Shown here: positions 1 to 64,000 of the stretch, piece by piece
Numbering within the stretch: the stretch's first letter is position 1
How the letters are laid out: each line of letters begins with the position of its first letter
DNA from: Methanothrix harundinacea 6Ac
GTDB taxonomy: Archaea > Halobacteriota > Methanosarcinia > Methanotrichales > Methanotrichaceae
Reading direction: 5' to 3'
NCBI RefSeq assembly: GCF_000235565.1
Contig: NC_017527.1
Span: 930,001-994,000, forward strand
Length of the DNA: 64,000 bases
Position numbers and translations under genes: made by a program
Notes under the pieces: generated by a model
What the model was told of the DNA's origin: nothing
What the model saw: only the letters and a program-made list of their open reading frames with translations
Database searches by the model: none

Positions 1-72
1 CCAGGAGGCGGCGGCGAGGGATCCGAGGGCCATCAATAGCAGCACCACCACCACCTTCTCCTCCTTCTGCAT
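1..72 (-). CDS. N-terminal fragment of a small membrane or secreted protein
   Basis: The reverse strand opens with an ATG at 72 and stays open to the window edge, so only the first 24 residues are visible. They read as a short charged start (MQKEEK) followed by a hydrophobic stretch (VVVVLLLMALGSLAAA), which is what a signal anchor or signal peptide looks like. Nothing more can be said about function. The gene continues beyond the left end. Confidence 0.55.
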   Translation of the reverse strand, partial: MQKEEKVVVVLLLMALGSLAAASW

Positions 73-160
73 CAGGTCACCCCGCCTTCGGCCCGAGGCT
101 AGCGGCCCCAGGATAGACGGCGGAAAAAAAGGATAATGCCGTCGTGGAGCCTTCAGGGCC

Positions 161-337
161 TTACTTCTTCGCCTCTTTCTTCTCGCCGAAGTGCTGCTGA
201 TAGGCCGCCTCGCAGGAGGCGAGGCAGTCCTGACAGAGCCCCTTGTACGCCCCTTCGGGGTTTGCGAGGGTATGCACCTGAACTTTCACCGGCACCAGGG
301 TTGGCTTAGCAAGTCCACAAAGTTCACAATCTGCCAT
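161..337 (-). CDS. Small zinc-ribbon-like protein, 58 aa
   Basis: This short reverse-strand gene encodes 58 residues. A CxxC pair lies near the N-terminus (CELC, residues 4-7) and a second cysteine cluster further on (CQDCLASC, around residues 35-42), consistent with one structural zinc site. The tail is lysine-rich. A longer frame upstream exists, but the ATG at 337 is preferred because GGGAGATG precedes it by about 11 nt and the upstream residues are low in information. The function is unknown. Small zinc proteins of this kind are common in methanogens and often bind nucleic acid or a partner protein. Confidence 0.7.
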   Translation of the reverse strand: MADCELCGLAKPTLVPVKVQVHTLANPEGAYKGLCQDCLASCEAAYQQHFGEKKEAKK

Positions 338-482
338 GTTACAACATCTCCCGGGGTCCCCCATAAACCTTTCTCCCTGTTGAACTTTTCCATCAGCCTG
401 GAGGCGTGCAAGCCGCACCGTTGGGGATCTACCTCTCGGGGAAGGGAGAACGCCTTAAACGGGTAGGGGCAAGAGGGGGACC

Positions 483-2715
<2,233 letters not shown>

Positions 2716-2774
2716 GCCCTGCTCCAGCCCCCAGATCACGCCAACAGGATCTACTTTTAACGATTTATACGGCC

Positions 2775-4166
2775 CTATGGGCCGGGACCGACCTCCGGGT
2801 CCGGCCCCTCCAGGACCGCGCCCGCCATGGCTGCCGATTCGTTCGCCTCGGGGAGGCCCTCCTGGAGATCCGGTCCGGTTTCGGGTCCGTCCGAGCTGTC
2901 GGGATTGATATCGGAATCGATATCGAAATCGGCCTTGGTGAGGTTTCCGGCCGAAGCCAGCCCCACCTCCAGCGCCCTCTCGTAGCATTCGATCGCCTCT
3001 TGGTGTCTCCCCAGGGCGCTGAGGGCGATCCCCTTGTTGTTCCATGCCTCCGAAAGCTCTGGGTCGAGCTCCAGAGCCCGATCGTAGGAGGAGATCGCCT
3101 CCTGGTACCGGCCGAGGGCGCTGAAGGCGACCCCCTGGTTGTACCACGCCTGGGAGTAGGCGGGGTCGATCTCGAGGGCCCGCTGGTAGGACTGGAGCGC
3201 CTCCTCCTGCCTTCCCAGGGATCCCAGGGCGATCCCCCGGTTGTTCCACGCCTGGGCGTAACCCGGATCGAGCTTCAAAGCCTCATCGTAGCTGGCCGCC
3301 GCCTGCTCTTGCCTTCCGAGGAGGCCGAGGGCGACCCCCCGGTTGTACCAGGCCGGGGGGTAGCTCGGATCGACCTTCAGGACGGCGTCGTAGCATTCGA
3401 CCGCCTCCTCCTGCCGTCCGAGAAGTCCGAGGGCGATCCCCTTGTTGTATAGGGCCATGACGTGGGAGGGCTCGATCTTCAGGGCCTCCTCGTAACAGTC
3501 GAGGGCCTCCTGGTGGCGTCCCAAAGTCCCGAGGGCGATCCCCTTGTTGTTCCAGGCGGTGGCGTAGAGGGGGTCGATCTTGAGGGCCTCATCGTAACCC
3601 TCGATGGACCTTTCGTACTCGCCCGCGGCGAAGAGGGACCTCCCCAGGTTGTTCCAGGCCTCCCGGCTCCGGGGGTCGATCTCGAGGGCCCTCTCATAGC
3701 ACTCGATGGAGCGGTTGTAATCTCCCCGGCTGTAGAAGACACCGCCCTGGTTGCTCCAGGCGAGGGCGTAGGCCGGATCGACCTCCAGGGCCCTATCGTA
3801 GGATTCGAGGGCCTCGTCTCCCCTCCCCAGGGCCTCCAAAACCACCCCCCGGTTGTTCCAGGCGGGGGCGTAGTCGGGGTCTATCTCCAGGGAGCGATTG
3901 TAGCAGGCCAGGGCCTCTTCGTTTCTTCCCAGGGCGCTGAGGGCGATCCCCTTGTTGTTCCAGGCGAGGGCGTACTCCGGGTCGAGCTCGAGGGCGTTGT
4001 CGTAGGAAGCGACGGCTTCCTCGTATCTTCCCAGCTCCGAGAGAGCGACGCCCTTGTTGTACCAGGCCAGAGGATATAGCGGATTCTCCTCCGCATACCC
4101 CTCCCCCACGGCAGGCACAATGCAGACCAAAAATAGCGCGAAGAGCGCGAAGAGGCGAAGCTTCAT
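2775..4166 (-). CDS. Secreted tetratricopeptide-repeat protein
   Basis: The 463-residue product starts with a signal peptide (MKLRLFALFALFLVCIVPAVG), then carries eleven consecutive 34-residue TPRs (about residues 30-405) with the consensus AWNNKGIALSALGR..EAL..YDRALEIDP. The last 55 residues are acidic and low in complexity. TPR arrays bind partner peptides, and the signal peptide places this one outside the membrane. The repeats are very uniform in DNA sequence, so unequal recombination could change the copy number. Methanothrix genomes carry many such secreted TPR proteins, but the ligand is unknown. It is convergent with the mer operon and followed at 4266 by coaD in the same direction. 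Confidence 0.9.
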   Translation of the reverse strand: MKLRLFALFALFLVCIVPAVGEGYAEENPLYPLAWYNKGVALSELGRYEEAVASYDNALELDPEYALAWNNKGIALSALGRNEEALACYNRSLEIDPDYAPAWNNRGVVLEALGRGDEALESYDRALEVDPAYALAWSNQGGVFYSRGDYNRSIECYERALEIDPRSREAWNNLGRSLFAAGEYERSIEGYDEALKIDPLYATAWNNKGIALGTLGRHQEALDCYEEALKIEPSHVMALYNKGIALGLLGRQEEAVECYDAVLKVDPSYPPAWYNRGVALGLLGRQEQAAASYDEALKLDPGYAQAWNNRGIALGSLGRQEEALQSYQRALEIDPAYSQAWYNQGVAFSALGRYQEAISSYDRALELDPELSEAWNNKGIALSALGRHQEAIECYERALEVGLASAGNLTKADFDIDSDINPDSSDGPETGPDLQEGLPEANESAAMAGAVLEGPDPEVGPGP

Positions 4167-4265
4167 GCTTCGCCCTTTTATTGTGTGAGTTGATATGGAT
4201 TACGGTCCCGGGCGACCGATCGGCCCTCCTGCCGTCTCCGGAGAGGGCCATCCCAGCGGATCAAA

Positions 4266-4733
4266 CTAGACGAGCATCCTGCCGTGGGAGTCGATCTCTC
4301 CGCCGCAGATCCGGGTCGAGGAGATCCGGACGTCGTCCTCGGCCAGCTGGTAGTCGATCATCACGATCTTGAGGGGTGAAAGGCCGTTCTCCCTTCTGAT
4401 CTCGTTGATGTTGCAGGCCATAGGCTCCGTCTCCGGGGAGACGACGATGAAGTCGTAATCCTCCTCGATCGCCGAGCCGTAGAAGGTGTGGAGCATCTCG
4501 ATCTCGAAGTCCTCCCTCCCCAGGTTCTCCTTCAGGGCAGCCCTCAGGTTCCGGACCCTCGTATCGAAGTTACGGACCGGCCTCGTCCTCTGACTCTTGG
4601 CCATCCCGTCGGAGGTGAGGGCGATCACCACCTCCCCGTCCTCCTCCGCCACCTCGAAGGCCTTCCTCAAAAGGGCGATATGGCCGTCGTGGATGGGGTC
4701 GAAGGTGCCGCCAACTGCGACTTTTGGGGCCAT
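4266..4733 (-). CDS. coaD: Phosphopantetheine adenylyltransferase, archaeal type
   Basis: The product (155 aa) is an archaeal/eukaryotic-type PPAT that forms dephospho-CoA from 4'-phosphopantetheine and ATP. Key motifs are VAVGGTFDPIHDGHIALL (residues 5-22), with the HxGH site read as HDGH, the basic PVRNFDTRVRNL segment, FIVVSPET and the C-terminal ISSTRI motif. The ATG at 4733 has a TATA element (minus-strand CTTATACC, 4758-4766) at the distance expected for a nearly leaderless transcript. The next upstream gene in the same direction is ribL, 40 nt away, so the gene may also be read from the upstream unit. Confidence 0.93.
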   Translation of the reverse strand: MAPKVAVGGTFDPIHDGHIALLRKAFEVAEEDGEVVIALTSDGMAKSQRTRPVRNFDTRVRNLRAALKENLGREDFEIEMLHTFYGSAIEEDYDFIVVSPETEPMACNINEIRRENGLSPLKIVMIDYQLAEDDVRISSTRICGGEIDSHGRMLV

Positions 4734-4757
4734 ATGGTCGGCAAAGAGGGACGGTCG

Positions 4758-4766
4758 GTATAAGTA
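4758..4766 (-). promoter_or_regulatory. TATA box for coaD
   Basis: The minus strand reads GTTACTTATACC about 25-30 nt before the coaD ATG. This is the usual archaeal TATA spacing and would make the transcript leaderless or nearly so. Confidence 0.45.
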
Positions 4767-4773
4767 ACTGGCG

Positions 4774-5232
4774 CTATGGTGTGATCCGGGTCCCCTCCGA
4801 CCCCGGGGTCGGTGAAAGGCGGTCCTCCAGGACCTTGGCGACGATCTTCCGGGAGCTGCAGAGGGGGCAGGGGTCGTGCTCCTCCAGCCTCACCACCCGG
4901 GCCCCGATCCCCCGGGTGGCCAGCTCCTCCTGGAGGAGGAGGGCGTCGAAGTGCTGGTCGTAGCCCAGGGTGATGACGTCGGGCCTCAGCTCCTCGATCG
5001 GCTGGAACATATCCCTCTCGCTCCCCAGGACCGCCCTCTCCACCATCTTCAGGGCCGATACCATCAGGAGCCTCTGCTCCTGGGGGATGATCGGCCTCGG
5101 CTTGTGCTGGACGTTGGCGTCTCGGGCCACGATCACCACCAGCTCGTCGCCCAGGGCCTTCGACTGCTCCAGGTACATCAGATGCCCCGGATGGAGGAGG
5201 TCGAAGGTCCCGGTGGCGAGAACCCTAATCAA
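4774..5232 (-). CDS. ribL: FAD synthase, archaeal RibL type
   Basis: RibL transfers AMP from ATP to FMN to make FAD. The 152-residue product begins MIRVLATGTFDLLHPGHLMYL, carrying the HxGH motif as HPGH. It has the family's C-terminal cysteine pair (CPLCSSRK, about residues 117-124); conserved C-terminal cysteines are known from the M. jannaschii enzyme. The start is a TTG at 5232 that lies 8 nt inside the end of the upstream JAMM gene. The longer frame upstream is only the overlap with that gene. The protein belongs to the glycerol-3-phosphate cytidylyltransferase-like group, but the context and cysteines favour RibL. Confidence 0.88.
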   Translation of the reverse strand: MIRVLATGTFDLLHPGHLMYLEQSKALGDELVVIVARDANVQHKPRPIIPQEQRLLMVSALKMVERAVLGSERDMFQPIEELRPDVITLGYDQHFDALLLQEELATRGIGARVVRLEEHDPCPLCSSRKIVAKVLEDRLSPTPGSEGTRITP

Positions 5233-5641
5233 ACCAGCCCTCCTCGTCCTCATCGATCTCCACGTCCAGGACGGGGAGGTCCCGGGGAGCGCCCGTCCTG
5301 TCATAACAGATCCAGCTGTCCATGTCGAAGGGCATCCCCGCGATGATGTGATAGTCGCCGGTCTTGGAGAAGAAGATCAGGTCCGCCTGGGAGGGGCGGA
5401 TGTCGGGGGAGGGGTGGCTGTGGACGGAGCCCGCTATCCTCATGTTGGGGAGCATGTAAAGCCGGATGAGGGCGCTCTTGCTCGACGCCTCCGTCCCCGG
5501 GAGCATGATCACCTCGGTGATGACGCCGTCTTCGGCCCGGAGGAGCCCCGCAAACTCCACCGGGAGGGTAGATCGGGACGCCTCCAGGATGAAGTAGAGC
5601 GTCTCCCTGGCTATCCCCTCCACCTCCATCTTCCTCTTCAT
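5225..5641 (-). CDS. JAMM/MPN+ metalloprotease-like protein
   Basis: The product has the full JAMM metal site: an N-terminal glutamate (VEFAGLL), then HSHPSPDIRPSQAD, matching HxHx7Sx2D. Such proteins cleave isopeptide or peptide bonds, for example removing SAMP ubiquitin-like modifiers in archaea. This one is a single-domain protein of about 138 aa with an acidic C-terminal tail. The start is uncertain: a TTG at 5680, this ATG at 5641 and another ATG at 5629 are all in frame. It overlaps the TTG start of ribL, so the two are cotranscribed. The substrate cannot be told from sequence. Confidence 0.85.
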   Translation of the reverse strand: MKRKMEVEGIARETLYFILEASRSTLPVEFAGLLRAEDGVITEVIMLPGTEASSKSALIRLYMLPNMRIAGSVHSHPSPDIRPSQADLIFFSKTGDYHIIAGMPFDMDSWICYDRTGAPRDLPVLDVEIDEDEEGWFD

Positions 5642-5704
5642 CTCCGGACACCCCCCCATCTCAAAAATATCCCCGTACAAATAACCTCCGCCGAGAAGAG
5701 GTAC

Positions 5705-6676
5705 CTAGATCCGTTCCCCAGCGGGCCTGAGGTGGACGCAGTCCCCGGCGATGACCCTCTCCAGAAGGCCCCCGTCCCTCCTCACCGCGAGAGACCCGTC
5801 CGCCTCCAGGGCCTCTGCCAGCCCCTCGAACTCGCCGTCCCGGGCCAGGATCCTCACCCTCCGCCCCAGGGTTTCGGACCGGATCGACCACTCCTCCTGG
5901 AGCCGGCCGGAGGAGGCCTCCATCTCCTGGGATGCCCCCTCCAGCTCCTCCAGGACCCTCCGGACGAGCTCCGCCCTCAGGACCTTCCTCCCGATCTCCG
6001 AGGATATCGATGTGGCCTTCCACCCCCCGGCAAGGTCGCCGGGGTCGAGGTTGGCGTTGATCCCGATCCCGACGACGGCGTAATCCAGCCTGTCCATATC
6101 CGCCCCGATCTCCGTCAGGATCCCGGAGACCTTCCTCCCCCCCACCATCAGGTCGTTGGGCCACTTGATCTTCACCTCGAGGCCGTAGAGCCCTTCCAGG
6201 GCCCTGGCGACGGCGACGGCGGCGGCGATGTTCACCCTGAAGGCCTGGGCCGGAGGTATCTGGGGCTTGAGGATGATGCTCATCCAGACCCCGCCCCGGG
6301 GGGAGTGCCAGGATCTATCCATCCTGCCCCTCCCGGCGGTCTGGACCTCGGCGATGACGACGGTCCCCTCCTCGGAGGCGGCGAACCTCTTCGCCTCGGC
6401 GTTGGTGGAGGGAAGGGCCTCGGAGGCGATGATCCTCCTCCCCAAGAGCTCCGTCCTTAGGCCTTCTCGGATCAGATCCTCGGTGAGGAGGTCCGGGAGG
6501 GCCGAGAGCCTGTAGCCCCTCTTTGAGGCCTCGATCTCGTACCCCTCGGCCCGGAGGGAGGCGACGGCCTTCCAGACGGCTGCCCGGCTGATCCCCAGGG
6601 AAGCTGCCAGCTCCTGGCCGCTGATCCAGGACCCGAGGCCTCCGATCAGGCCCCTCTTCACCTCCTCCCTCGTCAC
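5705..6676 (-). CDS. birA: Biotin-[acetyl-CoA/pyruvate carboxylase] ligase with N-terminal repressor domain
   Basis: This 323-residue protein attaches biotin to the carrier domain of pyruvate carboxylase. Residues about 1-65 form a winged helix (GQELAASLGISRAAVWKAV), which in BirA represses biotin genes. The catalytic domain follows, with AGRGRMDRSWHSPRGGVW near residues 113-130, the KWPNDLMVGGRKVSGIL motif near 170 and GIGINAN near 200. A C-terminal SH3-like domain ends the protein. The start is a GTG at 6676, 8 nt after the pycA stop, with GGAG from the pycA end as ribosome site. The open frame continuing into pycA is not meaningful. Confidence 0.93.
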   Translation of the reverse strand: MTREEVKRGLIGGLGSWISGQELAASLGISRAAVWKAVASLRAEGYEIEASKRGYRLSALPDLLTEDLIREGLRTELLGRRIIASEALPSTNAEAKRFAASEEGTVVIAEVQTAGRGRMDRSWHSPRGGVWMSIILKPQIPPAQAFRVNIAAAVAVARALEGLYGLEVKIKWPNDLMVGGRKVSGILTEIGADMDRLDYAVVGIGINANLDPGDLAGGWKATSISSEIGRKVLRAELVRRVLEELEGASQEMEASSGRLQEEWSIRSETLGRRVRILARDGEFEGLAEALEADGSLAVRRDGGLLERVIAGDCVHLRPAGERI

Positions 6677-6684
6677 GGCGGGAC

Positions 6685-8172
6685 CTACTCCTCGGAGCCG
6701 GGATTTTCTCGCTGGGACATGTAGGCCCCGACGGCTGCGGATATGGCCGCCACCTTCCGGGTGTCGGCGCCGAGGGCCGAGGCGAGGGAGAGCTCCTTCT
6801 CCCGCTCCGCCTCCGTCACCTTCTTCACCTCCTCCATGATCGCCTCTTCCTTGAGGAAGTTGGTGTTGATGTCGCCCCGCCTGAACCTCTCGTGCCGGAG
6901 GACCGCCAGGTGGAAGTTTATGTTCGTCTTGACGCCGGTGACGATGTACTCGTAGAGGGCCCGCTCCATCCTCGCTATCGCCTCGTTCCTGTCCCTCCCC
7001 ATGGCCACCACCTTCGATATCATCGAGTCGTAGTAGGGCGGGATCAGGAACCCGGCATAAACCCCGCTGTCGACCCTTATCCCGGGGCCGCCGGGGCTCC
7101 GATACCTCTTGATCCTCCCCGGGGATGGGGCGAAGTCGTTGAGGGGGTCCTCGGCGTTGACCCGGCACTCGATCGCCCAGCCGCGGATCTCGATCTCGTC
7201 CTGGGAGTAGGCTAGGGGCTCTCCGGCGGCGATCCGGATCTGCTCCTTCGCCAGGTCGACGCTCGTCACCATCTCGGTGATGGGGTGCTCGACCTGGAGC
7301 CTGGTGTTCATCTCCAGGAAGTAGTACTCTCCCTTCGAGTACATGAACTCGACAGTGCCCGCGGACCGGTAGTCTATCGCCTCCGCCGCCCGGACGGCGA
7401 TCGATCCCATCTCCTCCCGGAGCTCCGGGGTCATGATCGGCGAGGGCGACTCCTCGATCAGCTTCTGGTGGCGCCTCTGGATCGAGCACTCCCGGTCGGA
7501 GACGTAGATCGTCTTTCCCTTGGAGTCGGCGAGGATCTGAAACTCGATGTGCCTCGGCTCAGTGAGGTACTTCTCGATGTAGACGGTCTCGTCGCTGAAG
7601 GCGGACCTGGCGATCGACCGGGCCGAGTCGAGGGCGGGGGCGAGGTCCTTCTCCTCCCATACGATCTTCATGCCGATACCGCCGCCTCCGGCCGCCGGCT
7701 TCAGCATCACCGGGTAGCCGATCGCCTCCACTAGGTCCATCGCCTCAGCCGGGTTGCTGATACCCCCCTCGCTCCCCGGGACTATCGGCACGCCGGCGCT
7801 CTTCATGATGTCTCTCGCGGCGATCTTGCTCCCCATCCTGTCGATGGAGCTGCTCGTCGGCCCGATGAAGACGACCCCCTTCTCCTCGCAGGCCCGGGCG
7901 AACTTCGGGTTCTCTGAGAGGAAGCCGTAGCCAGGATGGATCGCCTCCGCCCCGGTCTCCTCCGCCGCCTCGAGGATCCTGTCGATCCGGAGGTAGCTCT
8001 GGGAGGCTGGGGAGGGGCCGACGAAGACCGCTTCGTCGGCGTACTTGGCGAAGAGGGCGTTCCTGTCGGCCTCGGAGTAGACCGCGACGGTGGATATGCC
8101 GAGCTCGCGGCAAGCTCTCATGATCCTTATGGCGATCTCGCCGCGGTTGGCGATCAGAATCTTCTGGAACAT
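6685..8172 (-). CDS. pycA: Pyruvate carboxylase subunit A (biotin carboxylase subunit)
   Basis: PycA carboxylates biotin with bicarbonate and ATP. In methanogens it works with PycB to make oxaloacetate for biosynthesis. The 495-residue sequence starts [18 protein letters not shown] and has the ATP-grasp glycine loop [11 protein letters not shown] near residue 160, the [13 protein letters not shown] segment, [14 protein letters not shown] with the catalytic residues near 290, and VDSGVYAG. The length is typical of the archaeal stand-alone subunit. The cognate pycB is not in the window. It is cotranscribed with birA, which is functionally sensible. Confidence 0.96.
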
Positions 8173-8196
8173 CGCCCCTGCTTTGGCGGACCGAGG

Positions 8197-8235
8197 CTAA
8201 AAACCTTTGGCGACCCGGAAAGGAGAAGTTAATAA
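8197..8235. promoter_or_regulatory. Divergent promoter region for pycA and the PPOX-family gene
   Basis: On the minus strand GGTTTTTAGCC (8197-8203) lies about 25 nt before the pycA ATG. On the plus strand AAGTTAATAACC (8228-8235) lies about 29 nt before the ATG at 8260. Both are placed for leaderless or nearly leaderless transcripts. The calls rest on spacing and AT content only. Confidence 0.4.
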
Positions 8236-8259
8236 CCTTTCAACCCGAGAGGGGGGGGC

Positions 8260-8688
8260 ATGAAGCCGAGGGAGATGTCCAGAGACGAGTGCGAGGAGCT
8301 CCTCGCCAAATCCAGGTTCGGGAGGATCGGCCTCTCGACGGGGGATCGGCCTTACGTCCTCCCCATGTCTTACGTCTACGCCGGAGGCGTCATCCTCCTC
8401 CATTCGGGCCTTGCAGGAAAGAAGCTCGATATGGCGAGGGAGAACCCTTTTGTCTCCTTCGAGGTCGACTCCGTCGAGGGGGGGAGGTGGAGGAGCGTCA
8501 TCGCCTCCGGGAGGGTCCGCCTATCCTCCGACGCGGGGGCGAAGGAGAGGCTCTTTGATCTCTTCACCAGGGGGGAGATGGGGGGCCACGCCGGTAAGGC
8601 CTTCCGCCGGGAGGATATGGTGAAGATGCCGATGGTGATCTGGGAGATCGAGATCGAGGAGCTCGCCGGCCGCGAGGGCGTCTGGTGA
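8260..8688 (+). CDS. Pyridoxamine 5'-phosphate oxidase-family flavin-binding protein
   Basis: At 142 aa this matches small PPOX/NimA-like split-barrel proteins that bind FMN or F420. The N-terminal ECEELLAKSRFGRIGLSTGDRPYVLPM segment and the following HSGLAGKKLDMARENPFVSFEVD are typical of the family. It may reduce or bind a flavin substrate, but no residue fixes the cofactor. It is divergent from pycA and followed at 92 nt by rfcL in the same direction. Confidence 0.82.
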   Translation: MKPREMSRDECEELLAKSRFGRIGLSTGDRPYVLPMSYVYAGGVILLHSGLAGKKLDMARENPFVSFEVDSVEGGRWRSVIASGRVRLSSDAGAKERLFDLFTRGEMGGHAGKAFRREDMVKMPMVIWEIEIEELAGREGVW

Positions 8689-8723
8689 GGGGAAGGCCGG
8701 CTTCGGGCTGAAGAGAGGAGAGG

Positions 8724-8759
8724 AAGGACCGAAGGAAGGATCGAGGGAAGGATCGAGGG
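8724..8759 (+). repeat. Three tandem 12-bp purine-rich repeats
   Basis: AAGGATCGAGGG occurs twice back to back (8736-8747 and 8748-8759). A degenerate third copy, AAGGACCGAAGG, lies directly before them. The array lies between the PPOX gene and rfcL and is almost all purine on the plus strand. Confidence 0.75.
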
Positions 8760-8780
8760 AGAAGGACGGGCAACTATCGC

Positions 8781-10310
8781 ATGACCGCCATCAAGTGGAC
8801 GGAGAAGTACAGGCCGAGGAGGCTGAAGGAGGTCCTCGGGAACGGGAAGGCCGTCTCGGAGCTGGAGGCGTGGGCCCGCTCCTGGGAGAGGGGGATCCCC
8901 GAGAAGAGGGCCGTCGTCCTCTACGGCCCCGCCGGGGTGGGGAAGACCTCCGCCGCCCTCGCCCTCGCCGAGGAGATGGGCTGGGACCAGATCGAGATGA
9001 ACGCCAGCGACAGCAGGACCGCCGCCGCCATCTCGAAGGTGGCGGGCGCCGCCGCGAGGATGATGACCTTCTCAGGAAAAAAAAGGCTCGTCATCCTCGA
9101 CGAGGCCGACAACCTCTACGGCTCTGCTGACAGAGGCGGCTCCGCCGCGATGCTGCGGCTCGTAAAAGAGGCCGACCAGCCGGTGGTCCTGATCGCCAAC
9201 GACTACTACGGCCTCTCCAAGCCCCTCCGGGAGGGGACCCTGGGGATCCAGTTCCGGAGGATCACCAAGAGCACCGTCCTCTCGGCGCTCCGGGAGATAT
9301 GCCGGGCGGAGGGGGCGGCCTGTACTCCGGAGCTGGTCGAGGAGATCGCCGATATGGCGAACGGCGACCTCCGGAGCGGCATAAACGACCTCCAGGCCGC
9401 CCTGGAGGGGGCGAGGGAGGTCGGCGAGGTGGCGACGGCGGTCCGGGACGCCAAGGCCTCGATCTTCGACGGGGTCGCCAAGATCCTGAGGGGCTCGAGC
9501 CTCGGGGAGGCCGTCCAGATCGCGTGGTCCCTCGACGAGAGCCCCGAGGACCTGGTCCACTGGATCGACGAGAACCTTCCCCTCGTCTACAAGCCCGCAG
9601 ACCTTGCCGCCGGATACGAGAGGCTATCTCGGGCCGACGTCTTCCTCGGCCGGGTCCGGCGGCGCCAGAACTACGGCCTGTGGCGGTACGCCTCCTTCAT
9701 GATGACCGGCGGGGTCCAGGCCGCCCGGACGGAGAAGAAGGGGGGCTACATACCCTTCCGGCCGCCGAGCTACTGGCGGAGGATGGGCCAGACGAAGGGG
9801 GCGAGGCAGGTCCGGGAGTCGGCGGCAAAGAAGATCGGCCGACACTGCCACATCAGCTCCCGGATGGCCAAGGGGGAGATGATGGGGCTCTTCGCCCTCC
9901 TCCTCAAAGATCCGGATACGGGGCCGAAGGTGGCGGCCCTTCTCGACTTCACCGTCGAGGAGATCGCCCTCCTCCTGGGGACGAAGCCGACGACCAAGAA
10001 GGTATCCAAGCTCTACGATGCGGCCCGGGAGCTTCTCGAAGAGGAGAGGGTCTCGGAGATAGAGATCGCCTGGGGCGGAACTAAAAAGCCGGAGCAGACC
10101 GAAAAGAGGGAGCGGCCTCGAAGGGCGGATAAGACCAAATCTGATGCCGTCGGCGAAGGGGAATCCGGGGCGGGCTCGGAGGAGAGCGATCGAGAGGATG
10201 AGAAGGCTGAGCCGGTTGAGGAGGCCGAATTTGGGGGGCCCTCCGACCAAGGCGCCGAGCCGATGGAGCCGGAGAAGGACGACCGCCAGAGGTCCCTCTT
10301 CGACTTCTGA
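8781..10310 (+). CDS. rfcL: Replication factor C large subunit
   Basis: RfcL works with the small subunit to load the PCNA clamp. The 509-residue product starts with the clamp-loader signature KWTEKYRPRRLKEVLGN. It has Walker A GPAGVGKTSAA (about residues 49-59), Walker B LVILDEADN near 101-109 and the large-subunit-specific C-terminal collar. Residues about 435-500 are a charged, low-complexity linker. The last residues, QRSLFDF, form a PIP box that binds PCNA. The length is normal for archaea. The small subunit gene is not in the window. Confidence 0.96.
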   Translation: MTAIKWTEKYRPRRLKEVLGNGKAVSELEAWARSWERGIPEKRAVVLYGPAGVGKTSAALALAEEMGWDQIEMNASDSRTAAAISKVAGAAARMMTFSGKKRLVILDEADNLYGSADRGGSAAMLRLVKEADQPVVLIANDYYGLSKPLREGTLGIQFRRITKSTVLSALREICRAEGAACTPELVEEIADMANGDLRSGINDLQAALEGAREVGEVATAVRDAKASIFDGVAKILRGSSLGEAVQIAWSLDESPEDLVHWIDENLPLVYKPADLAAGYERLSRADVFLGRVRRRQNYGLWRYASFMMTGGVQAARTEKKGGYIPFRPPSYWRRMGQTKGARQVRESAAKKIGRHCHISSRMAKGEMMGLFALLLKDPDTGPKVAALLDFTVEEIALLLGTKPTTKKVSKLYDAARELLEEERVSEIEIAWGGTKKPEQTEKRERPRRADKTKSDAVGEGESGAGSEESDREDEKAEPVEEAEFGGPSDQGAEPMEPEKDDRQRSLFDF

Positions 10311-10402
10311 GGGGCAAGAACGCGGTGGAGACCTTCTTCTGCCACACCTCCTGGGTCGAAAGGCGTCAGTGGGGGGCAGATATGCCGACCCTGAGCTTCT
10401 TA

Positions 10403-11524
10403 TCACCCTTCCTCGGGCGCGATCTCGTACCTCCAGCACCCATTTCTCTCAACGCAAACCACCGCCCTCGTGGGAGGGCCAGGGCTGATGGCCATGTCAG
10501 TAAATCTGAGATCCTCCGGGGCGTCGGGCCTTCCATAGCTTTCCCAGCTCAGCCCTCCATCGCTGCTCGACAGCAACCCCACCCGGTCCATCAGGACGTA
10601 GACGGTTGAATCTGCCGGATCGATCTCTATCGCCTGGAATGTTGGTAGGGAGTAACTGGCCCTTGGCAGCCGGTCGGTCAGGTCGACCCAGGTCGCACCG
10701 CCATCGACGCTCCTGAAGAACTCTCCTTTGTCCGAACCTGCATAGATCGTCTGCGAATCCGTCGGGTCCGCGGCCAGGGCGGTAATCCGGTAATCCAAAA
10801 TGCCCCTGTTGGCCGAAGTCCAGGAATCTCCACCGTCGACGGTCTTATAGACGCCGTGCCCCTGACCAACCCATCCGCCGGTGCCGGCGTAGATCACCCT
10901 CGAGTTCAGGGGATCGATGGCCAGAGATATGACATACGCTCCTATCCTCTCATCGTCGCTCTTCGGAAGGCCACCATCGCAAGCTTGCCAACTCATCCCG
11001 CCGTTTGTGCTTCTGATCAGGCCTCCTGCAGAGAAGACGCCATAAAGAACCATATCGTTATCAGGAGCCGAATACAACCTGCTTCTCAGGCTGCCAAATA
11101 CGCCACAGTTGCCGACTTTTCTCCAGCTGTTCGCCCCATCTTCGCTGGCGAAGATGTCACCACGAACCCCAACGTCGGCATGAAGTATATCGGAGTTGCC
11201 ATGGTGAACAGCTAAGGCAGAGACGTCTTCGGTTGGCAGCCCCGATGATGCCAGGTTCCAGGTGAGACCTGCGTCCTCGCTCTTATAGACGCCTGAGCCC
11301 GATCCAGAAAGGCCTGCGCCCGCATAGATCACCTCCGGATCGTTGGGGTCTCTCGCGAAGTCGTTAACCTGGCGGGGGAGGTCGACGATCCTCTGCCAGC
11401 CCTCGGGAAGTTGAGACCCGTCAAGAGATGGGTTATTTATATTTTCGTTTGAATATTCATTAGGTGAGCCCGTTTGGAGCAGAACTAACAGAATCGCAGA
11501 TATCGTTATCAAACTAAACCTCAA
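10403..11524 (-). CDS. Secreted BNR/Asp-box beta-propeller protein
   Basis: The product (about 373 aa) carries a signal peptide, then at least six Asp-box (BNR) motifs of the form SxDxGxTW: SEDAGLTW, SEDGANSW, STNGGMSW, TVDGGDSW, SVDGGATW and SSDGGLSW. These are spaced as in a seven- or eight-bladed propeller of the sortilin/YCF48 type. A TTG at 11524 is preferred over the TTG at 11554: a TATA-like TTTTAATA lies only about 15 nt before the latter, GAGG precedes the former, and MRFSLITISAILLVLL makes a clean signal peptide. The role is unknown; related proteins bind glycans or act in protein assembly outside the cell. Confidence 0.82.
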   Translation of the reverse strand: MRFSLITISAILLVLLQTGSPNEYSNENINNPSLDGSQLPEGWQRIVDLPRQVNDFARDPNDPEVIYAGAGLSGSGSGVYKSEDAGLTWNLASSGLPTEDVSALAVHHGNSDILHADVGVRGDIFASEDGANSWRKVGNCGVFGSLRSRLYSAPDNDMVLYGVFSAGGLIRSTNGGMSWQACDGGLPKSDDERIGAYVISLAIDPLNSRVIYAGTGGWVGQGHGVYKTVDGGDSWTSANRGILDYRITALAADPTDSQTIYAGSDKGEFFRSVDGGATWVDLTDRLPRASYSLPTFQAIEIDPADSTVYVLMDRVGLLSSSDGGLSWESYGRPDAPEDLRFTDMAISPGPPTRAVVCVERNGCWRYEIAPEEG

Positions 11525-11838
11525 TTCAATCGCCTCAAATAATCTAAGATCCAATCTTATTAAAATAGTTTTTGTACCTTCGATCGTATGAGTTTCTTCA
11601 ATCCTGTGAATTTCGCTGGAAGTTTGAGCGTGTCCGAAAAGAGATCCCCTTCTTTAAATCTGTAGGCGTTGCGCCCCAAGGTGCTGTTGCTCGCGCCTCG
11701 CTTTGAGAAACACTGAAAAATGGGGGCTGGAGCAGAAGGCTCCCCTGGTGATTCGAGCCTCAATTCCGCTTAGAGCGTCTCCTGAGGCGGATATTGGTCT
11801 AGCCCCAGGAGACGATAAGCCGCCTTTTGTTCAATCGC
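11525..11838. other. Intergenic region
   Basis: These 314 bases lie between two genes of the same orientation. The part near 11550-11600 is AT-rich and holds the probable BNR-gene promoter on the minus strand (TTTTAATA, about 11562-11575). I see no convincing gene or RNA in the remainder. Confidence 0.5.
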
Positions 11839-12804
11839 CTAAACGATCGCAAACTCCGCGGTCAAGAAGCCGTCGAAGGCCTCGGGCGCAAAAAACTTCA
11901 TCCTGTACCCGCCCCGGGAGGCGACGTTATCGGGATCGCCCCTCTGGCGCTGGTCCCACTGGATCGCCTTCGCCACGCCGCCGAACTCGATGACCGGCGT
12001 CTTGAACCGCCAATTATCGGGGCTTGTCCTGTAGTAGGATCTCCACTCGCCGTCCACATCCTTCTCGATCTCGTAGTAAGCCCCTACGAGGCTCGCGCTT
12101 CCAGGGGTCACTTTTCTCAGGACGAACTCGACGGTCTCGCCCGGCGCGTACTCCCCCTTCCTGGCCGCGAGGGTCAGGCCGGCGTATGCCGCCTCGGCCT
12201 CCGAGGTGTCGGTGACGGGGACGGGGCCCGCGGGGTCTGTGTCTGTGCCGAACCAGATCACGGCGTAGTCGCCGTCGATGGCCACCCCCATCGCCTGCCA
12301 GACCGTCCCGGCGAAGATGCCTTGCTGGAGGATGGTGTCGCTGTGGGCGGCGCTATTCTTCCACTCGCCCATGGCGGACGAGGGCGTCGCCCCCTGACCG
12401 CTCCAGTATGCGACCTCGTAGCCGTTGCCGGTGTAGCTCTCGGTGATCTCCCGGGGCTTGTTCCACATCGCCGATGCCTGGGCGCTTCCGGTGTAGCAGA
12501 CCGCCGTCCAGTCGCCGAAGCTAGACCAGCTGTGGCGGTTGCATTCGCCCGTTCCATAGGTGGCAGTATCGGGATGGTGGGCGTTCAGGTCTGCGACGTG
12601 GGCTCGGGCGACTTTGGTCAGCGAGTTTGTGACCAGGACGGCCCCAAGGCCGCTCTCCTCCCGGTACTCGTTCACCAGGCGGGCCAGCTGCCACTCCTCC
12701 TCGGTCAGGGGGCTCTGCAGGTCTGATGCTTGGACGGTCGAGGATGCGAGTAAAAAAAACAACAAGGCCAGCAATATAAATCCGAAAGATTTACCTCGGG
12801 TCAA
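11839..12804 (-). CDS. Secreted CAP-domain (SCP/PR-1-like) protein
   Basis: The protein has a signal peptide ending near ASSTVQA, then a CAP domain of about 150 residues (from LARLVNEYREESGL through VWQAMGVAIDGDYAVIWFG), which includes the conserved histidine-bearing segment HSDTILQQGI. A C-terminal beta domain of about 95 residues follows, ending in FDGFLTAEFAIV. CAP proteins are extracellular, and some bind lipid or cleave peptides. A TTG at 12804 is chosen over the ATG at 12837, because GGAG lies 8 nt before it, the signal peptide then starts correctly (MTRGKSFGFILLAL), and the promoter TATA fits it better. Confidence 0.85.
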   Translation of the reverse strand: MTRGKSFGFILLALLFFLLASSTVQASDLQSPLTEEEWQLARLVNEYREESGLGAVLVTNSLTKVARAHVADLNAHHPDTATYGTGECNRHSWSSFGDWTAVCYTGSAQASAMWNKPREITESYTGNGYEVAYWSGQGATPSSAMGEWKNSAAHSDTILQQGIFAGTVWQAMGVAIDGDYAVIWFGTDTDPAGPVPVTDTSEAEAAYAGLTLAARKGEYAPGETVEFVLRKVTPGSASLVGAYYEIEKDVDGEWRSYYRTSPDNWRFKTPVIEFGGVAKAIQWDQRQRGDPDNVASRGGYRMKFFAPEAFDGFLTAEFAIV

Positions 12805-12854
12805 TGATATCTCTCCTTCGCATAGGACTTGGATCATAATTGTGGAATTTCATC

Positions 12855-12862
12855 GCTATAAA
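12855..12862 (-). promoter_or_regulatory. TATA box for the CAP-domain gene
   Basis: The minus strand reads AGCTTTATAGCG about 50 nt before the TTG start at 12804, which places transcription start near 12832. Confidence 0.45.
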
Positions 12863-12944
12863 GCTGGTGATACAATCTGAAAAAGAACGACCAGATTTGA
12901 GGTCGAATATTTCCATAGAACTTCTTCGAGCCGATCTGTTTTAG

Positions 12945-13141
12945 AGGAAGCTCGAGCATCTCCAGGATGAGCGAAGGCGGCACGGATCAGTCTTTCGACA
13001 AAGGGTCAGGCGGGACAGGGACGGACGCGGTATCGAGGCTCGCCCTCTCTCCCTCCTGCTGAACCTAGCCCTCATGGGGATCAATCTCCTCCTGCCGGAG
13101 ATATCTGGAAGCCTCGGCCTCCGGGCCTGCGTCCTCAACTA
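12945..13141 (+). pseudogene. Possible gene remnant
   Basis: One plus-strand frame stays open from about 12945 to a TAG at 13141. Its last part is a hydrophobic run (LSLLLNLALMGINLLLPEISG) with no upstream start or ribosome site. It may be a decayed membrane-protein gene, but chance coding cannot be excluded. The rest of the 12805-13224 interval holds a promoter and an inverted repeat. Confidence 0.2.
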
Positions 13142-13144
13142 GTC

Positions 13145-13175
13145 GGTCGTCTTCCCCGCCCTGGCGGGGACGACC
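13145..13175. repeat. Inverted repeat 50 nt downstream of mat
   Basis: GGTCGT pairs with ACGACC, and inside it CCCCGC pairs with GCGGGG around a four-base loop, with a three-base bulge on one side. It lies about 50 nt past the mat stop codon, where a terminator or 3' processing hairpin would be expected. There is no T tract, so termination is only a guess. Confidence 0.5.
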
Positions 13176-13224
13176 TCCAGAAGTTCCTCTTCGGCTTCTG
13201 ACGGGTTTTTATGAAGACCTCTCC

Positions 13225-14415
13225 TCAGAAAGTCTTCAGCTCCCCCTTCATCAGCTTCTCCTGGATCACCAGGATGTCGTCGAGCCACTGGTTTGCGATC
13301 TGTTCCGCCTCGGCCTGGACTTGGGAGTAGTTGGCCCCCTCCTTCACCGTGGTCTGGATGCTGAGCATGTGGGGCTCGTCGATGGGCTTACCTATCTGGG
13401 AGAGGATCCGGACGTAGACCTCGCCGACCTCGTCCACCTCGGATACAATTTTATTGGCGATCTGGGTGGAGAGGAGGTTGTAGATCTTCCCGACGTGCCT
13501 GATGGGGTTTTTCCCGCTCGTCGCCTCCATGCTCATGGGGCGGTTGAGGGTGATGAGGCCGTTGGCCCGGTTGCCCCGGCCGACGGAGCCGTCGTCCCCC
13601 ATCTCCGCGGAGGTCCCCGAGACGGTGAGGTAGACGGATCCGGACTCGGGGTCGTCGGCGACGTTCAGCTGGACCTTGACCTTCCTTTGTGCACAGGAGC
13701 AGACGTTCTCCTCGATCTCCCGGACGATCACCTCTTTGGTCTCCATGTAGTCGGCGAGGTCGTCGAGGTGCCTTCCGACCATGGCGCAGGCGACGGTGAT
13801 GTTTATGATGTCTCCGGACCTCATGGCCATCACCTTGACGTCCTCGCCGATGGCCGGGATCCTCTTCTTCAGGTCCATGAGGAACCGCTCGGTGTTGTAG
13901 ACGACGGTCTCCGTCTCGGAGAAGGGGGCGTATCCGACGCCGAAGGAGGTGTCGTTGGCGCCGGGGACCTTCCTCTTGAAGACGTCCTGGAGGTCGGAGG
14001 AGCCGGTCCCGATCCTGCAGTCGAGGATGACGTGGTCGCTGACGTCGATGTTGCAGAGGACGCTTCTTATGTACTCCTTCGCCGTCCTCCTCGCGATGAC
14101 GTCGACGGGGATCTCCTGCTCTTCGAAGAACCGCGTAGCCCTCCCGGAGAGGAGGACGTATATCGGCTGGATGATCTCGCCGCCGCCGAAGGCGGGGCAG
14201 GACCTGCCGGCGACGACCTGGGTCTCGTCGGTGTTGTGGTGGAGGACCGCGCCGACCCGACTCTTGTACTCGTGGCAGAGGGCGCGGCTGATCGACTCCG
14301 CCAGGCCGTCGGCGATGCTGTCGGGGTGGCCGATCCCCTTCCTCTCCACAAGCTCGATCATCTGCTCTTCGACTGGCTGCTGGCTCAGCTTCTCGACCTT
14401 GATATTTCTCGTCAT
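13225..14415 (-). CDS. mat: S-adenosylmethionine synthetase, archaeal type
   Basis: This 396-residue enzyme makes SAM from methionine and ATP. It is the archaeal form, distinct from MetK. The sequence starts [18 protein letters not shown] and has [17 protein letters not shown] near residue 24, [12 protein letters not shown] near 59, the [13 protein letters not shown] segment and [25 protein letters not shown] in short recognisable blocks. The ATG at 14415 is chosen because the upstream frame has no family residues and a TATA box lies at 14463-14470. The leader carries AGGAACGGGGC before the start. Confidence 0.96.
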
Positions 14416-14462
14416 GCCCCGTTCCTCAATTCGTCTCTGGAGGGGCTGAAAGGACCAATGGC

Positions 14463-14470
14463 ATATTAAA
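14463..14470 (-). promoter_or_regulatory. TATA box for mat
   Basis: The minus strand reads AGTTTTAATATGCC about 50 nt before the mat ATG. This gives a leader of roughly 25 nt that includes a weak Shine-Dalgarno. Confidence 0.45.
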
Positions 14471-14556
14471 ACTTCGGACCTATCGGCCCCGCACCGTCGA
14501 AGAAGAGCAAAAGGAGAGCAAAAGGGGTAAATCCTCGCCCGGGATGAAAAAAGTTC

Positions 14557-15459
14557 ATGCGACTCGTCTACATGGCCGGGAAGGGGGGCGTCGGAAAGAG
14601 CGTCTGCTCGGCGGCGACGGGGCTCTGGGCCTCCGAGCAGGGCAAAAAGACCCTCGCCTTCTCCATGGACCCCGCCCACTCCCTATCCGACATCCTGGAG
14701 GCGGATATCGGAGATCAGCCCACCCCCATAGCCGAGAACCTCTACGCCGTCGAGCCGGACCTCGCCGCCGAGGCGGAGAAGTTCTACGCCGCCTACAGGA
14801 GCCTCTTCCGGGCGTTATTCGAGATGTTTCAGTTTGAGGTCCGGCCTGCGGACTTCGGGGTCCTCCCCGGCGTCGGGGAGCTGATCTTCATGGACCGGCT
14901 CTACGACGTTTACATGGAAGGAGATTACGAGGTCGTCGTCATCGACTCCGCCCCCACCGCCCTCGTCCTCCCGCTCCTGAAGCTCCCCGAGGTGACGACC
15001 GGGGTCGTCACCCGCCTTTTGGGGATGAAGTCGCGGTGGACGGGGATCTTCAACATGCTGGAGCCGGGCTTCGGCGACTCCGTCGTCAAGGAGGTCCGCC
15101 GCCTCAGAACAAAAGCCGAGACGATGAGAAACGCCCTCATCGACCCCGAGATCACCACCATATCCGTCGTCATGATCCCAGAGAAGGCGGCGGTCCTGGA
15201 GAGCGAGCGGCTTATAAAGACCGTCGAGGCCCACGGGGTCACCGTCGACTCCATCATCGTAAACCACGTGATGGCCCCCTGCGGTTGTGACTACTGCAGC
15301 CGGCGGGTCGCCTCGCAGAAAGGATACATCGAGGAGATCAAAACCAAGTTCGCGAATAAGCAGATCGCGCTCCTGCCCTCCTACGGCGAGGAGGTGAAGG
15401 GCGCGGGGCTCGCGCAGGTGGCGCGGGATCTTTATGAGAGGGGGCAGGTGAGGATATAG
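14557..15459 (+). CDS. ArsA/Get3-family ATPase
   Basis: This 300-residue protein has the deviant P-loop AGKGGVGKSVCSA at residues 7-19, the family DPAHSLSD switch motif near residue 42 and DSAPT near 130. A CGCDYC cysteine cluster near residue 244 could bind zinc, like the CxxC of Get3. Get3 homologues target tail-anchored membrane proteins, while ArsA drives arsenite export; no ArsB or other arsenic gene is near, so Get3-like targeting is the better guess. It is divergent from mat. Confidence 0.88.
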   Translation: MRLVYMAGKGGVGKSVCSAATGLWASEQGKKTLAFSMDPAHSLSDILEADIGDQPTPIAENLYAVEPDLAAEAEKFYAAYRSLFRALFEMFQFEVRPADFGVLPGVGELIFMDRLYDVYMEGDYEVVVIDSAPTALVLPLLKLPEVTTGVVTRLLGMKSRWTGIFNMLEPGFGDSVVKEVRRLRTKAETMRNALIDPEITTISVVMIPEKAAVLESERLIKTVEAHGVTVDSIIVNHVMAPCGCDYCSRRVASQKGYIEEIKTKFANKQIALLPSYGEEVKGAGLAQVARDLYERGQVRI

Positions 15460-15503
15460 GAGGGCGCGGGTCTTGGGGGCCCTCCCACGACTTCGGCGAA
15501 AGG

Positions 15504-15818
15504 ATGGTGAGATGGCGGGGGAGAGGATCTAAGCGGACTATACTTTTCCCCAGGGCCTTAGATGATTTCGAGTCAGAGAACGTCAAATCCCTGGCGGAAG
15601 TCTGCCCCAACAAGGCCATATCCGTCACCCTGGCCGACGACATCCCAAGAGTGGAGAGCTTCACCCTAACCTTCGAGATGGTCCCCTACTGCAGGTGCCG
15701 GATCCCCTTCGCCACAGAGAAGGATATGGCGTACATCGGCGAGCTTCTCCCCGATGCGGTCCCGGCGAGGAGCTCCGATCCTTCCTGGATGAACCTATGC
15801 CCCACCTGCCGCCGGTAG
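15504..15818 (+). CDS. Hypothetical protein with C-terminal cysteine cluster, 104 aa
   Basis: I do not recognise this family. The protein has a basic N-terminus, a middle segment SLAEVCPNKAISVTLADDIP, then YCRCRIP and a terminal CPTC. The four late cysteines could form one zinc site. It follows the Get3-like gene by 44 nt in the same direction and may share its transcript. Confidence 0.6.
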   Translation: MVRWRGRGSKRTILFPRALDDFESENVKSLAEVCPNKAISVTLADDIPRVESFTLTFEMVPYCRCRIPFATEKDMAYIGELLPDAVPARSSDPSWMNLCPTCRR

Positions 15819-15946
15819 GCCTTCCGGGATGGGGCGGGGAGGGATCTCGTCGTCAGAAGGAGCGGGGCGAGGAGGTGAGGGGGGGTCGGAGAGAGGGGGA
15901 TGAAACGCGGATCGTCACAGCGAGCTAGTGGAGATGACGGCCGCCA

Positions 15947-17977
15947 TCAATCTTCTACAGAATATCCATTCTTCTTTATCAATTCACACTCGTATTCCTG
16001 CTCAGTTCCGGCATAGACGCAGACTTTCCCCCCTTCTCCTATCCCCTTCACCTCGCACTCTTGATACCCCTCTTTCCTGAGGGAAATTCTATGGATGCCT
16101 TTGGGCAGAATCAACTTGATGGGAGTCATTTGGTAAGTGAATTTTCCGTTTATCCAGATCTTGGCGCCAGAGGGTTTGCTCGTGAGCTTGACATTTCCGC
16201 TTAAAAGCATCGATCGGAGAAGCTCCAATAGGCATATCATGGCAGGAGGCACCAGAAGCAACGTCGTCTCGAAGACCCCGATGGATATCAGATTGAATAG
16301 ATTTTCTAGGGTCAGATCCACCAAAGGTGGAAACTTCGCCGTCAGTCCCACCGAGAACCCCCAGATGGAGAGGACTACTATGACACTGTAAAGGGTGAGG
16401 AAGGATCGGAGCATCTTGGTGTGCAAATACTGGTATTTCTTTTCCTCTTGACTGGTCCCGCTCCTCCTGGAGCTTATGAAATTCATGGGTATCGCCGTAT
16501 AAAATGCGGCGATAATAGCGAGAATAGTGGCGAATATCTCTCCCAGCTCTCCGTAGTAGTTCATCAGCCAATCCTGAGAGTCGAGCTCGTTGGCCCGCAG
16601 GATTACAGCATCGAGGGATAGGAGAAGAGCGAGCATCAGGACCGAGTTAATAAACCATAATTTTGTAACCGTTACAAGCCTTCTCGAAATCTCCTCCTTT
16701 CCGAAATTAACTTCCGTGAAATATACAACAGTGACAAAGACCATGAGGTATATGTAAATTTGGAAGAGGCTCAGGGACTTCAAAAATACTACAATTTTGT
16801 ACGATTCCTGGATAGTTGGCATTTCGGGGAGGTAAACATTCAAATATATATATATCAATGTAATTAATATTAAAATGAGTAGTATAATAACTTTATCGGC
16901 GTAATTAAAGGCTTTCTTGCTCAGAATTCTATTCAGAATTCTATTCAGAATTCTATTCATAATATTATAATATTTATATATGTTTTCTCTAAAATAGCCT
17001 ATAGGCAAAAGAACGAAGAAGACTACAAAGAAATAAACATATATCGGAATTATCGGATCGGCCTTTGGTATATAGATGCTATCATATAACTTATTGTCAT
17101 ACTTTATGAATACATTAATTTCTTGCGTCTCGTCTCTCGAATCGTTAACTAATAAATTAAAATAATATTTTATTCCAGGATTCACATCTAATAAAATTAG
17201 CTCTGAAATGTTATCAGACAATGATTTTTTTATAGGTATTATGCCGATTGCTCCGTTATTTGCTGTGTGATTTTCAATTTTTTGATCACTGACTTGTTTT
17301 ATCGACCAGTAGCAGTAAAGAGGTTCGTTCTCAACATCTGATGCATTGACATCATAATAGAGGATCAGGGGACTGCCTATATTTTTATAAATAAGCATAT
17401 TATTACACGGCATAAAGGATCCTGCATCCGATTCGGGTAACATCAATGTAGCTTTTTTAATTTCTGGAATATTATTATTTATTATAATTTTCGTCTTGCC
17501 GTTTATAAAAAGCTCTCCTCTAAAATCCCATCGCCATTCTCCTATTGTACTTTTCTCCAAATCGAGTTCTCCTGGCTCCGAAATAATGGATATCTTGGCA
17601 TCATAACTGCAGATTTCACTCTTATTCTTTCTAAGATAATTATTAAATCTTATTTCTCTGGTTACATCATCATAGACGAATCTCCCACTTGTTAATCTTA
17701 TATCCTCTAACTCACGAGGTACTCTTATTACTCCATTTAGGACATCTACTCCGTATTTTTTATCCCCTACTACCTCATAAGTTACAGATATAATCTCCCC
17801 TCTCTTAAAATCGGTTTTGTTATCGTTCAATGAAATACTTATTGTTAAGTCGATAGGAGGTCTGCCTTTACTTCCTTTAGTTGGCCCCAGCTCGATAATC
17901 CCCCAATCACTATTACATATAGCGGGACTTACTAAATGGAGAATGATAAATAATAGTACAATTAAATACCTCATCAT
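15947..17977 (-). CDS. Membrane protein with C-terminal PEGA domain
   Basis: The product has about 676 aa. A signal peptide leads an extracellular beta-rich half (to about residue 310), then about seven membrane segments between residues 315 and 595, and finally a PEGA-type domain of about 70 residues (VKLTSKPSGAKIWINGK..TP.KLILPKGIHRISLRKEGY). PEGA domains are usual in surface-layer proteins. The DNA is AT-rich compared with its neighbours. The start is ATG at 17977 or 17974, both behind AGGTGA; a GTG at 17986 is also in frame. The gene lies just after the stop of the beta-helix protein, so the two form an operon. Confidence 0.75.
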   Translation of the reverse strand: MMRYLIVLLFIILHLVSPAICNSDWGIIELGPTKGSKGRPPIDLTISISLNDNKTDFKRGEIISVTYEVVGDKKYGVDVLNGVIRVPRELEDIRLTSGRFVYDDVTREIRFNNYLRKNKSEICSYDAKISIISEPGELDLEKSTIGEWRWDFRGELFINGKTKIIINNNIPEIKKATLMLPESDAGSFMPCNNMLIYKNIGSPLILYYDVNASDVENEPLYCYWSIKQVSDQKIENHTANNGAIGIIPIKKSLSDNISELILLDVNPGIKYYFNLLVNDSRDETQEINVFIKYDNKLYDSIYIPKADPIIPIYVYFFVVFFVLLPIGYFRENIYKYYNIMNRILNRILNRILSKKAFNYADKVIILLILILITLIYIYLNVYLPEMPTIQESYKIVVFLKSLSLFQIYIYLMVFVTVVYFTEVNFGKEEISRRLVTVTKLWFINSVLMLALLLSLDAVILRANELDSQDWLMNYYGELGEIFATILAIIAAFYTAIPMNFISSRRSGTSQEEKKYQYLHTKMLRSFLTLYSVIVVLSIWGFSVGLTAKFPPLVDLTLENLFNLISIGVFETTLLLVPPAMICLLELLRSMLLSGNVKLTSKPSGAKIWINGKFTYQMTPIKLILPKGIHRISLRKEGYQECEVKGIGEGGKVCVYAGTEQEYECELIKKNGYSVED
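16922..16959. repeat. In-frame 12-bp tandem repeat
   Basis: AGAATTCTATTC is repeated three times head to tail within the PEGA-protein gene. It encodes a repeated NRIL tetrapeptide just after a membrane segment. Each unit is a multiple of three, so copy changes would not break the frame. Confidence 0.85.
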
Positions 17978-17986
17978 AACATTCAC

Positions 17987-20377
17987 CTAACATAGACGAG
18001 AGCTACATCTAATTATTGTATTACAATAATCAAGTGCAGATCCACTTTCACAAGTAATCAAAGAATTACGTTGCGCAATGCCGCATGAGCTTGTGCCATC
18101 AACACATCGAATATAATTATCATATATATGACCATTTCCAGCACAATTACATAAATATATGCCCGCGCTACTATGGCTATGGTCACCATTGTTTGTAAAA
18201 TCACTTATATTATTATTGATTATGATTGGGTAATTCACTCCCAATATCAGTATCCCATACCTAGTTCTTGCGGATATATCATTATTATATATTATAATAT
18301 TATCTAAATAATTATTTTCTGATCCACTCGCATAAATACCACTGGGATGATCGGCAGGGCCGTCGTTGGAGGTTCCTGTGACATAAAATCCGTCTATTGT
18401 AACATTATTAGAGATTATTTTAACTATATATTTTTCTTCTGAATAGATCTTCGGTTTTTCTCCTCCATCTCCCATTAGAATAAGAGGCTTATCTATCACC
18501 AGGTTCTCGGTATAATTTCCCGCCATCACCGTAATTTTTCCTCCGGGCGAGACATCTCTGATCGCATCACCTATCTTGGTGCGGTTGACTTCATACCCTT
18601 CGGCCTCGCACTGGCTGTATCCGGGCTCATATACGCAGATATTCTTTGGCCTCTCGACCGATATAGAACCCTCTGAGAAGTTTGAATTATCGCCGTCATC
18701 CCAGCAGGTTATATTCCAGGCATATTTGCCTGGCTGTGGTACCTCAGCTCTCAATAAACTCTCTGATCCGTTGATGGGAGATCCGTCCCGATCTTCCTCA
18801 GAACCATTTATATAAAAGACGCATCGATCCAGGCGGCGGTCATCGGCGGGGATGTAGACGAACTCTATCGTCTGATTCACAAAACAAAGATCACCGTCCT
18901 GGGGATATAAGATCGTCACCAACGGGGGATTATCCCTTTGAATGATTATCGCATTTTCAGGGCCCACGTTGGACGCAGACTCGTTATCGTAGCAGATGAC
19001 CTTCCATGTGTGAAGGCCGCTGGTATTGAAAGTCCAGTTGAAGGTGGTGTCTTCGACTCCGATCACAGGGCTTTCGCTCTTCAATCCGGTGTCGTTTTCG
19101 TCGATGAGGAGGGCACAGTATTCGATCTTCTTATCGTCGGATGGCCGGTAAACGAAATGGACCGCCTTATTGACATAGCTGGAATTATCACCATCGTCTG
19201 GTGATATCAAGACGACAGTTGGAGGCTGGTTCTTCAGAATCTCGACGCTCCAGACCTCCTGGGACGGATTGCATTGCCCTTCTTCGTCGCAGCACTCCAC
19301 CGACCAGGTGTAGATTCCCGTATCATTGAACTGATATTCAAAGGTGTTCACGGATCCATTTTCCGGATTGATTTTCACATTATCGGTGCGGCTTTCATTT
19401 ATAAATAATGTACAATTTCTTAGATTGTTATCTGTGGGAATGAAATTGAGCGCCATCACCTCTCCCTCGTGGCCGATGCTGCCGTCATGCGGATCTTCCA
19501 GCCTCACTTTTGGTTGGGGGTCCTTGATGGTTATCCGCCTTTCACGAGCCGGAGTACATTTCGATACGTTGTTGCAGCAGACTATCTTCCACACGAAATC
19601 GCCTGTGTTGTTGAATGTATGGTAAAGGGTATAATTCCTCCCGCTGGAGGGGATTTCGTTGCGGTCTTTTTCTTCGTTAGCGATGAAGAGGTCGCAGTAT
19701 TCGATCCTGTTGACATCATCAGGAGAATAATCAAATCCAACCCGATCCCACAGATAATATACGGCTTGGTCATCGGGCGAAACCAGCTTTACTTTCGGGA
19801 ATCCCTCACATGGTCCTATCTCCAGGTCGTCTATCCAGCCAGCTTGAGACCTGTATCCGCTCTTTGTACCTTGGAACTTCCAGGATACGATATGGGAACC
19901 GTTGGGAATCCTATTGTTTTGATCGGTGATATAGTAATCCCACTCACGGCTATTTTGATCATTCTCTCGCAGGGCGCCTATATAATTACCATCAATATAA
20001 AAGAAGATGCTTCCACCATCTTCAGACAGCTTCCACCAGAAGCTCACGTTAACGGGACCTTCCTCGACTTCCACCCTCCTGCATATTATCGTTGAATTGA
20101 ATCCTTCTACTTCACCTGACCTTAAAGACCAACTGCTATTATGTCCCGTGGAATTTATCACCCATCCGCAATCATCATTGCAGGGCCCTTCTGTGATGCA
20201 ATCTATCCATCCGAAACCCATATTTTCGTTTTCGAAATCTAAGCACTCCCCGAGGGATGGGATCAAAAATGCAAAAAATATTACATATATTAGACAAGCT
20301 AAATTAATAAAATTACGCTTAAGGTTACTTGAGGCAGTGACACTGTATATGAGGGTTCCACACAACCAGATCGACAT
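17987..20377 (-). CDS. Large secreted Ig-like and beta-helix surface protein
   Basis: This 796-residue protein has an N-terminal hydrophobic signal (FINLACLIYVIFFAFLIPSLG), then a jelly-roll-like domain of about 150 residues. Four similar Ig-like repeats follow (each with a V.L..P.DG....N..V.F.Y.P.DD motif and a paired-cysteine IVCCNN/VECCDE/VICYDN pattern), covering about residues 210-590. The C-terminal 190 residues are a right-handed beta-helix of the NosD/PbH1 type. It is asparagine-rich, with many NxS/T sequons. GGGAGATGA precedes the ATG by 8 nt. It is probably a glycosylated cell-surface adhesin or sugar-binding protein; the ligand is unknown. Its DNA is AT-rich. Confidence 0.8.
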   Translation of the reverse strand: MSIWLCGTLIYSVTASSNLKRNFINLACLIYVIFFAFLIPSLGECLDFENENMGFGWIDCITEGPCNDDCGWVINSTGHNSSWSLRSGEVEGFNSTIICRRVEVEEGPVNVSFWWKLSEDGGSIFFYIDGNYIGALRENDQNSREWDYYITDQNNRIPNGSHIVSWKFQGTKSGYRSQAGWIDDLEIGPCEGFPKVKLVSPDDQAVYYLWDRVGFDYSPDDVNRIEYCDLFIANEEKDRNEIPSSGRNYTLYHTFNNTGDFVWKIVCCNNVSKCTPARERRITIKDPQPKVRLEDPHDGSIGHEGEVMALNFIPTDNNLRNCTLFINESRTDNVKINPENGSVNTFEYQFNDTGIYTWSVECCDEEGQCNPSQEVWSVEILKNQPPTVVLISPDDGDNSSYVNKAVHFVYRPSDDKKIEYCALLIDENDTGLKSESPVIGVEDTTFNWTFNTSGLHTWKVICYDNESASNVGPENAIIIQRDNPPLVTILYPQDGDLCFVNQTIEFVYIPADDRRLDRCVFYINGSEEDRDGSPINGSESLLRAEVPQPGKYAWNITCWDDGDNSNFSEGSISVERPKNICVYEPGYSQCEAEGYEVNRTKIGDAIRDVSPGGKITVMAGNYTENLVIDKPLILMGDGGEKPKIYSEEKYIVKIISNNVTIDGFYVTGTSNDGPADHPSGIYASGSENNYLDNIIIYNNDISARTRYGILILGVNYPIIINNNISDFTNNGDHSHSSAGIYLCNCAGNGHIYDNYIRCVDGTSSCGIAQRNSLITCESGSALDYCNTIIRCSSRLC

Positions 20378-20470
20378 TTTTATATCATCTCCCTAACGTG
20401 TTGCATCCGCATTGCTTCATGCTGACGAACGACGGCGTCTCTGACCTCCAGATTCCTTAAGACATGAGAT

Positions 20471-20479
20471 GTATAAATC
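20471..20479 (-). promoter_or_regulatory. TATA box for the surface-protein pair
   Basis: The minus strand reads TGATTTATACATC roughly 95 nt before the ATG at 20377, giving a leader of about 70 nt. The surrounding DNA is AT-rich, so chance matches are likely. Confidence 0.3.
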
Positions 20480-20689
20480 ATTTTCGTTTATACAAAAGAG
20501 ATTATCTATAAAAAATTAAATATAGATGATTTCTAAAAACTAAAATAATGGTAAAGTATATACTATAAAAATCCATAATACATGGTATGAAGGACCCGTA
20601 TAGATTTCTCTATATTGCAGGAATACTTTGAAAACGTTCTAACGCGTAGTAATAAGCTATCAGCTATATCCAAAATTGTTAACTGGATT

Positions 20690-21055
20690 GGCTTTTGCCT
20701 GTAGCTGATGGTCTGTACAAAAACAACACCCTTCGATGGAGTAGACCTAATATTGAAATTATTATGATGATAATGCTATGACTCTCCTGCGGCTCTATGG
20801 TCTTTCAGTCCCTCAGTTGGAGCTTCAGGTTGCAGATGGAATTTCATTTCGAGTTTTCCTTGGGACGACCGAAACCATCTCCGATTACACTACTGTCTGG
20901 CTCTTTCTTAAGATATACCAGCTTCGTGCTAAAGGATATGACGTGAAGAAAGGCCTAATCCAGGATGCTTCTTTAATAACTTCTGATCAAGGTCATACGA
21001 AAAAGGTTGTTCCCCGAGGAGGTGTTGTGGGTGCAGGTCATTGAAAATCTCTACT
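20690..21055 (+). pseudogene. Decayed IS5-family transposase fragment
   Basis: Reading the plus strand from about 20700 gives YKNNT..SRPNIEIIMMIM, then a frameshift near 20778 and LLRLYGLSVPQLELQVADGI, ISFRVFLGTTETISDYTTVW and KKGLIQDASLITSDQGH. These match, in order, the N-terminal part of archaeal IS5-type transposases (GLSDPELERQ.., DRISFR.FLG, IPDYTTVWLF, IQDATFI). About 15 residues are missing after TTVWLF, and the catalytic second half is absent. It is a dead remnant. No terminal inverted repeats were found. Confidence 0.75.
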
Positions 21056-21173
21056 TTGGGTTCGATTGGCTGAGACTTCGACGAACATTGATCCTTACGA
21101 CCGGTTTTAAGGGCAATCGTTTGAACCGCCTACAACCGCGGCCCAGAATTCACCCTAAGCGGCCGGAAACCTT

Positions 21174-21181
21174 GATATACC
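21174..21181 (+). promoter_or_regulatory. TATA box for tRNA-Arg
   Basis: CTTGATATACC lies about 30 nt before the mature 5' end of the tRNA, the usual distance for archaeal stable-RNA promoters. Confidence 0.5.
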
Positions 21182-21207
21182 AGTTTCCCCCTCCAGAAAG
21201 CCGTCGT

Positions 21208-21285
21208 GGGCGTGTAGCCTAGCCAGGACAAGGCGGCAGCCTCCTAAGCTGTAGATCAAGGGTTCGAATCCCTTCACGCCCGCCA
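21208..21285 (+). tRNA. tRNA-Arg (anticodon CCT)
   Basis: The acceptor stem GGGCGTG pairs with CACGCCC. The D stem is GCCT/AGGC, the anticodon stem GCAGC/GCTGT encloses the loop CTCCTAA with anticodon CCT, and the T arm is AAGGG-TTCGAAT-CCCTT. The discriminator base is G and the CCA end is encoded. It reads AGG codons. No intron is seen. It sits at the border between the AT-rich block and normal GC-rich DNA. Confidence 0.95.
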
Positions 21286-21354
21286 ACTTCGACCTCGCTT
21301 TCCTCTTCGCTTTCCTCTCTCCTATCTTGCTGATCCAATCGCCCCGGCGAGATT

Positions 21355-22227
21355 TCAGGGCACGATCTTTGATATGGCGACCTCGATGATATCCTCGGCC
21401 CCCGCCTTCTTGAGGAGGGGGATGAGAAGGTTTATCCCTGACCGGTCGACGACGGACTGGACGGCGTAGAACCCGGAGTTGTAGAGCTTCGAGACCGTCG
21501 GCCGCTTCATGCTGGGAAGAAGGGCGATCACCTCCTCGATCCGGTCCTCGGGGACGTTCAGGGCGATCAAGACCTTCCCCCTCGCCCTGGTGACGGCGAA
21601 GAGCATCGTCTCGATAGCCTCTATCTCCTCCCTCTTCTCGGGATCGGCCCAGCTATTCTTGTTGGCGATCAGCTCCGAGGTCGACTCCAGGATGACGTCG
21701 ACGATCTTGAGGCCGTTTTTGACCAGGGTCGAGCCGGTCTCCGTCAGGTCGACGACGGCGTCGGCGAGCTCCGGGACCTTCGCCTCCGTCGCCCCGAAGG
21801 AGTTTTCCACCTCCACGGGAATGCCGAGGTCGGCGAAGAACTTCCTGGTGAGGTTCGGATACTCCGTCGAGATCCTGGACCCCGGGAGGATATCTTTTGC
21901 GCTTGCGGCCCTCTGGGCCTCGGGGACGGCGACGACGACTTTAACTTTTCCGGGTCCCTGCTTGCCGTAGTCGAGCTCCGCCACCGTGACCACGACGGCC
22001 CCCGACTCCACCACCCAGTCGGTCCCGCTGATCCCCAGGTCGAAGTACCCCTTGGCGACGTAGGTGGGGATCTCCTGGGGCCGGAGGATCTTCACCTTCC
22101 CCACCCGGGGGTCGTCGATCCTGGCGTTGTACTCCCGCTCCGTCCTCTTGATCTCGAGCCCCGCCTGAGCGAAGAGCTGGAGGGTCTGGTTCTGGAGGCT
22201 CCCCTTTGGAATCGCGATATTGATCAT
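21355..22227 (-). CDS. hisG: ATP phosphoribosyltransferase, long form
   Basis: HisG joins ATP and PRPP in the first step of histidine synthesis. The 290-residue product starts IAIPKGSLQ, has GYFDLGISGTDWV near residue 59 and the PRPP-binding segment DAVVDLTETGSTL near residue 157. It ends with a regulatory HisG_C (ACT-like) domain of about 75 residues, marking the long form that is inhibited by histidine and needs no HisZ. A TATA element (minus-strand AAGGATAAAAGCC, 22265-22273) lies upstream. It is divergent from the nitroreductase gene; no other his gene is nearby. Confidence 0.95.
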   Translation of the reverse strand: MINIAIPKGSLQNQTLQLFAQAGLEIKRTEREYNARIDDPRVGKVKILRPQEIPTYVAKGYFDLGISGTDWVVESGAVVVTVAELDYGKQGPGKVKVVVAVPEAQRAASAKDILPGSRISTEYPNLTRKFFADLGIPVEVENSFGATEAKVPELADAVVDLTETGSTLVKNGLKIVDVILESTSELIANKNSWADPEKREEIEAIETMLFAVTRARGKVLIALNVPEDRIEEVIALLPSMKRPTVSKLYNSGFYAVQSVVDRSGINLLIPLLKKAGAEDIIEVAISKIVP

Positions 22228-22264
22228 GGATCAGAACACCTTCCTCCAGTGGGGGCCTCTGAGG

Positions 22265-22317
22265 CTTTTATCCTTTGCCATTCCGGCTCCCCCCGGATCC
22301 ATCACAAATTTTAATAT
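22265..22317. promoter_or_regulatory. Divergent promoters for hisG and the nitroreductase gene
   Basis: The minus strand reads AAGGATAAAAGCC at 22265-22273 for hisG. The plus strand reads ATTTTAATATCC at 22309-22317, about 27 nt before the nitroreductase ATG, giving a nearly leaderless transcript. Confidence 0.45.
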
Positions 22318-22339
22318 CCTCCAGGGGAGATCATCGTCG

Positions 22340-22858
22340 ATGAACTTCAAAGATGCCCTGACGGGCAGAAGGTCCGTCAGGAGGTACGCCGACCGCCCCG
22401 TCGGCCGGGATCTGATCGCCTCCCTCATCGAGGCGGCGGAGACCGCCCCCTCCGCCGGAAACCTGAGGGCGAGGGAGTACTACGTCGTCCTCCGCCCCGA
22501 GCTGAAGCATGCCCTCGCCGCCGCCGCCTTCAGCCAGGAGCAGGTGGCTAGCGCCCCTGTCGTCATCGTCGTCTGCGCCGACCCCTCCCGGTCGGGGAGG
22601 CGGTACGGCGACCGGGGAGGGCTCTACTCGATCCAGGACGCCGCCTCGGCGACGACCTGCCTCCTCCTCGCCGCCTTCGATATGGGGCTAGCAAGCTGCT
22701 GGACCGGCGCCTTCGACGAGTCGATGGTGAGGGAGATCCTGAGCCTCCCCCGCCGCCTCGTCCCCACGGCGATCGTCCCCGTCGGCTGGCCAGCGGAGAG
22801 GCCGGCTCCGCCGCCGGGCCGGGATATGACGGAGGCAGTCCACTGGATCGAGGGATGA
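22340..22858 (+). CDS. Nitroreductase-family flavoprotein
   Basis: The 172-aa product starts MNFKDALTGRRSVRRYADRPV, the classic FMN-binding nitroreductase N-terminus. It has ETAPSAGNLRAREYYVV, a central QDAASATTCLLLAAFDMGLASCW and the C-terminal PVGWPAERP. Members reduce nitro compounds, flavins or quinones with NAD(P)H. The start is ATG 22340, since the residues before it do not fit the family and a promoter lies in that stretch. It overlaps elp3 by 4 nt (ATGA). Confidence 0.9.
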   Translation: MNFKDALTGRRSVRRYADRPVGRDLIASLIEAAETAPSAGNLRAREYYVVLRPELKHALAAAAFSQEQVASAPVVIVVCADPSRSGRRYGDRGGLYSIQDAASATTCLLLAAFDMGLASCWTGAFDESMVREILSLPRRLVPTAIVPVGWPAERPAPPPGRDMTEAVHWIEG

Positions 22859-24456
22859 AGAGGGATCGGGGGCTGAAAGCGGATCGAGGTGTGACGGAGG
22901 GCCTCCGGGAGATCGTCGACGCCATCCTCGCCGGGGAGATCGGAAGCGAGGCGGAGCTCGATAAGTGGAAGAGGAAGGCCGGCCGCAAGTTCGGCCTCGC
23001 AGACCTGCCGAAGAACGCCGATATCCTCGCCGAGGCCGATGAGAGTGAGCGTGCCCGGCTAAAGCTCCTGGTTAGAAAGCCGACTAGAACTCTATCGGGG
23101 GTGGCGGTGGTGGCGGCGATGACCTCTCCCGCCCCCTGCCCCCACGGGGTCTGCGTCCCCTGCCCCGGCGGCATAGGTCTATCGAGCCCAACGCCTCAGA
23201 GCTACACCGGTCGGGAGCCGGCGGCGATGAGGGCGATCCAACAGGGCTACGACCCCTACCTCCAGGTGAGGGCGCGCCTCCGGCAGCTATCGGAGATCGG
23301 CCACCCTCTGGACAAGGTGGACCTGATCATCATGGGGGGGACGATCACCTCGCGCCCCCTGGGGTATGCGAGCTGGTTTGTCAAAAGGTGTCTTGAGGCG
23401 ATGAACGATCATCCCCAGAGGGGCCCGGGTCCCGGGGGCTCCTCCCTCCAGGAGGCCCGAAAGAGCTTCCAGGAGGTGGCCCTCGAGAACGAGTCCTCCC
23501 GGGTCAGAAACGTCGGGACCACCTTCGAGACGAGGCCCGACTGGTGCGGTCCCGCCTCCATCCGGAGTATCCTCCACCTCGGGGGGACGAAGGTGGAGCT
23601 GGGGGTCCAGTCCACCGACGACGAACTTCTCTTGAGGATGAGACGGGGGCACACCGTCCGGGAGACGATCGAGGCGAACCGGGCCCTCCGGGAGGCGGGG
23701 CTGAAGGTGGGGTTTCACATGATGCCTGGCCTCCCCGGATCTGACCCCCAGCGGGACCTCGCCTCCTTTCGTGAGCTATTCGATGGCGAGGAGTTCCGGC
23801 CCGACTACCTCAAGATCTATCCCGCCCTGGTGGTGGAGGGGACGGAGCTCTACGACCTCTACCTCCGGGGCGAGTACGAGCCCCTGGGGGACGGCGAGGC
23901 GGCAGAGCTGATATCGAGGATAAAGGAGCTGATCCCCCCCTACACCAGGCTCCAGCGGGTCCAGAGGGACATCCCCGCCCCCGCGATAGCCGCCGGGGTC
24001 AAAAAGAGCAACCTCCGCCAGCTGGCGAAGGCGCGGCTCCTATCGAGGGGGGGGTCCTGCCGGTGCATCCGCTGCCGGGAGGCGGGGCTCCGGGGGGTCT
24101 CTGAGGAGGCGGAGGTATCCCTCAGAGACCTCTCCTACCGGGCTTGCGGCGGCGAAGAGCGGTTCCTCTCCTTTGAGGCGGAGGACGGCACCCTGGCGGG
24201 CTTCCTCCGCCTCCGGCTCTCGGAGGGGGCACACGTCAGGGAGCTCCACGTCTACGGCCCCATGACCCCCCTGGGGAAGAGGGGCGGCTGGCAGCACCGG
24301 GGCATAGGATCGACCCTCCTCGCCGAGGCGGAGGAGATCTCCTCCTACCGGGGTTATGAATCCCTCCGGGTAACGAGCGGTATCGGGGCGAGGCCTTACT
24401 ACCGGAGGCAAGGCTACCAGCTCCAGGGCCCATACATGGTCAGGGACCTCCCCTGA
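22855..24456 (+). CDS. elp3: tRNA uridine-34 carboxymethyl transferase, Elp3 (radical SAM/GNAT)
   Basis: Elp3 modifies U34 in the tRNA wobble position using SAM chemistry and acetyl-CoA. The 533-residue protein has the iron-sulfur cysteines in CPHGVCVPCPGG near residues 94-105, followed by SYTGREPAAMRA. The TIM-barrel part includes GGTITSRP, ETRPDWC and ELGVQSTDDELL, plus GFHMMPGLPGSDPQRD. The GNAT domain (about residues 440-533) has HVRELHVYGPM and QHRGIGSTLLAEAE. It is translationally coupled to the nitroreductase gene; that link is unexplained. Confidence 0.96.
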   Translation: MKRDRGLKADRGVTEGLREIVDAILAGEIGSEAELDKWKRKAGRKFGLADLPKNADILAEADESERARLKLLVRKPTRTLSGVAVVAAMTSPAPCPHGVCVPCPGGIGLSSPTPQSYTGREPAAMRAIQQGYDPYLQVRARLRQLSEIGHPLDKVDLIIMGGTITSRPLGYASWFVKRCLEAMNDHPQRGPGPGGSSLQEARKSFQEVALENESSRVRNVGTTFETRPDWCGPASIRSILHLGGTKVELGVQSTDDELLLRMRRGHTVRETIEANRALREAGLKVGFHMMPGLPGSDPQRDLASFRELFDGEEFRPDYLKIYPALVVEGTELYDLYLRGEYEPLGDGEAAELISRIKELIPPYTRLQRVQRDIPAPAIAAGVKKSNLRQLAKARLLSRGGSCRCIRCREAGLRGVSEEAEVSLRDLSYRACGGEERFLSFEAEDGTLAGFLRLRLSEGAHVRELHVYGPMTPLGKRGGWQHRGIGSTLLAEAEEISSYRGYESLRVTSGIGARPYYRRQGYQLQGPYMVRDLP

Positions 24457-24483
24457 GCCGGCCCGGAGCCGGAGGCGGGATCA

Positions 24484-24654
24484 TCAGGGGGGAGGGCATT
24501 CGGGGATGCAGAGGATCGCCAGAAGGAGAAGGATGGCAGCGGCTGTGACCAATATGATGTGATCTCGAAGCTTCCTCCACCGCCCTTCGGCGATCCCGGC
24601 CTCGAGATTTGAAGCTTCCATGAACGGCATCACCTTCATCTCCTCTTTCGCCAT
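24484..24654 (-). CDS. Small tail-anchored membrane protein, 56 aa
   Basis: This gene has ATG at 24654 and TGA at 24484. The product has a charged N-terminal half (MAKEEMKVM.., GRWRKLRDH) followed by one hydrophobic helix (ILVTAAAILLLLAILCI) and a short PECPPP tail. The layout is that of a tail-anchored protein. No strong ribosome site is seen, so it may be leaderless or not real. It converges on elp3. Confidence 0.5.
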   Translation of the reverse strand: MAKEEMKVMPFMEASNLEAGIAEGRWRKLRDHIILVTAAAILLLLAILCIPECPPP

Positions 24655-25293
24655 CGATCCGGGAAAAATGAGCGGCTTACGACGGCGGCTGGTCGAAGGG
24701 GAATTGCTTCAGACCTAATCCCTTATTAGAGGATCTGTTCCTAAATAAACCTTCCTGACAGATCCCGAAAGAGGCTTCTTCGACTCCTCGCCGTCGGCCC
24801 CGCATTGGGCCGACCCCTTTGGTCAGAAGAATCAATTGCCCTCGATTTTGGTCCATATTCTAAATCAATCTCCGGGGCCATTATATGGGACGTCCCATCC
24901 CATCTCCGGACCCTCTTCGAGCCGGTCGGCGACAGATCTTCAAAGCTTTTATGGAAACATCATCTTTAAATATTATGTATGGGGCGTAATTTATCGGCTC
25001 GCAAAAGGCCGTCTTTGGGGTGGCGAGAAGGATGGAGCGCAGCGGGACCTCTCTCTGCCGAGCGGATCCGGATGGCGGCCCGGATTTAAGCCGACGGGCG
25101 GGCTTCATATCTGCCGCCCCGAAGATGGGGAGGTGTGGCTTCAGCTCGGAGGATACATCTCATCCTTTCAAAGGTGGCGCGTCAATTAATCGAACTTTAT
25201 ATCCTCTGGATATATCGTTATTACGGATTAAAACTGCAGTGCGAAAGGATTAACTATGGGAATTTAGATAATGCCCGGTGAAGGTGATGAACC
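24655..25293. other. Intergenic region with an inverted repeat
   Basis: No convincing gene is seen. GTCGGCCC (24793-24800) and GGGCCGAC (24807-24814) form a perfect 8-bp stem with a 6-nt loop. It is a possible structured RNA or terminator, but lies more than 300 nt past elp3. Several AT-rich stretches (around 24960 and 25190-25260) could hold promoters for the gene at 25294. Confidence 0.5.
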
Positions 25294-25662
25294 GTGACAG
25301 ATTGGCCCGTCCTCCTGCTGATCATGGAAGGGATACCCTTCCTGGCCTTCGTTTATTATCTCGATCACAAGAAGAAGATGTACCTCCTCGAGAGGGGGGT
25401 GGTGGATCGGGGTGGAGAGGAGTCTCTGGATGAGAGGCTCGAGAGGCGCCTCTCCTCTGGCCTCTTCCTCTCCCTGACGGGGGCGGCCATCATCATCGCT
25501 CCAAACCTGGCGAGGCATGCGGGGATCGAGGCCTTCCTCACCTTCGAGCTCCTGCTCTTGGGGATCGTGGTCCTCTGCTCCGGCCTGGCCATGCTCCTGG
25601 GTTACGGGATCATGAGAGGCAGGAAGCCCTACTCCTCCGAGGGGATCCTGGGGTTCAAGTGA
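25294..25662 (+). CDS. Small membrane protein, 122 aa, DUF6249-like
   Basis: The product has three hydrophobic segments: residues about 5-22 (VLLLIMEGIPFLAFVYYL), 55-75 and 80-105. The first is followed by KKKMYLLERGVVD, a pattern typical of DUF6249-like proteins, though I can only suggest the family. The start is GTG at 25294 behind GGTGATGAACC. The function is unknown. It stands alone between an intergenic gap and the convergent thermosome gene. Confidence 0.65.
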   Translation: MTDWPVLLLIMEGIPFLAFVYYLDHKKKMYLLERGVVDRGGEESLDERLERRLSSGLFLSLTGAAIIIAPNLARHAGIEAFLTFELLLLGIVVLCSGLAMLLGYGIMRGRKPYSSEGILGFK

Positions 25663-25931
25663 GCCCTTCCGGATCCGACCCCCATCCTTCTTCCTCGGCC
25701 TCATCAAAATGGCCGGCATTTTTAGGATCTTATTAAAAGCTGAAAAAATAGGTCCCGGGACGGGAAAGAGGAGGCGCCAGGTTCGGATCCCGTCCATCGG
25801 ATCTCTTTTTGGTGGTGGAGGCGGAGGGGGTTGGAGGCGCGTTCACCCTCCTGTTTTATCCGCAGCCTTCTGATCCCTCCTCCGCCTCGAGAGGGGAGGT
25901 CCACCGATCGATTCGGCGCCGGTCGTCCCCT

Positions 25932-27617
25932 TCACATCATCCCCGGGGGCATGCCCATTCCCATGCCCCCCATGCCGCCGGGCATCCCGCCCATGCCTCC
26001 CATCCCGGCACCTGGACCGGCGGGGGGCTGCTCCGTCCTCTTGGAGGCGATGACGTCGTCGATCCGGAGGATCAGGTTTGCGGCGTCGGTGGCGGACTTG
26101 ATCGCCTGGGTCTTAACCCGGAGGGGCTCGACGACCCCCATCTCCCACATGTCCACGACCTTGCCGTCGGAGGTGTTGAGGCCGCCGGTCTTCATCCCCG
26201 CCTCGTGGCTGCTCTTCATCTCCGTCAGCTTGGTTATGGCGTCAAAGCCGGCGTTCTCGGCCAGGGCCTTGGGGATCTCGGCCACCGCTTCGGCGAACTT
26301 GGCGACGGCGAGCTGCTCTCTCCCCTTGAAGTTCGAGGAGTACTCTCGGAGCTTGAGGTAGAGCTCCACCTCGGGGGCGCCGCCCCCTGCCACGAGGGTC
26401 CCGTCCTCGACGGCGGCGGCGACGGCGTGGAGGGCGTCGTCCAGGGCCCTTTCGAGGCTGTCGACGACCTGCTGGGTCCCGCCCCGGAGGAGGAGGGAGA
26501 CCGTCCCCTCTCTGGCGAGGCCGGTGACGAAGGCCATGGGGGCTCCGCCCACCTTCTTCTCCTCCACCAGCTCCGCCCGGCCCAGGTCTGCGGGGGTCAT
26601 CTCGTCGAGGTTGGTGACGATGTTCCCGCCGGAGGCCCGGGCGAGCTTCTTCAGGTCGGTCTTTCTGATCCTCCGGAAGGCCATGATCCCCGCCTTTGCG
26701 AGGATGCTCTGGGCGAGGTCGTCGATCCCCTTCTGGCAGAAGACGACGTTGGCGCCGGTGGCTATCACCTTCTCCACCACCTTCTTGATCGCCTCCTTCT
26801 CCTGGTTTGCGAAGATCTTGAACTGGTCGGAGGAGGTTATGGAGATCTCGGCCTTCGTCTCGGTGTCCCGGGCCTCGATGGGGGTTCCGAGGATCGCGAT
26901 CCTCGCATTCTCGACCTTCTTGGGCATGTTGGGGTGAACCCTCTCCTTGTCGATGATGATCCCGTGGAAGAGCTGGGAGTCGTCCATGCTCTCTCCGGCC
27001 TTCTTCTCGACGATGACGTTCTTGAGGGAGACGACCTTCTTCCCCTCCTCCGTCACCTCGGTCACCGCCAGGACCATGTCCACGGCGTCCTTGGAGATCT
27101 GGACGTCCGGGGTTCCTGCGAGCTTCCCGGTCATGGCGGTGAGGGCGATCTTCTCCAAGAGGTTCCTGTCCTTCTCGGAGACCTTCCTTGCCATCCCCTC
27201 CAGGACCTCGATCGCCTTATCGGCGGCCATGCTGTACCCCTGGACGATCATCGTCGGATGGACGCCGAGATCGACCAGCTCCTCCGCCCTCTTGAGGAGC
27301 TCGCCGGTGAGGATCGCCACCGTCGTAGTCCCGTCGCCGACGGCGTCGTTCTGGGCCTTCGCCGCCTCCACCAGCATCTTGGCGGCGGGGTGCTCCACCT
27401 CCATCTCCCGGAGGATCGTGACCCCGTCGTTGGTGATCGTCACGTCTCCGATGGTGTCTACGAGGAGCTTGTCCATCCCCCGGGGGCCGAGGGTGGACCT
27501 GACCGCCTTGGCCACGGCCCTCGCCGCCATGATGTTGTTGGCCATCGCCTCTCTTCCCCGCTCTCGCCGAGCGCCTTCTCTGAGAATCAATATCGGCTGT
27601 CCACCTAATCCTGCCAT
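25932..27617 (-). CDS. thsA: Thermosome subunit (group II chaperonin)
   Basis: Chaperonin that folds proteins with ATP in a double ring. The 561-residue sequence has TLGPRGMDKLLVD near residue 42, NDGVTIL near 63, the ATPase loop GDGTTTVAILTGELL near 93 and the late GGGAPEVELYLKLREY motif. The C-terminal tail is a glycine-methionine run (GGM repeats), typical of group II chaperonins and lining the cavity. A strong promoter and SD (AAGGAGG, 6 nt before the ATG) precede it. Only one subunit gene is in the window, and the subunit letter is a guess. Confidence 0.96.
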   Translation of the reverse strand: MAGLGGQPILILREGARRERGREAMANNIMAARAVAKAVRSTLGPRGMDKLLVDTIGDVTITNDGVTILREMEVEHPAAKMLVEAAKAQNDAVGDGTTTVAILTGELLKRAEELVDLGVHPTMIVQGYSMAADKAIEVLEGMARKVSEKDRNLLEKIALTAMTGKLAGTPDVQISKDAVDMVLAVTEVTEEGKKVVSLKNVIVEKKAGESMDDSQLFHGIIIDKERVHPNMPKKVENARIAILGTPIEARDTETKAEISITSSDQFKIFANQEKEAIKKVVEKVIATGANVVFCQKGIDDLAQSILAKAGIMAFRRIRKTDLKKLARASGGNIVTNLDEMTPADLGRAELVEEKKVGGAPMAFVTGLAREGTVSLLLRGGTQQVVDSLERALDDALHAVAAAVEDGTLVAGGGAPEVELYLKLREYSSNFKGREQLAVAKFAEAVAEIPKALAENAGFDAITKLTEMKSSHEAGMKTGGLNTSDGKVVDMWEMGVVEPLRVKTQAIKSATDAANLILRIDDVIASKRTEQPPAGPGAGMGGMGGMPGGMGGMGMGMPPGMM

Positions 27618-27623
27618 ATAATG

Positions 27624-27663
27624 CCTCCTTCTCGGGAGCAGACTATTTGACCTTCTATAAAAG
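27624..27663 (-). promoter_or_regulatory. TATA box and Shine-Dalgarno for the thermosome gene
   Basis: The minus strand reads CCCTTTTATAGAAGG (TATA 27655-27663), then AAGGAGG (27624-27630) 6 nt before the ATG. This is the clearest promoter/ribosome-site pair in the first half of the window. Confidence 0.6.
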
Positions 27664-27748
27664 GGTTTTCTAGCTCATCGGAAGAACAGGCAGTTACAGC
27701 CACGTCAGCAAAAAAGTTCAAAGTATCTCATCACGGATCTAGGTCGGA

Positions 27749-28738
27749 TCAGGGCGTCCCCTCGCCACCAGATCCGCTCCCCGAATCGTGATAGTACTTC
27801 ATCTTCGCAACACAACCCCGATCGCCGTTGTAGAGCCAGAGCATGAGCTTCACCCAGAGGGCGATCTCATCGTCCAGCGTCTCGGGGAGAGTCTGGTGGA
27901 GGGATTTCAAGAGATCGAACCGGTAAAGGTCCACCGCCGACCGGATCCTCTCCCCATAGCTCTGGGCCTGGCTGACGGCCGCCCGATACGATATAAAGGC
28001 CAGGACCACCCCTACCGCAAAGACCAGAACGGCTTCTTTCAGAAACCCCAGCCCGCCCAGATATAGGGAGCCTCCAATTGAGACGATGGCGACGAGGGAC
28101 GCGAAATTGAGCAAGGCGACCATGGGGGTGAGAGCCTCCTCGACCTCTTCTTGGACCTTCTCCGGGAGGAGGGGCCAGAGCCGCGGCCACCAGAAGACGG
28201 TGTCCATGCCGTCGCCGTAGGCGCCCTTGGAGTAGTCTTCAGCGGCTCGGAGGGCGTTGCCGAGGCGGGTGGGCATCAGCCGCTCTCTCTTAGGATAGCC
28301 GTAGAAGAGGACCGCCTGAAGCTCGTTGAACCTCGGCCGGTCCCCCTTCACTTCGGCCTGGTCAAGATCCTTGGTCATCCTCTCATAGATGGCCCTCTCG
28401 CCCCACCTCGGCATGTCGCCGAACCGGCGGTACAGCCACCGGGGCCAGTAGCCCTCGTAGAAGCGGACCGTTGGCCGGGTGAGGGGCATGAGGAGATAGG
28501 CCAGGACTGTGATCAGGATCAGGGCTCCGACGAGGATCAGGATCTGAGCCGAGAGCCCGCCCTCCTGCCCTTTGACCATCCCCTCCAGCTGCCAGAGCTC
28601 CAGAGCGGAGCCCCAGCCCCGGGGCCAGGCTCCTATCAGGACGGCGATCGAGGCGGAGATGAAGGCAGGAAACCAGTAGGCTAAGAGGAAGTTTCGGTCC
28701 AGAAGGCCCGATGCCTTATCCAGGAAGTTTCCGAGCAT
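27749..28738 (-). CDS. Multi-pass membrane protein of the CHAT-STAND cassette
   Basis: I do not recognise the 329-residue family. About four membrane segments are visible: residues ~17-38, ~64-86, ~203-226 and ~232-250. A long cytoplasmic loop (about 90-200) lies between the second and third and holds conserved-looking patches such as FYGYPKRERLMPTRLGN and WWPRLWPLLPEKV. The C-terminus is a serine-glycine tail. The gene begins 3 nt after the zinc-ribbon stop and is the third gene in the operon led by the CHAT protein. In this context it may be the effector or substrate of the protease; that is inference. Confidence 0.8.
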   Translation of the reverse strand: MLGNFLDKASGLLDRNFLLAYWFPAFISASIAVLIGAWPRGWGSALELWQLEGMVKGQEGGLSAQILILVGALILITVLAYLLMPLTRPTVRFYEGYWPRWLYRRFGDMPRWGERAIYERMTKDLDQAEVKGDRPRFNELQAVLFYGYPKRERLMPTRLGNALRAAEDYSKGAYGDGMDTVFWWPRLWPLLPEKVQEEVEEALTPMVALLNFASLVAIVSIGGSLYLGGLGFLKEAVLVFAVGVVLAFISYRAAVSQAQSYGERIRSAVDLYRFDLLKSLHQTLPETLDDEIALWVKLMLWLYNGDRGCVAKMKYYHDSGSGSGGEGTP

Positions 28739-28741
28739 CGT

Positions 28742-28990
28742 TTACCCCTGAGAAGATCTGGTCCCGTCCGATCTGCCCTGAACCTCAAGCTCCGTCCCGC
28801 ATTTAGGGCAGTGGGCCGTCGTCCCCCGCCACTCTATATCCCTGGTCCGGATTATTTTGTCGCAGTGGGAGCATCGATAGCTATTGGCCTTGCCACCTGC
28901 GGCCCCATAAATATCCGGGGTTCCATAGACGTCGGCGTACTGACGCTTTTCACTTTCGGCGTTATAGCCCTTCTTCCAATCCTCATTCAC
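28742..28990 (-). CDS. Zinc-ribbon protein, 82 aa, of the CHAT-STAND cassette
   Basis: The product has a charged N-terminal third, then a zinc ribbon formed by C40xxC43 (RCSHCDK) and C61xxC64 (HCPKCGT). The start is GTG at 28990, which overlaps the CHAT gene stop (GTGA). GAGGTGA lies 7 nt before it inside the CHAT gene. The tight coupling on both sides shows it belongs to the cassette. A ribbon this size can bind nucleic acid or a partner protein. The N-terminal GTPDIYGAAGG segment has no known match that I can name. Confidence 0.85.
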   Translation of the reverse strand: MNEDWKKGYNAESEKRQYADVYGTPDIYGAAGGKANSYRCSHCDKIIRTRDIEWRGTTAHCPKCGTELEVQGRSDGTRSSQG

Positions 28991-31900
28991 GAATTTTCAC
29001 CTCTCGCCTTCTCGATGATCGCCTGCATCACCTCATCGCCGTCGCCGTCCGGCCCCGCCAGCCGGAGGAAGAGCCCCCTGAACCTGACCCCATCGACCTC
29101 CTCCACCGTCTCGCAGAGCCGATCGAAGCTGGCTGGCAGCGCCTCGGCGCCGAACGTGCCGAGAGAGAGGGTTAGGTTTTGAAGGGTTGAGGGCAGCATC
29201 CCGGAGCGGGTGAGCAAACGGATGACCGCTGAGGCCAGGTGATGGGCAAGAGATTTAGATGATCCCATTTTTCTGTGGTAATAGCCCAGATTGTTGTGGC
29301 TCACTGATACGGATTCGGTATCGCCGGTCAGATATTCGTACCGAAGAGCGTCCTCCTCAAACCTGGCCGCCTGGTCGGTCTGGCCCATCTCGTCCTTCAG
29401 GTCGGCGAGAGCGGAGAAGACCTTTCCTATCATTTCGATATCCTTCTCCTTCTCAAAGACCACCTTGCAATTCCAGAGGAGGCTTCCTGCCTCTTCGTAG
29501 CGTTCCAGCCGGAGGAGAGGAAAGTAATCGTTGAAGGCGGCATTCGCCAGATTCAGATCCGTCGCTCCGCGAACTTCCTTTGCCTTCAGTTCTTCTGCGT
29601 TCAGCTCCAGGGCCAGCTGAAAATCTCCTGAGCCAAGAGCCGCAACTCGGCCAGCATCGAGGATGCCCTCTATGACGTTCCAGGGCTCAACTGACTCATT
29701 CTCAGCTCTTTTTTCGGTAAGGACCTCCATCTTCCCCCTCAGCTCTTCCACGGCCGTCAGGACCTCGTCGTATCGGCCGAGCTTATTCAGCGCCTGGAGC
29801 CTTGATGCCTCGTCCGACAGCTGGGTCCAGGGTCCAAGACCCGCCTTGCGGGAATAACCCTTCATCTCCTCGGCGATATGGAGACCCTCCTCAAACCTGC
29901 CGGTCGTTAGAAGGATCTGGATAAGATAAGTAGAGAACGCTGAAGCCTCCCAGAACTTCCCTTCGTCTGAGCATTTGATCAGCAGAGACCTCAACATCGC
30001 CTCCGCCTCCTGCCACCGGCCCGCCGCAAGCAACGCCTTGGCTAGGACTGCGGTGTCGATCGGCTCTCGATCAGTTCCCTCAGTAGCTTCGGCGATCCGG
30101 CGGAGCATCGGCAGCACTGCAGCCGCCGTCCCCAAGGACTTGTCTCGATAGATCGCCTGGTCCAGGAGGGTGGAGGCCTCATCCCACCTTCCGAGCCTCA
30201 TCAGGTAAGGCGCTGACCTCAGCCCCGCCTGGACGACCCATCCACCCGCGCCTTCCTTCTCGCCCTCGATCGCGGCGCTGAAGACGGCGCCCCAGAGATC
30301 GGCCATCTCCGAGTCCACAGCCTTCCGGAACCCCACTTCCAGCTCCGCGAGGCCCGCCTCGGCGACGCCGGGATGGAGGGAGTACCTGACGGCCTCCCCC
30401 AGCCTCTGGACCTCCACGAGGGCTTTCAGCTCCCCCAGGAGATCATCGATCCCCGGAGGCGAGCCGGATCGCCCGAGGGCAGTCCAAAGGTTCGGCCAGA
30501 CCATCTCCACGATTCTGCTATCCCGGTCGGGCTCCTCCAGGGCCGAGAGGAGGTGGAATAAGGTCCTGGCTTGGGGGGAGAGCGTCTCCGATAGCCCCTG
30601 AGTCCACCCTTTAAGAACCTCCAGGAACTTCTCGGCGTCCTCCATAGACTCGCCCTCCTCGAAGAAGCTGGAGAGGCGGCCCTCATCCCCCCAGGCCGCC
30701 GCCGCCCTCCCCAGGTGCCTCTCCAGGGCGGCGGGATCCTTTGCCTGGGCATCCGCGAGCTCGATCAGCTTGGGGTGGCCCTGGACGAGGGCCAGCGTCC
30801 TGCTGACGAGGCTGCGCCCCTCCTCGAGGCTGACGACGCTCTTACCCGAGAGAAGCCTCCCCAGGTTCTCCATCTCCCGGGCGAGGACGATCGACTCGTT
30901 CAGGGAGAGGGCGAATATCGGCTCGACGGCCACCAGGTCGCGGTCGAGGTCTTTGGGGAGCCGCCGGGACGTGAAAATCGTCCGGGAAAATCCGTCTTGA
31001 TCGAGGAGGGTTTTAGCCAAGATCCCCCACCGCTCGTCCCGCCAACTCCCGTCGCTCGTCAGAAGCGACTCCAGGTTGTCCAGGACGACGAGGATGCTGT
31101 TATTCTCAAGGACCCCTCTCAGCTGCGGCAGGAAGTCTCGGAAGGAGTCGGCATCGCCGACAGCGTGGACCATCTTGAAGCCGGGAAGCTGCCGCTCCAT
31201 CTCCGTCGCCAGATCCAGGAGCGCCCCGCCGATCTCCTTGCCCAGGTCGGGGGCCTTGTACCAGACGAACCCCTGGAACCTGGGGCTTCGGCTGTGGTGA
31301 TAGGCCAGCTCCAGGGCGCAAGCGGTCTTTCCAGCACCGGCCATCCCGTGGAAGAGGACCCCCCTCTTATCGCTCTCGACCGCCAGGGCCGAGCTCGCCC
31401 TGATCATGGGGCCGCTCCGCCCGACGAACCGCTCAGGCTCGTCGGGGAAGTAGGCGAGACCGGGAGAGGGGATCGTGAACTCCGATCGGGGGATCTTGGG
31501 CGGCTTTATCTGAAGCTTCGCCGCCTCCCTGCCGAATAGAGCAGGGGTCGCCAGGCTAAGGGGCGGCGATCCGGCGTTGAAGCCCCACCTCAGCTCCTCC
31601 TCCAGAGCCTCCCTCAGCGAGAGCTGCAGCGCCCTTGGAAGCGGCTGCCCCTTGCCAAAAAGCCGCTCGTAAAGCTCGGATGCGAGCTTGATGGCGAAGT
31701 CGTCGCCGACGGGATACCGCATGGCTAGGACGGCGCAGTCCAGCCGGTCCACCAATTCTTGAGCGAGGGCTGGCATGGGGCCGCCGTCCGCCTCAAAGCA
31801 GGAAGTAGCCTTTTTTACCTCCTCTGGAACCGGTATCTTCAGCCAGTTCAGCGTCTCCTCCAGCGTGGCGGCGGCGGAGAGGCAGGACGAGAGGGTCACG

Positions 31901-32679
31901 AACTTCAGCCTGCCCCGGGCGAGGCTAAGCAGGTCCGCCAGATCCTCGGAGCTGACCTCGTCCATCGTCCCGTCCGGGTTCTCCAGGACGATAGCCCCCT
32001 GCCTCCCGTGGCCGGAGATGTGGATCAGGTCCCAACCCTCCCCCTCCTCCAGCGCTTCTTGAAGGTTATCGCGGGTTACGCCGTACTGGAGGACCCTCAG
32101 CTCCACCCCCAGGTTGTGGGTCTGGGCGATGCTTCGGATCAGCCGCATCTGCTGGTAGCGTTCCCTCCGGAGGGCTAGGGCCGAGACATCGGTGGGGAGG
32201 CTGTAGATCGCCAGCATCCGGAGCCTCTCCCCCACCCCCTCGTGCTCTACAGGCTCTGAGCCCTTCACCTCGAAGACGAGGCTGAGGTCTCGAAGCGCCG
32301 CGGGCTTACCTCCAACTTCAGCTAGCTCCAGGGGTAGGTGGGCTACTGCCCTCGCCTCCGGCGGGAAGACGACCCGGACAGTGACGGGGGTTCGTAACTT
32401 GGAGAGACTCTCTGCCACCTCGCCGAAGACCTTGGAGCCGATCCAGCGGCTCAACTCGTCAATAAGCCGCTTCTGTTCAGCCATCCGATCGTCAGGAGAG
32501 GAGTGGCGGTCCAGATGGCTCTGGAGGTCCAAGATGGCCGTGGTGTTAGGATCTTGAAGGTCGAGGTTCACCTCCTGGTCTATAAGGAAGTTTCCTGAGG
32601 CGTCCTTCAGCACCCAGCGCCAACGTTGAGCGTCTTTATAGTCGACAACTTCAAGAAGCAGTCCGTCTCCTCTCTCCAT
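28987..32679 (-). CDS. CHAT protease-STAND NTPase-TPR protein
   Basis: This 1230-residue protein has three parts. Residues ~1-390 hold a CHAT (caspase-like) domain with the catalytic pair His224 (HISGHG) and Cys266 (TLSSCLSA). Residues ~415-690 are an NB-ARC/STAND ATPase with Walker A GMAGAGKT (445-452), Walker B ILVVLDN (529-535) and an arginine motif TIFTSRR near 570. Residues ~830-1150 are helical repeats of TPR type (GRWDEASTLLDQA, GRWQEAEAMLRSL, GRFEEGLHIAEEM, ERYEEAGSLL). STAND proteins sense a ligand with the repeat end, oligomerise and trigger an effector; CHAT is a protease. It leads a three-gene operon with its own TATA box. A role in antiviral defence or regulated death is likely but not proven. 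Confidence 0.93.
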   Translation of the reverse strand: MERGDGLLLEVVDYKDAQRWRWVLKDASGNFLIDQEVNLDLQDPNTTAILDLQSHLDRHSSPDDRMAEQKRLIDELSRWIGSKVFGEVAESLSKLRTPVTVRVVFPPEARAVAHLPLELAEVGGKPAALRDLSLVFEVKGSEPVEHEGVGERLRMLAIYSLPTDVSALALRRERYQQMRLIRSIAQTHNLGVELRVLQYGVTRDNLQEALEEGEGWDLIHISGHGRQGAIVLENPDGTMDEVSSEDLADLLSLARGRLKFVTLSSCLSAAATLEETLNWLKIPVPEEVKKATSCFEADGGPMPALAQELVDRLDCAVLAMRYPVGDDFAIKLASELYERLFGKGQPLPRALQLSLREALEEELRWGFNAGSPPLSLATPALFGREAAKLQIKPPKIPRSEFTIPSPGLAYFPDEPERFVGRSGPMIRASSALAVESDKRGVLFHGMAGAGKTACALELAYHHSRSPRFQGFVWYKAPDLGKEIGGALLDLATEMERQLPGFKMVHAVGDADSFRDFLPQLRGVLENNSILVVLDNLESLLTSDGSWRDERWGILAKTLLDQDGFSRTIFTSRRLPKDLDRDLVAVEPIFALSLNESIVLAREMENLGRLLSGKSVVSLEEGRSLVSRTLALVQGHPKLIELADAQAKDPAALERHLGRAAAAWGDEGRLSSFFEEGESMEDAEKFLEVLKGWTQGLSETLSPQARTLFHLLSALEEPDRDSRIVEMVWPNLWTALGRSGSPPGIDDLLGELKALVEVQRLGEAVRYSLHPGVAEAGLAELEVGFRKAVDSEMADLWGAVFSAAIEGEKEGAGGWVVQAGLRSAPYLMRLGRWDEASTLLDQAIYRDKSLGTAAAVLPMLRRIAEATEGTDREPIDTAVLAKALLAAGRWQEAEAMLRSLLIKCSDEGKFWEASAFSTYLIQILLTTGRFEEGLHIAEEMKGYSRKAGLGPWTQLSDEASRLQALNKLGRYDEVLTAVEELRGKMEVLTEKRAENESVEPWNVIEGILDAGRVAALGSGDFQLALELNAEELKAKEVRGATDLNLANAAFNDYFPLLRLERYEEAGSLLWNCKVVFEKEKDIEMIGKVFSALADLKDEMGQTDQAARFEEDALRYEYLTGDTESVSVSHNNLGYYHRKMGSSKSLAHHLASAVIRLLTRSGMLPSTLQNLTLSLGTFGAEALPASFDRLCETVEEVDGVRFRGLFLRLAGPDGDGDEVMQAIIEKARGENS

Positions 32680-32704
32680 AAGACCATCTTAAGAAGTTAA
32701 TAGA

Positions 32705-32712
32705 ATTATAAC
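32705..32712 (-). promoter_or_regulatory. TATA box for the CHAT-STAND cassette
   Basis: The minus strand reads AAGTTATAATTC, centred about 29 nt before the ATG at 32679, giving a nearly leaderless transcript for the whole cassette. Confidence 0.45.
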
Positions 32713-32796
32713 TTTCGGTATCAGTATTCCGGCTGATTAGGCGGCACGATCCAGTTGGATCATTGTTAAATTTCGAAAGTGATGCCGCCCGGAGCA

Positions 32797-32816
32797 GGGG
32801 GGGCTTTAGCCCCCCC
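32797..32816. repeat. Perfect GC hairpin between the secreted-protein gene and the CHAT promoter
   Basis: GGGGGGGC, loop TTTA, GCCCCCCC. It lies 42 nt past the stop of the secreted protein and about 85 nt before the CHAT promoter. It could insulate the two units, but no T tract follows. Confidence 0.6.
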
Positions 32817-32857
32817 GGCCTTTGGGGGACTATAGCTCTCAGGGCGATTTCGAGACC

Positions 32858-33622
32858 TCAGAGCTCTATTCCCAGCGCCTCCATAAGGGCCCTGACGTCG
32901 GTGGTCGCCTTCCCCCCTTCAGCCGAAGCGTTGGAGAGGGAGGCGAAGGTCGCCTCCGTCGCGTTGGCTGCCGTTGCCGTAACGTTCCCGAGGGTGCTGA
33001 GGGGCCTCACGTCCTCCCCCGTCGGCGCCCCCAGGACGTTCCCCAGGACCCTCACGTCCATCGGCTCCGAGGCGGTGGAGGTGCTGGCGGGAGCTGAGAT
33101 CAAGCCGACGGTGCTGAGGTCGGCGGCCACCTCGCCGGTGGCGTTCAGGCCCCCACCCAGGGTCGCTGCCTCCATCGGCTCCGTTGCACTGGTCGTGCTG
33201 ATGGGCGTCGCCTCTGAATCTATGGTGCTGAGCCCCGTGGCGTTCCCGGCGGCAGATGCCACACGGCCGCCTCCCAGGGATCCCAGGTTCGTGGGCAAGA
33301 GGGCCCCGGCGCCGACCCCTATCGCCTCCACCTCGGCCCCTCCGGATCCGTTGCCGAGGGTGCCGATCGCGGTCTCGTTGGCGTCAACGGCTATTGACTC
33401 ATTGGTGAAGTTGGAGAATCCGGTGGTGTTGGTTAAGTTCATGGTCTCGTTCAGGGTGGCGTTCGTCCCGATCTCGCTGCCGGCGACCGGTTGTTCATCG
33501 ACCAGGTTCAGGTTGGTCAGGTCCTCTCCGACCTCCTCCGCCGCCGAAATCGGGGCGGCGGCTGCGAGGATGGAGACGATCGCCATGGCCATCAAAGACT
33601 TGGACATCTTGTTGCGGATCAT
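32858..33622 (-). CDS. Secreted sequon-rich protein with degenerate repeats, 254 aa
   Basis: The N-terminus is a signal peptide (SLMAMAIVSILAAAAPISAAE). The mature part is rich in Asn, Thr, Ser, Ala and Gly, with about a dozen NxS/T sequons, so heavy N-glycosylation is likely. Three degenerate units of about 39 residues (from LSTIDSEATPIS, LSTVGLISAPAS and LSTLGNVTATAA) cover the second half. There are no cysteines. I cannot assign a function. A minus-strand TATA (33711-33719) gives a leader of about 65 nt. Confidence 0.75.
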   Translation of the reverse strand: MIRNKMSKSLMAMAIVSILAAAAPISAAEEVGEDLTNLNLVDEQPVAGSEIGTNATLNETMNLTNTTGFSNFTNESIAVDANETAIGTLGNGSGGAEVEAIGVGAGALLPTNLGSLGGGRVASAAGNATGLSTIDSEATPISTTSATEPMEAATLGGGLNATGEVAADLSTVGLISAPASTSTASEPMDVRVLGNVLGAPTGEDVRPLSTLGNVTATAANATEATFASLSNASAEGGKATTDVRALMEALGIEL

Positions 33623-34053
33623 TGTAGTAGCCTCCTATCGAAGACGGGCTCCCGGAGGAGGGGGTCCGATCTGATGCCTTCCTGCGGCCTTGAGATATAG
33701 ATCTGATCCGAATATAAGCTGAATGCAGCTCCGGACCGCCGCCTTCCCGGACCCGCGTGCCCGGCCCCCGGCGAACTCTGGAGGGATGTGCTGAGTCGGG
33801 AGGGGAGATCGCCGAGGGCTCTCGGGGCTGGCCGGGGCGGAATTCATCATTTAATTTTTATATGGAAGTCTTCATGGTATCGGGTCAAGGCCGCCCTCCT
33901 CTCCGCCGACCAGGCGAAGCCCGGCACCCCGTTCCCGGCCCCCTGGCGAGGGAGAGGAGGTAAACTGCGCCAGCATTTTTCGCCAGAGGGCTATCGGGGC
34001 GGTGCCGGGGGTCCAGCCTTCTGCCAGGGTCCTTCTGGGTGGAGGGGGCGCCA
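33623..34053. other. Intergenic region with the promoter of the secreted protein
   Basis: The minus strand has AGCTTATATTCGG at 33711-33719. The rest of these 431 bases shows no gene that looks real on either strand. The stretch 33845-33870 is AT-rich. Confidence 0.5.
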
Positions 34054-35283
34054 TCAGCCCTTCCCCCGGAGGGCCTCGATGGGGTCGAGGATCGCGGCCC
34101 TGTTCGCTGGATATATCCCGGCGGCGGTGGTGATCAGCACCCCGAAGAGGAGGCCGAGAGCCACCGACTGGACCGTCACCTCCGTGGGTATCATCGCCAC
34201 CCCACCCACGAGCTTCGAGACGAGGGCCCCGAGGATGATTCCCACGATGCTGCTCGCAAGGCCGAGCATCCCCGCGTCCAGGAGGTAGAGGGCCCGGACG
34301 TCCCAGGCGGTAGCGCCGATCGCCTTCATCACCCCTATCTCGGAGGTCCTCTCCTTCACCGTCAGCATCATGACGTTGGATATGCCGATCGCCCCAACGA
34401 TCAGAGATACGCCGCCGATGCCAGCGAGGGCGTACTTTATCATATTCAACACCTCCAGCACCGACTCAAACATCGTCGATAGCGCCTCTACGCTGTAAGC
34501 CTCGTTCCTGTGAATCCTGGATAGGGCCTTATCGACCTTCTCCGCCACCTCCTCCACCTCGGCGGAGTCCCGGGCCCTCACGATGATGCTGTCGTAGTTG
34601 TAATTTTCAGCGTCCAGGAGTTCTTTCATCGCCCGGTGGGCGATGTATATGCCGCCGCCGGAGGCGTAGGATGGATCCTCGTCCTCCTCCAGGACCCCCA
34701 CCACCTTCAGGTCCATGTAACGGCTCTTTTCGTCCGAATAGATCCTTATCTGGTTTCCGGGAGAGATCTTCATCCTGAAGAGTTCTTCAGCCACCTCATG
34801 GCTGACCACCGCCGCCCTGTAGTCGGACTCCGCCAGAAATCGTCCCCGGGCCAATGAATCCCTCATATCTTCGTGGTTTGCGGGAGATATCCCAACGACG
34901 GTGACGGAGGCGTTGTCCCCCCGGAAGGAGAGGAGAGCCCTCGAGTTTTTGAGGGGGTATGCCGCATCGACCCCCAGGACGTTCCCAATGATCTTGACAT
35001 CTCTATCGTCGAACTCGGCGGGCTCCCCCGGGGTTGAGGCCGGCCTGCCCCCGGGGCCCGGTCCCATCCCCATCCCCATCCCCGATCCCGGCCTCACGCT
35101 GATGAGGTCCATATCCATATCGCCGAACTGTTCGCTGACGCCGCCGTAGAGCCCCTGGCCCACCGAGAGGAGGGCGACGATCGAGATGACGCCGATGATG
35201 ATCCCCAGGCTTGACATGAAAGCCCTCCTCCGGTCGGCCCGGAAGCTCAGGAGGACGTACTCCATCATATCCTCTGGCCTCAA
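34054..35283 (-). CDS. MacB-like ABC exporter permease
   Basis: The 409-residue permease has an N-terminal membrane segment (FMSSLGIIIGVISIVALLSVG), a large extracellular MacB periplasmic-core domain (about 50-270), and three C-terminal membrane segments with the FtsX signature (GGVSLIVGAIGISNVM..ERTSEIG.MKAIGA). A GMGMGMGPGPGG low-complexity loop lies near residue 70. It ends the six-gene operon and pairs with the ATPase at 36253. Such permeases move substrates from the outer face in bacteria (macrolides, lipoproteins, peptides); in archaea the substrates are not known. Confidence 0.9.
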   Translation of the reverse strand: MRPEDMMEYVLLSFRADRRRAFMSSLGIIIGVISIVALLSVGQGLYGGVSEQFGDMDMDLISVRPGSGMGMGMGPGPGGRPASTPGEPAEFDDRDVKIIGNVLGVDAAYPLKNSRALLSFRGDNASVTVVGISPANHEDMRDSLARGRFLAESDYRAAVVSHEVAEELFRMKISPGNQIRIYSDEKSRYMDLKVVGVLEEDEDPSYASGGGIYIAHRAMKELLDAENYNYDSIIVRARDSAEVEEVAEKVDKALSRIHRNEAYSVEALSTMFESVLEVLNMIKYALAGIGGVSLIVGAIGISNVMMLTVKERTSEIGVMKAIGATAWDVRALYLLDAGMLGLASSIVGIILGALVSKLVGGVAMIPTEVTVQSVALGLLFGVLITTAAGIYPANRAAILDPIEALRGKG

Positions 35284-35308
35284 GAAACCTCACCTCCTGC
35301 CGCCCATT

Positions 35309-36256
35309 TCAGCTCCTATGATGGGATAAAGGTCGGTTTCTCCTCCTCCGCCAGAAGTAAGCGCCTCCTATCACCGTCGGGAGGAGGACCGCCGCCGCGG
35401 CCGTCGTCATCCCTCCTCTCCCCTCCCCGGGCGGTCTCCTCCCGCCGCTGGAACCATCCGCTCCCGGTCTGAGGGTCGTGGTGTAGACCCCGGACTCGTG
35501 CCAGGTGTCCCCGTTCTTGAACCTGGCCCTGAACCGGAGGTCGATCTCCTCGGCTGGAGATGCCGTCTTGAGGTCGAAGTCTATGGTGAAGATCTCGTCG
35601 GGCTCCATCGTCCCGATGTAGTACTCTTTTGGCGAGAACTCCACCCCCGCCGCCTCGGGGACGATCGTCACCGCGTTGAGGGCGTTCTTCCTGGGGTTTG
35701 CCACGTCGAGGCTCGCGCTCGAGGAGGTGGGGGCCTCAGCCTGGATCAGCATCACGTCCGAGGAGTCCACCTTCACCGGGACCTTCCGGTTCATCTCCGA
35801 GGGTGCCTCCTCATATCCGCTGACGAGGCGAGCATCCAAAAAGCATGTCCCGTCGGTCGTCTTTTCGTCGGCCCTGACGTTGAAGTAGACGGCGATCCTG
35901 TCGCCGGGGCCTATGGTCCCGACGTCTACATAGGGATCGCTGAGAACCTCCAGGCCTCGAGTCCCCTTCAGCTCCACCCGGTATATCGGCACGGTGAACG
36001 AGAAGTCCTCCCTCTGGTAGGAGACGACGTACTGGTCGGCGGAGTTCTCGATGACGATAGAGACGATCCCGGTGTCCCCAGGCATCAGAACCTCCGGCGA
36101 TACCGAGGACTCGATCACTATCGTCGGCTCCGGGGGGCGGTACATATAGCCGTAGGTGTAGGCGAGGGTCCCGGGGGTGAGGGCCAAAGCCAGGATCAGG
36201 ATCGAAGCCGCCAGAGCCATAGCCCAGTTGGGCGCAGGACCATGATTCGAATTCAA
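35309..36256 (-). CDS. Secreted COG1361-like accessory protein of the exporter
   Basis: The 315-residue product has a signal peptide (ASILILALALTPGTLA), then two Ig-like beta domains of the kind found in COG1361 S-layer-related proteins (SVSPEVLMPGDTGIVSIVIENSA; FSPKEYYIGTMEPDEIFTIDFDLKT). A C-terminal anchor helix (MTTAAAAVLLPTVIGGAYFW) precedes an arginine-rich tail. It overlaps the ATPase gene by 4 nt and lies 25 nt before the permease gene. The position between ATPase and permease suggests it is the exporter's adaptor outside the cell. Confidence 0.85.
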   Translation of the reverse strand: MNSNHGPAPNWAMALAASILILALALTPGTLAYTYGYMYRPPEPTIVIESSVSPEVLMPGDTGIVSIVIENSADQYVVSYQREDFSFTVPIYRVELKGTRGLEVLSDPYVDVGTIGPGDRIAVYFNVRADEKTTDGTCFLDARLVSGYEEAPSEMNRKVPVKVDSSDVMLIQAEAPTSSSASLDVANPRKNALNAVTIVPEAAGVEFSPKEYYIGTMEPDEIFTIDFDLKTASPAEEIDLRFRARFKNGDTWHESGVYTTTLRPGADGSSGGRRPPGEGRGGMTTAAAAVLLPTVIGGAYFWRRRRNRPLSHHRS

Positions 36257-36930
36257 GATGCGCCCTCCTGAATACGGCCGTCTCTCATCCAGATGACGCG
36301 GCTGCAGGACTCCGTCGTTTCTGCGTCGTGGGTTACCATGATAATCGTCCGACCTTCTCTATTGAGCCCCTTCATGATCTCGATGATCTCCCTTCTGCTC
36401 TTCTGATCGAGGTTTCCCGTCGGTTCATCGGCGAGGATCACGGAGGGATCGTTGGCTAGAGCCCTGGCGATCGCCACCCTCTGCCTTTCCCCGCCGGAGA
36501 GGTTGGTGGGGCTGAAGCCGAGGCGGCCTCCGAGCCCCACCGCCTCCAGGAGCTCCTTTGCTCGATCTCTCCTCTCCTCCTTAGGCAGCTCTTTGAAGGT
36601 CATGGGGAGCTCGACGTTCATGAGGTTCGAGATCCTCCCGATGAGGTGGAACCTCTGGAAGACGAACCCGATCTCGTCTCTTCTTATCCTGGCCAGATCT
36701 CGGTCGGATAGCCTCCCCAGGTCCCGGCCCTGCAGAAGGATCGTCCCATCCGAGGGGCGGTCGAGGCATCCCAGGATGTTCATGAAGGTGCTCTTTCCGC
36801 AGCCTGAGGGGCCCATCAGGGCCACAAAATCCCCCTCCTCGATCTCAAGGTCGATCCCCCGGAGGACCGGAACCTCCATCTCCCCGACCCTGTACCTCTT
36901 CTCCAGGCCCTTCACCTCTACCAGGGGCAT
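36253..36930 (-). CDS. LolD/MacB-type ABC transporter ATPase
   Basis: The 225-residue ATPase has Walker A GPSGCGKST near residue 39, the Q-loop VFQRFHLIGRISNLMNVELP, signature NLSGGERQRVAIARAL near 140, Walker B VILADEPTGNLD near 160 and the H-loop VTHD. The LIGRISNLMNVELP and SGGERQRV sequences are typical of the MacB/LolD subgroup. The start is ATG at 36930, which overlaps the upstream gene by 13 nt. It powers the permease at 34054. Confidence 0.95.
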   Translation of the reverse strand: MPLVEVKGLEKRYRVGEMEVPVLRGIDLEIEEGDFVALMGPSGCGKSTFMNILGCLDRPSDGTILLQGRDLGRLSDRDLARIRRDEIGFVFQRFHLIGRISNLMNVELPMTFKELPKEERRDRAKELLEAVGLGGRLGFSPTNLSGGERQRVAIARALANDPSVILADEPTGNLDQKSRREIIEIMKGLNREGRTIIMVTHDAETTESCSRVIWMRDGRIQEGAS

Positions 36931-37589
36931 GGTTCGCCTCCGGCCGTCTCGGGGGCACCGTTTCTTCCCGGACCCATCTGGTCGGAGGGGAAGGTCAGGC
37001 TGTAGGTCGTCGCCCCTCCGGCGTGGAGGGTGAGGTTTCCGCACCCCACCTGGACCCCGTCCACATCGCAGGTCCTGACGGTGATGTGCCCCGCCGTCCT
37101 GTCCTCGCCCGCTCTCTGCCCCTCTCTATAATCGACCAGGTCGGCGTCGAGGATGGTGCAGTTCCCGTCGAGGGTCTGGTTGATCCTCACCAGGACGAAG
37201 TGGCGGTCGCCCAGGGTCATCCCTCCCAGGGCGGCGTTGAAGCCTCCAGACCCCGCCATCTCCTCTCGGATCTCGTCGAGGCTCCTATTCTCCCTCAGCA
37301 TCTCCCTCGCCAGGGCCGGAGGGATCCGTTTGGTATCGATCAGCCATATATGGAGGAAGTAGGTCTCGCCCCTCTCCAGGGCTACCCCCCCCGCCCGGAA
37401 GGGGCCGGCCGGGGGGCGGCCCTCGCCGTCGGCGCCGGGGCGGTGGCGGTCCCCTCCGACCTCCGGCGGCACAGGTCCGGGGTTCGGCCGGTCCGCCGGG
37501 ATCGATACATCTTCGGCGGGGTATGAGAGGGCGGTGGAGACGACTGAGAAGACCATCGCCAGGACGACCGGGATTATGGAGGTCTTCAA
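36918..37589 (-). CDS. Secreted protein of the exporter operon, 223 aa
   Basis: A signal peptide (MKTSIIPVVLAMVFSVVSTALS) is followed by a proline-rich segment and a globular region with HIWLIDTKRIPPALAREML, GGMTLGDRHFVLVRINQTLDG and DADLVDYREG. The family is unknown to me. A weak similarity in layout to the next upstream gene (both have RSLDEIREEM- or RRSIDEVKML-type helices and a LGDRHF or WGDLQL strand) suggests the two are distant relatives. The gene overlaps both neighbours. Confidence 0.8.
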   Translation of the reverse strand: MKTSIIPVVLAMVFSVVSTALSYPAEDVSIPADRPNPGPVPPEVGGDRHRPGADGEGRPPAGPFRAGGVALERGETYFLHIWLIDTKRIPPALAREMLRENRSLDEIREEMAGSGGFNAALGGMTLGDRHFVLVRINQTLDGNCTILDADLVDYREGQRAGEDRTAGHITVRTCDVDGVQVGCGNLTLHAGGATTYSLTFPSDQMGPGRNGAPETAGGEPCPW

Positions 37590-38119
37590 GGGGATCCCTC
37601 CTCGGGGGGGGCTTCCAGTCGGAGGCGGTACCTACCTCTCTTGGGCCCCTCTCTGATCAGGAGGCTCCCGACGCCTTTCCATCCGCCCACCCCGGTCTCT
37701 CTCGTCTCTATCCTTCCCGCTACCGCCCCTTTCGCCGCCTGGGACCAGATGCCACCCCCCCGGACCTCGGCGAGGTCGGCCCTGAGGACCGTCTCGGTGT
37801 CCAGAGTCCGGAAGGAGAGATCCGAGAGCTGGAACTTCTCCATCCCCAGCTGAAGATCTCCCCAGTATACGAAGGAGGGGTTCGCCTCCTCCTCGATCAG
37901 CATTTTGACCTCATCGATGCTCCTTCTGCTCGATAGGAGCTCTCGGATCTGGGAGGGGCTGAGGAGCCGGAGCCCCTCGACCTCCATCATGATGGGGAGG
38001 GGTGCCTGGAAGGGCGAGCCCACCGGGCCCAAGGCGACGCCGCTCCTGACGAAGGCGGTCTTCATCGGGATGGTGGATGGAGCGATATAGGAATCAGTAA
38101 ATGTCGTCTCTTTCATCAT
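37586..38119 (-). CDS. Protein of the exporter operon, 177 aa
   Basis: This protein has no clear signal peptide and no family I recognise. It has SPSQIRELLSSRRSIDEVKMLIEEE (two helices), then FVYWGDLQLGMEKFQLSDL and a region that repeats the strand pattern of the 223-aa neighbour. It ends 4 nt inside that neighbour. The start is ATG 38119; the next ATG (at 38116) is equally possible. A role as a partner or cargo of the exporter is only inferred from position. Confidence 0.7.
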   Translation of the reverse strand: MMKETTFTDSYIAPSTIPMKTAFVRSGVALGPVGSPFQAPLPIMMEVEGLRLLSPSQIRELLSSRRSIDEVKMLIEEEANPSFVYWGDLQLGMEKFQLSDLSFRTLDTETVLRADLAEVRGGGIWSQAAKGAVAGRIETRETGVGGWKGVGSLLIREGPKRGRYRLRLEAPPEEGSP

Positions 38120-38241
38120 CGGAGGTCACCTCAGGCCCGGAATTCGGGGTTGGGTGGTCGGGCCCTGGGCCCCAGCGCCCAAGGCCCCCCAACCCGATTC
38201 CGATATGGATATCTTGGAACTTTCCCCCAGAATCTCCCGGG

Positions 38242-39177
38242 CTACTCCTCACCCGGGAATCCGGCCTTCTTCATCCGGCCTCCAAAGACTCCCCTACCCT
38301 GATCTTCCATCCCCGAGGCTCTCGTTCCGAACTGGCACTCAGGGTATCCCTGCCTCATGCCGGGAGATCCCATCCCGAACCGCTCGCCCTGGCAGCCCTG
38401 ACCTCTCCTCATCCCGTCGGGGCCGAGGCCCAGGATGCTGCAGACCTCCCTCTGCTCCGAAAGCTCCGCGAGGGTCATATTCTCCATCTCCGTCCTCCTC
38501 GCCTCGTTCAGCTCCTCGAGCTCGCCGATCGTCATCTTCTCAAGCTCGCCGATCTTCTCCTCCCGGAGAGCCTCGATCTCAGCGAGGGTCATCCCCTCCA
38601 GCTCTTCCAGGGTGATATCGGTGGCGAGGAGGCAGGCTCCAAAGCCGAGGAAGGGACGGTCTTGCCGGCTCTCCCTCAGCTCCGCGAGGGTCATATTCTC
38701 CATCTCGAGCCTCTTCTCCTGCCAGAGGGCCTCGATCTCCTCGGAGGTCATGTTCCCGAGCTCGGCCATCTTCTCCGCCCTCAGATCCGAGAGCTCGGCG
38801 AGGGTCATATTCTTGATCTCCTCATCGGTCAGGTCCATCATCAGAATAGACGGACATCCGAAGCACCGGTCCATCGGTCCCCTGGCGCCGGGCCCCTGGG
38901 TCATGGCGCACCGGTCCATTGGACCCGGGCTCCTGCTCCGCTGGTACATGGGAGAGTCGCCGGTCTCGCCCTCTCGGGGACACTGGGCCACATTCATCTC
39001 CTGTCTATGGGCCCTCAGCTCTCCCAGGGTCATATTCTCCATCTCCTCTTCGGTCAGGTTCATCCCATCGAACCCGCCGTGCCGCCCGGGACCCTTCTCC
39101 CAGGGCATCGAGAAGGCGGGGACCGCGATGAGGGTGGCCACCGCCAGGGTTATCAAAAGTCCAGTTGTTCTCATCAT
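38242..39177 (-). CDS. Secreted protein with repeated MTLAEL helices and sequons
   Basis: The 311-residue protein has a signal peptide (LLITLAVATLIAVPAFS) and repeated units built on the motif (E)NMTLAELxxxR, seen near residues 48, 122, 160 and 238, with EKMTIGELEEL and GMTLAEIEAL variants between. Most repeats carry an NMT sequon. Two cysteine-containing PMDRC segments lie near residue 85-105, and the C-terminus is rich in Gly, Arg and Met. The repeats look like amphipathic helices. It is the first gene of the exporter operon, with GAGGT before the ATG. The role is unknown. Confidence 0.8.
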   Translation of the reverse strand: MMRTTGLLITLAVATLIAVPAFSMPWEKGPGRHGGFDGMNLTEEEMENMTLGELRAHRQEMNVAQCPREGETGDSPMYQRSRSPGPMDRCAMTQGPGARGPMDRCFGCPSILMMDLTDEEIKNMTLAELSDLRAEKMAELGNMTSEEIEALWQEKRLEMENMTLAELRESRQDRPFLGFGACLLATDITLEELEGMTLAEIEALREEKIGELEKMTIGELEELNEARRTEMENMTLAELSEQREVCSILGLGPDGMRRGQGCQGERFGMGSPGMRQGYPECQFGTRASGMEDQGRGVFGGRMKKAGFPGEE

Positions 39178-39334
39178 TCATACCTCACTAGTCGAGGACG
39201 GCTCTGCCGAAGCACCGGCGCCGCCCTCCTCGACAACCCCCCTGAGGCCTGAACGATGGTAATAATTAGAGCCGAACCAATCCGGACTATAACCGTTCAG
39301 ATATCGTTCAAACTTCATTAAATTGTTCAAATTC
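39178..39334 (-). promoter_or_regulatory. Promoter, operator-like repeats and leader hairpin of the exporter operon
   Basis: A TATA (minus GGTTATAGTCC, 39286-39292) sits about 110 nt before the first gene. Directly upstream, TGAAC (minus) occurs three times at 39295, 39306 and 39325, with 11- and 19-bp steps. An inverted copy, CTGAACG, lies at 39259-39265 on the plus strand. In the leader, GTCGAGGA (39191-39198) pairs with TCCTCGAC (39227-39234), so the mRNA can fold. A repressor or activator site is plausible; the protein is unknown. Confidence 0.4.
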
Positions 39335-39481
39335 TTCTAGAATACGAATTAAAGGTTTTATTCATCCTTAAAATCGGTATTAATCTCCATTTTCTCCATC
39401 AGGGCCTTCTGGTCCCGTCTAGCTCTCAGCCCCTCCGGCGGCCCCACCCCGCCGCCGCGCCGCCGGGCACGGGGCGGGGTC
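39335..39481. other. Intergenic region between exporter operon and CDF gene
   Basis: AT-rich to about 39400, then GC-rich with CGCCGCCGCGCCGCC. No gene is seen. Confidence 0.5.
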
Positions 39482-40426
39482 TCATACCCGGCCTCGCCCC
39501 TCCTTCTCATCGCCGTAGGGCTCCAGATGGACGACGACGTCGACCACGTCGGAGACGTACTCGATGAGCCTCCGCTTCACCTCCTCGGAGATCTCGTGCC
39601 CCTCCTCGACGGTGAGCCTCGGGTCTACCAGGACGTGGAGGTCTACCTCGATCCCGGAGCCGATGTGCCGGGTCCTGATGGCGTGGACCTCCTCGACTCC
39701 GGGGGTGGCGCTCGCCAGCTGCTCGATCCCGCGACGGATCTCCTCGGGTGCCCCGAGGTCGACGAGCTGCTCCAAAGATGGCCGGATGATCTTCCAGGCT
39801 ACCTGGAGGATGAAGGCAGAGATGACGATCGCCCCCAGGTGGTCGAGGAAGGAGAGGCCTGGTACGATGGCCGCCCCGGCGACGGCTGCTGCCGCTGGTA
39901 TGGAGCTGAGGGCGTCGGATCGATGGTGCCAGGCGCTGGCGATTAGGGCCGGCGATCTTATCTCTTTTCCCACCGAGATGGTCCATTGGTATAGGAACTC
40001 CTTTGTGAAGATCATCACGACTGCGGCGAAGAAGGCGACGGCTCCGGGGGGTTTTCGTTGAGGATCATGGAGGGTTGCGAGGGCGTTGTAGCCGATCCCC
40101 AGGGCGACGGCTGCCAGGATGAGGCCGATGAATATGGTCACCAGAAACTCGATCCTCCGATGGCCGTGAGGATGGCATTCGTCCGGCGGCCTCGACCAGA
40201 ACCTCACCCCCACGAGGACCGCAACGCCCGTGACGGTGTCGGAGAGGCTGTGGACTGCGTCCGCCACCACCGCCTGGCTGTTTCCGACTATCCCCGCCAC
40301 AAACTCCATGAACGTGAGGGCCAGGTTTATCACGACGCCGATGAGGGTTAACCTCCTCACGGTCGATGCATGGCGTCTGTTCTCGGACTCTAGGTTATTG
40401 GAAGATCTAGCCGCTGTTTCAGCCAT
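39482..40426 (-). CDS. Cation diffusion facilitator (CDF) family efflux transporter
   Basis: The 314-residue product has six membrane segments and the CDF metal site: ADAVHSLSD (HxxxD, helix 2) and HHRSD (helix 5). A cytoplasmic C-terminal domain with metal-binding histidines follows (HAIRTRHIGSGIEVDLHVLVDPRLTVEEGHEISEE in broken segments). Such exporters move Zn2+, Fe2+, Cd2+ or Mn2+ out by proton exchange. The start at 40426 is favoured because GGTGAT precedes it. It is the last of a same-strand run of ion-transport genes. Confidence 0.93.
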   Translation of the reverse strand: MAETAARSSNNLESENRRHASTVRRLTLIGVVINLALTFMEFVAGIVGNSQAVVADAVHSLSDTVTGVAVLVGVRFWSRPPDECHPHGHRRIEFLVTIFIGLILAAVALGIGYNALATLHDPQRKPPGAVAFFAAVVMIFTKEFLYQWTISVGKEIRSPALIASAWHHRSDALSSIPAAAAVAGAAIVPGLSFLDHLGAIVISAFILQVAWKIIRPSLEQLVDLGAPEEIRRGIEQLASATPGVEEVHAIRTRHIGSGIEVDLHVLVDPRLTVEEGHEISEEVKRRLIEYVSDVVDVVVHLEPYGDEKEGRGRV

Positions 40427-40506
40427 CCGGATCACCACGCATAGAAATGTCCATAGCATCCGCCTCAAGTATTAGGATTACGGACCTAGAGCTGCTTTCG
40501 AGTTCT

Positions 40507-41586
40507 TCATATCGAGATGTTCTCTTGCCGCAGGATTATGATCAATAGGGCTGCCAGCATAATGAGCCAGAGGACCATCGCCACGATCGAGGCCCTCTTC
40601 GCCCTCCGCGCCTCGGACCATTTCGAGGGCCTTATCCCCTGGGCCAGGAAGGTGGCCACCCCCGAGAGGTTGACGGAGATGAAGTTCGCGATGAAGAGGA
40701 GCATCGCCCCCCAGGCGAGGCTCTCGTGCCCCGAGCCCATCAGAAGGCCGAAGGCGACGAGGGGCGGGAGGAGGGCTACGGCGACCATCACCCCGATGAG
40801 GGTGGCGGAGACCCCCGTGGTGAAGGCGAGGGCCCCAGCGCTCCCCGAGGCGAGGGCTAGGGCGACCTCGCCGAGCCCCACCCCGGTCCTGGAGGCGATC
40901 TCCGGGATCTCCGGGTCGACGGGGAGGAAGGTGCCGAGGAGGTAGGAGAAGGCGATGGCGGTTCCCACCCCCACCACGTTCGCCTTTAGAGCCCTGACGG
41001 CGAGCCCCCGGTCCCCCAGGATCGTCGCCAGGGAGAAGGATACGTTCGGGAGGAGGAGGGGGGCGATGACCATGGCCCCGATGATCACGGCGACGTTGTT
41101 CTTCAAAACGCCGAAGGCGGCGACGATGGAGGATAGGATTACCATGAAGACGTAGACCCGGGAGACCCCCACCGAGGCGACCTCAGCGTAGAGCTCCTCC
41201 CTTCCGATCCGCTGGCTTCCCTTCTTGTTCTTCTCTTTGGGGGCGGGCTCTCTCCTCTCCGCCTCGTCGATCGGGGGCCGGGGGAGGGATGCCGTCACCG
41301 GGAGGACGACCATCCTGTAGCCATCGTTCCTCCTGAACCGCGCATCCAGCATGTTGATGACCGCCTCGGAGTTCTCCGCCGGGACGAGGATCCTGACCAG
41401 GATCATCCTCTCGTCGAAGCTCCTCATCCAGACGCCCATCACCGGCCTCTCCCAGATCCCCAGGACCGGCTCGATCCATATCCCCATGATCTCAAGGCCG
41501 CCCCTCGTCAGGACCCTCTCCAGCCCCGGCCTCTCCTTCTCGGGGATGACCATCTCTATCCATCGGAGTATCACCGTCTCACCCAT
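40507..41586 (-). CDS. DUF389 (TIGR00341) membrane protein
   Basis: The 359-residue protein begins with a cytoplasmic domain of about 130 residues, followed by about six membrane segments (from VFMVILSSIVAAFGVLKNN to IVAMVLWLIMLAALLIIILR). The signature is NNVAVIIGAMVIAPLL with the following VSFSLATILGD. DUF389 proteins are widespread, of uncertain function and often next to ion transporters. Here it lies between CDF and CorA genes. Confidence 0.88.
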   Translation of the reverse strand: MGETVILRWIEMVIPEKERPGLERVLTRGGLEIMGIWIEPVLGIWERPVMGVWMRSFDERMILVRILVPAENSEAVINMLDARFRRNDGYRMVVLPVTASLPRPPIDEAERREPAPKEKNKKGSQRIGREELYAEVASVGVSRVYVFMVILSSIVAAFGVLKNNVAVIIGAMVIAPLLLPNVSFSLATILGDRGLAVRALKANVVGVGTAIAFSYLLGTFLPVDPEIPEIASRTGVGLGEVALALASGSAGALAFTTGVSATLIGVMVAVALLPPLVAFGLLMGSGHESLAWGAMLLFIANFISVNLSGVATFLAQGIRPSKWSEARRAKRASIVAMVLWLIMLAALLIIILRQENISI

Positions 41587-41650
41587 CCCACCCCTTTGAG
41601 GAGACGAGCCCCGGATCTCTCCGGGAGGATCGGCCCTCTGAGCCGGATGA

Positions 41651-42724
41651 TCAGATCCATCTCCTCCTCCTGAAGTAGAGGAGCATGATCACCCCGGATA
41701 TGAGCATGAAGAGGAGGACCGCCGGATAGCCCCACTGCCAGCGGAGCTCGGGCATGTAGTCGAAGTTCATCCCGTAGATCCCGGCGACGAAGGTGAGGGG
41801 TATGAAGATGGTGGCGATGATCGTCAGGACCTTCATCACCTCGTTCATCCGGTTGCTGATGCTGGAAAGATATATCTCCAGCATCCCCGAGAGGACCTCC
41901 CGGAAGGTCTCGATCGCCTCGATCGCCTGGACGGTGTGGTCGTAGACGTCCCGGAGGTAGATCTCCGTCGGCTCGGTGAAGATCTCCGACTCGCCCCGGG
42001 AGAGGCGGCTTATCACCTCCCGAAGGGGCCAGATCGACCTCCTGAGAAATATCATATCCCGCTTCAACCTGTGGATCTCCTGGGCGGCCTCCGGGGTGGG
42101 GCCTCCGAGGAGCTCCTCCTCCAGGACCTCCAGCTCCTCCCCCACCTCCTCCAGGATCAAGAAGTAGCTGTCGACGACGGCGTCGATCAGGGAGTAGGCG
42201 AGATAGTCCGCCCCCAGCCTCCTGATCTTACCCTTCGACTTCCTGATCCGGTCTCGGGCGGGCTCGAAGACGTCCATATCCGTCTCCTGGAAGGATATGA
42301 GAAGCCCCCGGCCGACGATCAGGCTCAGCTGCTCCGACCTGATCTCCCCCCGGCCGCCCTCGCCCTCGACCCTCGATAGGAGCCTCAGAACGATGAAGAC
42401 CCGATCGTCGTAGTCCTCCATCTTCGGCCTCTGGTCGGTGTGGACGATGTCCTCCAGGACGAGGGGGTGGATCTCAAAGGAGCGGCCTATCTCCTCTATC
42501 ACCTCAGGGGTGTGGACCCCAACGACCTTTATCCAGGTGACGGTGGGGCTCGACCTGAACTCGGCCAGCATATCGAGGGAGGTGGGGCAGAACTCCCGGA
42601 GGTGGTCCTGGTCGTAGTCGATGACGGTGATCCGGACGGGCCCGGTCCTCTCCTCCCCGACGTGGACCACGGTTCCCGGCGGAAGGCCCACCTTATTTGT
42701 TCTTATCCTGAAGCCCCGGGCCAT
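41651..42724 (-). CDS. corA: CorA-family magnesium/cobalt transporter
   Basis: The 357-residue product has the typical large cytoplasmic N-terminal domain, a long helix (from about 240), then two C-terminal membrane segments. The CorA pore motif is YGMNFD, followed by the ELRWQWGYP loop and a basic RRRRW tail. CorA conducts Mg2+ and some Co2+ or Ni2+. It is 14 nt downstream of an mscS-like gene, in the same direction. Confidence 0.95.
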   Translation of the reverse strand: MARGFRIRTNKVGLPPGTVVHVGEERTGPVRITVIDYDQDHLREFCPTSLDMLAEFRSSPTVTWIKVVGVHTPEVIEEIGRSFEIHPLVLEDIVHTDQRPKMEDYDDRVFIVLRLLSRVEGEGGRGEIRSEQLSLIVGRGLLISFQETDMDVFEPARDRIRKSKGKIRRLGADYLAYSLIDAVVDSYFLILEEVGEELEVLEEELLGGPTPEAAQEIHRLKRDMIFLRRSIWPLREVISRLSRGESEIFTEPTEIYLRDVYDHTVQAIEAIETFREVLSGMLEIYLSSISNRMNEVMKVLTIIATIFIPLTFVAGIYGMNFDYMPELRWQWGYPAVLLFMLISGVIMLLYFRRRRWI

Positions 42725-42738
42725 CTCCCCTCCTCGCC

Positions 42739-43695
42739 TTAAATCCGGTCATCGTGATCACGAAGCCTGATCTCGGGAAATCCGACGATGTCTATGGTGG
42801 TGGAGGCGAGCTTTATATTTTCAGAGCCCTCGATCTGTTCGAGGATCCTCCGGCTCAAGCGGTCCTTGGTCATCCTCCTCTCCCTCACCACCGTCACGTA
42901 TCTTATATTGAAGTTGATCCAGTTGTCTGTCATGGTTACGAATACGGCCGGCTCCGTCACCTTCCTTGGGAGATAATACTTCTCTTCGAGGCTAGAGATG
43001 CTCGTCTCCGCTTCTCTGCCGACGTCATCAGTCTCCCTCCTGACGACGGAGAGGATCGTCGTCACCGCCTCCCTCCAGTCGCTGTCGTAGGTTATGGGGA
43101 TGCTGATCTCGTCCCAGAGGAAGGGGTGGTCTTTGGTGTAGTTGTTGACCAAACCCGAGAGGACGTAGCCGTTTGGGATCATTGTAAGCCTCCCGGTGGC
43201 CTGGTCACCCGACATCCACTCTCCCATCTCCATGAGGGTGGTGTATAGGACGTCTATGTCGATGACGTCCCCCATCCTGGAGTCCATCTCGACCCTGTCT
43301 CCGACCCGGTATATCCCGGTGACGAAGATGACCACCCCTCCGAAGAAGTTCTTGAATATGTCCTGGAGGGCGACGGCGAGGCCAGCGGCGATGATCCCGT
43401 AGGAGACGAGGAGGCTCTGGGTCGTCTCGATCCAGATGTTCAATACGACGGCGGCGAGGACCACCAGGTAAATTATCGAGACGGTCTTTCTGAAGGAGTA
43501 CCTGGTCTTGGAGGCGGTTATCCTCCCGATGAGGAGATCCTCGAAGAGATGTTTGAAGAGGATGTGGATCAGGCCGACGGCGACGGCGGTGAGGAAGGCC
43601 TTCTGGAGGAGGGGGTTAGGATGGAGGTGATGGAGGGCTCCCAGGGCTGCCGCCAGGGCGGTTATGAGGAGGAGGGGGAGGAACCTCTTGAGCAT
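42739..43695 (-). CDS. MscS-family mechanosensitive channel
   Basis: The 318-residue protein has about four N-terminal membrane segments, with the pore helix near SYGIIAAGLAVALQDIFKNFFGGVVIFV, then the beta and C-terminal domains (YRVGDRVEMDSRMGDV.DI). MscS channels release ions when membrane tension rises. It is the first of two in the window; the second, at 58262, differs in layout. It overlaps no neighbour but is only 14 nt before corA. Confidence 0.92.
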   Translation of the reverse strand: MLKRFLPLLLITALAAALGALHHLHPNPLLQKAFLTAVAVGLIHILFKHLFEDLLIGRITASKTRYSFRKTVSIIYLVVLAAVVLNIWIETTQSLLVSYGIIAAGLAVALQDIFKNFFGGVVIFVTGIYRVGDRVEMDSRMGDVIDIDVLYTTLMEMGEWMSGDQATGRLTMIPNGYVLSGLVNNYTKDHPFLWDEISIPITYDSDWREAVTTILSVVRRETDDVGREAETSISSLEEKYYLPRKVTEPAVFVTMTDNWINFNIRYVTVVRERRMTKDRLSRRILEQIEGSENIKLASTTIDIVGFPEIRLRDHDDRI

Positions 43696-43752
43696 GGGAG
43701 GATCTCTTTCTTCAAACCATTAAATATTTTATCCCGTCTATCGATCCTGGGG

Positions 43753-44730
43753 TCAGAAGAGGGCGAAGAGCTTCCCCAGGAAGAAGGCGTAGAATATCAC
43801 CAGCATCCAACCCTCCCAGTGGGTCATCTCCTTCTCCCATATCACGACGAAGTAGAGGAGGGTGGCGACGATCATCATCGGCATGACGAAGGCTGTTATC
43901 GTCTCGGGGATCACCACCGTCCCGAAGAGCGCCGAGATCCCCATGATCCCCAGGGCGTTGAAGATGTTCGAGCCGATGATGTTTCCGATGGCCAGCTCCG
44001 GCTTGTTCATGGCGGCGGCCTTGACGCTCACCACCAGCTCCGGGAGGGAGGTCCCCAGGGCGACGGCGCTGGCGGCGATGATCTCGGTCCCGATCCCGAC
44101 GATCTCCGAGAGCTTCACCACCGATACGACGGTGTAGTTCGCCCCTATGTAGAGGAAGACGACGCTTAGGAATAGCTTCAGGTAGACCCGGGGATCGAGC
44201 CTTCTCTTCTTGGGGTGGCCCACCCCTGCGGCCTCCAGCTCCTCCATCGTCCTATCCCTCGCCTCCTCCGCCACCCTCTCGACGCTGACGGCGTAGAGGA
44301 GGTAAACGAGGAGACAGGCGAGGCAGAGCAGCGCCTCGGGGAGGGTGAAGGCGCCGTCGCCGACCATCAGGGAGAGGAGGAGCGCCGAGCCGACGAAGAG
44401 GGGAAGATCGACGTTGGCGAGCTCGTAGCTCGTCACCATCTTCTTTCCGACGATGGCGGAGATCCCCAGGATGAGGAATATGTTCGTCACGTTCGAGCCC
44501 ATGACGTTCCCGGCCACGATCTCCGGGGAGCCCTTGATAACCGCCAGGACCGAAGAGACGAGCTCCGGGGTCGAGGTCCCCACGGCGACTATCGTCACCC
44601 CGATGATGAAGGGGGATATGCCGAAGCCGACGCCGATCCTCTCGGCGGAGTCGGTGAAGACGTCCGAGGCCTTCACCAGGACGGCGAGGCTCCCGACGAA
44701 GATCAGTCCCCATAGGAGGACGGAGAGCAT
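43753..44730 (-). CDS. CaCA-family Na+/Ca2+ exchanger-like antiporter
   Basis: The 325-residue protein has two inverted halves, each with the alpha-repeat motif: VAVGTSTPELVSSV near residue 50 and ALGTSLPELVVSV near 207, followed by GNVMGSNVTNIFLILG and GNIIGSNIFNALGIMG. A charged cytoplasmic loop lies between (about 155-185). Members exchange Ca2+ for Na+ or H+. It heads the ion-transport run. Confidence 0.93.
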   Translation of the reverse strand: MLSVLLWGLIFVGSLAVLVKASDVFTDSAERIGVGFGISPFIIGVTIVAVGTSTPELVSSVLAVIKGSPEIVAGNVMGSNVTNIFLILGISAIVGKKMVTSYELANVDLPLFVGSALLLSLMVGDGAFTLPEALLCLACLLVYLLYAVSVERVAEEARDRTMEELEAAGVGHPKKRRLDPRVYLKLFLSVVFLYIGANYTVVSVVKLSEIVGIGTEIIAASAVALGTSLPELVVSVKAAAMNKPELAIGNIIGSNIFNALGIMGISALFGTVVIPETITAFVMPMMIVATLLYFVVIWEKEMTHWEGWMLVIFYAFFLGKLFALF

Positions 44731-44813
44731 GCCCCCCCCTCAGCCGCCCGGGTTAAATGGTTTTCCAGGATGGCGGCGGGTCTGCCCTCCCCGCGGAAGG
44801 GGCGTGGCCGCCG

Positions 44814-45584
44814 TCACTCCACGTCGCTCCTCTCGAATAGGTAGGCTCCGAGCCCCAGGGCCGCTATGCTGCACGCCGTCAGGATCGCGAGGTCGAAGGC
44901 GAGGGAAAAGGAGCTCGCGCCGACGAGGGACCCCCGGAGGCCGTCGACGCCGTAGGTGAGGGGGTCGAGGTAGGAGAGGGTCCGAAGCCACGGAGGGAGG
45001 TTTGATATCGGAAACAGGGCGCCGGAGAGGAGGAAGAGCGGGAAGACCATGAAGTTCATGATCAATGAGAAGCCGGACATGTCCTTCATCCTGGAGGCGA
45101 AGGCGAGGCCGAGGCTGTTGAAGGTGGTGGCGATGAGGACCATGAAGACGAGGGCGAGGAGAAGGCCCGGAAGGCCGGAGATCTCCAGGCCCATGGCGAC
45201 GCCGGGGACGAGGATTATGAGCCCCTGCAAAACGGCGGTGGTGACGCCGCCCGCGGTCCTCCCGATGACGATGGAGAGCCTGGATACCGGGGCGACCATG
45301 ATCTCCCGGAGGAAGCCGAACTCCCGGTCCCAGAGCATCGAGAGCCCCCCGAAGGTGGAGGAGAAGAGGAGCGTCATCCCTATTATCCCGGGGGCGAGGA
45401 AGCTGATGTAGTCTACGCCCTCGGGGATCGCAGGCATTGCCGCCGACCGGAAGCCGAAGCCGAGGAAGGCGAGGAAGAAGAAGGGCGGGGCCAGGGAGCC
45501 GAAGACCCGGCTCTTGAGCCTGAAGAAGCGGATCATCTCCCGCAGCCACAGGCTGTAGATGGCGTAGATGTTCAGCGAGATCAT
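44814..45584 (-). CDS. ABC-2 type transporter permease
   Basis: The 256-residue product has six membrane segments and the ABC-2 signature near FMVFPLFLLSGALFPISNLPPWL (in short blocks) with the following DPLTYGVDGLRG. The N-terminus REMIRFFRLKSRVFG is typical of DrrB/Nod-type permeases. It follows its ATPase (45661) by 76 nt. These pairs export drugs, lipids or polysaccharides. Confidence 0.93.
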   Translation of the reverse strand: MISLNIYAIYSLWLREMIRFFRLKSRVFGSLAPPFFFLAFLGFGFRSAAMPAIPEGVDYISFLAPGIIGMTLLFSSTFGGLSMLWDREFGFLREIMVAPVSRLSIVIGRTAGGVTTAVLQGLIILVPGVAMGLEISGLPGLLLALVFMVLIATTFNSLGLAFASRMKDMSGFSLIMNFMVFPLFLLSGALFPISNLPPWLRTLSYLDPLTYGVDGLRGSLVGASSFSLAFDLAILTACSIAALGLGAYLFERSDVE

Positions 45585-45660
45585 ATCAGGACGTCCTCCT
45601 CATCAGCTCCTCCTCTTCATCATCAGCTCCTCCTCCCCCCTCTTCAGCGCCCTCAAGTTA

Positions 45661-46668
45661 TCAGTGCCTCCTCGTCCTCATCCTGCTCTGGACCGCCACC
45701 ATCCGACCGGCGCCGGCCGACTCCGCCTCCCGGATCTTTTTGCCGGTGAACTTGAGGAAGACGTCCTCCAGGGTCGGCTCGTGCATGGTGACCGACCGGA
45801 TCAGAAGCCCGGCCCGGCTGGCGGCGAGGACGATCTCGGGGATCCGGGCCTCGGACCTGTCGACGCTGAGCCGCAGGGTCGAGCCCGCCCGGTCCACGGC
45901 CTCAACCCCTTCGAGATCCGATAAGGCTCCGACCTGCTCGTCGGTGACGGAGTCGTCCACCTCCAGGTTGACGATGTCCGCGCCGATGAGGTCTTTGAGC
46001 CTCTCCGGGCTGTCCAACGCTACGATCCTCCCCCGGTCGATGATGGCGACCCTCTCGCAGAGGTGGTCCGCCTCCTCCATATAATGGGTCGTCAGGACGA
46101 CGGTCACCCCCTCCTCCTCGTTCATCCGCTCGATGTAGCGCCAGATGTACCTCCTGGTCTGGGCGTCGAGGCCCAATGTCGGCTCGTCCAAAAAGAGGAC
46201 GGAAGGGTGGTGCATCAGACCCCGGGCGATCTCCAGCCTCCTCTGCATCCCCCCGGAGTAGTCCTCCATCAGCACATCGGCCTTATCGTTCAGGTCGACG
46301 AGCTCCAGGACCTCGGCGATCCTATCGGCCCGGGTCTTTCGGTCCATCCCGTACATCCGGCCGTGAAAGTCCAGGTTCTCGCGGCCGGAGAGCTGGCTGT
46401 CCACGGACGGGTCCTGGAAGACGACGCCGATGGAGCTTCTGACGGCGTCCCTCTCTCTTTTTATGTCGTAGCCCCAGACGGCAGCCGACCCGGCCGAGGG
46501 GCGCAGCATCGTCGTCAGGATCTTGATGATAGTGCTCTTTCCCGCGCCGTTGGGGCCGAGGAGGCCGAAGAGCTCGCCCCGCTCGATTTCGAGGTCGACG
46601 TCGTCGACGGCGAGAAAGCCGTTGAACCGCATCGTCAGGCCGCGAGCGGCGATGGCTGGAGCGTCCAT
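45661..46668 (-). CDS. ABC-2 type transporter ATPase, DrrA-like
   Basis: The 335-residue ATPase has Walker A GPNGAGKST near residue 38, the Q-loop VFQDPSVDSQLSGRENLDFHGRMYG, signature YSGGMQRRLEIARGL, Walker B VLFLDEPTLGLDAQTRR and H-loop TTHYM. A C-terminal extension of about 110 residues is typical of the DrrA group. It pairs with the permease at 44814. The gene is divergent from the radical SAM pair. Confidence 0.95.
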   Translation of the reverse strand: MDAPAIAARGLTMRFNGFLAVDDVDLEIERGELFGLLGPNGAGKSTIIKILTTMLRPSAGSAAVWGYDIKRERDAVRSSIGVVFQDPSVDSQLSGRENLDFHGRMYGMDRKTRADRIAEVLELVDLNDKADVLMEDYSGGMQRRLEIARGLMHHPSVLFLDEPTLGLDAQTRRYIWRYIERMNEEEGVTVVLTTHYMEEADHLCERVAIIDRGRIVALDSPERLKDLIGADIVNLEVDDSVTDEQVGALSDLEGVEAVDRAGSTLRLSVDRSEARIPEIVLAASRAGLLIRSVTMHEPTLEDVFLKFTGKKIREAESAGAGRMVAVQSRMRTRRH

Positions 46669-46788
46669 GGGAGGTGATGAGGGTGGGGGGGGTTTATAGG
46701 TTTGCGTAGGCCTTGGGCCCTCGGATCATCTGGCGAGGTCTGGACCGGAGTCGTAACCTTAATCTTCGATCGGCTGGCATTGGCGAGT

Positions 46789-48177
46789 ATGCCCCCCAAG
46801 GTCCTCTTCACCACCGTTTACAAGAACGACCCGGAGCCCTACGACTACATAGGCTCCAACGCCCGGTCGAAGTGGTTTCGGTTCAGCTGGCCTCGGATCC
46901 AGTCCTTCGGCCTGCGCTTCCTCAAGCAGAACATCCCCGAGATCGAGATTTTGGAGTACCCGACCTTCGAGGATTATAAGAAGCGGCTCGCCGAGGGCTG
47001 GGACGTCGTCGGCTTCTCCTTCTACTTGAACGAGACGTGCGAGATCTTGGAGATGGTCGAGGCGGCCCGGGCCTCGGGGAAGGCCGGCGAGCTCTGGGCA
47101 GGAAACTACGGCGCTTTGACGCCCCAAATTCAGGACAAATTCGACCGGATCTTCGAGGGGTACGCCGAGGGGGCGGTCGCCCCCTACTTCGGCCGCAAGA
47201 TCGAGCAGAATCAGGTCTTGCATCCGCCGCTGATCGAGTACCTGGCAACCCCCTTCAAGAAGAAGCTGAACATCTACGGGATCATGTTCACGACGAGGGG
47301 CTGCGGCGTCGGCTGCAAGTTCTGCCAGACCCCCAAGTTCTGCAACAGGCCCCATCCCGTCCCCCTGGAGAGCCTGGAGCGGGTCATCTCCTACTACAAG
47401 GAGCATGAGATCAACGTCGTCCTGATCGAGGACGAGAACTTCGGAGCCAACCGCCGCCACGCCGACCGGGTCGTCGACCTCCTCGACGAGTACGGGATGG
47501 TCTGGGGGTGCATGGCCCGGGCCGACTATCTGAGGAAGAAAATACCCGAATGGGTCGAGATGAGGGCGAAGCCCGACCCGGCTACGGGGAGAAAGCCCCG
47601 GATGGTGAAGGGGTTTGCGGGGGCTGCCATCGGGATCGAGAACCTCCACCAGGAGAAGCTCGACGACATCAACAAGAAGGAGGGGACCGAGGACGTCCTG
47701 GAGACGGTGAGGCTCCTCCAGAAGTATGGTCTGGGAACGGTGGGCTACTACATGATCGGGTTTCCCGACGACACAAAGGAGTCCCTTCGAAAGGACATCG
47801 CCGACCTCGCGAGCCTCAAGCTCGACATAACCCAGATCTGCATCATGACGCCACTTCCCCAGACGAAGCTCTGGGACGAGCTCGACGAACAGTTTGGGAT
47901 CTTCGAGGAGGACTGGCACAAGTTCGACATGAAGCACCTCGTCTGGAACCATCCGAACATACCGCCAAAGGAGATGGAGGAGATCCTCAGCTGGTCCCTA
48001 AAGCGCGTCTACAACCGGCTGACGCCCCTGCGGACCAGCTATCGGGTCTGGGCGAACGCCTACCGGTACGCCGGGATCGACGGGATGAAGGAGGTCGCAT
48101 CCTACGTCTCCCGGGCGAACCGGTTCGACTTCCACCCCGAGAAGCCGTGGTTCTTGGAGCCGGAGGCGAGACGGTAA
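46789..48177 (+). CDS. B12-binding-domain radical SAM protein 1
   Basis: The 462-residue protein has an N-terminal Rossmann-like domain of the cobalamin-binding type (about 1-155; no clear DxHxxG was found), then a radical SAM barrel with the cluster motif C-GVG-C-KF-C (RGCGVGCKFC, near residues 171-178). A further TPKFC lies just after. It has a long helical C-terminal part ending near HPEKPWFLEPE. Members modify lipids, porphyrinoids or other small molecules. The start is ATG 46789. The two rSAM genes are 1 nt apart, so they are surely cotranscribed. Confidence 0.9.
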   Translation: MPPKVLFTTVYKNDPEPYDYIGSNARSKWFRFSWPRIQSFGLRFLKQNIPEIEILEYPTFEDYKKRLAEGWDVVGFSFYLNETCEILEMVEAARASGKAGELWAGNYGALTPQIQDKFDRIFEGYAEGAVAPYFGRKIEQNQVLHPPLIEYLATPFKKKLNIYGIMFTTRGCGVGCKFCQTPKFCNRPHPVPLESLERVISYYKEHEINVVLIEDENFGANRRHADRVVDLLDEYGMVWGCMARADYLRKKIPEWVEMRAKPDPATGRKPRMVKGFAGAAIGIENLHQEKLDDINKKEGTEDVLETVRLLQKYGLGTVGYYMIGFPDDTKESLRKDIADLASLKLDITQICIMTPLPQTKLWDELDEQFGIFEEDWHKFDMKHLVWNHPNIPPKEMEEILSWSLKRVYNRLTPLRTSYRVWANAYRYAGIDGMKEVASYVSRANRFDFHPEKPWFLEPEARR

Positions 48178-48178
48178 C

Positions 48179-49636
48179 ATGAAGGTACTACTGCTCTCCT
48201 CGCCGGTCGTCCAGCCCGACTTCGACCGGATCGCGCGGATCCCGAACTACGGCCTCGTCTCCATCGCCGGAAACGTCGACGACCTCTGCACCGTCGACGT
48301 CGCCGACCTCCACGGAGTGAAGAGGCCGAGGGAGTATCTCGAAGGGATCTTGAGGAACGGCTACGACCTCGTCGGCTTAAGCTGCATGAGCTTTCAGTAC
48401 CACGCCGTCCTCCCCCTGGCCAAAATGGCGAAGGAGAGCGGCGCTGCGACGGTCTTCGGCGGCTACCACCCGACCCTAAACTACGACGAAATCGGCGAGA
48501 GCCCCGAGGGGCGCCTTTCCGACTACATCGTCCGGGGAGAGGGGGAGGCGACCTTCCGGGAGTTGATCGAAGCCATCGACGACGGCCGCGACCTCGCCGG
48601 CGTCCGGGGCCTCTCGTACTGGGGAGGGGATAAGATGGTCCATAACCCCCCCCGCCCCGTTCTGGATGTCTCGGATATTGAGCTACCCAACCGCGACTGT
48701 CGGCTGATCACCAAGGGATTTCAGAGCTTCGGCATACCAATCGACTCCGTCGAGACGAGCCGGGGGTGCACCAACGGCTGCAAGTTCTGCTCCATCCAGC
48801 AGATGTACGGCCGATCCTTCCGCAGGTACCCCTTCGATCGAATCCTGGACGACATCCGGGATGCCGAGGCCCACGGGGCGAGGTCGATCTTCTTTCCCGA
48901 CGACAACATGACCCTGGACGTCAAAAGGATGGAGCGGCTCTGCGACGCCATCGTCGAGGCCGGCCTCTCCCACCTCAAGTACAAGGTCCAGGCCTCGGCC
49001 CGGGGGATCGGGTCGAGCCGGAGGCTCGTCCAGAAGATGGCCGCCTCCGGCTTTGACGGGGTATTTCTGGGGATCGAGAACACCAGCCGCGATAACCTGC
49101 GGTTTTTGGGGAAGGGGAAGATGTCCGACAACGCCGATAAGGCGATCGAGTACATGCACGATAACGAGATCATCGTCTCTGCGGGGCTGATCGGAGGAAA
49201 CCCCGAGGACGACGCCGAGGACCTCTGGTCGAACTTCGAGCTGGCTCGAAAGCTCAAAGTGGACATACCGATCTTCTACATCAACACCCCCTACCCCAAG
49301 ACGGAGATGCGAGAAGAACTAAAGGAGATGGGGCTCATCGCCTGCGACGACTACCGGTTCTACGACGGCCTCCACGCCAACCTGAATACAAAATATCTCA
49401 CCGCCGAAGAAGTCCAGTACATCACGTGGGAGATGAACGCGAAGTACTACGACCTCTCGTGGTTTCGGTACAACAAGATCAAGAGGGTCTACCCGAAGTG
49501 GTTCCTGAGGGAGACGCTACGGCTCGTCCCCTTCTACGCCAAAAGGAAGCTCGGCCTCCTCCTGGGCCTCAAGACCCCCCGGGACTACTTCAGAGAGGAC
49601 CTGGAGCGGGGGGAGCTGTGCAAGGGGGTGGCCTGA
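48179..49636 (+). CDS. B12-binding-domain radical SAM protein 2
   Basis: The 485-residue protein starts MKVLLLSSPVVQPDFDRIARIPNYG, an N-terminal cobalamin-binding-type fold (to about 150), and carries FGGYHPTLN and YIVRGEGEATF, as in other B12-rSAM enzymes. The cluster motif is SRGCTNGCKFC (near residues 198-205). It differs from its neighbour in the middle, so the two are probably not simple duplicates but work together. The substrate is not apparent; lipid or tetrapyrrole modification are the usual roles. Confidence 0.9.
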   Translation: MKVLLLSSPVVQPDFDRIARIPNYGLVSIAGNVDDLCTVDVADLHGVKRPREYLEGILRNGYDLVGLSCMSFQYHAVLPLAKMAKESGAATVFGGYHPTLNYDEIGESPEGRLSDYIVRGEGEATFRELIEAIDDGRDLAGVRGLSYWGGDKMVHNPPRPVLDVSDIELPNRDCRLITKGFQSFGIPIDSVETSRGCTNGCKFCSIQQMYGRSFRRYPFDRILDDIRDAEAHGARSIFFPDDNMTLDVKRMERLCDAIVEAGLSHLKYKVQASARGIGSSRRLVQKMAASGFDGVFLGIENTSRDNLRFLGKGKMSDNADKAIEYMHDNEIIVSAGLIGGNPEDDAEDLWSNFELARKLKVDIPIFYINTPYPKTEMREELKEMGLIACDDYRFYDGLHANLNTKYLTAEEVQYITWEMNAKYYDLSWFRYNKIKRVYPKWFLRETLRLVPFYAKRKLGLLLGLKTPRDYFREDLERGELCKGVA

Positions 49637-49671
49637 AGAGCCTGGGACCAGAATTGAGATCGACCGAAAAA

Positions 49672-50736
49672 TCAATCAGATGGGTGAACAGCAGCGTTGC
49701 AGGCCCCATAGAGGCTCACGTCATAGTTTGTGATGACACTAACCGGAGTCCTCTCCAGAAGGTGGCGCTGCTTCTCGGCGTTCAGAAACTCGGTGGAGAA
49801 CTCTGTCGACGCGAAGACCTCTCTATTTTTGGCGGCGATCCCCCCGGCGATGTAGAGGCCGCCGGTGGCGACCGCCTCCAGGACGAAGTTCTTGGCGCAC
49901 CTGCCGAAGCACCTCGCGTAGACGGCGAAGGTCTCGCGGCATAGGGGGTCTGTCTTTCTCTGCTTTGAGATGGCGGCGGCCTTATCCTCGGCCTCCTCGA
50001 TCTCGGCGGTCAGATCCGTCCGACCGCGCCTCCCCTTCAGAAAATCGTAGATCACCTCGATCCCCCGCCCCGAGAGGAGGTCCTCGTAGCTGGCGGGGGT
50101 ATCTCTCCCGCCCCGGATGAAATCGGCGAGGTCGAGGTCGAAATGATCCTGGATCGGAAAGTCCGCGTGCCCCCCTTCGCTGGGGACAGGTCTGTATTTT
50201 TCGCCGTCATAGACCAGGATCGCCTTGCCGAGGCCGGTCCCGGCGCCGATCACCGCCCGTCCGTCGCCGAAGGCCGGATCGCCCCCCTTCGCAGAGAAGA
50301 GGTCGGTTTCCTTCAGGGATTCGATCCCCCGTCCGATGATCTGAAAGTCGTTCTCTATCCTGAACTCCTCAAAGCCGAACTCCCTCCTCATCTCCTCGGC
50401 GTCCACCGTCCAGGGGAGGTTCGTAGGCTTCGCCTTTCTGGGGTCGGTGACGGGACCCGCAACCCCGACGACGCCCCGGACGACCTCAATCCCGTATTTC
50501 ACCCGGCCATAATCGAGGGCCTCCCGGATCGCCGGTGCGAGGGAGGTGAGCCTTCGGCTCTCGAAGTGGGCGGAGTAGAGGAGGGTGGCCTTCCCCTCCC
50601 TCACCCCGGCGACGGCGATGTTGGTGTTCGTCCCTCCGACGTCCCCGCCGAGGACGAAGCCTTCGAACTGACCTACGTCGAAATCCGGCTGGTGGATCCT
50701 CGTCTTCATCTCATCTATCGCCCCGTTGCTCTTCAT
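49672..50736 (-). CDS. glk: Glucokinase-family sugar kinase
   Basis: The 354-residue product has the ATP-binding motif LGGDVGGTNTNIAVAG (near 27-42), the phosphate motif GAGTGLGKA near 155, the sugar-binding SEGGHADFP near 177 and YIAGGIAAKN near 294. It matches the bacterial-type glucokinase (Glk) rather than the ROK family or ADP-dependent kinases. It would phosphorylate glucose with ATP. A glucokinase is unusual for a strict acetoclast; glycogen metabolism is one option. The start is ATG 50736 (GGTGACC before it). Confidence 0.88.
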   Translation of the reverse strand: MKSNGAIDEMKTRIHQPDFDVGQFEGFVLGGDVGGTNTNIAVAGVREGKATLLYSAHFESRRLTSLAPAIREALDYGRVKYGIEVVRGVVGVAGPVTDPRKAKPTNLPWTVDAEEMRREFGFEEFRIENDFQIIGRGIESLKETDLFSAKGGDPAFGDGRAVIGAGTGLGKAILVYDGEKYRPVPSEGGHADFPIQDHFDLDLADFIRGGRDTPASYEDLLSGRGIEVIYDFLKGRRGRTDLTAEIEEAEDKAAAISKQRKTDPLCRETFAVYARCFGRCAKNFVLEAVATGGLYIAGGIAAKNREVFASTEFSTEFLNAEKQRHLLERTPVSVITNYDVSLYGACNAAVHPSD

Positions 50737-50778
50737 CCAGGTCACCGATCATCCCGCCAAGAGCCTTCCTCTTAAAAC

Positions 50779-52728
50779 CTAAACCCCCTCCAGCCTATCG
50801 AGCGCCTCCGCCGCCTTCCTGCGGACATCGGGGTCCTCGTCCTCCAGCGCCTTCTTCAGGGGCTCTTCTGCCCTCGGGTCTCCTATCTCGGCCAGGGCAG
50901 CGGCCGCCGCAAACCTCACCACCTCGTCCTCATCGGCTAGGGCGGCGATGAGCGGCTCCGCCCTTCTATCGTCATCGAACCCCGCGAGTCCGACGACGGC
51001 CATCAGCCTCACCGCCTGATCTTCGTTCTTCAGAGCCTCTATAAGCGGATCGACGGCCTTCGGGTCGCCGATCTCCCCCAGAGCCCAGGCAGCCCAGATC
51101 TGGACGGATGGGTCCTCTTCCTCGAGAGCTTTTATGAGGGGATCGACGGCATCGCCGCCTATCTCGGCCAGGGCCGCGGCCGCCACGGTCCTCACCCCTT
51201 CATCCTCGTCGCCGAGTCCGGCGATCAAGGGATCGACGGCCTCAGGGCCGCCGATGGAGCCGAGGGCGAGGGACGCCCAGCTCCTGACGCTCGCTTCCTC
51301 GTCCCCCAGGGCCTCGATGAGTGGTCTTGTCGCCCTCTCGTCCCCGACGGTCGCCAGGGCTTGGGCGGCCCCGGCTCTCACCTCCGGCGCCTCATCTTCG
51401 AGGAGGTCTATCAGGGGGCCCGCCGCCTTCTCGCTACCGATATCCCCGAGGGCGACCCCCGCCATCGCCCTCACCTCCGGCTCGTCGTCTTTTAGAAGAT
51501 CGATCAGCGGGCTGACAGCCCTCTCATCTCCCAGGCCCCCGAGGATCATTGCTCCATATATCCGAAGGGCAGGATCGTCGTCTTTGAGAGATGAGATGAG
51601 GCCGTCGATGGCTCTCGGATCATCCCCCATCTCGCCGAGGGCGTAGACCGCTGCCGCTCTGACGGCGGGCTCTCCGTCCTTCAGAGCCTCGATGAGAGGA
51701 TCGATAGCCTCCGGTGATCCCGATCCGCCGAGGACTCCTGCTGCGATCAGCCGGACGGTGGCGTTCTCATCTCCTAGAGCGGCTATCAGGGGGCCGAGCG
51801 CCCTCGGATCCCCGATCCTTCCCAGGGCCTCTGCCGCCATCGCCCTGACGGACCAGTTCCCATCTCCGAGGGCCTCGGCAAGGTGATCGACGGCCCCGGC
51901 CCCTCCTATCTCTCCCAGGAGGGCGTCGGTGAGAGGCTCGAAACCCCTCGGATCAGCGAGCCTTCCCAGGGCGGCAGCCGCCAGAGTCCGGACGGCCGGG
52001 TCCTCGTCCAGAAGAGCGCCGATGACGGGATCGACCGCTCTATCGTCTCCGATGCCGGCCAGGGCGATCACCGCAGCCCCGCGGACCTCCCATTCGACGT
52101 CCTTGAGGGCTTCGATGAGGGGTCCGACGGCCCTCGCATCGCCCATCTCTCCCAGAGAGAGGGCGGCGGCCACCCGCTCCTCTGGATCGCCGTGCTCCAG
52201 ATCGTATAAGAGGCGGGATAGCTCGTCATCTTCTTCTGACGCCCCATCTTTTTCCTCTTCTTTTTCTTCTTCAACCCCTTCGTCATCGCCGGTAGCTTCA
52301 ATTATCTTTCCCAGGGCGTCGGAGGCCTTCGACCTGACCCACGGGTCCTCATCCCGGAGGGCTTCTCTGAGGGGGACGATGGCCCTCGGATCTCCGATAT
52401 CCCCAAGATGGGTCGCAGCCCACCCCCGGACCCATTTGTCCTCGTCCTCGAGGGCCAGGATCACCCGGTCCAGATATTCGGGCCTGCCGAGCTTGACTAG
52501 AGAGCTTGCTGCATGGACTCGGACCATGGAGACCTCATCGGATAGGGCCTCGATGAGGGGGTCGATCGCCCGGGGGTCGCCGAGATTTCCGAGGCTCGCT
52601 GCCCCTCCGGCCCGCAGCCCCCATTCCGGGTCCTTCAGGTACGCTATGGCATCGTCCACCTGGTCTGCGGCGACCAGGCCCGCCAGCGCCGCGATGATCA
52701 ATAATACAAAAATCGGCTTAAGTTTCAT
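50779..52728 (-). CDS. Secreted HEAT-repeat (PBS lyase-like) protein
   Basis: The 649-residue protein has a signal peptide (KPIFVLLIIAALAGLVAA), then about 18 HEAT-like repeats of roughly 31 residues each with the consensus DPRAIDPLIEALKDEDPAVRAAAAEALGEIG (in short parts). An acidic insert of about 30 residues (rich in Glu and Asp, near 150-180) splits the array. Such arrays bind proteins. The start is ATG 52728. It is divergent from the AlbA_2 gene. Like the TPR protein at 2775 it is an exported repeat scaffold. Confidence 0.9.
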   Translation of the reverse strand: MKLKPIFVLLIIAALAGLVAADQVDDAIAYLKDPEWGLRAGGAASLGNLGDPRAIDPLIEALSDEVSMVRVHAASSLVKLGRPEYLDRVILALEDEDKWVRGWAATHLGDIGDPRAIVPLREALRDEDPWVRSKASDALGKIIEATGDDEGVEEEKEEEKDGASEEDDELSRLLYDLEHGDPEERVAAALSLGEMGDARAVGPLIEALKDVEWEVRGAAVIALAGIGDDRAVDPVIGALLDEDPAVRTLAAAALGRLADPRGFEPLTDALLGEIGGAGAVDHLAEALGDGNWSVRAMAAEALGRIGDPRALGPLIAALGDENATVRLIAAGVLGGSGSPEAIDPLIEALKDGEPAVRAAAVYALGEMGDDPRAIDGLISSLKDDDPALRIYGAMILGGLGDERAVSPLIDLLKDDEPEVRAMAGVALGDIGSEKAAGPLIDLLEDEAPEVRAGAAQALATVGDERATRPLIEALGDEEASVRSWASLALGSIGGPEAVDPLIAGLGDEDEGVRTVAAAALAEIGGDAVDPLIKALEEEDPSVQIWAAWALGEIGDPKAVDPLIEALKNEDQAVRLMAVVGLAGFDDDRRAEPLIAALADEDEVVRFAAAAALAEIGDPRAEEPLKKALEDEDPDVRRKAAEALDRLEGV

Positions 52729-52790
52729 ATCGACATCCCCTGTCAATAGGAGACGGTCCTGAAGATTGAAAAGTATATCGTCGCTTCAGA

Positions 52791-52824
52791 ACTATAAACA
52801 GCCTGAAACGAACAGCCTGAAACG
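52791..52824 (-). promoter_or_regulatory. HEAT-gene promoter with 14-bp direct repeat
   Basis: The minus strand reads GCTGTTTATAGTTC (TATA 52791-52799), placing transcription start near 52767. Directly upstream AACAGCCTGAAACG is repeated twice in tandem (plus 52797-52810 and 52811-52824), a possible operator overlapping the promoter. Confidence 0.4.
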
Positions 52825-52906
52825 GCCCGCCGGATGCCCCCATCCAATAGAGATCTCTTCATCTCCGGCGACCCCGGTCCGTCCGACCGCCATATTCTAA
52901 CCCTCT

Positions 52907-52991
52907 GATATCTGCAACCCCTCGATATCCTCAACCCGTCGATATCCGTAAGCTCCCGATATCCCTATCCCCTCTATATCCGCAACCGCTA
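52907..52991 (+). repeat. Five 17-bp iterons with GATATC cores
   Basis: GATATC begins at 52907, 52924, 52941 and 52958, and TATATC at 52975, each 17 bp apart. The rest of each unit is loosely conserved (pattern CGATATCCnCAACCC). A further degenerate unit may precede at about 52891. The array lies in the gap between the divergent HEAT and AlbA_2 genes. It resembles a cooperative protein-binding site; its function is not known. Confidence 0.7.
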
Positions 52992-52992
52992 A

Positions 52993-53006
52993 ATCCTCCG
53001 GAGGAT
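52993..53006. promoter_or_regulatory. Perfect 14-bp palindrome ATCCTCCGGAGGAT
   Basis: The palindrome directly follows the 17-bp iterons and ends 17 nt before the AlbA_2 ATG. It could be a dimer-binding operator; GGAGG within it is too far from the ATG to serve as a normal ribosome site. Confidence 0.45.
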
Positions 53007-53023
53007 ATTTTGAAGATGGTGCC

Positions 53024-54190
53024 ATGACCCTCGAAGATAAGCCCCTCGACCTCCTGGAGGAGTCGGACATCAGGGCCCTTTTAGACGACGAGGTCCCGGA
53101 GAGCAAGGTCATCGACTACAAGAGGCGGCTTCCCGGCCCCTCGGACCTGGAGAAGAGGGAGTTTATACGGGACGTCACCTCGTTTGCCAACGCCTCCGGG
53201 GGCCACCTCGTCTACGGGGTCGCCGAGGAGAACGGCGTCCCCGTGAGGATCCCGGGGCTCCCCGGGATCGACCCCGACGAGGCGATCCTCCGCCTCGACA
53301 GCATGGTCCAGACGGGGATCGCCCCCCGGATCCCCGGGATATCCATGAGGGCCGTCCCCCTGAAGGGGAAACGTTTCGTCATCGTCGTCCGGATCCCCAA
53401 GAGCTGGGCCTCCCCCCACATGATCACCAAGGGATCCTCCAAGTTCTACTCTCGAAACTCAGCTGGAAAGTATCCCCTCGACGTCTTCGAGATCAGGACC
53501 GCCTTCTCCCTCTCCGGGTCCGCCGCCGAGAGGATGAGGAGCTTCCGGGCCGAGGCCCTGGGAAGGGTCGTCGCGGGGGAGACTCCGGCGGCCGTCGGGC
53601 CGGGGCCGAAGATGGTCTTCTCCGTCATCCCTCTGGGGGCCTTCGAGCCTGCCGCCAGGTTCGACGTCTCCTCCATAGTACAGAGGTACAGGAGCGGGAA
53701 GGGGGCCCTCCCCCTCCCCCTGACGGGGCTCTTCTCCGGCTGGCGGTACAACTTCGACGGCCTCCTCACCTACGACGACCGGGGCTCCTACGTCCAGGTC
53801 TACGAGAGCGGGATCGTCGAGGCCGTCGACTCCGTCATCCTCGGAGGCGTCGGTAGGGAGATTCCGGGCGTCCGGTACGAGGAGGCGCTCCTGGAGGCCC
53901 TCCCCCGGTACGCCCGGTTCCTGGAATTCCTAGGCGTCGAGCCTCCCATCTTCACCACCCTCACCCTCCTGGGGGTGAAGGGGTGCACCCTCAGGGCCGA
54001 GGGCTCCGACGCCCTCGGGGAGGTCGAGATCGACCGGGACGCCCTCCTCGTCCCCGAGATCATGATCGAGGGCTTCGACTACGACGCCGAGGAGGTCCTG
54101 AGGCCCGCCTTCGACGCCGTCTGGCGGGCCGCTGGCTGGGAGCGGTCGATGAACTACGACTCGAAAGGCCACCGGATCGGGAGGAGATGA
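53024..54190 (+). CDS. AlbA_2 (Schlafen-type, divergent AAA) domain protein
   Basis: The 388-residue protein has an AlbA_2 domain in residues ~12-155: ESKVIDYKRRLP (ESxxxEFK-like), FIRDVTSFANASGGHLVYGV (the SFANTxGG motif) and FYSRNSAGKYPLD. The C-terminal 230 residues are unrecognised and contain GWRYNFDGLLTYDD and RSMNYDSKGHRIG. AlbA_2 proteins bind DNA/RNA or ATP; many are putative regulators, some act in defence. The 17-bp iterons just upstream fit autoregulation. There is no helix-turn-helix in the tail that I can see. Confidence 0.85.
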   Translation: MTLEDKPLDLLEESDIRALLDDEVPESKVIDYKRRLPGPSDLEKREFIRDVTSFANASGGHLVYGVAEENGVPVRIPGLPGIDPDEAILRLDSMVQTGIAPRIPGISMRAVPLKGKRFVIVVRIPKSWASPHMITKGSSKFYSRNSAGKYPLDVFEIRTAFSLSGSAAERMRSFRAEALGRVVAGETPAAVGPGPKMVFSVIPLGAFEPAARFDVSSIVQRYRSGKGALPLPLTGLFSGWRYNFDGLLTYDDRGSYVQVYESGIVEAVDSVILGGVGREIPGVRYEEALLEALPRYARFLEFLGVEPPIFTTLTLLGVKGCTLRAEGSDALGEVEIDRDALLVPEIMIEGFDYDAEEVLRPAFDAVWRAAGWERSMNYDSKGHRIGRR

Positions 54191-54503
54191 ATCAGGTCGT
54201 CGAGGGGCTGGAGTGGATGGAGAGGTAAGCCCTCTAGCGCCGGATGCGATAGGGTTGGGGGCCCTCCTGACTGCCCCATCCGGTTCTTGCGCTCCGGAGA
54301 AGGGCCTCGGTCTCTGCAACTTCTGCGACGAGCTCGAAGGCTTGCGGAAACCTCGGCTGGCCGGGGGATCGGGGCGAGGAGAAGAAGGATGCCATGAGGA
54401 GGGCGAAGAGGGTCTCCAGGGAGGAGTACGTCAGGGCCCTCCGGGGAGGGAAGTCGGGGGAGGGCGGAACTCCCTCTGGCGGTCGTCTCCCAGGGCGGTC
54501 GTC
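54191..54503. other. Intergenic region, no clear gene
   Basis: Short frames occur on both strands, for instance a 39-residue basic one starting at 54396 (MRRAKRVSREEYVRAL), but none has supporting signals. The 3' end faces the reverse-strand microprotein gene. Confidence 0.4.
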
Positions 54504-54665
54504 TCACAGGTAGATGGGGACGTCCCACTTATCCTGCCTCTCCTTGGGGGCGTTCTTCTTAGACCAGGCGGGGTAGATTATGATGTTGCCGAATTCGTCC
54601 TCCTCTCGGATCATCTCTTCCTTTTCTTCTTTCTCTCCCCTCTCTCCCAATTCTTCGTCGCTCAT
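54504..54665 (-). CDS. Small acidic protein, 53 aa
   Basis: This gene has ATG at 54665 and TGA at 54504. The N-terminal half is very acidic (EELGERGEKEEKEE); the C-terminal half (EFGNIIIYPAWSKKNAP, then WDVPIYL) has the mix of aromatic and charged residues of a real short protein, not an antisense shadow. There is no cysteine, membrane segment or known motif. It stands alone between the AlbA_2 and winged-helix genes. Confidence 0.65.
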   Translation of the reverse strand: MSDEELGERGEKEEKEEMIREEDEFGNIIIYPAWSKKNAPKERQDKWDVPIYL

Positions 54666-54835
54666 GGAAGTTTCCCCACCAGGCTGTTGCCGTCTGACCA
54701 GAAACGGCCTTCTTCGCTCGGAGGGGTTTTAACCCGGCCCAAAGAATTTAAGGGTTGCCCCGTTCGATCTCAGCCTTCGATCTCAGGACCTGGGATTTTG
54801 TCCCTGACGATATCGGTTCATCCTGGGGTCGATAA

Positions 54836-54845
54836 CATATATATC
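54836..54845 (+). promoter_or_regulatory. TATA box for the winged-helix gene
   Basis: GATAACATATATATC lies about 50 nt before the ATG at 54893. A Shine-Dalgarno-like GGAGGGTGA (54878-54886) follows in the leader. Confidence 0.5.
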
Positions 54846-54892
54846 TTATTTCTCTCAAAAGATGCCAGCACTATAGAGGAGGGTGAAGTGAG

Positions 54893-55111
54893 ATGACGGA
54901 GACGACGGTCGAATCGATATTTGGCTCCAAGGCGGGGCTCGTCTGGGACGCCCTGAACGAGAACGGGCCGAGCACCATCACCGAGATCATGAAGGCCACC
55001 TCCCTCAGGCGGGAGGATGTCTACGGCGCCCTGGGATGGCTGGGGCGGGAGAACAAGATCGCCGTGGAGATGCGGGGGAGGGCGAGGGTCTTCTCCTTGC
55101 AGGCGTGGTGA
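54893..55111 (+). CDS. Winged helix-turn-helix protein, DUF2582-like, 72 aa
   Basis: The 72-residue product is almost entirely one winged helix: helix 1 AGLVWDALNENGPS, helix 2 TITEIMKAT, recognition helix RREDVYGALGWLGRENKI and wing VEMRGRARVFSLQ. It matches the DUF2582 type of small wHTH proteins. It probably binds DNA as a dimer; the target is unknown. A TATA box and GGAGGGTGA precede it. Confidence 0.85.
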   Translation: MTETTVESIFGSKAGLVWDALNENGPSTITEIMKATSLRREDVYGALGWLGRENKIAVEMRGRARVFSLQAW

Positions 55112-55741
55112 CTGAAGACCGGATAGTTACATCTGTATAAAGGGCCGTTGGACCGTTCCGCTGCTGGGGGTCGGGAGCAGGCGGCCTCGGCCGCCAGGGG
55201 CGTTCTTGCAGGGATGGCGGAGCAGCGGAACCGCGCCCATTGGTACGTTTTTTAGGTCTGCGACATTTATTGCTACCGACCTGGCCGCCGTTGTGATGAT
55301 GGCTTATTCGAGCCCGGTTGGAGCAGCCCCCTCCTCGGAGACGGGGCCGTTTATGTCCAGAGGGCGATCAATTGCAGCATTTAGGAGAAGTCGGCCGGGG
55401 GCGTGCGCGATGGGCTGGCCCGGGAAAAAGAGGCTCGGGTCCGGGGATCTCCGTCCCAACCGTCCCGATGGCGGCTCTGGAGCGAGATCCCAAGCCTCGG
55501 AGCCGCCAGAACCGTTTCTATTAATATCTCTTAAAAATTGGACTCTTTTAATACTCATTATTCGATCTAACGAGGTTAAGTAAAATTAATATCTCCGAAG
55601 TTCCTCATAATGGCTACAAATATCGCTCTTTTCTCCCCACAAAATGGGATCTTTTTCTGGATATTATTCACAAAAAGGATTTTATAGCCGGAGCCAGGAG
55701 AAGGATATAGTGCAGTAAAGAACCAAGGAGGTGAGAATCGA
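55112..55741. other. Intergenic region with an inverted repeat and the His-rich gene promoter
   Basis: GTTCCGCTGCT (55155-55165) is repeated in inverse as AGCAGCGGAAC (55221-55231), 55 nt apart. Open frames here on both strands show no domain or signal. The second half becomes AT-rich and holds the promoter described next. Confidence 0.5.
55680..55735 (+). promoter_or_regulatory. TATA box and strong Shine-Dalgarno of the His-rich protein
   Basis: GGATTTTATAGCC (TATA 55680-55687) is followed by AAGGAGGTGAG (55725-55735), 6-8 nt before the ATG at 55742. The ribosome site is nearly a perfect match to the 16S 3' end, so strong translation is expected. Confidence 0.6.
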
Positions 55742-55867
55742 ATGTGTTGCCATACTGGAGATAAGCACGCCCATCCCCACGATCACGATGGGAAGGTCCA
55801 CACCCATGAGCACGTCCACGACGCCGACCATCATAAGCACACCCACAAGTGCTGCCACGGCCACTAG
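55742..55867 (+). CDS. Histidine- and cysteine-rich metal-binding microprotein, 41 aa
   Basis: The product begins MCCHTGDKHAHPHDHDGK and ends HKHTHKCCHGH. Of 41 residues, 15 are His and 4 are Cys (pairs at 2-3 and 37-38), with 5 Asp and 1 Glu. Such composition can bind several Ni2+, Zn2+, Cu+ or Co2+ ions. The perfect Shine-Dalgarno (AAGGAGGTGA) and a well-placed TATA box support a real, well-expressed gene. It resembles Hpn-like nickel proteins in composition only, not in ancestry that I can show. Methanothrix needs much nickel, cobalt and zinc. No transporter lies beside it. Confidence 0.75.
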   Translation: MCCHTGDKHAHPHDHDGKVHTHEHVHDADHHKHTHKCCHGH

Positions 55868-56272
55868 CCCCTTGATCGGCGGCTCAATTTCTGGCGAAAG
55901 AAGCCCTGTACCCTCCTTTCGGGCGTCGGGTCTCCGGACCCGGGCCGCCAGGGCTGCCATTCTTTAATTACAGCAAAATTTTGTGATCCTCTCCGTCGAG
56001 TTCCTCTCGATTTTTCCTCTCAGCTCTCCGGGATGGGGTCATCCAATAATCCTAAAACGCCTTATTTCTACAAAGATTGGCTATTATGAGGGAAATTGTT
56101 AATAAGGATCCGAGAGAAGTTTGATTGTGGGTATAATACCATAGGTCGTGAGGAGGCATCGACGGACCTTCATACGCCTCCAGAGGGGTGCCATCTTTCG
56201 AGGTACGAGACGGAGTTGATCTCGAATTTCGTGATCTTCAATCTCGTATTTTTATCTAGGAAGTTATGAATA
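55868..56272. other. Intergenic region
   Basis: The first half is GC-rich; 56050-56270 is AT-rich. A TATA-like GTATTTTTATC at 56246-56255 is the likely SDR promoter. No gene is seen. Confidence 0.45.
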
Positions 56273-57088
56273 ATGGATGTGGTGGTCGGGATGAAGGAAG
56301 AGAGAGCGGGCAGGCTTGAAGGACGGACGGCGATAGTGACTGGCTCGACTTACGGCATAGGGGAGGCGATAGCGAAGATCCTCGCCGGGGAGGGGGCGAT
56401 CTCCATCGTCACCGGCAGGTCGGAGGATGAGGGGGGGCGGGTGGTCGAGGAGATCAGATCTGGAGGCGGCGCTGCAGAGTACTACAGCCTCGACGTCACT
56501 AGTGAGAAGAGGGTCGAGGAGGTGGCCAGGGCCGTCTACGAGGGCTACGGGAGGATCGACATCCTCGTCAACAACGCGGGGATCGGCGGCCCCAGCAAAC
56601 CGACCCACGAGTACACCAGGAGAGAATGGGAGCGGGTCTTCGACGTCAACGTCACGGGAGCTTTCCTCTGCACAAAGCACGTCATCCCCTACATGAAGAG
56701 GGGTGGCGGCGGAAATATCGTCTACATCTCCTCTATATACGGGATCGTCGGGTCCCAGGACAACCCCGCCTACCACGCGACGAAGGCCGCAAACAGGATC
56801 ATGGCCAAGACGGGCGCCCTCATTTATGCGAAGGACAATATAAGGGTGAACTCGGTCCATCCTGGCTTCATCTGGACGCCGATGGTCGAGGAGTTCCTAA
56901 TAGAGCAGTCGAAGGAGCTGGGGGTGCCCCTCGAGGATCTGAAGAGGGAGCTTGGGGCAAGGCATCCGATAGGCCACCTCGGAGAGCCGGAAGATATCGG
57001 CTACGGCGTCCTTTACCTCGTATCCGACGAGGCCAAGTTCGTCACCGGCTCGGAGTTGATCATAGATGGGGGCTACACCAGCAGGTGA
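56273..57088 (+). CDS. Short-chain dehydrogenase/reductase
   Basis: The 271-residue (or 265) enzyme has the NAD(P)-binding TGSTYGIGEAIAK motif near residue 25, NNAG at 100, catalytic Ser in VYISSIYG and YHATK (YxxxK) near 170, and a C-terminal TGSELIIDGGYTSR. It belongs to the classical SDR family (glucose dehydrogenase/FabG-like). The substrate cannot be told. The start may instead be ATG 56291, because the TATA at 56246-56255 puts transcription start close to 56278. Confidence 0.93.
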   Translation: MDVVVGMKEERAGRLEGRTAIVTGSTYGIGEAIAKILAGEGAISIVTGRSEDEGGRVVEEIRSGGGAAEYYSLDVTSEKRVEEVARAVYEGYGRIDILVNNAGIGGPSKPTHEYTRREWERVFDVNVTGAFLCTKHVIPYMKRGGGGNIVYISSIYGIVGSQDNPAYHATKAANRIMAKTGALIYAKDNIRVNSVHPGFIWTPMVEEFLIEQSKELGVPLEDLKRELGARHPIGHLGEPEDIGYGVLYLVSDEAKFVTGSELIIDGGYTSR

Positions 57089-57269
57089 TCCTCAGGTCCG
57101 GCGGGCGGACGACCTTAGAGGAGAGGTTCGGGGTGAGGAAGCTATCCATGGTATGGAGGATGAGCTTGGAGGCTAAAGGGGGCTTGCGAGGTTCGTGGAG
57201 GCGAAAGGGGCTGAAACGCCCTTTTCCGTCGATTTAAACCCCCCCCAGCGGCGGGAAGGTCTTTTCCAT

Positions 57270-58262
57270 ATGCCACCATTCTTTGAAGAGGAGATGAAGA
57301 GGGTTGAGGAGTCGATAGAGGACTATCGGGAGGGCATACGGAGGAACGTTGCCATCATCTCGGACCCCTTCTATGGCGAGGCGGATCTCATGGCCCGGGC
57401 CGCCTCGATGGCGGGCTCCGAAGGCCTCAGGATCGACGGTCGGAGGCTCAGGCACGACTTCGGGATTCTGGAGAGGGCGCCCCAGAGGATCCTGGTGGTG
57501 GATGAGGCCCACCGGCTCAGCCTGCGGAGGATTGGGGGCTTTGATCTGATGAACCGCTTTTTGAGCTTCGTCACCTCGGAAGAGAGACTCTTCATCACCA
57601 CTTGGAACAGCTTCTCCTGGAGGTACCTCGAGGAGGTCCTGGGCCTCGGCCGGCATTTTCCCCGCCAGATCATCTTGCCCAGGCTGGATGCAGGCCAGAT
57701 CCGAGAGATGCTCCTCGCCGGCCGCAGAGAGGGCGAGCTTACCTTCGTCGAGGAAGAGGCACCGGGAGGGGATTCGAAGGTCTTGGACTGGCGCGTCTCC
57801 AGAAGGGCCGTGATGGGCCATAATATCGATCTCCCCTACCCCTCGGTGGACCCGGAAATGATCCGGTCGCGCCTAAAAAGGAACAGAAAAGAGAAGGAGT
57901 CCGCCGAAGATGCCTTCTTCGAGAGGCTCGCCCGGATCTCCGACGGCAACCCCGGCGTCGCGGAGCATCTCTGGAAGGAGGCCCTGGACTATCCAGAGGT
58001 GAGAAGCTCCCTGAGGGATCCTCCCACCATTGACCTTGACTTCGACGAGTCCTTCGTCCTGGGAGTCGTCCTCTCTTCGGGGTCTCTGGAGCTGGATGAG
58101 CTCTCCGAGGTGCTGGGCCCCGTGGACCTCTCCGCCGAGATGATGGCGGCCATTCTGGAGGAGAAGGGGCTCGTCTCCATCGATGGGGAGGCCGTCACCT
58201 TGAAGCCCGAGGCTCTGAAGATCGACATTGAGCATGAGAGAAGGCTCAGGCTGGTCTGGTGA
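57270..58262 (+). CDS. AAA ATPase-like protein lacking a P-loop
   Basis: The 330-residue product looks like an Orc/TniB-type AAA protein: NVAIISDPFYGEADLM near residue 26 sits where Walker A should be but lacks GK[ST]; RILVVDEAHRLSLR near 73 is a good Walker B; FITTWNSFSWRYL resembles sensor 1; and a winged-helix-like tail follows (SLELDELSEVLG, AILEEKGLVSI). ATP hydrolysis is therefore doubtful. It is fused by a 1-nt overlap (TGATG) to a downstream MscS gene. The start is ATG 57270 behind GGGAAGG. Confidence 0.8.
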   Translation: MPPFFEEEMKRVEESIEDYREGIRRNVAIISDPFYGEADLMARAASMAGSEGLRIDGRRLRHDFGILERAPQRILVVDEAHRLSLRRIGGFDLMNRFLSFVTSEERLFITTWNSFSWRYLEEVLGLGRHFPRQIILPRLDAGQIREMLLAGRREGELTFVEEEAPGGDSKVLDWRVSRRAVMGHNIDLPYPSVDPEMIRSRLKRNRKEKESAEDAFFERLARISDGNPGVAEHLWKEALDYPEVRSSLRDPPTIDLDFDESFVLGVVLSSGSLELDELSEVLGPVDLSAEMMAAILEEKGLVSIDGEAVTLKPEALKIDIEHERRLRLVW

Positions 58263-59176
58263 TGATGGGCGAGGAGATGGCGGCGGTGGCCCAGGAGTCG
58301 TCTTCGAACCTCTCGGCGTCTTCTCCCTCGGAGGGGGTCGGCGAGGCCTCCGAAGCGATCTCCTCGGCCCTCCAGGCCTTCGGGATCGACTCCTCCACCA
58401 TCGTGCACGTCATCCTCGTCCTGGTCCTCGCCTACGTGGCGACCCGGATCGTCGCCTTCCTCCTGACGCGGTTCAGTGAGAGGTTCCACTGGCTCCGCCT
58501 CGGGATCAAGATGGAGATCCCTCTCGCGAAGCTCGCTATCTACGGCTTCGCCGTATACCACATCCTTGGATCCGTCTTCCAGCTCTCAACAAACCAGCTC
58601 TTAGCCTTCTCGGGGCTCATCGGCGCCGCCGTGGGCTTCGGCCTGAAGGATCTCGTCGCCGAGGTCGTTGGCGGGATCGTCATCGTCCTGGACAAGCCCT
58701 ACCAGATCGGCGACAAGGTGAGGGTCGACGGCCACTACGGCGAGGTGACGGACATCGGCCTCCGGGCGACGAGGCTCGTCTCCCCCGACGACAGCCTGAT
58801 CGTCGTCTCAAATCAGCGGATGATCAGCCAGGCCCTCGCCAACGCCAACGCCGGGAGCCTGGAGATGCAGGTCGTCATCGACCTCTTCATCGACTCGAGC
58901 TCTGATGCCTCAAGGGCGATGAAGATCCTGAGGGATGCGGCCGTCACCTCCCGGTACGTCTACATCTCCAGCAAGCGGCCGGTGACGATCCTCCTCAAGG
59001 ACCGCCCCTTCTACAGGAGGGTGAGGGCCAGGGTCTACGTCAACGATCTCAGGTACGAGTTCAAGTTCGAGTCGGACGTGACGAAGCGGGCCTGGGACGC
59101 CTTCCTGGAGGCGGGGATTGAGCCCCCGAAGGCGATGGTGATGGACCCGGAGGGGGCCGCCTCCCCGGCGGCGTAG
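58262..59176 (+). CDS. MscS-family mechanosensitive channel, small form
   Basis: The 304-residue protein has a Ser/Glu-rich N-terminal tail, three membrane segments (about 48-68, 88-108 and 116-140), the pore helix FSGLIGAAVGFGLKDLVAEVVGGIVIV and the beta domain YQIGDKVRVDGHYGEVTDIGLR. It is a minimal MscS. It is tied to the P-loop-less ATPase upstream, an unusual partner. The start could be GTG 58259, ATG 58262 or ATG 58265. Confidence 0.92.
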   Translation: MMGEEMAAVAQESSSNLSASSPSEGVGEASEAISSALQAFGIDSSTIVHVILVLVLAYVATRIVAFLLTRFSERFHWLRLGIKMEIPLAKLAIYGFAVYHILGSVFQLSTNQLLAFSGLIGAAVGFGLKDLVAEVVGGIVIVLDKPYQIGDKVRVDGHYGEVTDIGLRATRLVSPDDSLIVVSNQRMISQALANANAGSLEMQVVIDLFIDSSSDASRAMKILRDAAVTSRYVYISSKRPVTILLKDRPFYRRVRARVYVNDLRYEFKFESDVTKRAWDAFLEAGIEPPKAMVMDPEGAASPAA

Positions 59177-60128
59177 GCTCCCCCGGACGCCGCCCGGAGA
59201 TGCGGGCCGGAATCACCGCCAAAGGCCTTCGTGGGTTCTGGGGGGCTATCCATTCTATTGGTCGAGTTGGCGTTCCCATCTCGGCTGGCGCTGGGTCCCA
59301 GCATTCTGCAGAGCAGGCGGCCGGGCGGGCGGCGAAAGCCAAGGAGTCGGCCTCCAGCCCCACTATTTTCCAGCTGATTTTATAAATTAATATCAATACG
59401 CCTGGCGGCGCCGAAGGCCCAGCAGGCCGGATACCGCCGCCCATCGGCCAGGACCACGAGGTATCGGCCCGCCGGATCGGCGCTGGCCCTGGTGCCGACC
59501 GGGATCGGACGCCCGGGGTCCGCCAGGGCGATGAGCCGAGCGGGGAGCTGGCCGATGACCCCGCTCCCACAAAATGCAGCCCGAAAAACGGGCGTGCAGG
59601 ATCGGGGTCGCGTCGCAGGCGTCAACCAAGGTGTCGGCCTTCGGCCCAACTATTTTTCAGCAGGTTTTATTAATCTACTTTAATACACCCCGGCGGCGCC
59701 GAAGTCCTTGCAGGCCGAGAATCCGCCGCCCGTCGGCCAGGACCACCAGGGTCTTGGCCCGCCCGGTCGGTGCCGGCAAACGGGCTGGCCGGGATCGGGC
59801 GCCCGGGGTCCGCCCAGGGCGATGAGCCGAGCGGGGAGCTGGCCGATGACCCCGCGCCCCGGAAACGCCATCAGAAGAGGGCTTCAAGGATCAGAATTCA
59901 TCGCTGGCGTTAAGGGACTCCATTACGCTGACCAGGTCTCGGAGCCGTCCTCGATAGCGAGAGAAAAGGATACAGTTCCCGATTTCTTCCGTTAGCTCCT
60001 AGTTTTGATTTAGGGGCCCCTTTTATCGATCCGGTGGTATGACTCAATGGGTGGCTACGGTAGCGTTGCGGATCCTTTAGGCGATCTTGAAGTCGGCGGG
60101 ATTGCGGGAGCTGATGGTAGGGAGATGA
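59177..60128. other. Long intergenic region dominated by a ~290-bp tandem repeat
   Basis: These 952 bases separate the MscS gene from the DUF4268 gene. Most of it (59341-59925) is a two-copy direct repeat, described separately. I see no intact gene. The minus strand of copy 1 has a protein-like frame that is broken in copy 2. The 59930-60128 part has no clear feature. Confidence 0.6.
59341..59925. repeat. Two-copy tandem repeat of about 290 bp
   Basis: Copy 1 (about 59341-59627) and copy 2 (about 59628-59925) share long blocks. The longest is GGGCGATGAGCCGAGCGGGG onward to GACCCCGC, at 59526 and 59817, 291 bp apart. Others are GGCGGCGCCGAAG, CGGCCAGGACCAC and GCGCCCGGGGTCCGCC. Each copy starts with an AT-rich stretch (TTTTATAAATTAATAT / TTTTATTAATCTACTT). 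The copies differ by many substitutions and small indels, so the duplication is old. One minus-strand frame of copy 1 encodes a plausible segment (GQLPARLIALADPG, YLVVLADGRRYPACW) that is frameshifted in copy 2. Confidence 0.75.
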
Positions 60129-61112
60129 TTATAGATAATTTTCTAAATGTTCTGGTTCCTCTTCTACCACTCGATTGAAGTCCAGTTGCCTAATTACTCT
60201 TGAAAAGATAACTCTAAATTTTATAGTTGTTTCTGTTAACCAGTCGAGATATTCATCCCAATTCTCCTTTTGTGCTAAGTTGGCATCTCGATATAATCCT
60301 ATTACTTTATCACGATTTTCAGGATGGGGGTCCCACAATAGTGTTTCACCTATTTCTTCCTCTATTTTTTGCCTTATCTCCATAAGCTGAGGAAGGACGA
60401 TATCCGCAATTCTGTTACTTATATATACTCTTACACCAATTTTATTATCATATGTATTGGCTACATTAGATAGATTTATACCGGATTTGCCAAGAGAGAC
60501 ATCATACCAATATTGCGGGCGCGGAGTTTGTACCGACGGAATTTCTTTGCACTTCATCAATCTGTCTCTAAATTTAGTCCAAAATTCAAGCTGCAATTTT
60601 TTTGCTTCAGTCAAATTATCAGAAACTTTAATTTGCCTGACAATGTCTATTGGTCTACTAACCACATTGAAACGAATCGCAGGTCTCGATTCATCTATTT
60701 GCCATAACTCTAATTTGACCCCATAAAATGAAAGCTCTTCTGAAGTATGATCGTTCAACCAATCAAGCGCCTTTTTATGTTCATCCGTAAAATCACTGGC
60801 TATCCATACAATTGCGGTTGCATCCAAAAAAGATGCGTATGTTATTGCTTTTCCAAGGTGATCATGATCAGTCTTTTCTAATTGATTTTCAATAATAACA
60901 TATTTGCCATTGCCTATATCTTTAGCTAAAATGTCGGCAGAATACGGACCAACTGATACTTCTGTATTTTCAAGTTCTAACTCCAACCCTAACGCTAAAC
61001 CCAATCTTGAGAGGTTGTCTTCCTCTGCCAACCAAGGAGTGAATTCAGTGGCCTCATTCGTCCATTTAAATCGGACATTTAACAGTTTCAATTCTCCTAG
61101 ATCCCGATCCAT
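60129..61112 (-). CDS. DUF4268 / PD-(D/E)XK nuclease-like protein
   Basis: The 327-residue protein has a restriction-endonuclease-like N-terminal half: SADILAKD then YVIIENQLEKTDHDHLGKAITYA, where D...E-x-Q and the later H/K residues match the catalytic core of this class. The C-terminal half (from about 175, KLQLEFWTKFRDRL) is the DUF4268 domain, with YWYDVSLGKSG and IGLYRDANLAQKENWDE. Such proteins are common near defence genes, but none is adjacent. The gene is much more AT-rich than its neighbours, suggesting transfer. A TATA (61157-61165, minus) and GAGGAAAC precede it. Confidence 0.85.
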   Translation of the reverse strand: MDRDLGELKLLNVRFKWTNEATEFTPWLAEEDNLSRLGLALGLELELENTEVSVGPYSADILAKDIGNGKYVIIENQLEKTDHDHLGKAITYASFLDATAIVWIASDFTDEHKKALDWLNDHTSEELSFYGVKLELWQIDESRPAIRFNVVSRPIDIVRQIKVSDNLTEAKKLQLEFWTKFRDRLMKCKEIPSVQTPRPQYWYDVSLGKSGINLSNVANTYDNKIGVRVYISNRIADIVLPQLMEIRQKIEEEIGETLLWDPHPENRDKVIGLYRDANLAQKENWDEYLDWLTETTIKFRVIFSRVIRQLDFNRVVEEEPEHLENYL

Positions 61113-61156
61113 GATGTTTCCTCATATTCAAGTTTGATATGGTCTCTTACATATAT

Positions 61157-61165
61157 GTATAAATT
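61157..61165 (-). promoter_or_regulatory. TATA box for the DUF4268 gene
   Basis: The minus strand reads AAATTTATACATATATG about 50 nt before the ATG. Confidence 0.4.
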
Positions 61166-61210
61166 TCGATCTGATTTAACTGGGCGCAAATTGTTCAAGC
61201 TTAAATAATT

Positions 61211-61846
61211 TCACATCCCCCTCACCCGCTCCGCCGCCTCCCGGAGGTCGTGGACGACGTGGGGCCCCGACTCCATCCTCTCCCGGTCGAGGTAGAGGGC
61301 GGCGAGCCCCGCCTCCTTGGGGACCTCGTAGTCGAAGTAGCGGTGGTCGCCGATGTGGATCACCTCTTCGGGCTTCGCCCCGAGGTGGCGGCAGAGGTCG
61401 AGGAAGGTCTCGGGGTAGTCTTTGACCTTCCCGAAGGTGGAGGTGACGGATAAGATCTCGCGGAAGTGGTGGCGGAGGCCGTCGAGCTCGAACTCCACGA
61501 ACTCGGTGGCGCCGTTGGAGGCGACGACCAGGTCGAAGTCCTCGCTGAGGAGGGCGAGGACCTCCTCGGTCTCGGGGTAGAGCTCGACGTCCTGCCGGTA
61601 CATGTTGAGGAGGTCGGCGTGGGGGATGTCGAGGTCGAAGCGGCCGAGCCAGTGGGAGAGGTCGTACCAGCGCAGGTCCCGGGTTCCGACGGACATATAC
61701 TCGTCGTATACGAGCTTTCTGGCCTCCTCCATCCCGATCCCGTGCCGCTGGGCGTAGAGGGTGGGGACCCCCTCCAGCCAGACCCTCTCGACGTAACGCG
61801 AGGTGACGAGGGTCCCATCCATGTCGAAGGATACGATCTTGATCAT
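61211..61846 (-). CDS. HAD-superfamily hydrolase
   Basis: The 211-residue product has motif I SFDMDGTL near residue 6, motif II VVASNGA, a lysine (KVKDYP) and motif IV GDHRYFDYE. A helical cap lies between (about 20-90). It is likely a phosphatase for a small phosphorylated compound. The start is ATG 61846 (MIKIVSFDMDGT); an upstream ATG at 61870 adds eight unlikely residues. It is divergent from the ZIP gene. Confidence 0.9.
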   Translation of the reverse strand: MIKIVSFDMDGTLVTSRYVERVWLEGVPTLYAQRHGIGMEEARKLVYDEYMSVGTRDLRWYDLSHWLGRFDLDIPHADLLNMYRQDVELYPETEEVLALLSEDFDLVVASNGATEFVEFELDGLRHHFREILSVTSTFGKVKDYPETFLDLCRHLGAKPEEVIHIGDHRYFDYEVPKEAGLAALYLDRERMESGPHVVHDLREAAERVRGM

Positions 61847-61963
61847 CTTGAAGCACCAGTTCGGGGGCATATTGGCCCCCCCGCCTTGTTAAGCTTTTGC
61901 CGCCCCGGCCTCCTTCATCGCCCTGGCCGCCTTGGTCGCCTCCGTTCCCGTCGGCAGCGAAGC

Positions 61964-61970
61964 TATTTAA
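61964..61970 (+). promoter_or_regulatory. TATA box for the ZIP transporter gene
   Basis: AGCTATTTAACCG at 61961-61973 would start transcription near 61993. That is after the ATG at 61979 and therefore argues for the TTG start at 62018. Confidence 0.45.
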
Positions 61971-62017
61971 CCGAGGCGATGCCTCCGGAGGACCAAGGAG
62001 CTTGGAGAAATAGATCT

Positions 62018-62773
62018 TTGCCGATCGATAACCTCGTCCCCGCCCTGATCCTCACCTTCCTTGCGGGCCTCGCCACCGGAGTCGGCGGCCTCATCGCCTA
62101 CTTCGTCCCCCGCCCCGACATGAGGTACCTCTCCGTCAGCCTCGGCTTCGCCACCGGGGTCATGATCTTCGTCGCCTTCGTCGACCTCTTCTGCAGCGCC
62201 AAGGAGGCGATAGGGATGGTCCGGGCCGACCTCTTCTTCCTGGCGGGGATGCTCGTCGTCTACTTTTTGGACAAGGTCGTCCCCCACGCCCACCTGGACG
62301 GCCAGGCCGACCCCCACTGCGACCGGCTCTACCGGGGCGGGATCATGATGACCCTGGGGATCGCCATCCACAATTTGCCCGAGGGGCTGGCGGTGGCGCT
62401 GGTGGCCCTCGCCGACCTCCGCCTAGGGATCCCCATCGCCATCGCCATAGCGATCCACAACATCCCCGAGGGGGTCGCCTGCTCCGTCCCCCTCTACTGC
62501 GCCACCGGGGACCGGAGGAAGTCCTGCTTCTACTCCTTTCTTGCAGGGATGGCGGAGCCCCTGGGGGCAATAATCGCGATCCTGGTCCTCTTACCCTTCC
62601 TAAACGGGGCCGTCCTCGCCTCCTCCATCGCCTTCGTCGCCGGGGTGATGGTCTTCATCTGCTTCGACGAGCTGATTCCCATCGCCAACTCCTACGGCGA
62701 CGAGCACCTGACGAATCTAGGCCTCATCGCCGGGATCTCCGTGATGATGATAGCCCTCGCCGCCTTCCACTGA
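62018..62773 (+). CDS. ZIP-family metal transporter (ZupT-like)
   Basis: The 251-residue protein has eight membrane segments and the two ZIP metal motifs, HNLPEG (helix 4) and HNIPEG (helix 5), with AGMAEPLGA after the second. A histidine-rich loop (HAHLDGQADPHCD) precedes helix 4. ZIP proteins bring Zn2+ or other divalent metal ions into the cytoplasm. The start is a TTG at 62018: GGAGAAATAGATC lies just before it and the TATA at 61964 would start transcription after the alternative ATG at 61979. Confidence 0.93.
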   Translation: MPIDNLVPALILTFLAGLATGVGGLIAYFVPRPDMRYLSVSLGFATGVMIFVAFVDLFCSAKEAIGMVRADLFFLAGMLVVYFLDKVVPHAHLDGQADPHCDRLYRGGIMMTLGIAIHNLPEGLAVALVALADLRLGIPIAIAIAIHNIPEGVACSVPLYCATGDRRKSCFYSFLAGMAEPLGAIIAILVLLPFLNGAVLASSIAFVAGVMVFICFDELIPIANSYGDEHLTNLGLIAGISVMMIALAAFH

Positions 62774-62908
62774 GCCTCTTGCCCTCGACGAGAAGAAAGG
62801 AAGAAAATACGAAAGGAAGAAAGGAAGATAAGAAGGAGGAAGTAGGAAGAATTAAGGAGGCCCCCTCCCGGGAAGGAGGAAGGCCGGATCTCCAAAAGAG
62901 CCTTGGAT
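62774..62908 (+). other. Polypurine intergenic tract
   Basis: Between the ZIP and CDC48 genes is a run of GAAGAAAGGAAG-type purine repeats, about 62796-62865. No gene is seen. Confidence 0.5.
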
Positions 62909-64000
62909 TCACTTTTTCTCCATCTCCTCCACCGCCTTCTCGACGGCCCGGGAACCCTTCTTCCGCAGCTCCCCCGAGAGCTTGGCGTAGTACTTCATGG
63001 TGTCGGGGGTGACGGAGGGGCCGACCTCCTCCAGGGCGGCGAGGAAGTGGCTCTTTCTCACCTCGACGGCGTTCATATCCTCCCGGAGGGCGAGCCTCCC
63101 CGCCTTCCGGCAGATGGAGGCGATGTCGGCTCCCGTATACTGGTCAGTCCTCTCGACGAGCCGATCGAGGTCGACGTCCTCGGCGAGGGGCATCTTCCCG
63201 GTGTGGACGGCGAAGATCTTCCTCCTGGAGGCGGCGTCCGGCACCGGCACCATGATCAATTCGTCGAACCTGCCGGGCCTGATCAGGGCGGGGTCGATGA
63301 TGTCGGGGCGGTTGGTGGCGGCTATCACGACGACGCCCCGCAGCTCCTCCATCCCGTCGATCTCTGAGAGGAGCTGGTTTACTATCCTCTCGGTGACGTG
63401 GGGCTCGCCGGTCCCTCCGCCCCGGACGGGGGCGAGGGAGTCGAGCTCGTCGAGGAAGACGATGGCGGGGGCCACCTGCCTCGCCTTCCTGAAGATCTCG
63501 GCGATGTGCCGCTCGCTCTCGCCGTACCACTTCGAGAGGATCTCGCTCCCCTTCGTCGTCAGGAAGTTGGCGTTCGACTCGTTGGCCACGGCCTTCGCTA
63601 GAAGGGTCTTTCCCGTCCCCGGCGGGCCGTAGAGGAGGACCCCCTTCGGCGCCTCGATCCCGAGCCTCCTGAAGTTCTCGCCGTAGACCAGGGGCCACTC
63701 CACCGCCTCGACGAGGAGCTGCTTCACCCCTTCGAGGCCGCCGACGTCGGCCCAGGTGACGTTCGGCACCTCGATCAGGATCTCCCGCAGCGCGCTCGGA
63801 GAGACCTCGTGCATCGCCGCCTCCAGGTCCCCCCTCGTCACCACCAGCTCCTCCAGGATCTCCCGGGGTATGGTGGGCTCATCGAGGTCGATTCTGGGCA
63901 GGACCCGCCGGAGGGCGTTCATCGCCGCCTCCCGGGAGAAGGCGGCGATGTCAGCCCCGACGAAGCCGTAGGTGAGGGTGGCAAACTCCTCCAGGTCGAC
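62909..64000 (-). CDS. CDC48/VAT-type AAA ATPase, C-terminal part
   Basis: The frame runs off the right edge, so only the C-terminal 363 residues are seen. The end of the D1 module (FVGADIAAFSREAAMNALRRVLPRIDLDE in parts) is followed by a full D2 module with WADVGGLEGVKQ, Walker A GPPGTGKTLLAKAVA, Walker B IVFLDELDSLAP, ATNRPDIIDPALIRPGRFD and a C-terminal helical tail. CDC48/VAT unfolds proteins for the proteasome. Walker B reads FLDELDS rather than the usual FFDEIDA, a small divergence. Confidence 0.93.
   Translation of the reverse strand, partial: VDLEEFATLTYGFVGADIAAFSREAAMNALRRVLPRIDLDEPTIPREILEELVVTRGDLEAAMHEVSPSALREILIEVPNVTWADVGGLEGVKQLLVEAVEWPLVYGENFRRLGIEAPKGVLLYGPPGTGKTLLAKAVANESNANFLTTKGSEILSKWYGESERHIAEIFRKARQVAPAIVFLDELDSLAPVRGGGTGEPHVTERIVNQLLSEIDGMEELRGVVVIAATNRPDIIDPALIRPGRFDELIMVPVPDAASRRKIFAVHTGKMPLAEDVDLDRLVERTDQYTGADIASICRKAGRLALREDMNAVEVRKSHFLAALEEVGPSVTPDTMKYYAKLSGELRKKGSRAVEKAVEEMEKK

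Follow-up and report, generated by a model that had tools for sequence, protein, structure and literature searches.

A conserved histidine- and cysteine-rich microprotein of Methanothrix as a probable nickel/cobalt buffer shared with Deltaproteobacteria-type bacteria

The microprotein gene is located on the forward strand of the window, the 64,000-nucleotide stretch of Methanothrix harundinacea 6Ac DNA that was analysed, where the following features were assigned:

55613..55621, + strand: GCTACAAAT element, candidate regulator site, ~66 bp 5' of the TATA box
55671..55687, + strand: archaeal BRE and TATA box (CAAAAAGG ATTTTATAG), from the sequence and orthologous upstream regions
55725..55734, + strand: Shine-Dalgarno sequence AAGGAGGTGA, 7 nt 5' of the microprotein ATG
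55742..55867, + strand: microprotein gene (MCCH...HKCCHGH), 41 aa, from ORF translation, orthologues and purifying selection

The product of this ORF, MCCHTGDKHAHPHDHDGKVHTHEHVHDADHHKHTHKCCHGH followed by a stop, comprises 41 residues (4.75 kDa) with 15 His and 4 Cys, the latter arranged as two CC pairs at residues 2-3 and 37-38. The translation agrees with the microprotein described in the initial annotation, and the Shine-Dalgarno sequence and TATA box claimed there are found at the positions listed. At 36.6% its His content is by far the highest among the window's 321 ORFs of 30-80 aa, the runner-up reaching 18.9%, and the gene is single-copy within the 2.57 Mb genome, on contig C2. Searches of Pfam and NCBIfam gave zero matches for the window microprotein, as did NCBIfam for the bacterial 53-aa form described below, PHROGs for both forms and a PDB sequence search with the microprotein alignment. 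No signal peptide was found, and the AlphaFold model of the apo form is of low confidence (mean pLDDT 55.5), as would be expected if the peptide gains order only with metal.

Relatives within the Methanotrichaceae, deposited as Methanothrix/Methanosaeta and relatives, were found by tblastn and profile search. Profile matches are present in 28 of the 50 family genomes and the gene is intact in 27, such that close relatives do keep the frame, the absence of which the initial annotation would have taken as evidence against a gene. The 28 microprotein sequences give a pN/pS of 0.168, and of the 38 codon columns 37 vary at position 3, compared with 19 at position 1 and 15 at position 2. Indeed, His codons alternate freely between CAT and CAC with His itself kept, and nearly all His and Cys residues are invariant among the archaeal orthologues (consensus MCCHxxxKHxHxHxHxGxxHxHEHxHDxxHxHxHKCCH); the sole Cys3-to-Gly variant (MCGH, L061) retains X-X-His. 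Judged by this pattern of conservation, ORF 55742-55867 is a real gene under purifying selection. An antisense frame is open in most relatives as well, but the substitutions indicate that selection acts on the sense frame, in agreement with the initial annotation, which put the membrane-like look of the antisense frame down to CAT/CAC becoming ATG/GTG. One genome (G001) carries two copies, of which L029 has had its N-terminus replaced and L078 is intact, and in L028 (G047:C46) an apparently decayed copy has lost its ATG to GCG, with the frame interrupted by a premature stop. The gene is missing from about half of the family, among them six genomes of a single genus that are 99% complete, and the microprotein is therefore not essential to methanogenesis.

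Beyond the family, a class-wide profile search (238 genomes) gave a single match of marginal E value (L042), which sits in a longer unrelated frame and was taken as chance, and a phylum sample (393 genomes) added one marginal match only, inside a longer protein. L071, L082, L087 and L088 were rejected as His-rich tails of membrane-transporter-like proteins. A scan of the genomes of 84,980 species returned the same family, three genomes deposited as 'Deltaproteobacteria' and one Methanospirillum MAG contig. This last match (L050, 292-417; Methanospirillum hungatei M59 MAG) is an intact homologue of 42 residues whose contig has been assigned to a different methanogen order, which may reflect a binning error or transfer. 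A bacterial survey that covered one phylum with two peptide patterns found the bacterial form in ~9 of 297 genomes from the phylum to which G547, the genome that carries L072, belongs. At all 11 loci inspected the bacterial form is 53 aa long with 19-20 His, and has the MCCH (Met-Cys-Cys-His) start conserved in archaeal and bacterial microproteins, the CCH end of the archaeal form and a His ladder that is longer than in the latter. Alignment of the archaeal with the bacterial forms leaves 17 invariant columns, of which 12 are His and 3 Cys. At L072 and L077 the proteins encoded in the flanks look typically bacterial on reading, which makes archaeal contamination unlikely for these two loci. 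A literature search on the microprotein family, within the library covered, found no paper describing it.

The regions upstream of the archaeal orthologues share a common architecture, with GGAGGTGA or a near variant 5' of nearly all orthologues and a TATA-like box 47-77 nt 5' of the ATG in 21 of 27 upstream regions. The GCTACAAAT element is present once in the window, where 0.07 would be expected, and exact GCTACAA occurs in 15 of the 27 regions, 66-68 bp 5' of the TATA box wherever the latter was called. In most such regions a TTATGC-like sequence is located 23-24 bp further 5' (TTATGC-N17/18-GCTACAA-like), the spacing of which resembles that of a two-half-site operator; of the two halves, GCTACAA alone is well preserved in the window copy. 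High-scoring copies of the element are confined to the microprotein gene in the scanned loci, and we rejected GCTACAA as an operator common to nik/cbi genes, since it was not found at the nik/cbi genes of these loci. NikR is present in 48 of the 50 family genomes, and no operator common to the microprotein and nik/cbi promoters was found, nor did the microprotein promoters share inverted repeats above shuffles. Most matches of a genome-wide search with the element were again microprotein promoters, and the rest were scattered sites; we note that one extra site lies 5' of a periplasmic-binding-protein-like ORF (L124).

The neighbours of the window microprotein, a DUF2582 winged helix and an SDR, are uninformative on metal, and in its genome at least 300 kb separate the gene from nikR and from either cbiM gene. 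Among the 32 archaeal copies, however, CbiM/NikM, which is found in 50 of 50 family genomes, lies within 7 kb of eight, where 0.48 would be expected (naive P = 1.7e-8, treating related genomes as independent and relying on mechanical gene calls in the flanks). The N component of the adjoining operon is of CbiN type in L054 and of PDGLE/NikN type in L048, L059 and L064, the PDGLE domain being one that we take to correspond to NikN. A published assignment associates NikN and NikK/NikL with nickel, and CbiN with cobalt (PMC2667541). In L058, NikR lies ~1 kb from the microprotein, together with a NikA-like binding protein, FmdE and a putative MinD/CooC-like ATPase, and in L062 the F430 synthesis proteins CfbC and CfbB are encoded 0.7-2.9 kb upstream, both scoring above curated cut-offs. 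L073, grouped by sequence, has the same gene cluster as L062.

The bacterial copies are placed in similar company, with 9 of 11 adjoining cbiM/cbiQ/cbiO, a cbiK-type chelatase or a TonB receptor with DUF4198. CbiM/Q/O lie within 6 kb in 5 of the 11 loci (P ~7e-9 to 2e-7, with copy numbers assumed and related genomes again taken as independent), and a CbiK-type chelatase lies within ~2 kb in four (L074, L089, L105 and L106). In L107, CbiM, CbiQ, a CbiO-type ATPase and DUF4198 are encoded upstream on the same strand, and the genes follow the same order in L089, where Pfam confirms CbiM and DUF4198. L103 has CbiM and CbiQ, a CbiO-type ATPase immediately precedes the microprotein in L072 and L077, and L109 has the TonB receptor with DUF4198; no Ni/Co-type neighbours were found in the flanks inspected of L104 and L108. 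A riboswitch search detected a cobalamin riboswitch at cbiK of L074 and none at the other ten loci.

Because the peptide is conserved, dominated by His and Cys and repeatedly encoded beside nickel/cobalt uptake genes, we consider it probable that the microprotein is a cytosolic Ni(II)/Co(II) buffer or relay, disordered in its apo form, that works like Hpn and Hpn-like of Helicobacter pylori. From the sequence and its genomic context we infer metal binding, cytosolic action, a preference for nickel/cobalt over zinc and the direction of transfer, as follows. Metal entering through Nik/CbiMNQO-type or Nik/Opp-type ABC importers would be caught just inside the membrane, with the alternating His-x-His ladder and both Cys-Cys-His clamps acting as ligands, such that the largely unfolded peptide wraps divalent nickel and/or cobalt. 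The buffered metal would thereby be kept from poisoning other sites and from loss as sulfide, and would then be passed to F430 synthesis, CODH/ACS, hydrogenases and corrinoids. In addition, removal of the first Met, which is expected because Cys is small, would expose H2N-Cys-Cys-His, a putative ATCUN-type (X-X-His) Ni/Cu site. As CbiN and CbiK neighbours point to cobalt, and PDGLE, NikR and Cfb neighbours to nickel, either metal may be the one that is bound. With respect to the initial suggestion of nickel, zinc or cobalt, the neighbourhoods favour nickel/cobalt, though one ZnuA/ABC-3 locus would be compatible with zinc.

The same binding could serve another purpose, namely detoxification of excess nickel or cobalt. 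CDF exporters do adjoin two copies (L054 and L078), and Hpn-like gives nickel tolerance besides storage (PMC8704837), but the neighbours are chiefly importers and cofactor makers rather than exporters, which renders this purpose rather unlikely. Somewhat less likely still is a general or zinc-directed metallothionein-like buffer that lies near Ni/Co genes only through clustering of metal-handling genes. Cys pairs and His would suit Zn(II) too, ZnuA and an ABC-3 permease adjoin the L055 copy, a Fur-family regulator is present in L053 and L107, and the two CDF exporters could be read in the same way; however, CbiM/NikM, CbiQ, CbiO, NikR, CfbB/CfbC and CbiK are far commoner as neighbours. The positions of some copies, directly behind cbiO in L072 and L077 and behind the operon in L048, L059 and L076, as well as an ATPase fragment with a His-rich tail in L063, would fit an accessory subunit of the Nik/Cbi ECF transporter that is bound to NikO/CbiO and accepts metal on the cytoplasmic side. 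We regard such a subunit as improbable, since most archaeal copies, including that of the window, are unlinked and have their own promoter, and CbiM is present in all family genomes whereas the microprotein is not. Finally, the ORF might be spurious, arising where a CAY-repeat tract happens to have gained a start and a stop codon or as a shadow cast by the membrane-like antisense ORF (55682-55960, - strand), and an antisense frame does remain open in most relatives. This reading is refuted by the concentration of variation at sense codon position 3, the low pN/pS and the conservation of start, stop, Shine-Dalgarno sequence and ends across two domains.

The proposed Ni/Co buffer is similar, in being very small and His-dominated, to Hpn and Hpn-like, the latter of which is under NikR control and begins with MAHH, an X-X-His ATCUN site (PMC8704837). 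By contrast, the His residues of the microprotein alternate (HxHxHxH) rather than forming runs, a Gln-rich part is absent, Cys-Cys-His clamps are present at both ends, the putative ATCUN site would require Met removal and the hosts are methanogens and Deltaproteobacteria-type bacteria; the proposed likeness is functional, with no sequence homology found. The same clustered-His Ni/Co/Zn chemistry is found in the His-rich tails and loops of HypB, SlyD, CooJ, RcnA and CDF proteins, some of which supply nickel enzymes. Whereas those stretches are appendages of folded proteins, the microprotein is free-standing (38-53 residues). Metallothioneins are likewise small, Cys-containing metal binders, as is predicted for the microprotein; we nevertheless rejected this assignment, since the 4 Cys stand against 15 His and form CC pairs only, without a CxC/CxxC array, and there is no Pfam match. 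The genes for NikMNQO, NikKMLQO and CbiMNQO importers repeatedly adjoin the microprotein, albeit in only a minority of its carriers, and this adjacency suggests that they probably act in one pathway. The microprotein is not among the described importer components M, N, K, L, Q and O (PMC2667541). In the part of the source consulted, the known components listed for nickel homeostasis in cable bacteria (Desulfobulbales) include no mention of such a peptide (PMC11247825).

Methanogens need much nickel, for F430, CODH/ACS and hydrogenase, and the metal is scarce in sulfidic water. How archaeal methanogens take up nickel has been described as not known (PMC10617489), and a conserved 41-residue peptide with metal-gene neighbours is a candidate nickel carrier that can be tested directly and at low cost. 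Methanogens and Deltaproteobacteria have both been noted for large Ni/Co metalloproteomes (PMC2667541), and the presence of the microprotein in both is unexpected. We tentatively raise, as a broader scenario that is open to considerable doubt, that the microproteins form a previously undescribed family of relay peptides for nickel (or cobalt) in acetoclastic methanogens and Deltaproteobacteria-type bacteria, which would link ECF importers to F430, CODH/ACS and corrinoid synthesis by carrying metal between them, and would have been exchanged by interdomain gene transfer. The bacterial branch, the association with uptake operons and the conserved promoter element are new relative to the initial annotation, and the case illustrates that such genes can drop below annotation cut-offs.

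Further small proteins are encoded near some copies. A conserved ~124-aa protein (MNHVDRSFSFTRIDSKDELMDAMFNHKWPLCCSF...), the L066 copy of which has no Pfam match, lies ~0.5-0.9 kb 5' of the microprotein in L056, L059, L063 and L066. L059 (4895-5077) and L063 (533-646) also have, on the + strand between the region of the ECF ATPase and the microprotein gene, another short His-rich ORF that lacks Cys (MTEKHEHEHKPEKMHEHEHEHE...) and has no Pfam match. The C-terminal ATPase fragment of L063 (3-338, + strand) ends in the His-rich tail HEHMHIHGKTVHEHLHAHGKEHAHQHMN.

Follow-up and report, generated by a model that had tools for sequence, protein, structure and literature searches.

A P-loop-NTPase-like protein paired with an MscS-like channel in archaea and its possible role as an accessory subunit

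Introduction

What does a soluble, NTPase-like protein without a P-loop consensus do when its gene is coupled directly to that of an MscS-like channel? The question is raised by two adjacent genes in the stretch of DNA analysed here, which is 64,000 nucleotides long and is referred to below as the window. The parts of the MscS literature covered here attribute gating to tension and lipids and name no partner protein dedicated to these channels. The MscS passages of PMC11337218 concern another mscS, located beside kamA-ablB. Among the matches listed in the open literature, a body that leaves preprints and most subscription papers outside its scope, no description of the pair was found. A named relative of the first protein (the 'partner' in what follows) is annotated as 'hypothetical protein'.

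Results

The partner gene and the channel gene follow each other on the forward strand (Table 1). A sequence-only reading of the locus had stated that the genes share one base at a TGATG. The TGATG is present and the tight coupling holds, but an overlap of precisely one base cannot be taken as certain, because CDS 2 has alternative starts (GTG at 58259 and ATG at 58265) and because in the nearest relative of the window (L017) the start closest to the partner stop is an ATG located 2 bases past it. The window junction is between -4 and +2 (overlaps negative). Elsewhere in the window, about 2 kb following the AlbA_2 gene (54.2-56.2 kb) hold no obvious gene in the ORF list.

Table 1. Positions in the window of the two genes, their motifs and predicted elements, and other genes
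Feature	Residues	Position	Strand	Remark
CDS 1, P-loop-NTPase-like partner		57270..58262	+	330 aa, ATG start
Walker A position, SDPFYGEAD	31-39	57360..57386	+	lysine column = E (residue 37)
Walker B position, RILVVDEAHR	73-82	57486..57515	+	
IGGF family signature	88-91	57531..57542	+	G90 in 97/97, F91 in 96/97
TTWNSFSWRYL, sensor-1-like strand end and next helix	110-120	57597..57629	+	
SDGNPGVA, lid-like motif	224-231	57939..57962	+	G226 in 97/97, N227 in 94/97
Predicted winged-helix-like C-terminal domain	258-311	58041..58202	+	structure model
TGATG stop/start junction		58260..58264	+	base 58262 common to stop and start
CDS 2, MscS-like channel of partner-linked group		58262..59176	+	304 aa
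Predicted pore helix	110-138	58589..58675	+	low-confidence model
Schlafen AlbA_2 domain protein		53024-54190	+	55 bits
DUF4268 protein		60129-61112	-	106 bits
AAA+ protein		62909-63922	-	intact GPPGTGKT, in contrast to the degenerate partner; AAA 155 bits

The association of the two genes extends well beyond the window. Of 50 genomes searched, 13 contain the partner (14 copies), and each copy is followed by a same-strand mscS of the same kind. The channel profile gave 14 strong matches in the same 13 genomes (369-532 bits), with the next MscS at 102 bits. Within the class, the partner profile matches 72 of 237 genomes and the channel group (E 1e-40) 69, all of which are among the 72; the genomes with the partner only hold contig-end fragments (G067, G121) or, in a one-contig genome, a 60-residue relic (G142). 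For the phylum, which from its taxonomy we take to be Halobacteriota, an even draw of 392 genomes that overlaps the class set was searched, and each of the two profiles matches 68 genomes, 66 of them common to both. The leftovers are, on the partner side, the relic in G142 and a 24-bit match in G408 and, on the channel side, G260 and G387, which score 107 and 110 bits versus at least 304 bits for unbroken members.

Because the pair is absent from 326 of the 392 phylum genomes and also from two genomes of the genus (G009 and G011), it is dispensable at large. In G010, another genome of the genus, the complete pair is present twice (L020 and L023). A Salinirubellus plasmid (class Halobacteria) carries a partner copy that shares 74% identity with the one of genome family f25, annotated there as a 'hypothetical protein' followed, with a four-base overlap, by a 'mechanosensitive ion channel family protein'.

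A total of 111 loci including the window were collected, 110 of them with the partner, and the junction is measurable in 103; in the other seven, the C-terminal end of the partner is missing (five loci) or the locus runs off the contig (two loci). The sequence-only reading had suggested checking how many homologues adjoin mscS, and the linkage is near-total: in addition to the coincidence of genomes, 100 of the 103 junctions fall between -4 and +3, with values of 0 (50 loci), -1 (21), +1 (12), -4 (11), +2 (5) and +3 (1). The start was taken as the one nearest to the partner stop, which favours short gaps, and by a rough reckoning a fraction of about 0.13 of random junctions would have a start in this range. 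The exceptions are L137 and L197, in which the partner gene is broken, and L185, in which an intervening element separates the genes. In this last locus (family f20), a TnpB-type element with hairpin-like ends, judged by eye, lies between the genes at about 1800-3000 and leaves a gap of 1.2 kb.

None of the frames in the retrieved loci fuses partner and channel. When frames of at least 100 aa were clustered in the search for a third gene, no cluster besides mscS was present in more than 47 loci; the 47-locus cluster is antisense to mscS, and further clusters consist of antisense frames or of neighbours shared at genus level in 8-12 loci. In up to 34 of the 111 loci, additional mscS genes of the ordinary kind are found at a distance of a few kb from the pair (one or two extra genes in L087, L085, L098, L174 and L175 and in as many as 29 other loci), an uncontrolled count that in L135, L195 and L029 consists partly of pieces of the partner channel itself.

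The gene order is partner then channel in all 103 measured loci. This order, together with the exclusive pairing with the channel group, would also be expected if the partner were an assembly or insertion factor that folds or places the nascent channel and is made just beforehand through coupled translation. We consider such a factor distinctly improbable, as the other MscS channels of the same genomes, in which the partner is usually single, would seem to be independent of it, and the loss of catalytic residues described below is not what one would expect of an ATP-driven chaperone.

Some loci are broken. The partner is disrupted and a long channel frame is open in L104, L134, L137, L138 and L197, with the channel start possibly affected too in L137 and L197. 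The channel is split and the partner whole in L029, and both genes are in pieces in L135 and L195. These loci could represent true decay or assembly error. Like the absence of the pair from most genomes, they speak against the accessory-subunit reading favoured below.

Identification of the second gene as an MscS channel is confirmed by matches to the Pfam families MS_channel_2nd (PF00924; 62.5 bits, cut-off 20.2) and MS_channel_3rd (PF21082; 22.9 bits, cut-off 21). The protein is hydrophobic over residues 36-72 and 123-143 and contains a GAAVGFGL motif, and a low-confidence model (pLDDT 37) places helices at residues 44-74, 76-105 and 110-138 ahead of the beta domain. The term 'channel group' is used here for the MscS proteins separated by profile score, not by tree, and the gap in score between the group and other MscS is about 200 bits or more. 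When the group is compared with 55 MscS frames from outside it in these archaea, 20 of 212 positions separate it, a group-specific position being one held by at least 85% of the channel group and at most 25% of the outside sequences. These positions are found in the first two helices (4 of 63), the pore helix (4 of 41), the beta domain (8 of 59) and the C-terminal domain (4 of 49, a comparison with just 15-19 outside sequences). One residue that marks the group is G127 of GFGLKDL, where 96% of the other MscS compared have alanine. Judged from the alignment, the group-specific positions, which include E161, positions in N196-M202, S230 and P249, are candidate contact or gating sites.

The first protein had been described as AAA-like. 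The window partner has no Pfam match above cut-off, the best being AAA_22 at 13.2 bits (cut-off 27), so 'AAA' can be used of it as a likeness only. AAA-type models match the 63 members of the partner profile weakly at best (AAA_22 E 0.0091, AAA E 0.015). The window copy has no match in NCBIfam, and single members have weak ones, the best with an ABC-F model (E 0.00019) and BrxF (E 0.00028). AAA+ membership is thus unsupported by Pfam, the 63-member profile matches and NCBIfam alike. A search of the 63-member profile against solved structures gave nothing convincing (best E 0.046), nor did profile comparison with the nSTAND3, ATPase_2 and AAA_22 proteins of these archaea (probability 0.8, 2.1 and 0.9%, respectively).

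A structure model built from three sequences is poor (pLDDT 46). Its helices and strands follow one another as in a P-loop NTPase, with the core first, then a helical lid and finally a winged helix, an order with which the weak nSTAND3 matches given below agree. The winged helix alone is fairly confident, the pLDDT block means of 59-85 for residues 261-310 being the best part of the poor model. No membrane-like stretch was found in the partner; the channel has such stretches. As modelled, the partner would be a remote P-loop-NTPase-like protein, which is its likely fold, with a predicted winged helix at the C-terminus.

A winged helix at residues 258-311 would suit DNA binding, and the partner gene is the upstream member of a two-gene unit. 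The protein could then regulate transcription of the operon that encodes it, as a relic of a STAND-like or Orc-like ATPase whose DNA-binding winged helix controls mscS. A relationship of this kind is hinted at by nSTAND3 (PF20720), which matches 9 of the 63 members weakly (best E 6e-6; the window copy has no match) and, in a scan of 119 class genomes, matches G169 and G182 with 27.9 and 29.5 bits, just above the cut-off of 27.2. Such a regulator is unlikely all the same: it would have no need of the matched protein amounts to which the junctions of -4 to +3 would point, and the gene is paired with one channel group, with no other neighbour recurring widely.

The weak nSTAND3 likeness would also be in keeping with a defence pair, in which a STAND-like sensor opens an MscS-type pore upon infection and kills the cell, as would the patchy distribution of the pair, present in 66 of 392 genomes. 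With PADLOC, however, four of five proteins have no match and the fifth, from L165, has a 17.6-bit match to a CARF model; no relative was confirmed in viral contigs or, with the window protein as query, in phage records. As loss of the NTP site would moreover disarm a STAND switch, a role in defence appears very improbable.

The state of the NTP site was compared across 97 full-length copies of the partner. The earlier observation that SDPFYGEAD stands where the GK[ST] of a P-loop should be is borne out in the window copy. The Walker B sequence that it had called clear is present as RILVVDEAHR, but its DE is an odd form, since residue 79 is E in 9 of the 97 copies and D[ND]C[HQ] is the most frequent form. 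The lysine column contains K (46 copies), R (32), E (9), Q (3), S (2) and D (2), with L, V and I occurring once each, which leaves 51 of the 97 copies without the P-loop lysine. Most homologues do not have the intact P-loop that would have made the window copy a merely damaged one: GK[ST] is found in 46 of 97 and the full GxxxxGK[ST] in 5. The first P-loop glycine is replaced by A or S in 85, and in none of the 97 copies does the lysine occur together with a glutamate immediately following the aspartate of Walker B.

Retention of the site differs between lineages. GK[ST] is retained in 41 of 63 class rows versus 5 of 34 further phylum rows. Genome family f7 has the lysine in 35 of its 37 rows, versus 0 of 14 rows of the window's family f1, which we take to be Methanotrichaceae. 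The partner tree, obtained from a short search with the P-loop columns excluded and several long branches flagged, requires a minimum of 8 transitions between K and not-K, with loss and gain indistinguishable. Within the genus, 6 of the 8 columns of the rebuilt loop are invariant, a value equalled by 46 of the 319 windows compared at an overall 39% of invariant columns; the loop is kept, though not exceptionally. A change from lysine to arginine, as in 32 of the 97 copies, need not abolish nucleotide binding. In STAND proteins the catalytic residue may sit away from the Walker B aspartate, and by analogy the missing glutamate after this aspartate would be compatible with a catalytic residue elsewhere in the partner.

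The near-invariant motifs and the low dN/dS show that the partner is under constraint. In addition to the residues listed in Table 1, W117 is present in 97, N113 in 96 and W112 in 95 of the 97 copies, all three belonging to the TTWNSFSWRYL segment, at the start of which the low-confidence model predicts a strand (residues 107-110). Four partner pairs of the genus have dN/dS values of 0.14-0.35; those of the channels, by two methods and with one channel estimate missing, are 0.11-0.33. Mean identity over 95 loci is lower in the partner (36%) than in the channel (52%). The distances of the two proteins over the same 95 loci correlate with r 0.86 (maximum of 1000 shuffles 0.12), a value that would be expected from shared descent alone as well.

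With the P-loop consensus gone from the window copy, the gene might be taken for a locally damaged AAA gene that lies beside mscS by chance. This explanation was ruled out and retains practically no probability: the lysine is missing from all 14 copies of the family, the dN/dS is low and the pair recurs across the phylum.

Discussion

Because the junction is tight and the pairing exclusive, a shared function of the two genes is nearly certain and a physical complex is likely. The residues of the NTP site are incomplete in all 97 copies and vary with lineage, yet the gene is constrained, so NTP hydrolysis is probably not the reason for its retention. Tight, exclusive pairing and probably dispensable hydrolysis therefore lead us to favour, at somewhat better than even confidence, one functional unit in which the partner is a cytoplasmic accessory subunit that sets the opening or the recovery of the channel. 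The sequence-only reading had suggested a regulatory or scaffold role, which is plausible given that most homologues lack an intact P-loop and are almost always linked to mscS; from this association we infer binding to the channel and an effect on its gating.

As an accessory subunit, the partner would act as follows. The upstream gene would give rise to a soluble protein, likely of P-loop NTPase fold with a core, a helical lid and a C-terminal winged helix, which would be translated adjacent to the short MscS-like channel, most likely at a fixed ratio. The partner would then dock onto the channel from the cytoplasm and determine the moment of channel opening or the way the channel recovers. 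The NTP site of the partner may be a leftover switch. Copies that bear the lysine may still bind nucleotide, and through it may report the energy state of the cell or the presence of a ligand, with hydrolysis unneeded. In the window's family, where the site appears to be rebuilt, the partner may work as a nucleotide-independent subunit. The details of the fold, the docking, the gating effect and the osmotic function of the pair are what we infer from the two sequences and their models.

The variation of the site may also have a history. Possibly an ancient NTP-driven switch, through which a nucleotide or ligand signal formerly acted on channel opening, became a nucleotide-independent gating subunit in several lineages, with the strict pairing kept across the phylum; we offer this scenario tentatively, at somewhat less than even confidence.

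If the partner is indeed an accessory subunit, an MscS-type valve could have its own regulatory subunit, and tuning of such a valve from inside the cell becomes testable. The phylum that holds this exclusive channel-partner group includes methanogens and haloarchaea. The copies of the partner form a natural series in which the NTP site is retained, altered or lost while the accompanying channel stays of one kind, which provides a ready comparison for the role of the nucleotide site. Methanosarcina, for which genetics is available, is presumably among the carriers of the pair (group g38).

Several known systems resemble parts of the pair. The window channel has both Pfam domains of the MscS family and, in the low-confidence model, the three long helices before the beta domain. 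It differs in belonging to a group that is distinct by profile score and has a fixed partner gene. The partner resembles STAND proteins in the D[ND] of its Walker B and in a G-N-P motif further along the sequence; it differs from the STAND/nSTAND3 proteins in being just 330 aa long, and the window copy has no nSTAND3 match. With the AAA+/ATPase_2/Orc1-Cdc6 proteins (AAA_22) the partner has in common the order of the first strand, the P-loop position and Walker B, followed by a sensor-1-like strand, a lid and a winged helix. Here the differences are that its matches are weak only and that the lysine and the adjacent glutamate occur together in none of the 97 copies. KtrA/TrkA RCK rings are soluble regulatory subunits of channels. 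Their folds differ from those of the pair on both sides and no common descent is claimed; the likeness is functional, in that a membrane channel would work together with a soluble partner of nucleotide-binding fold.
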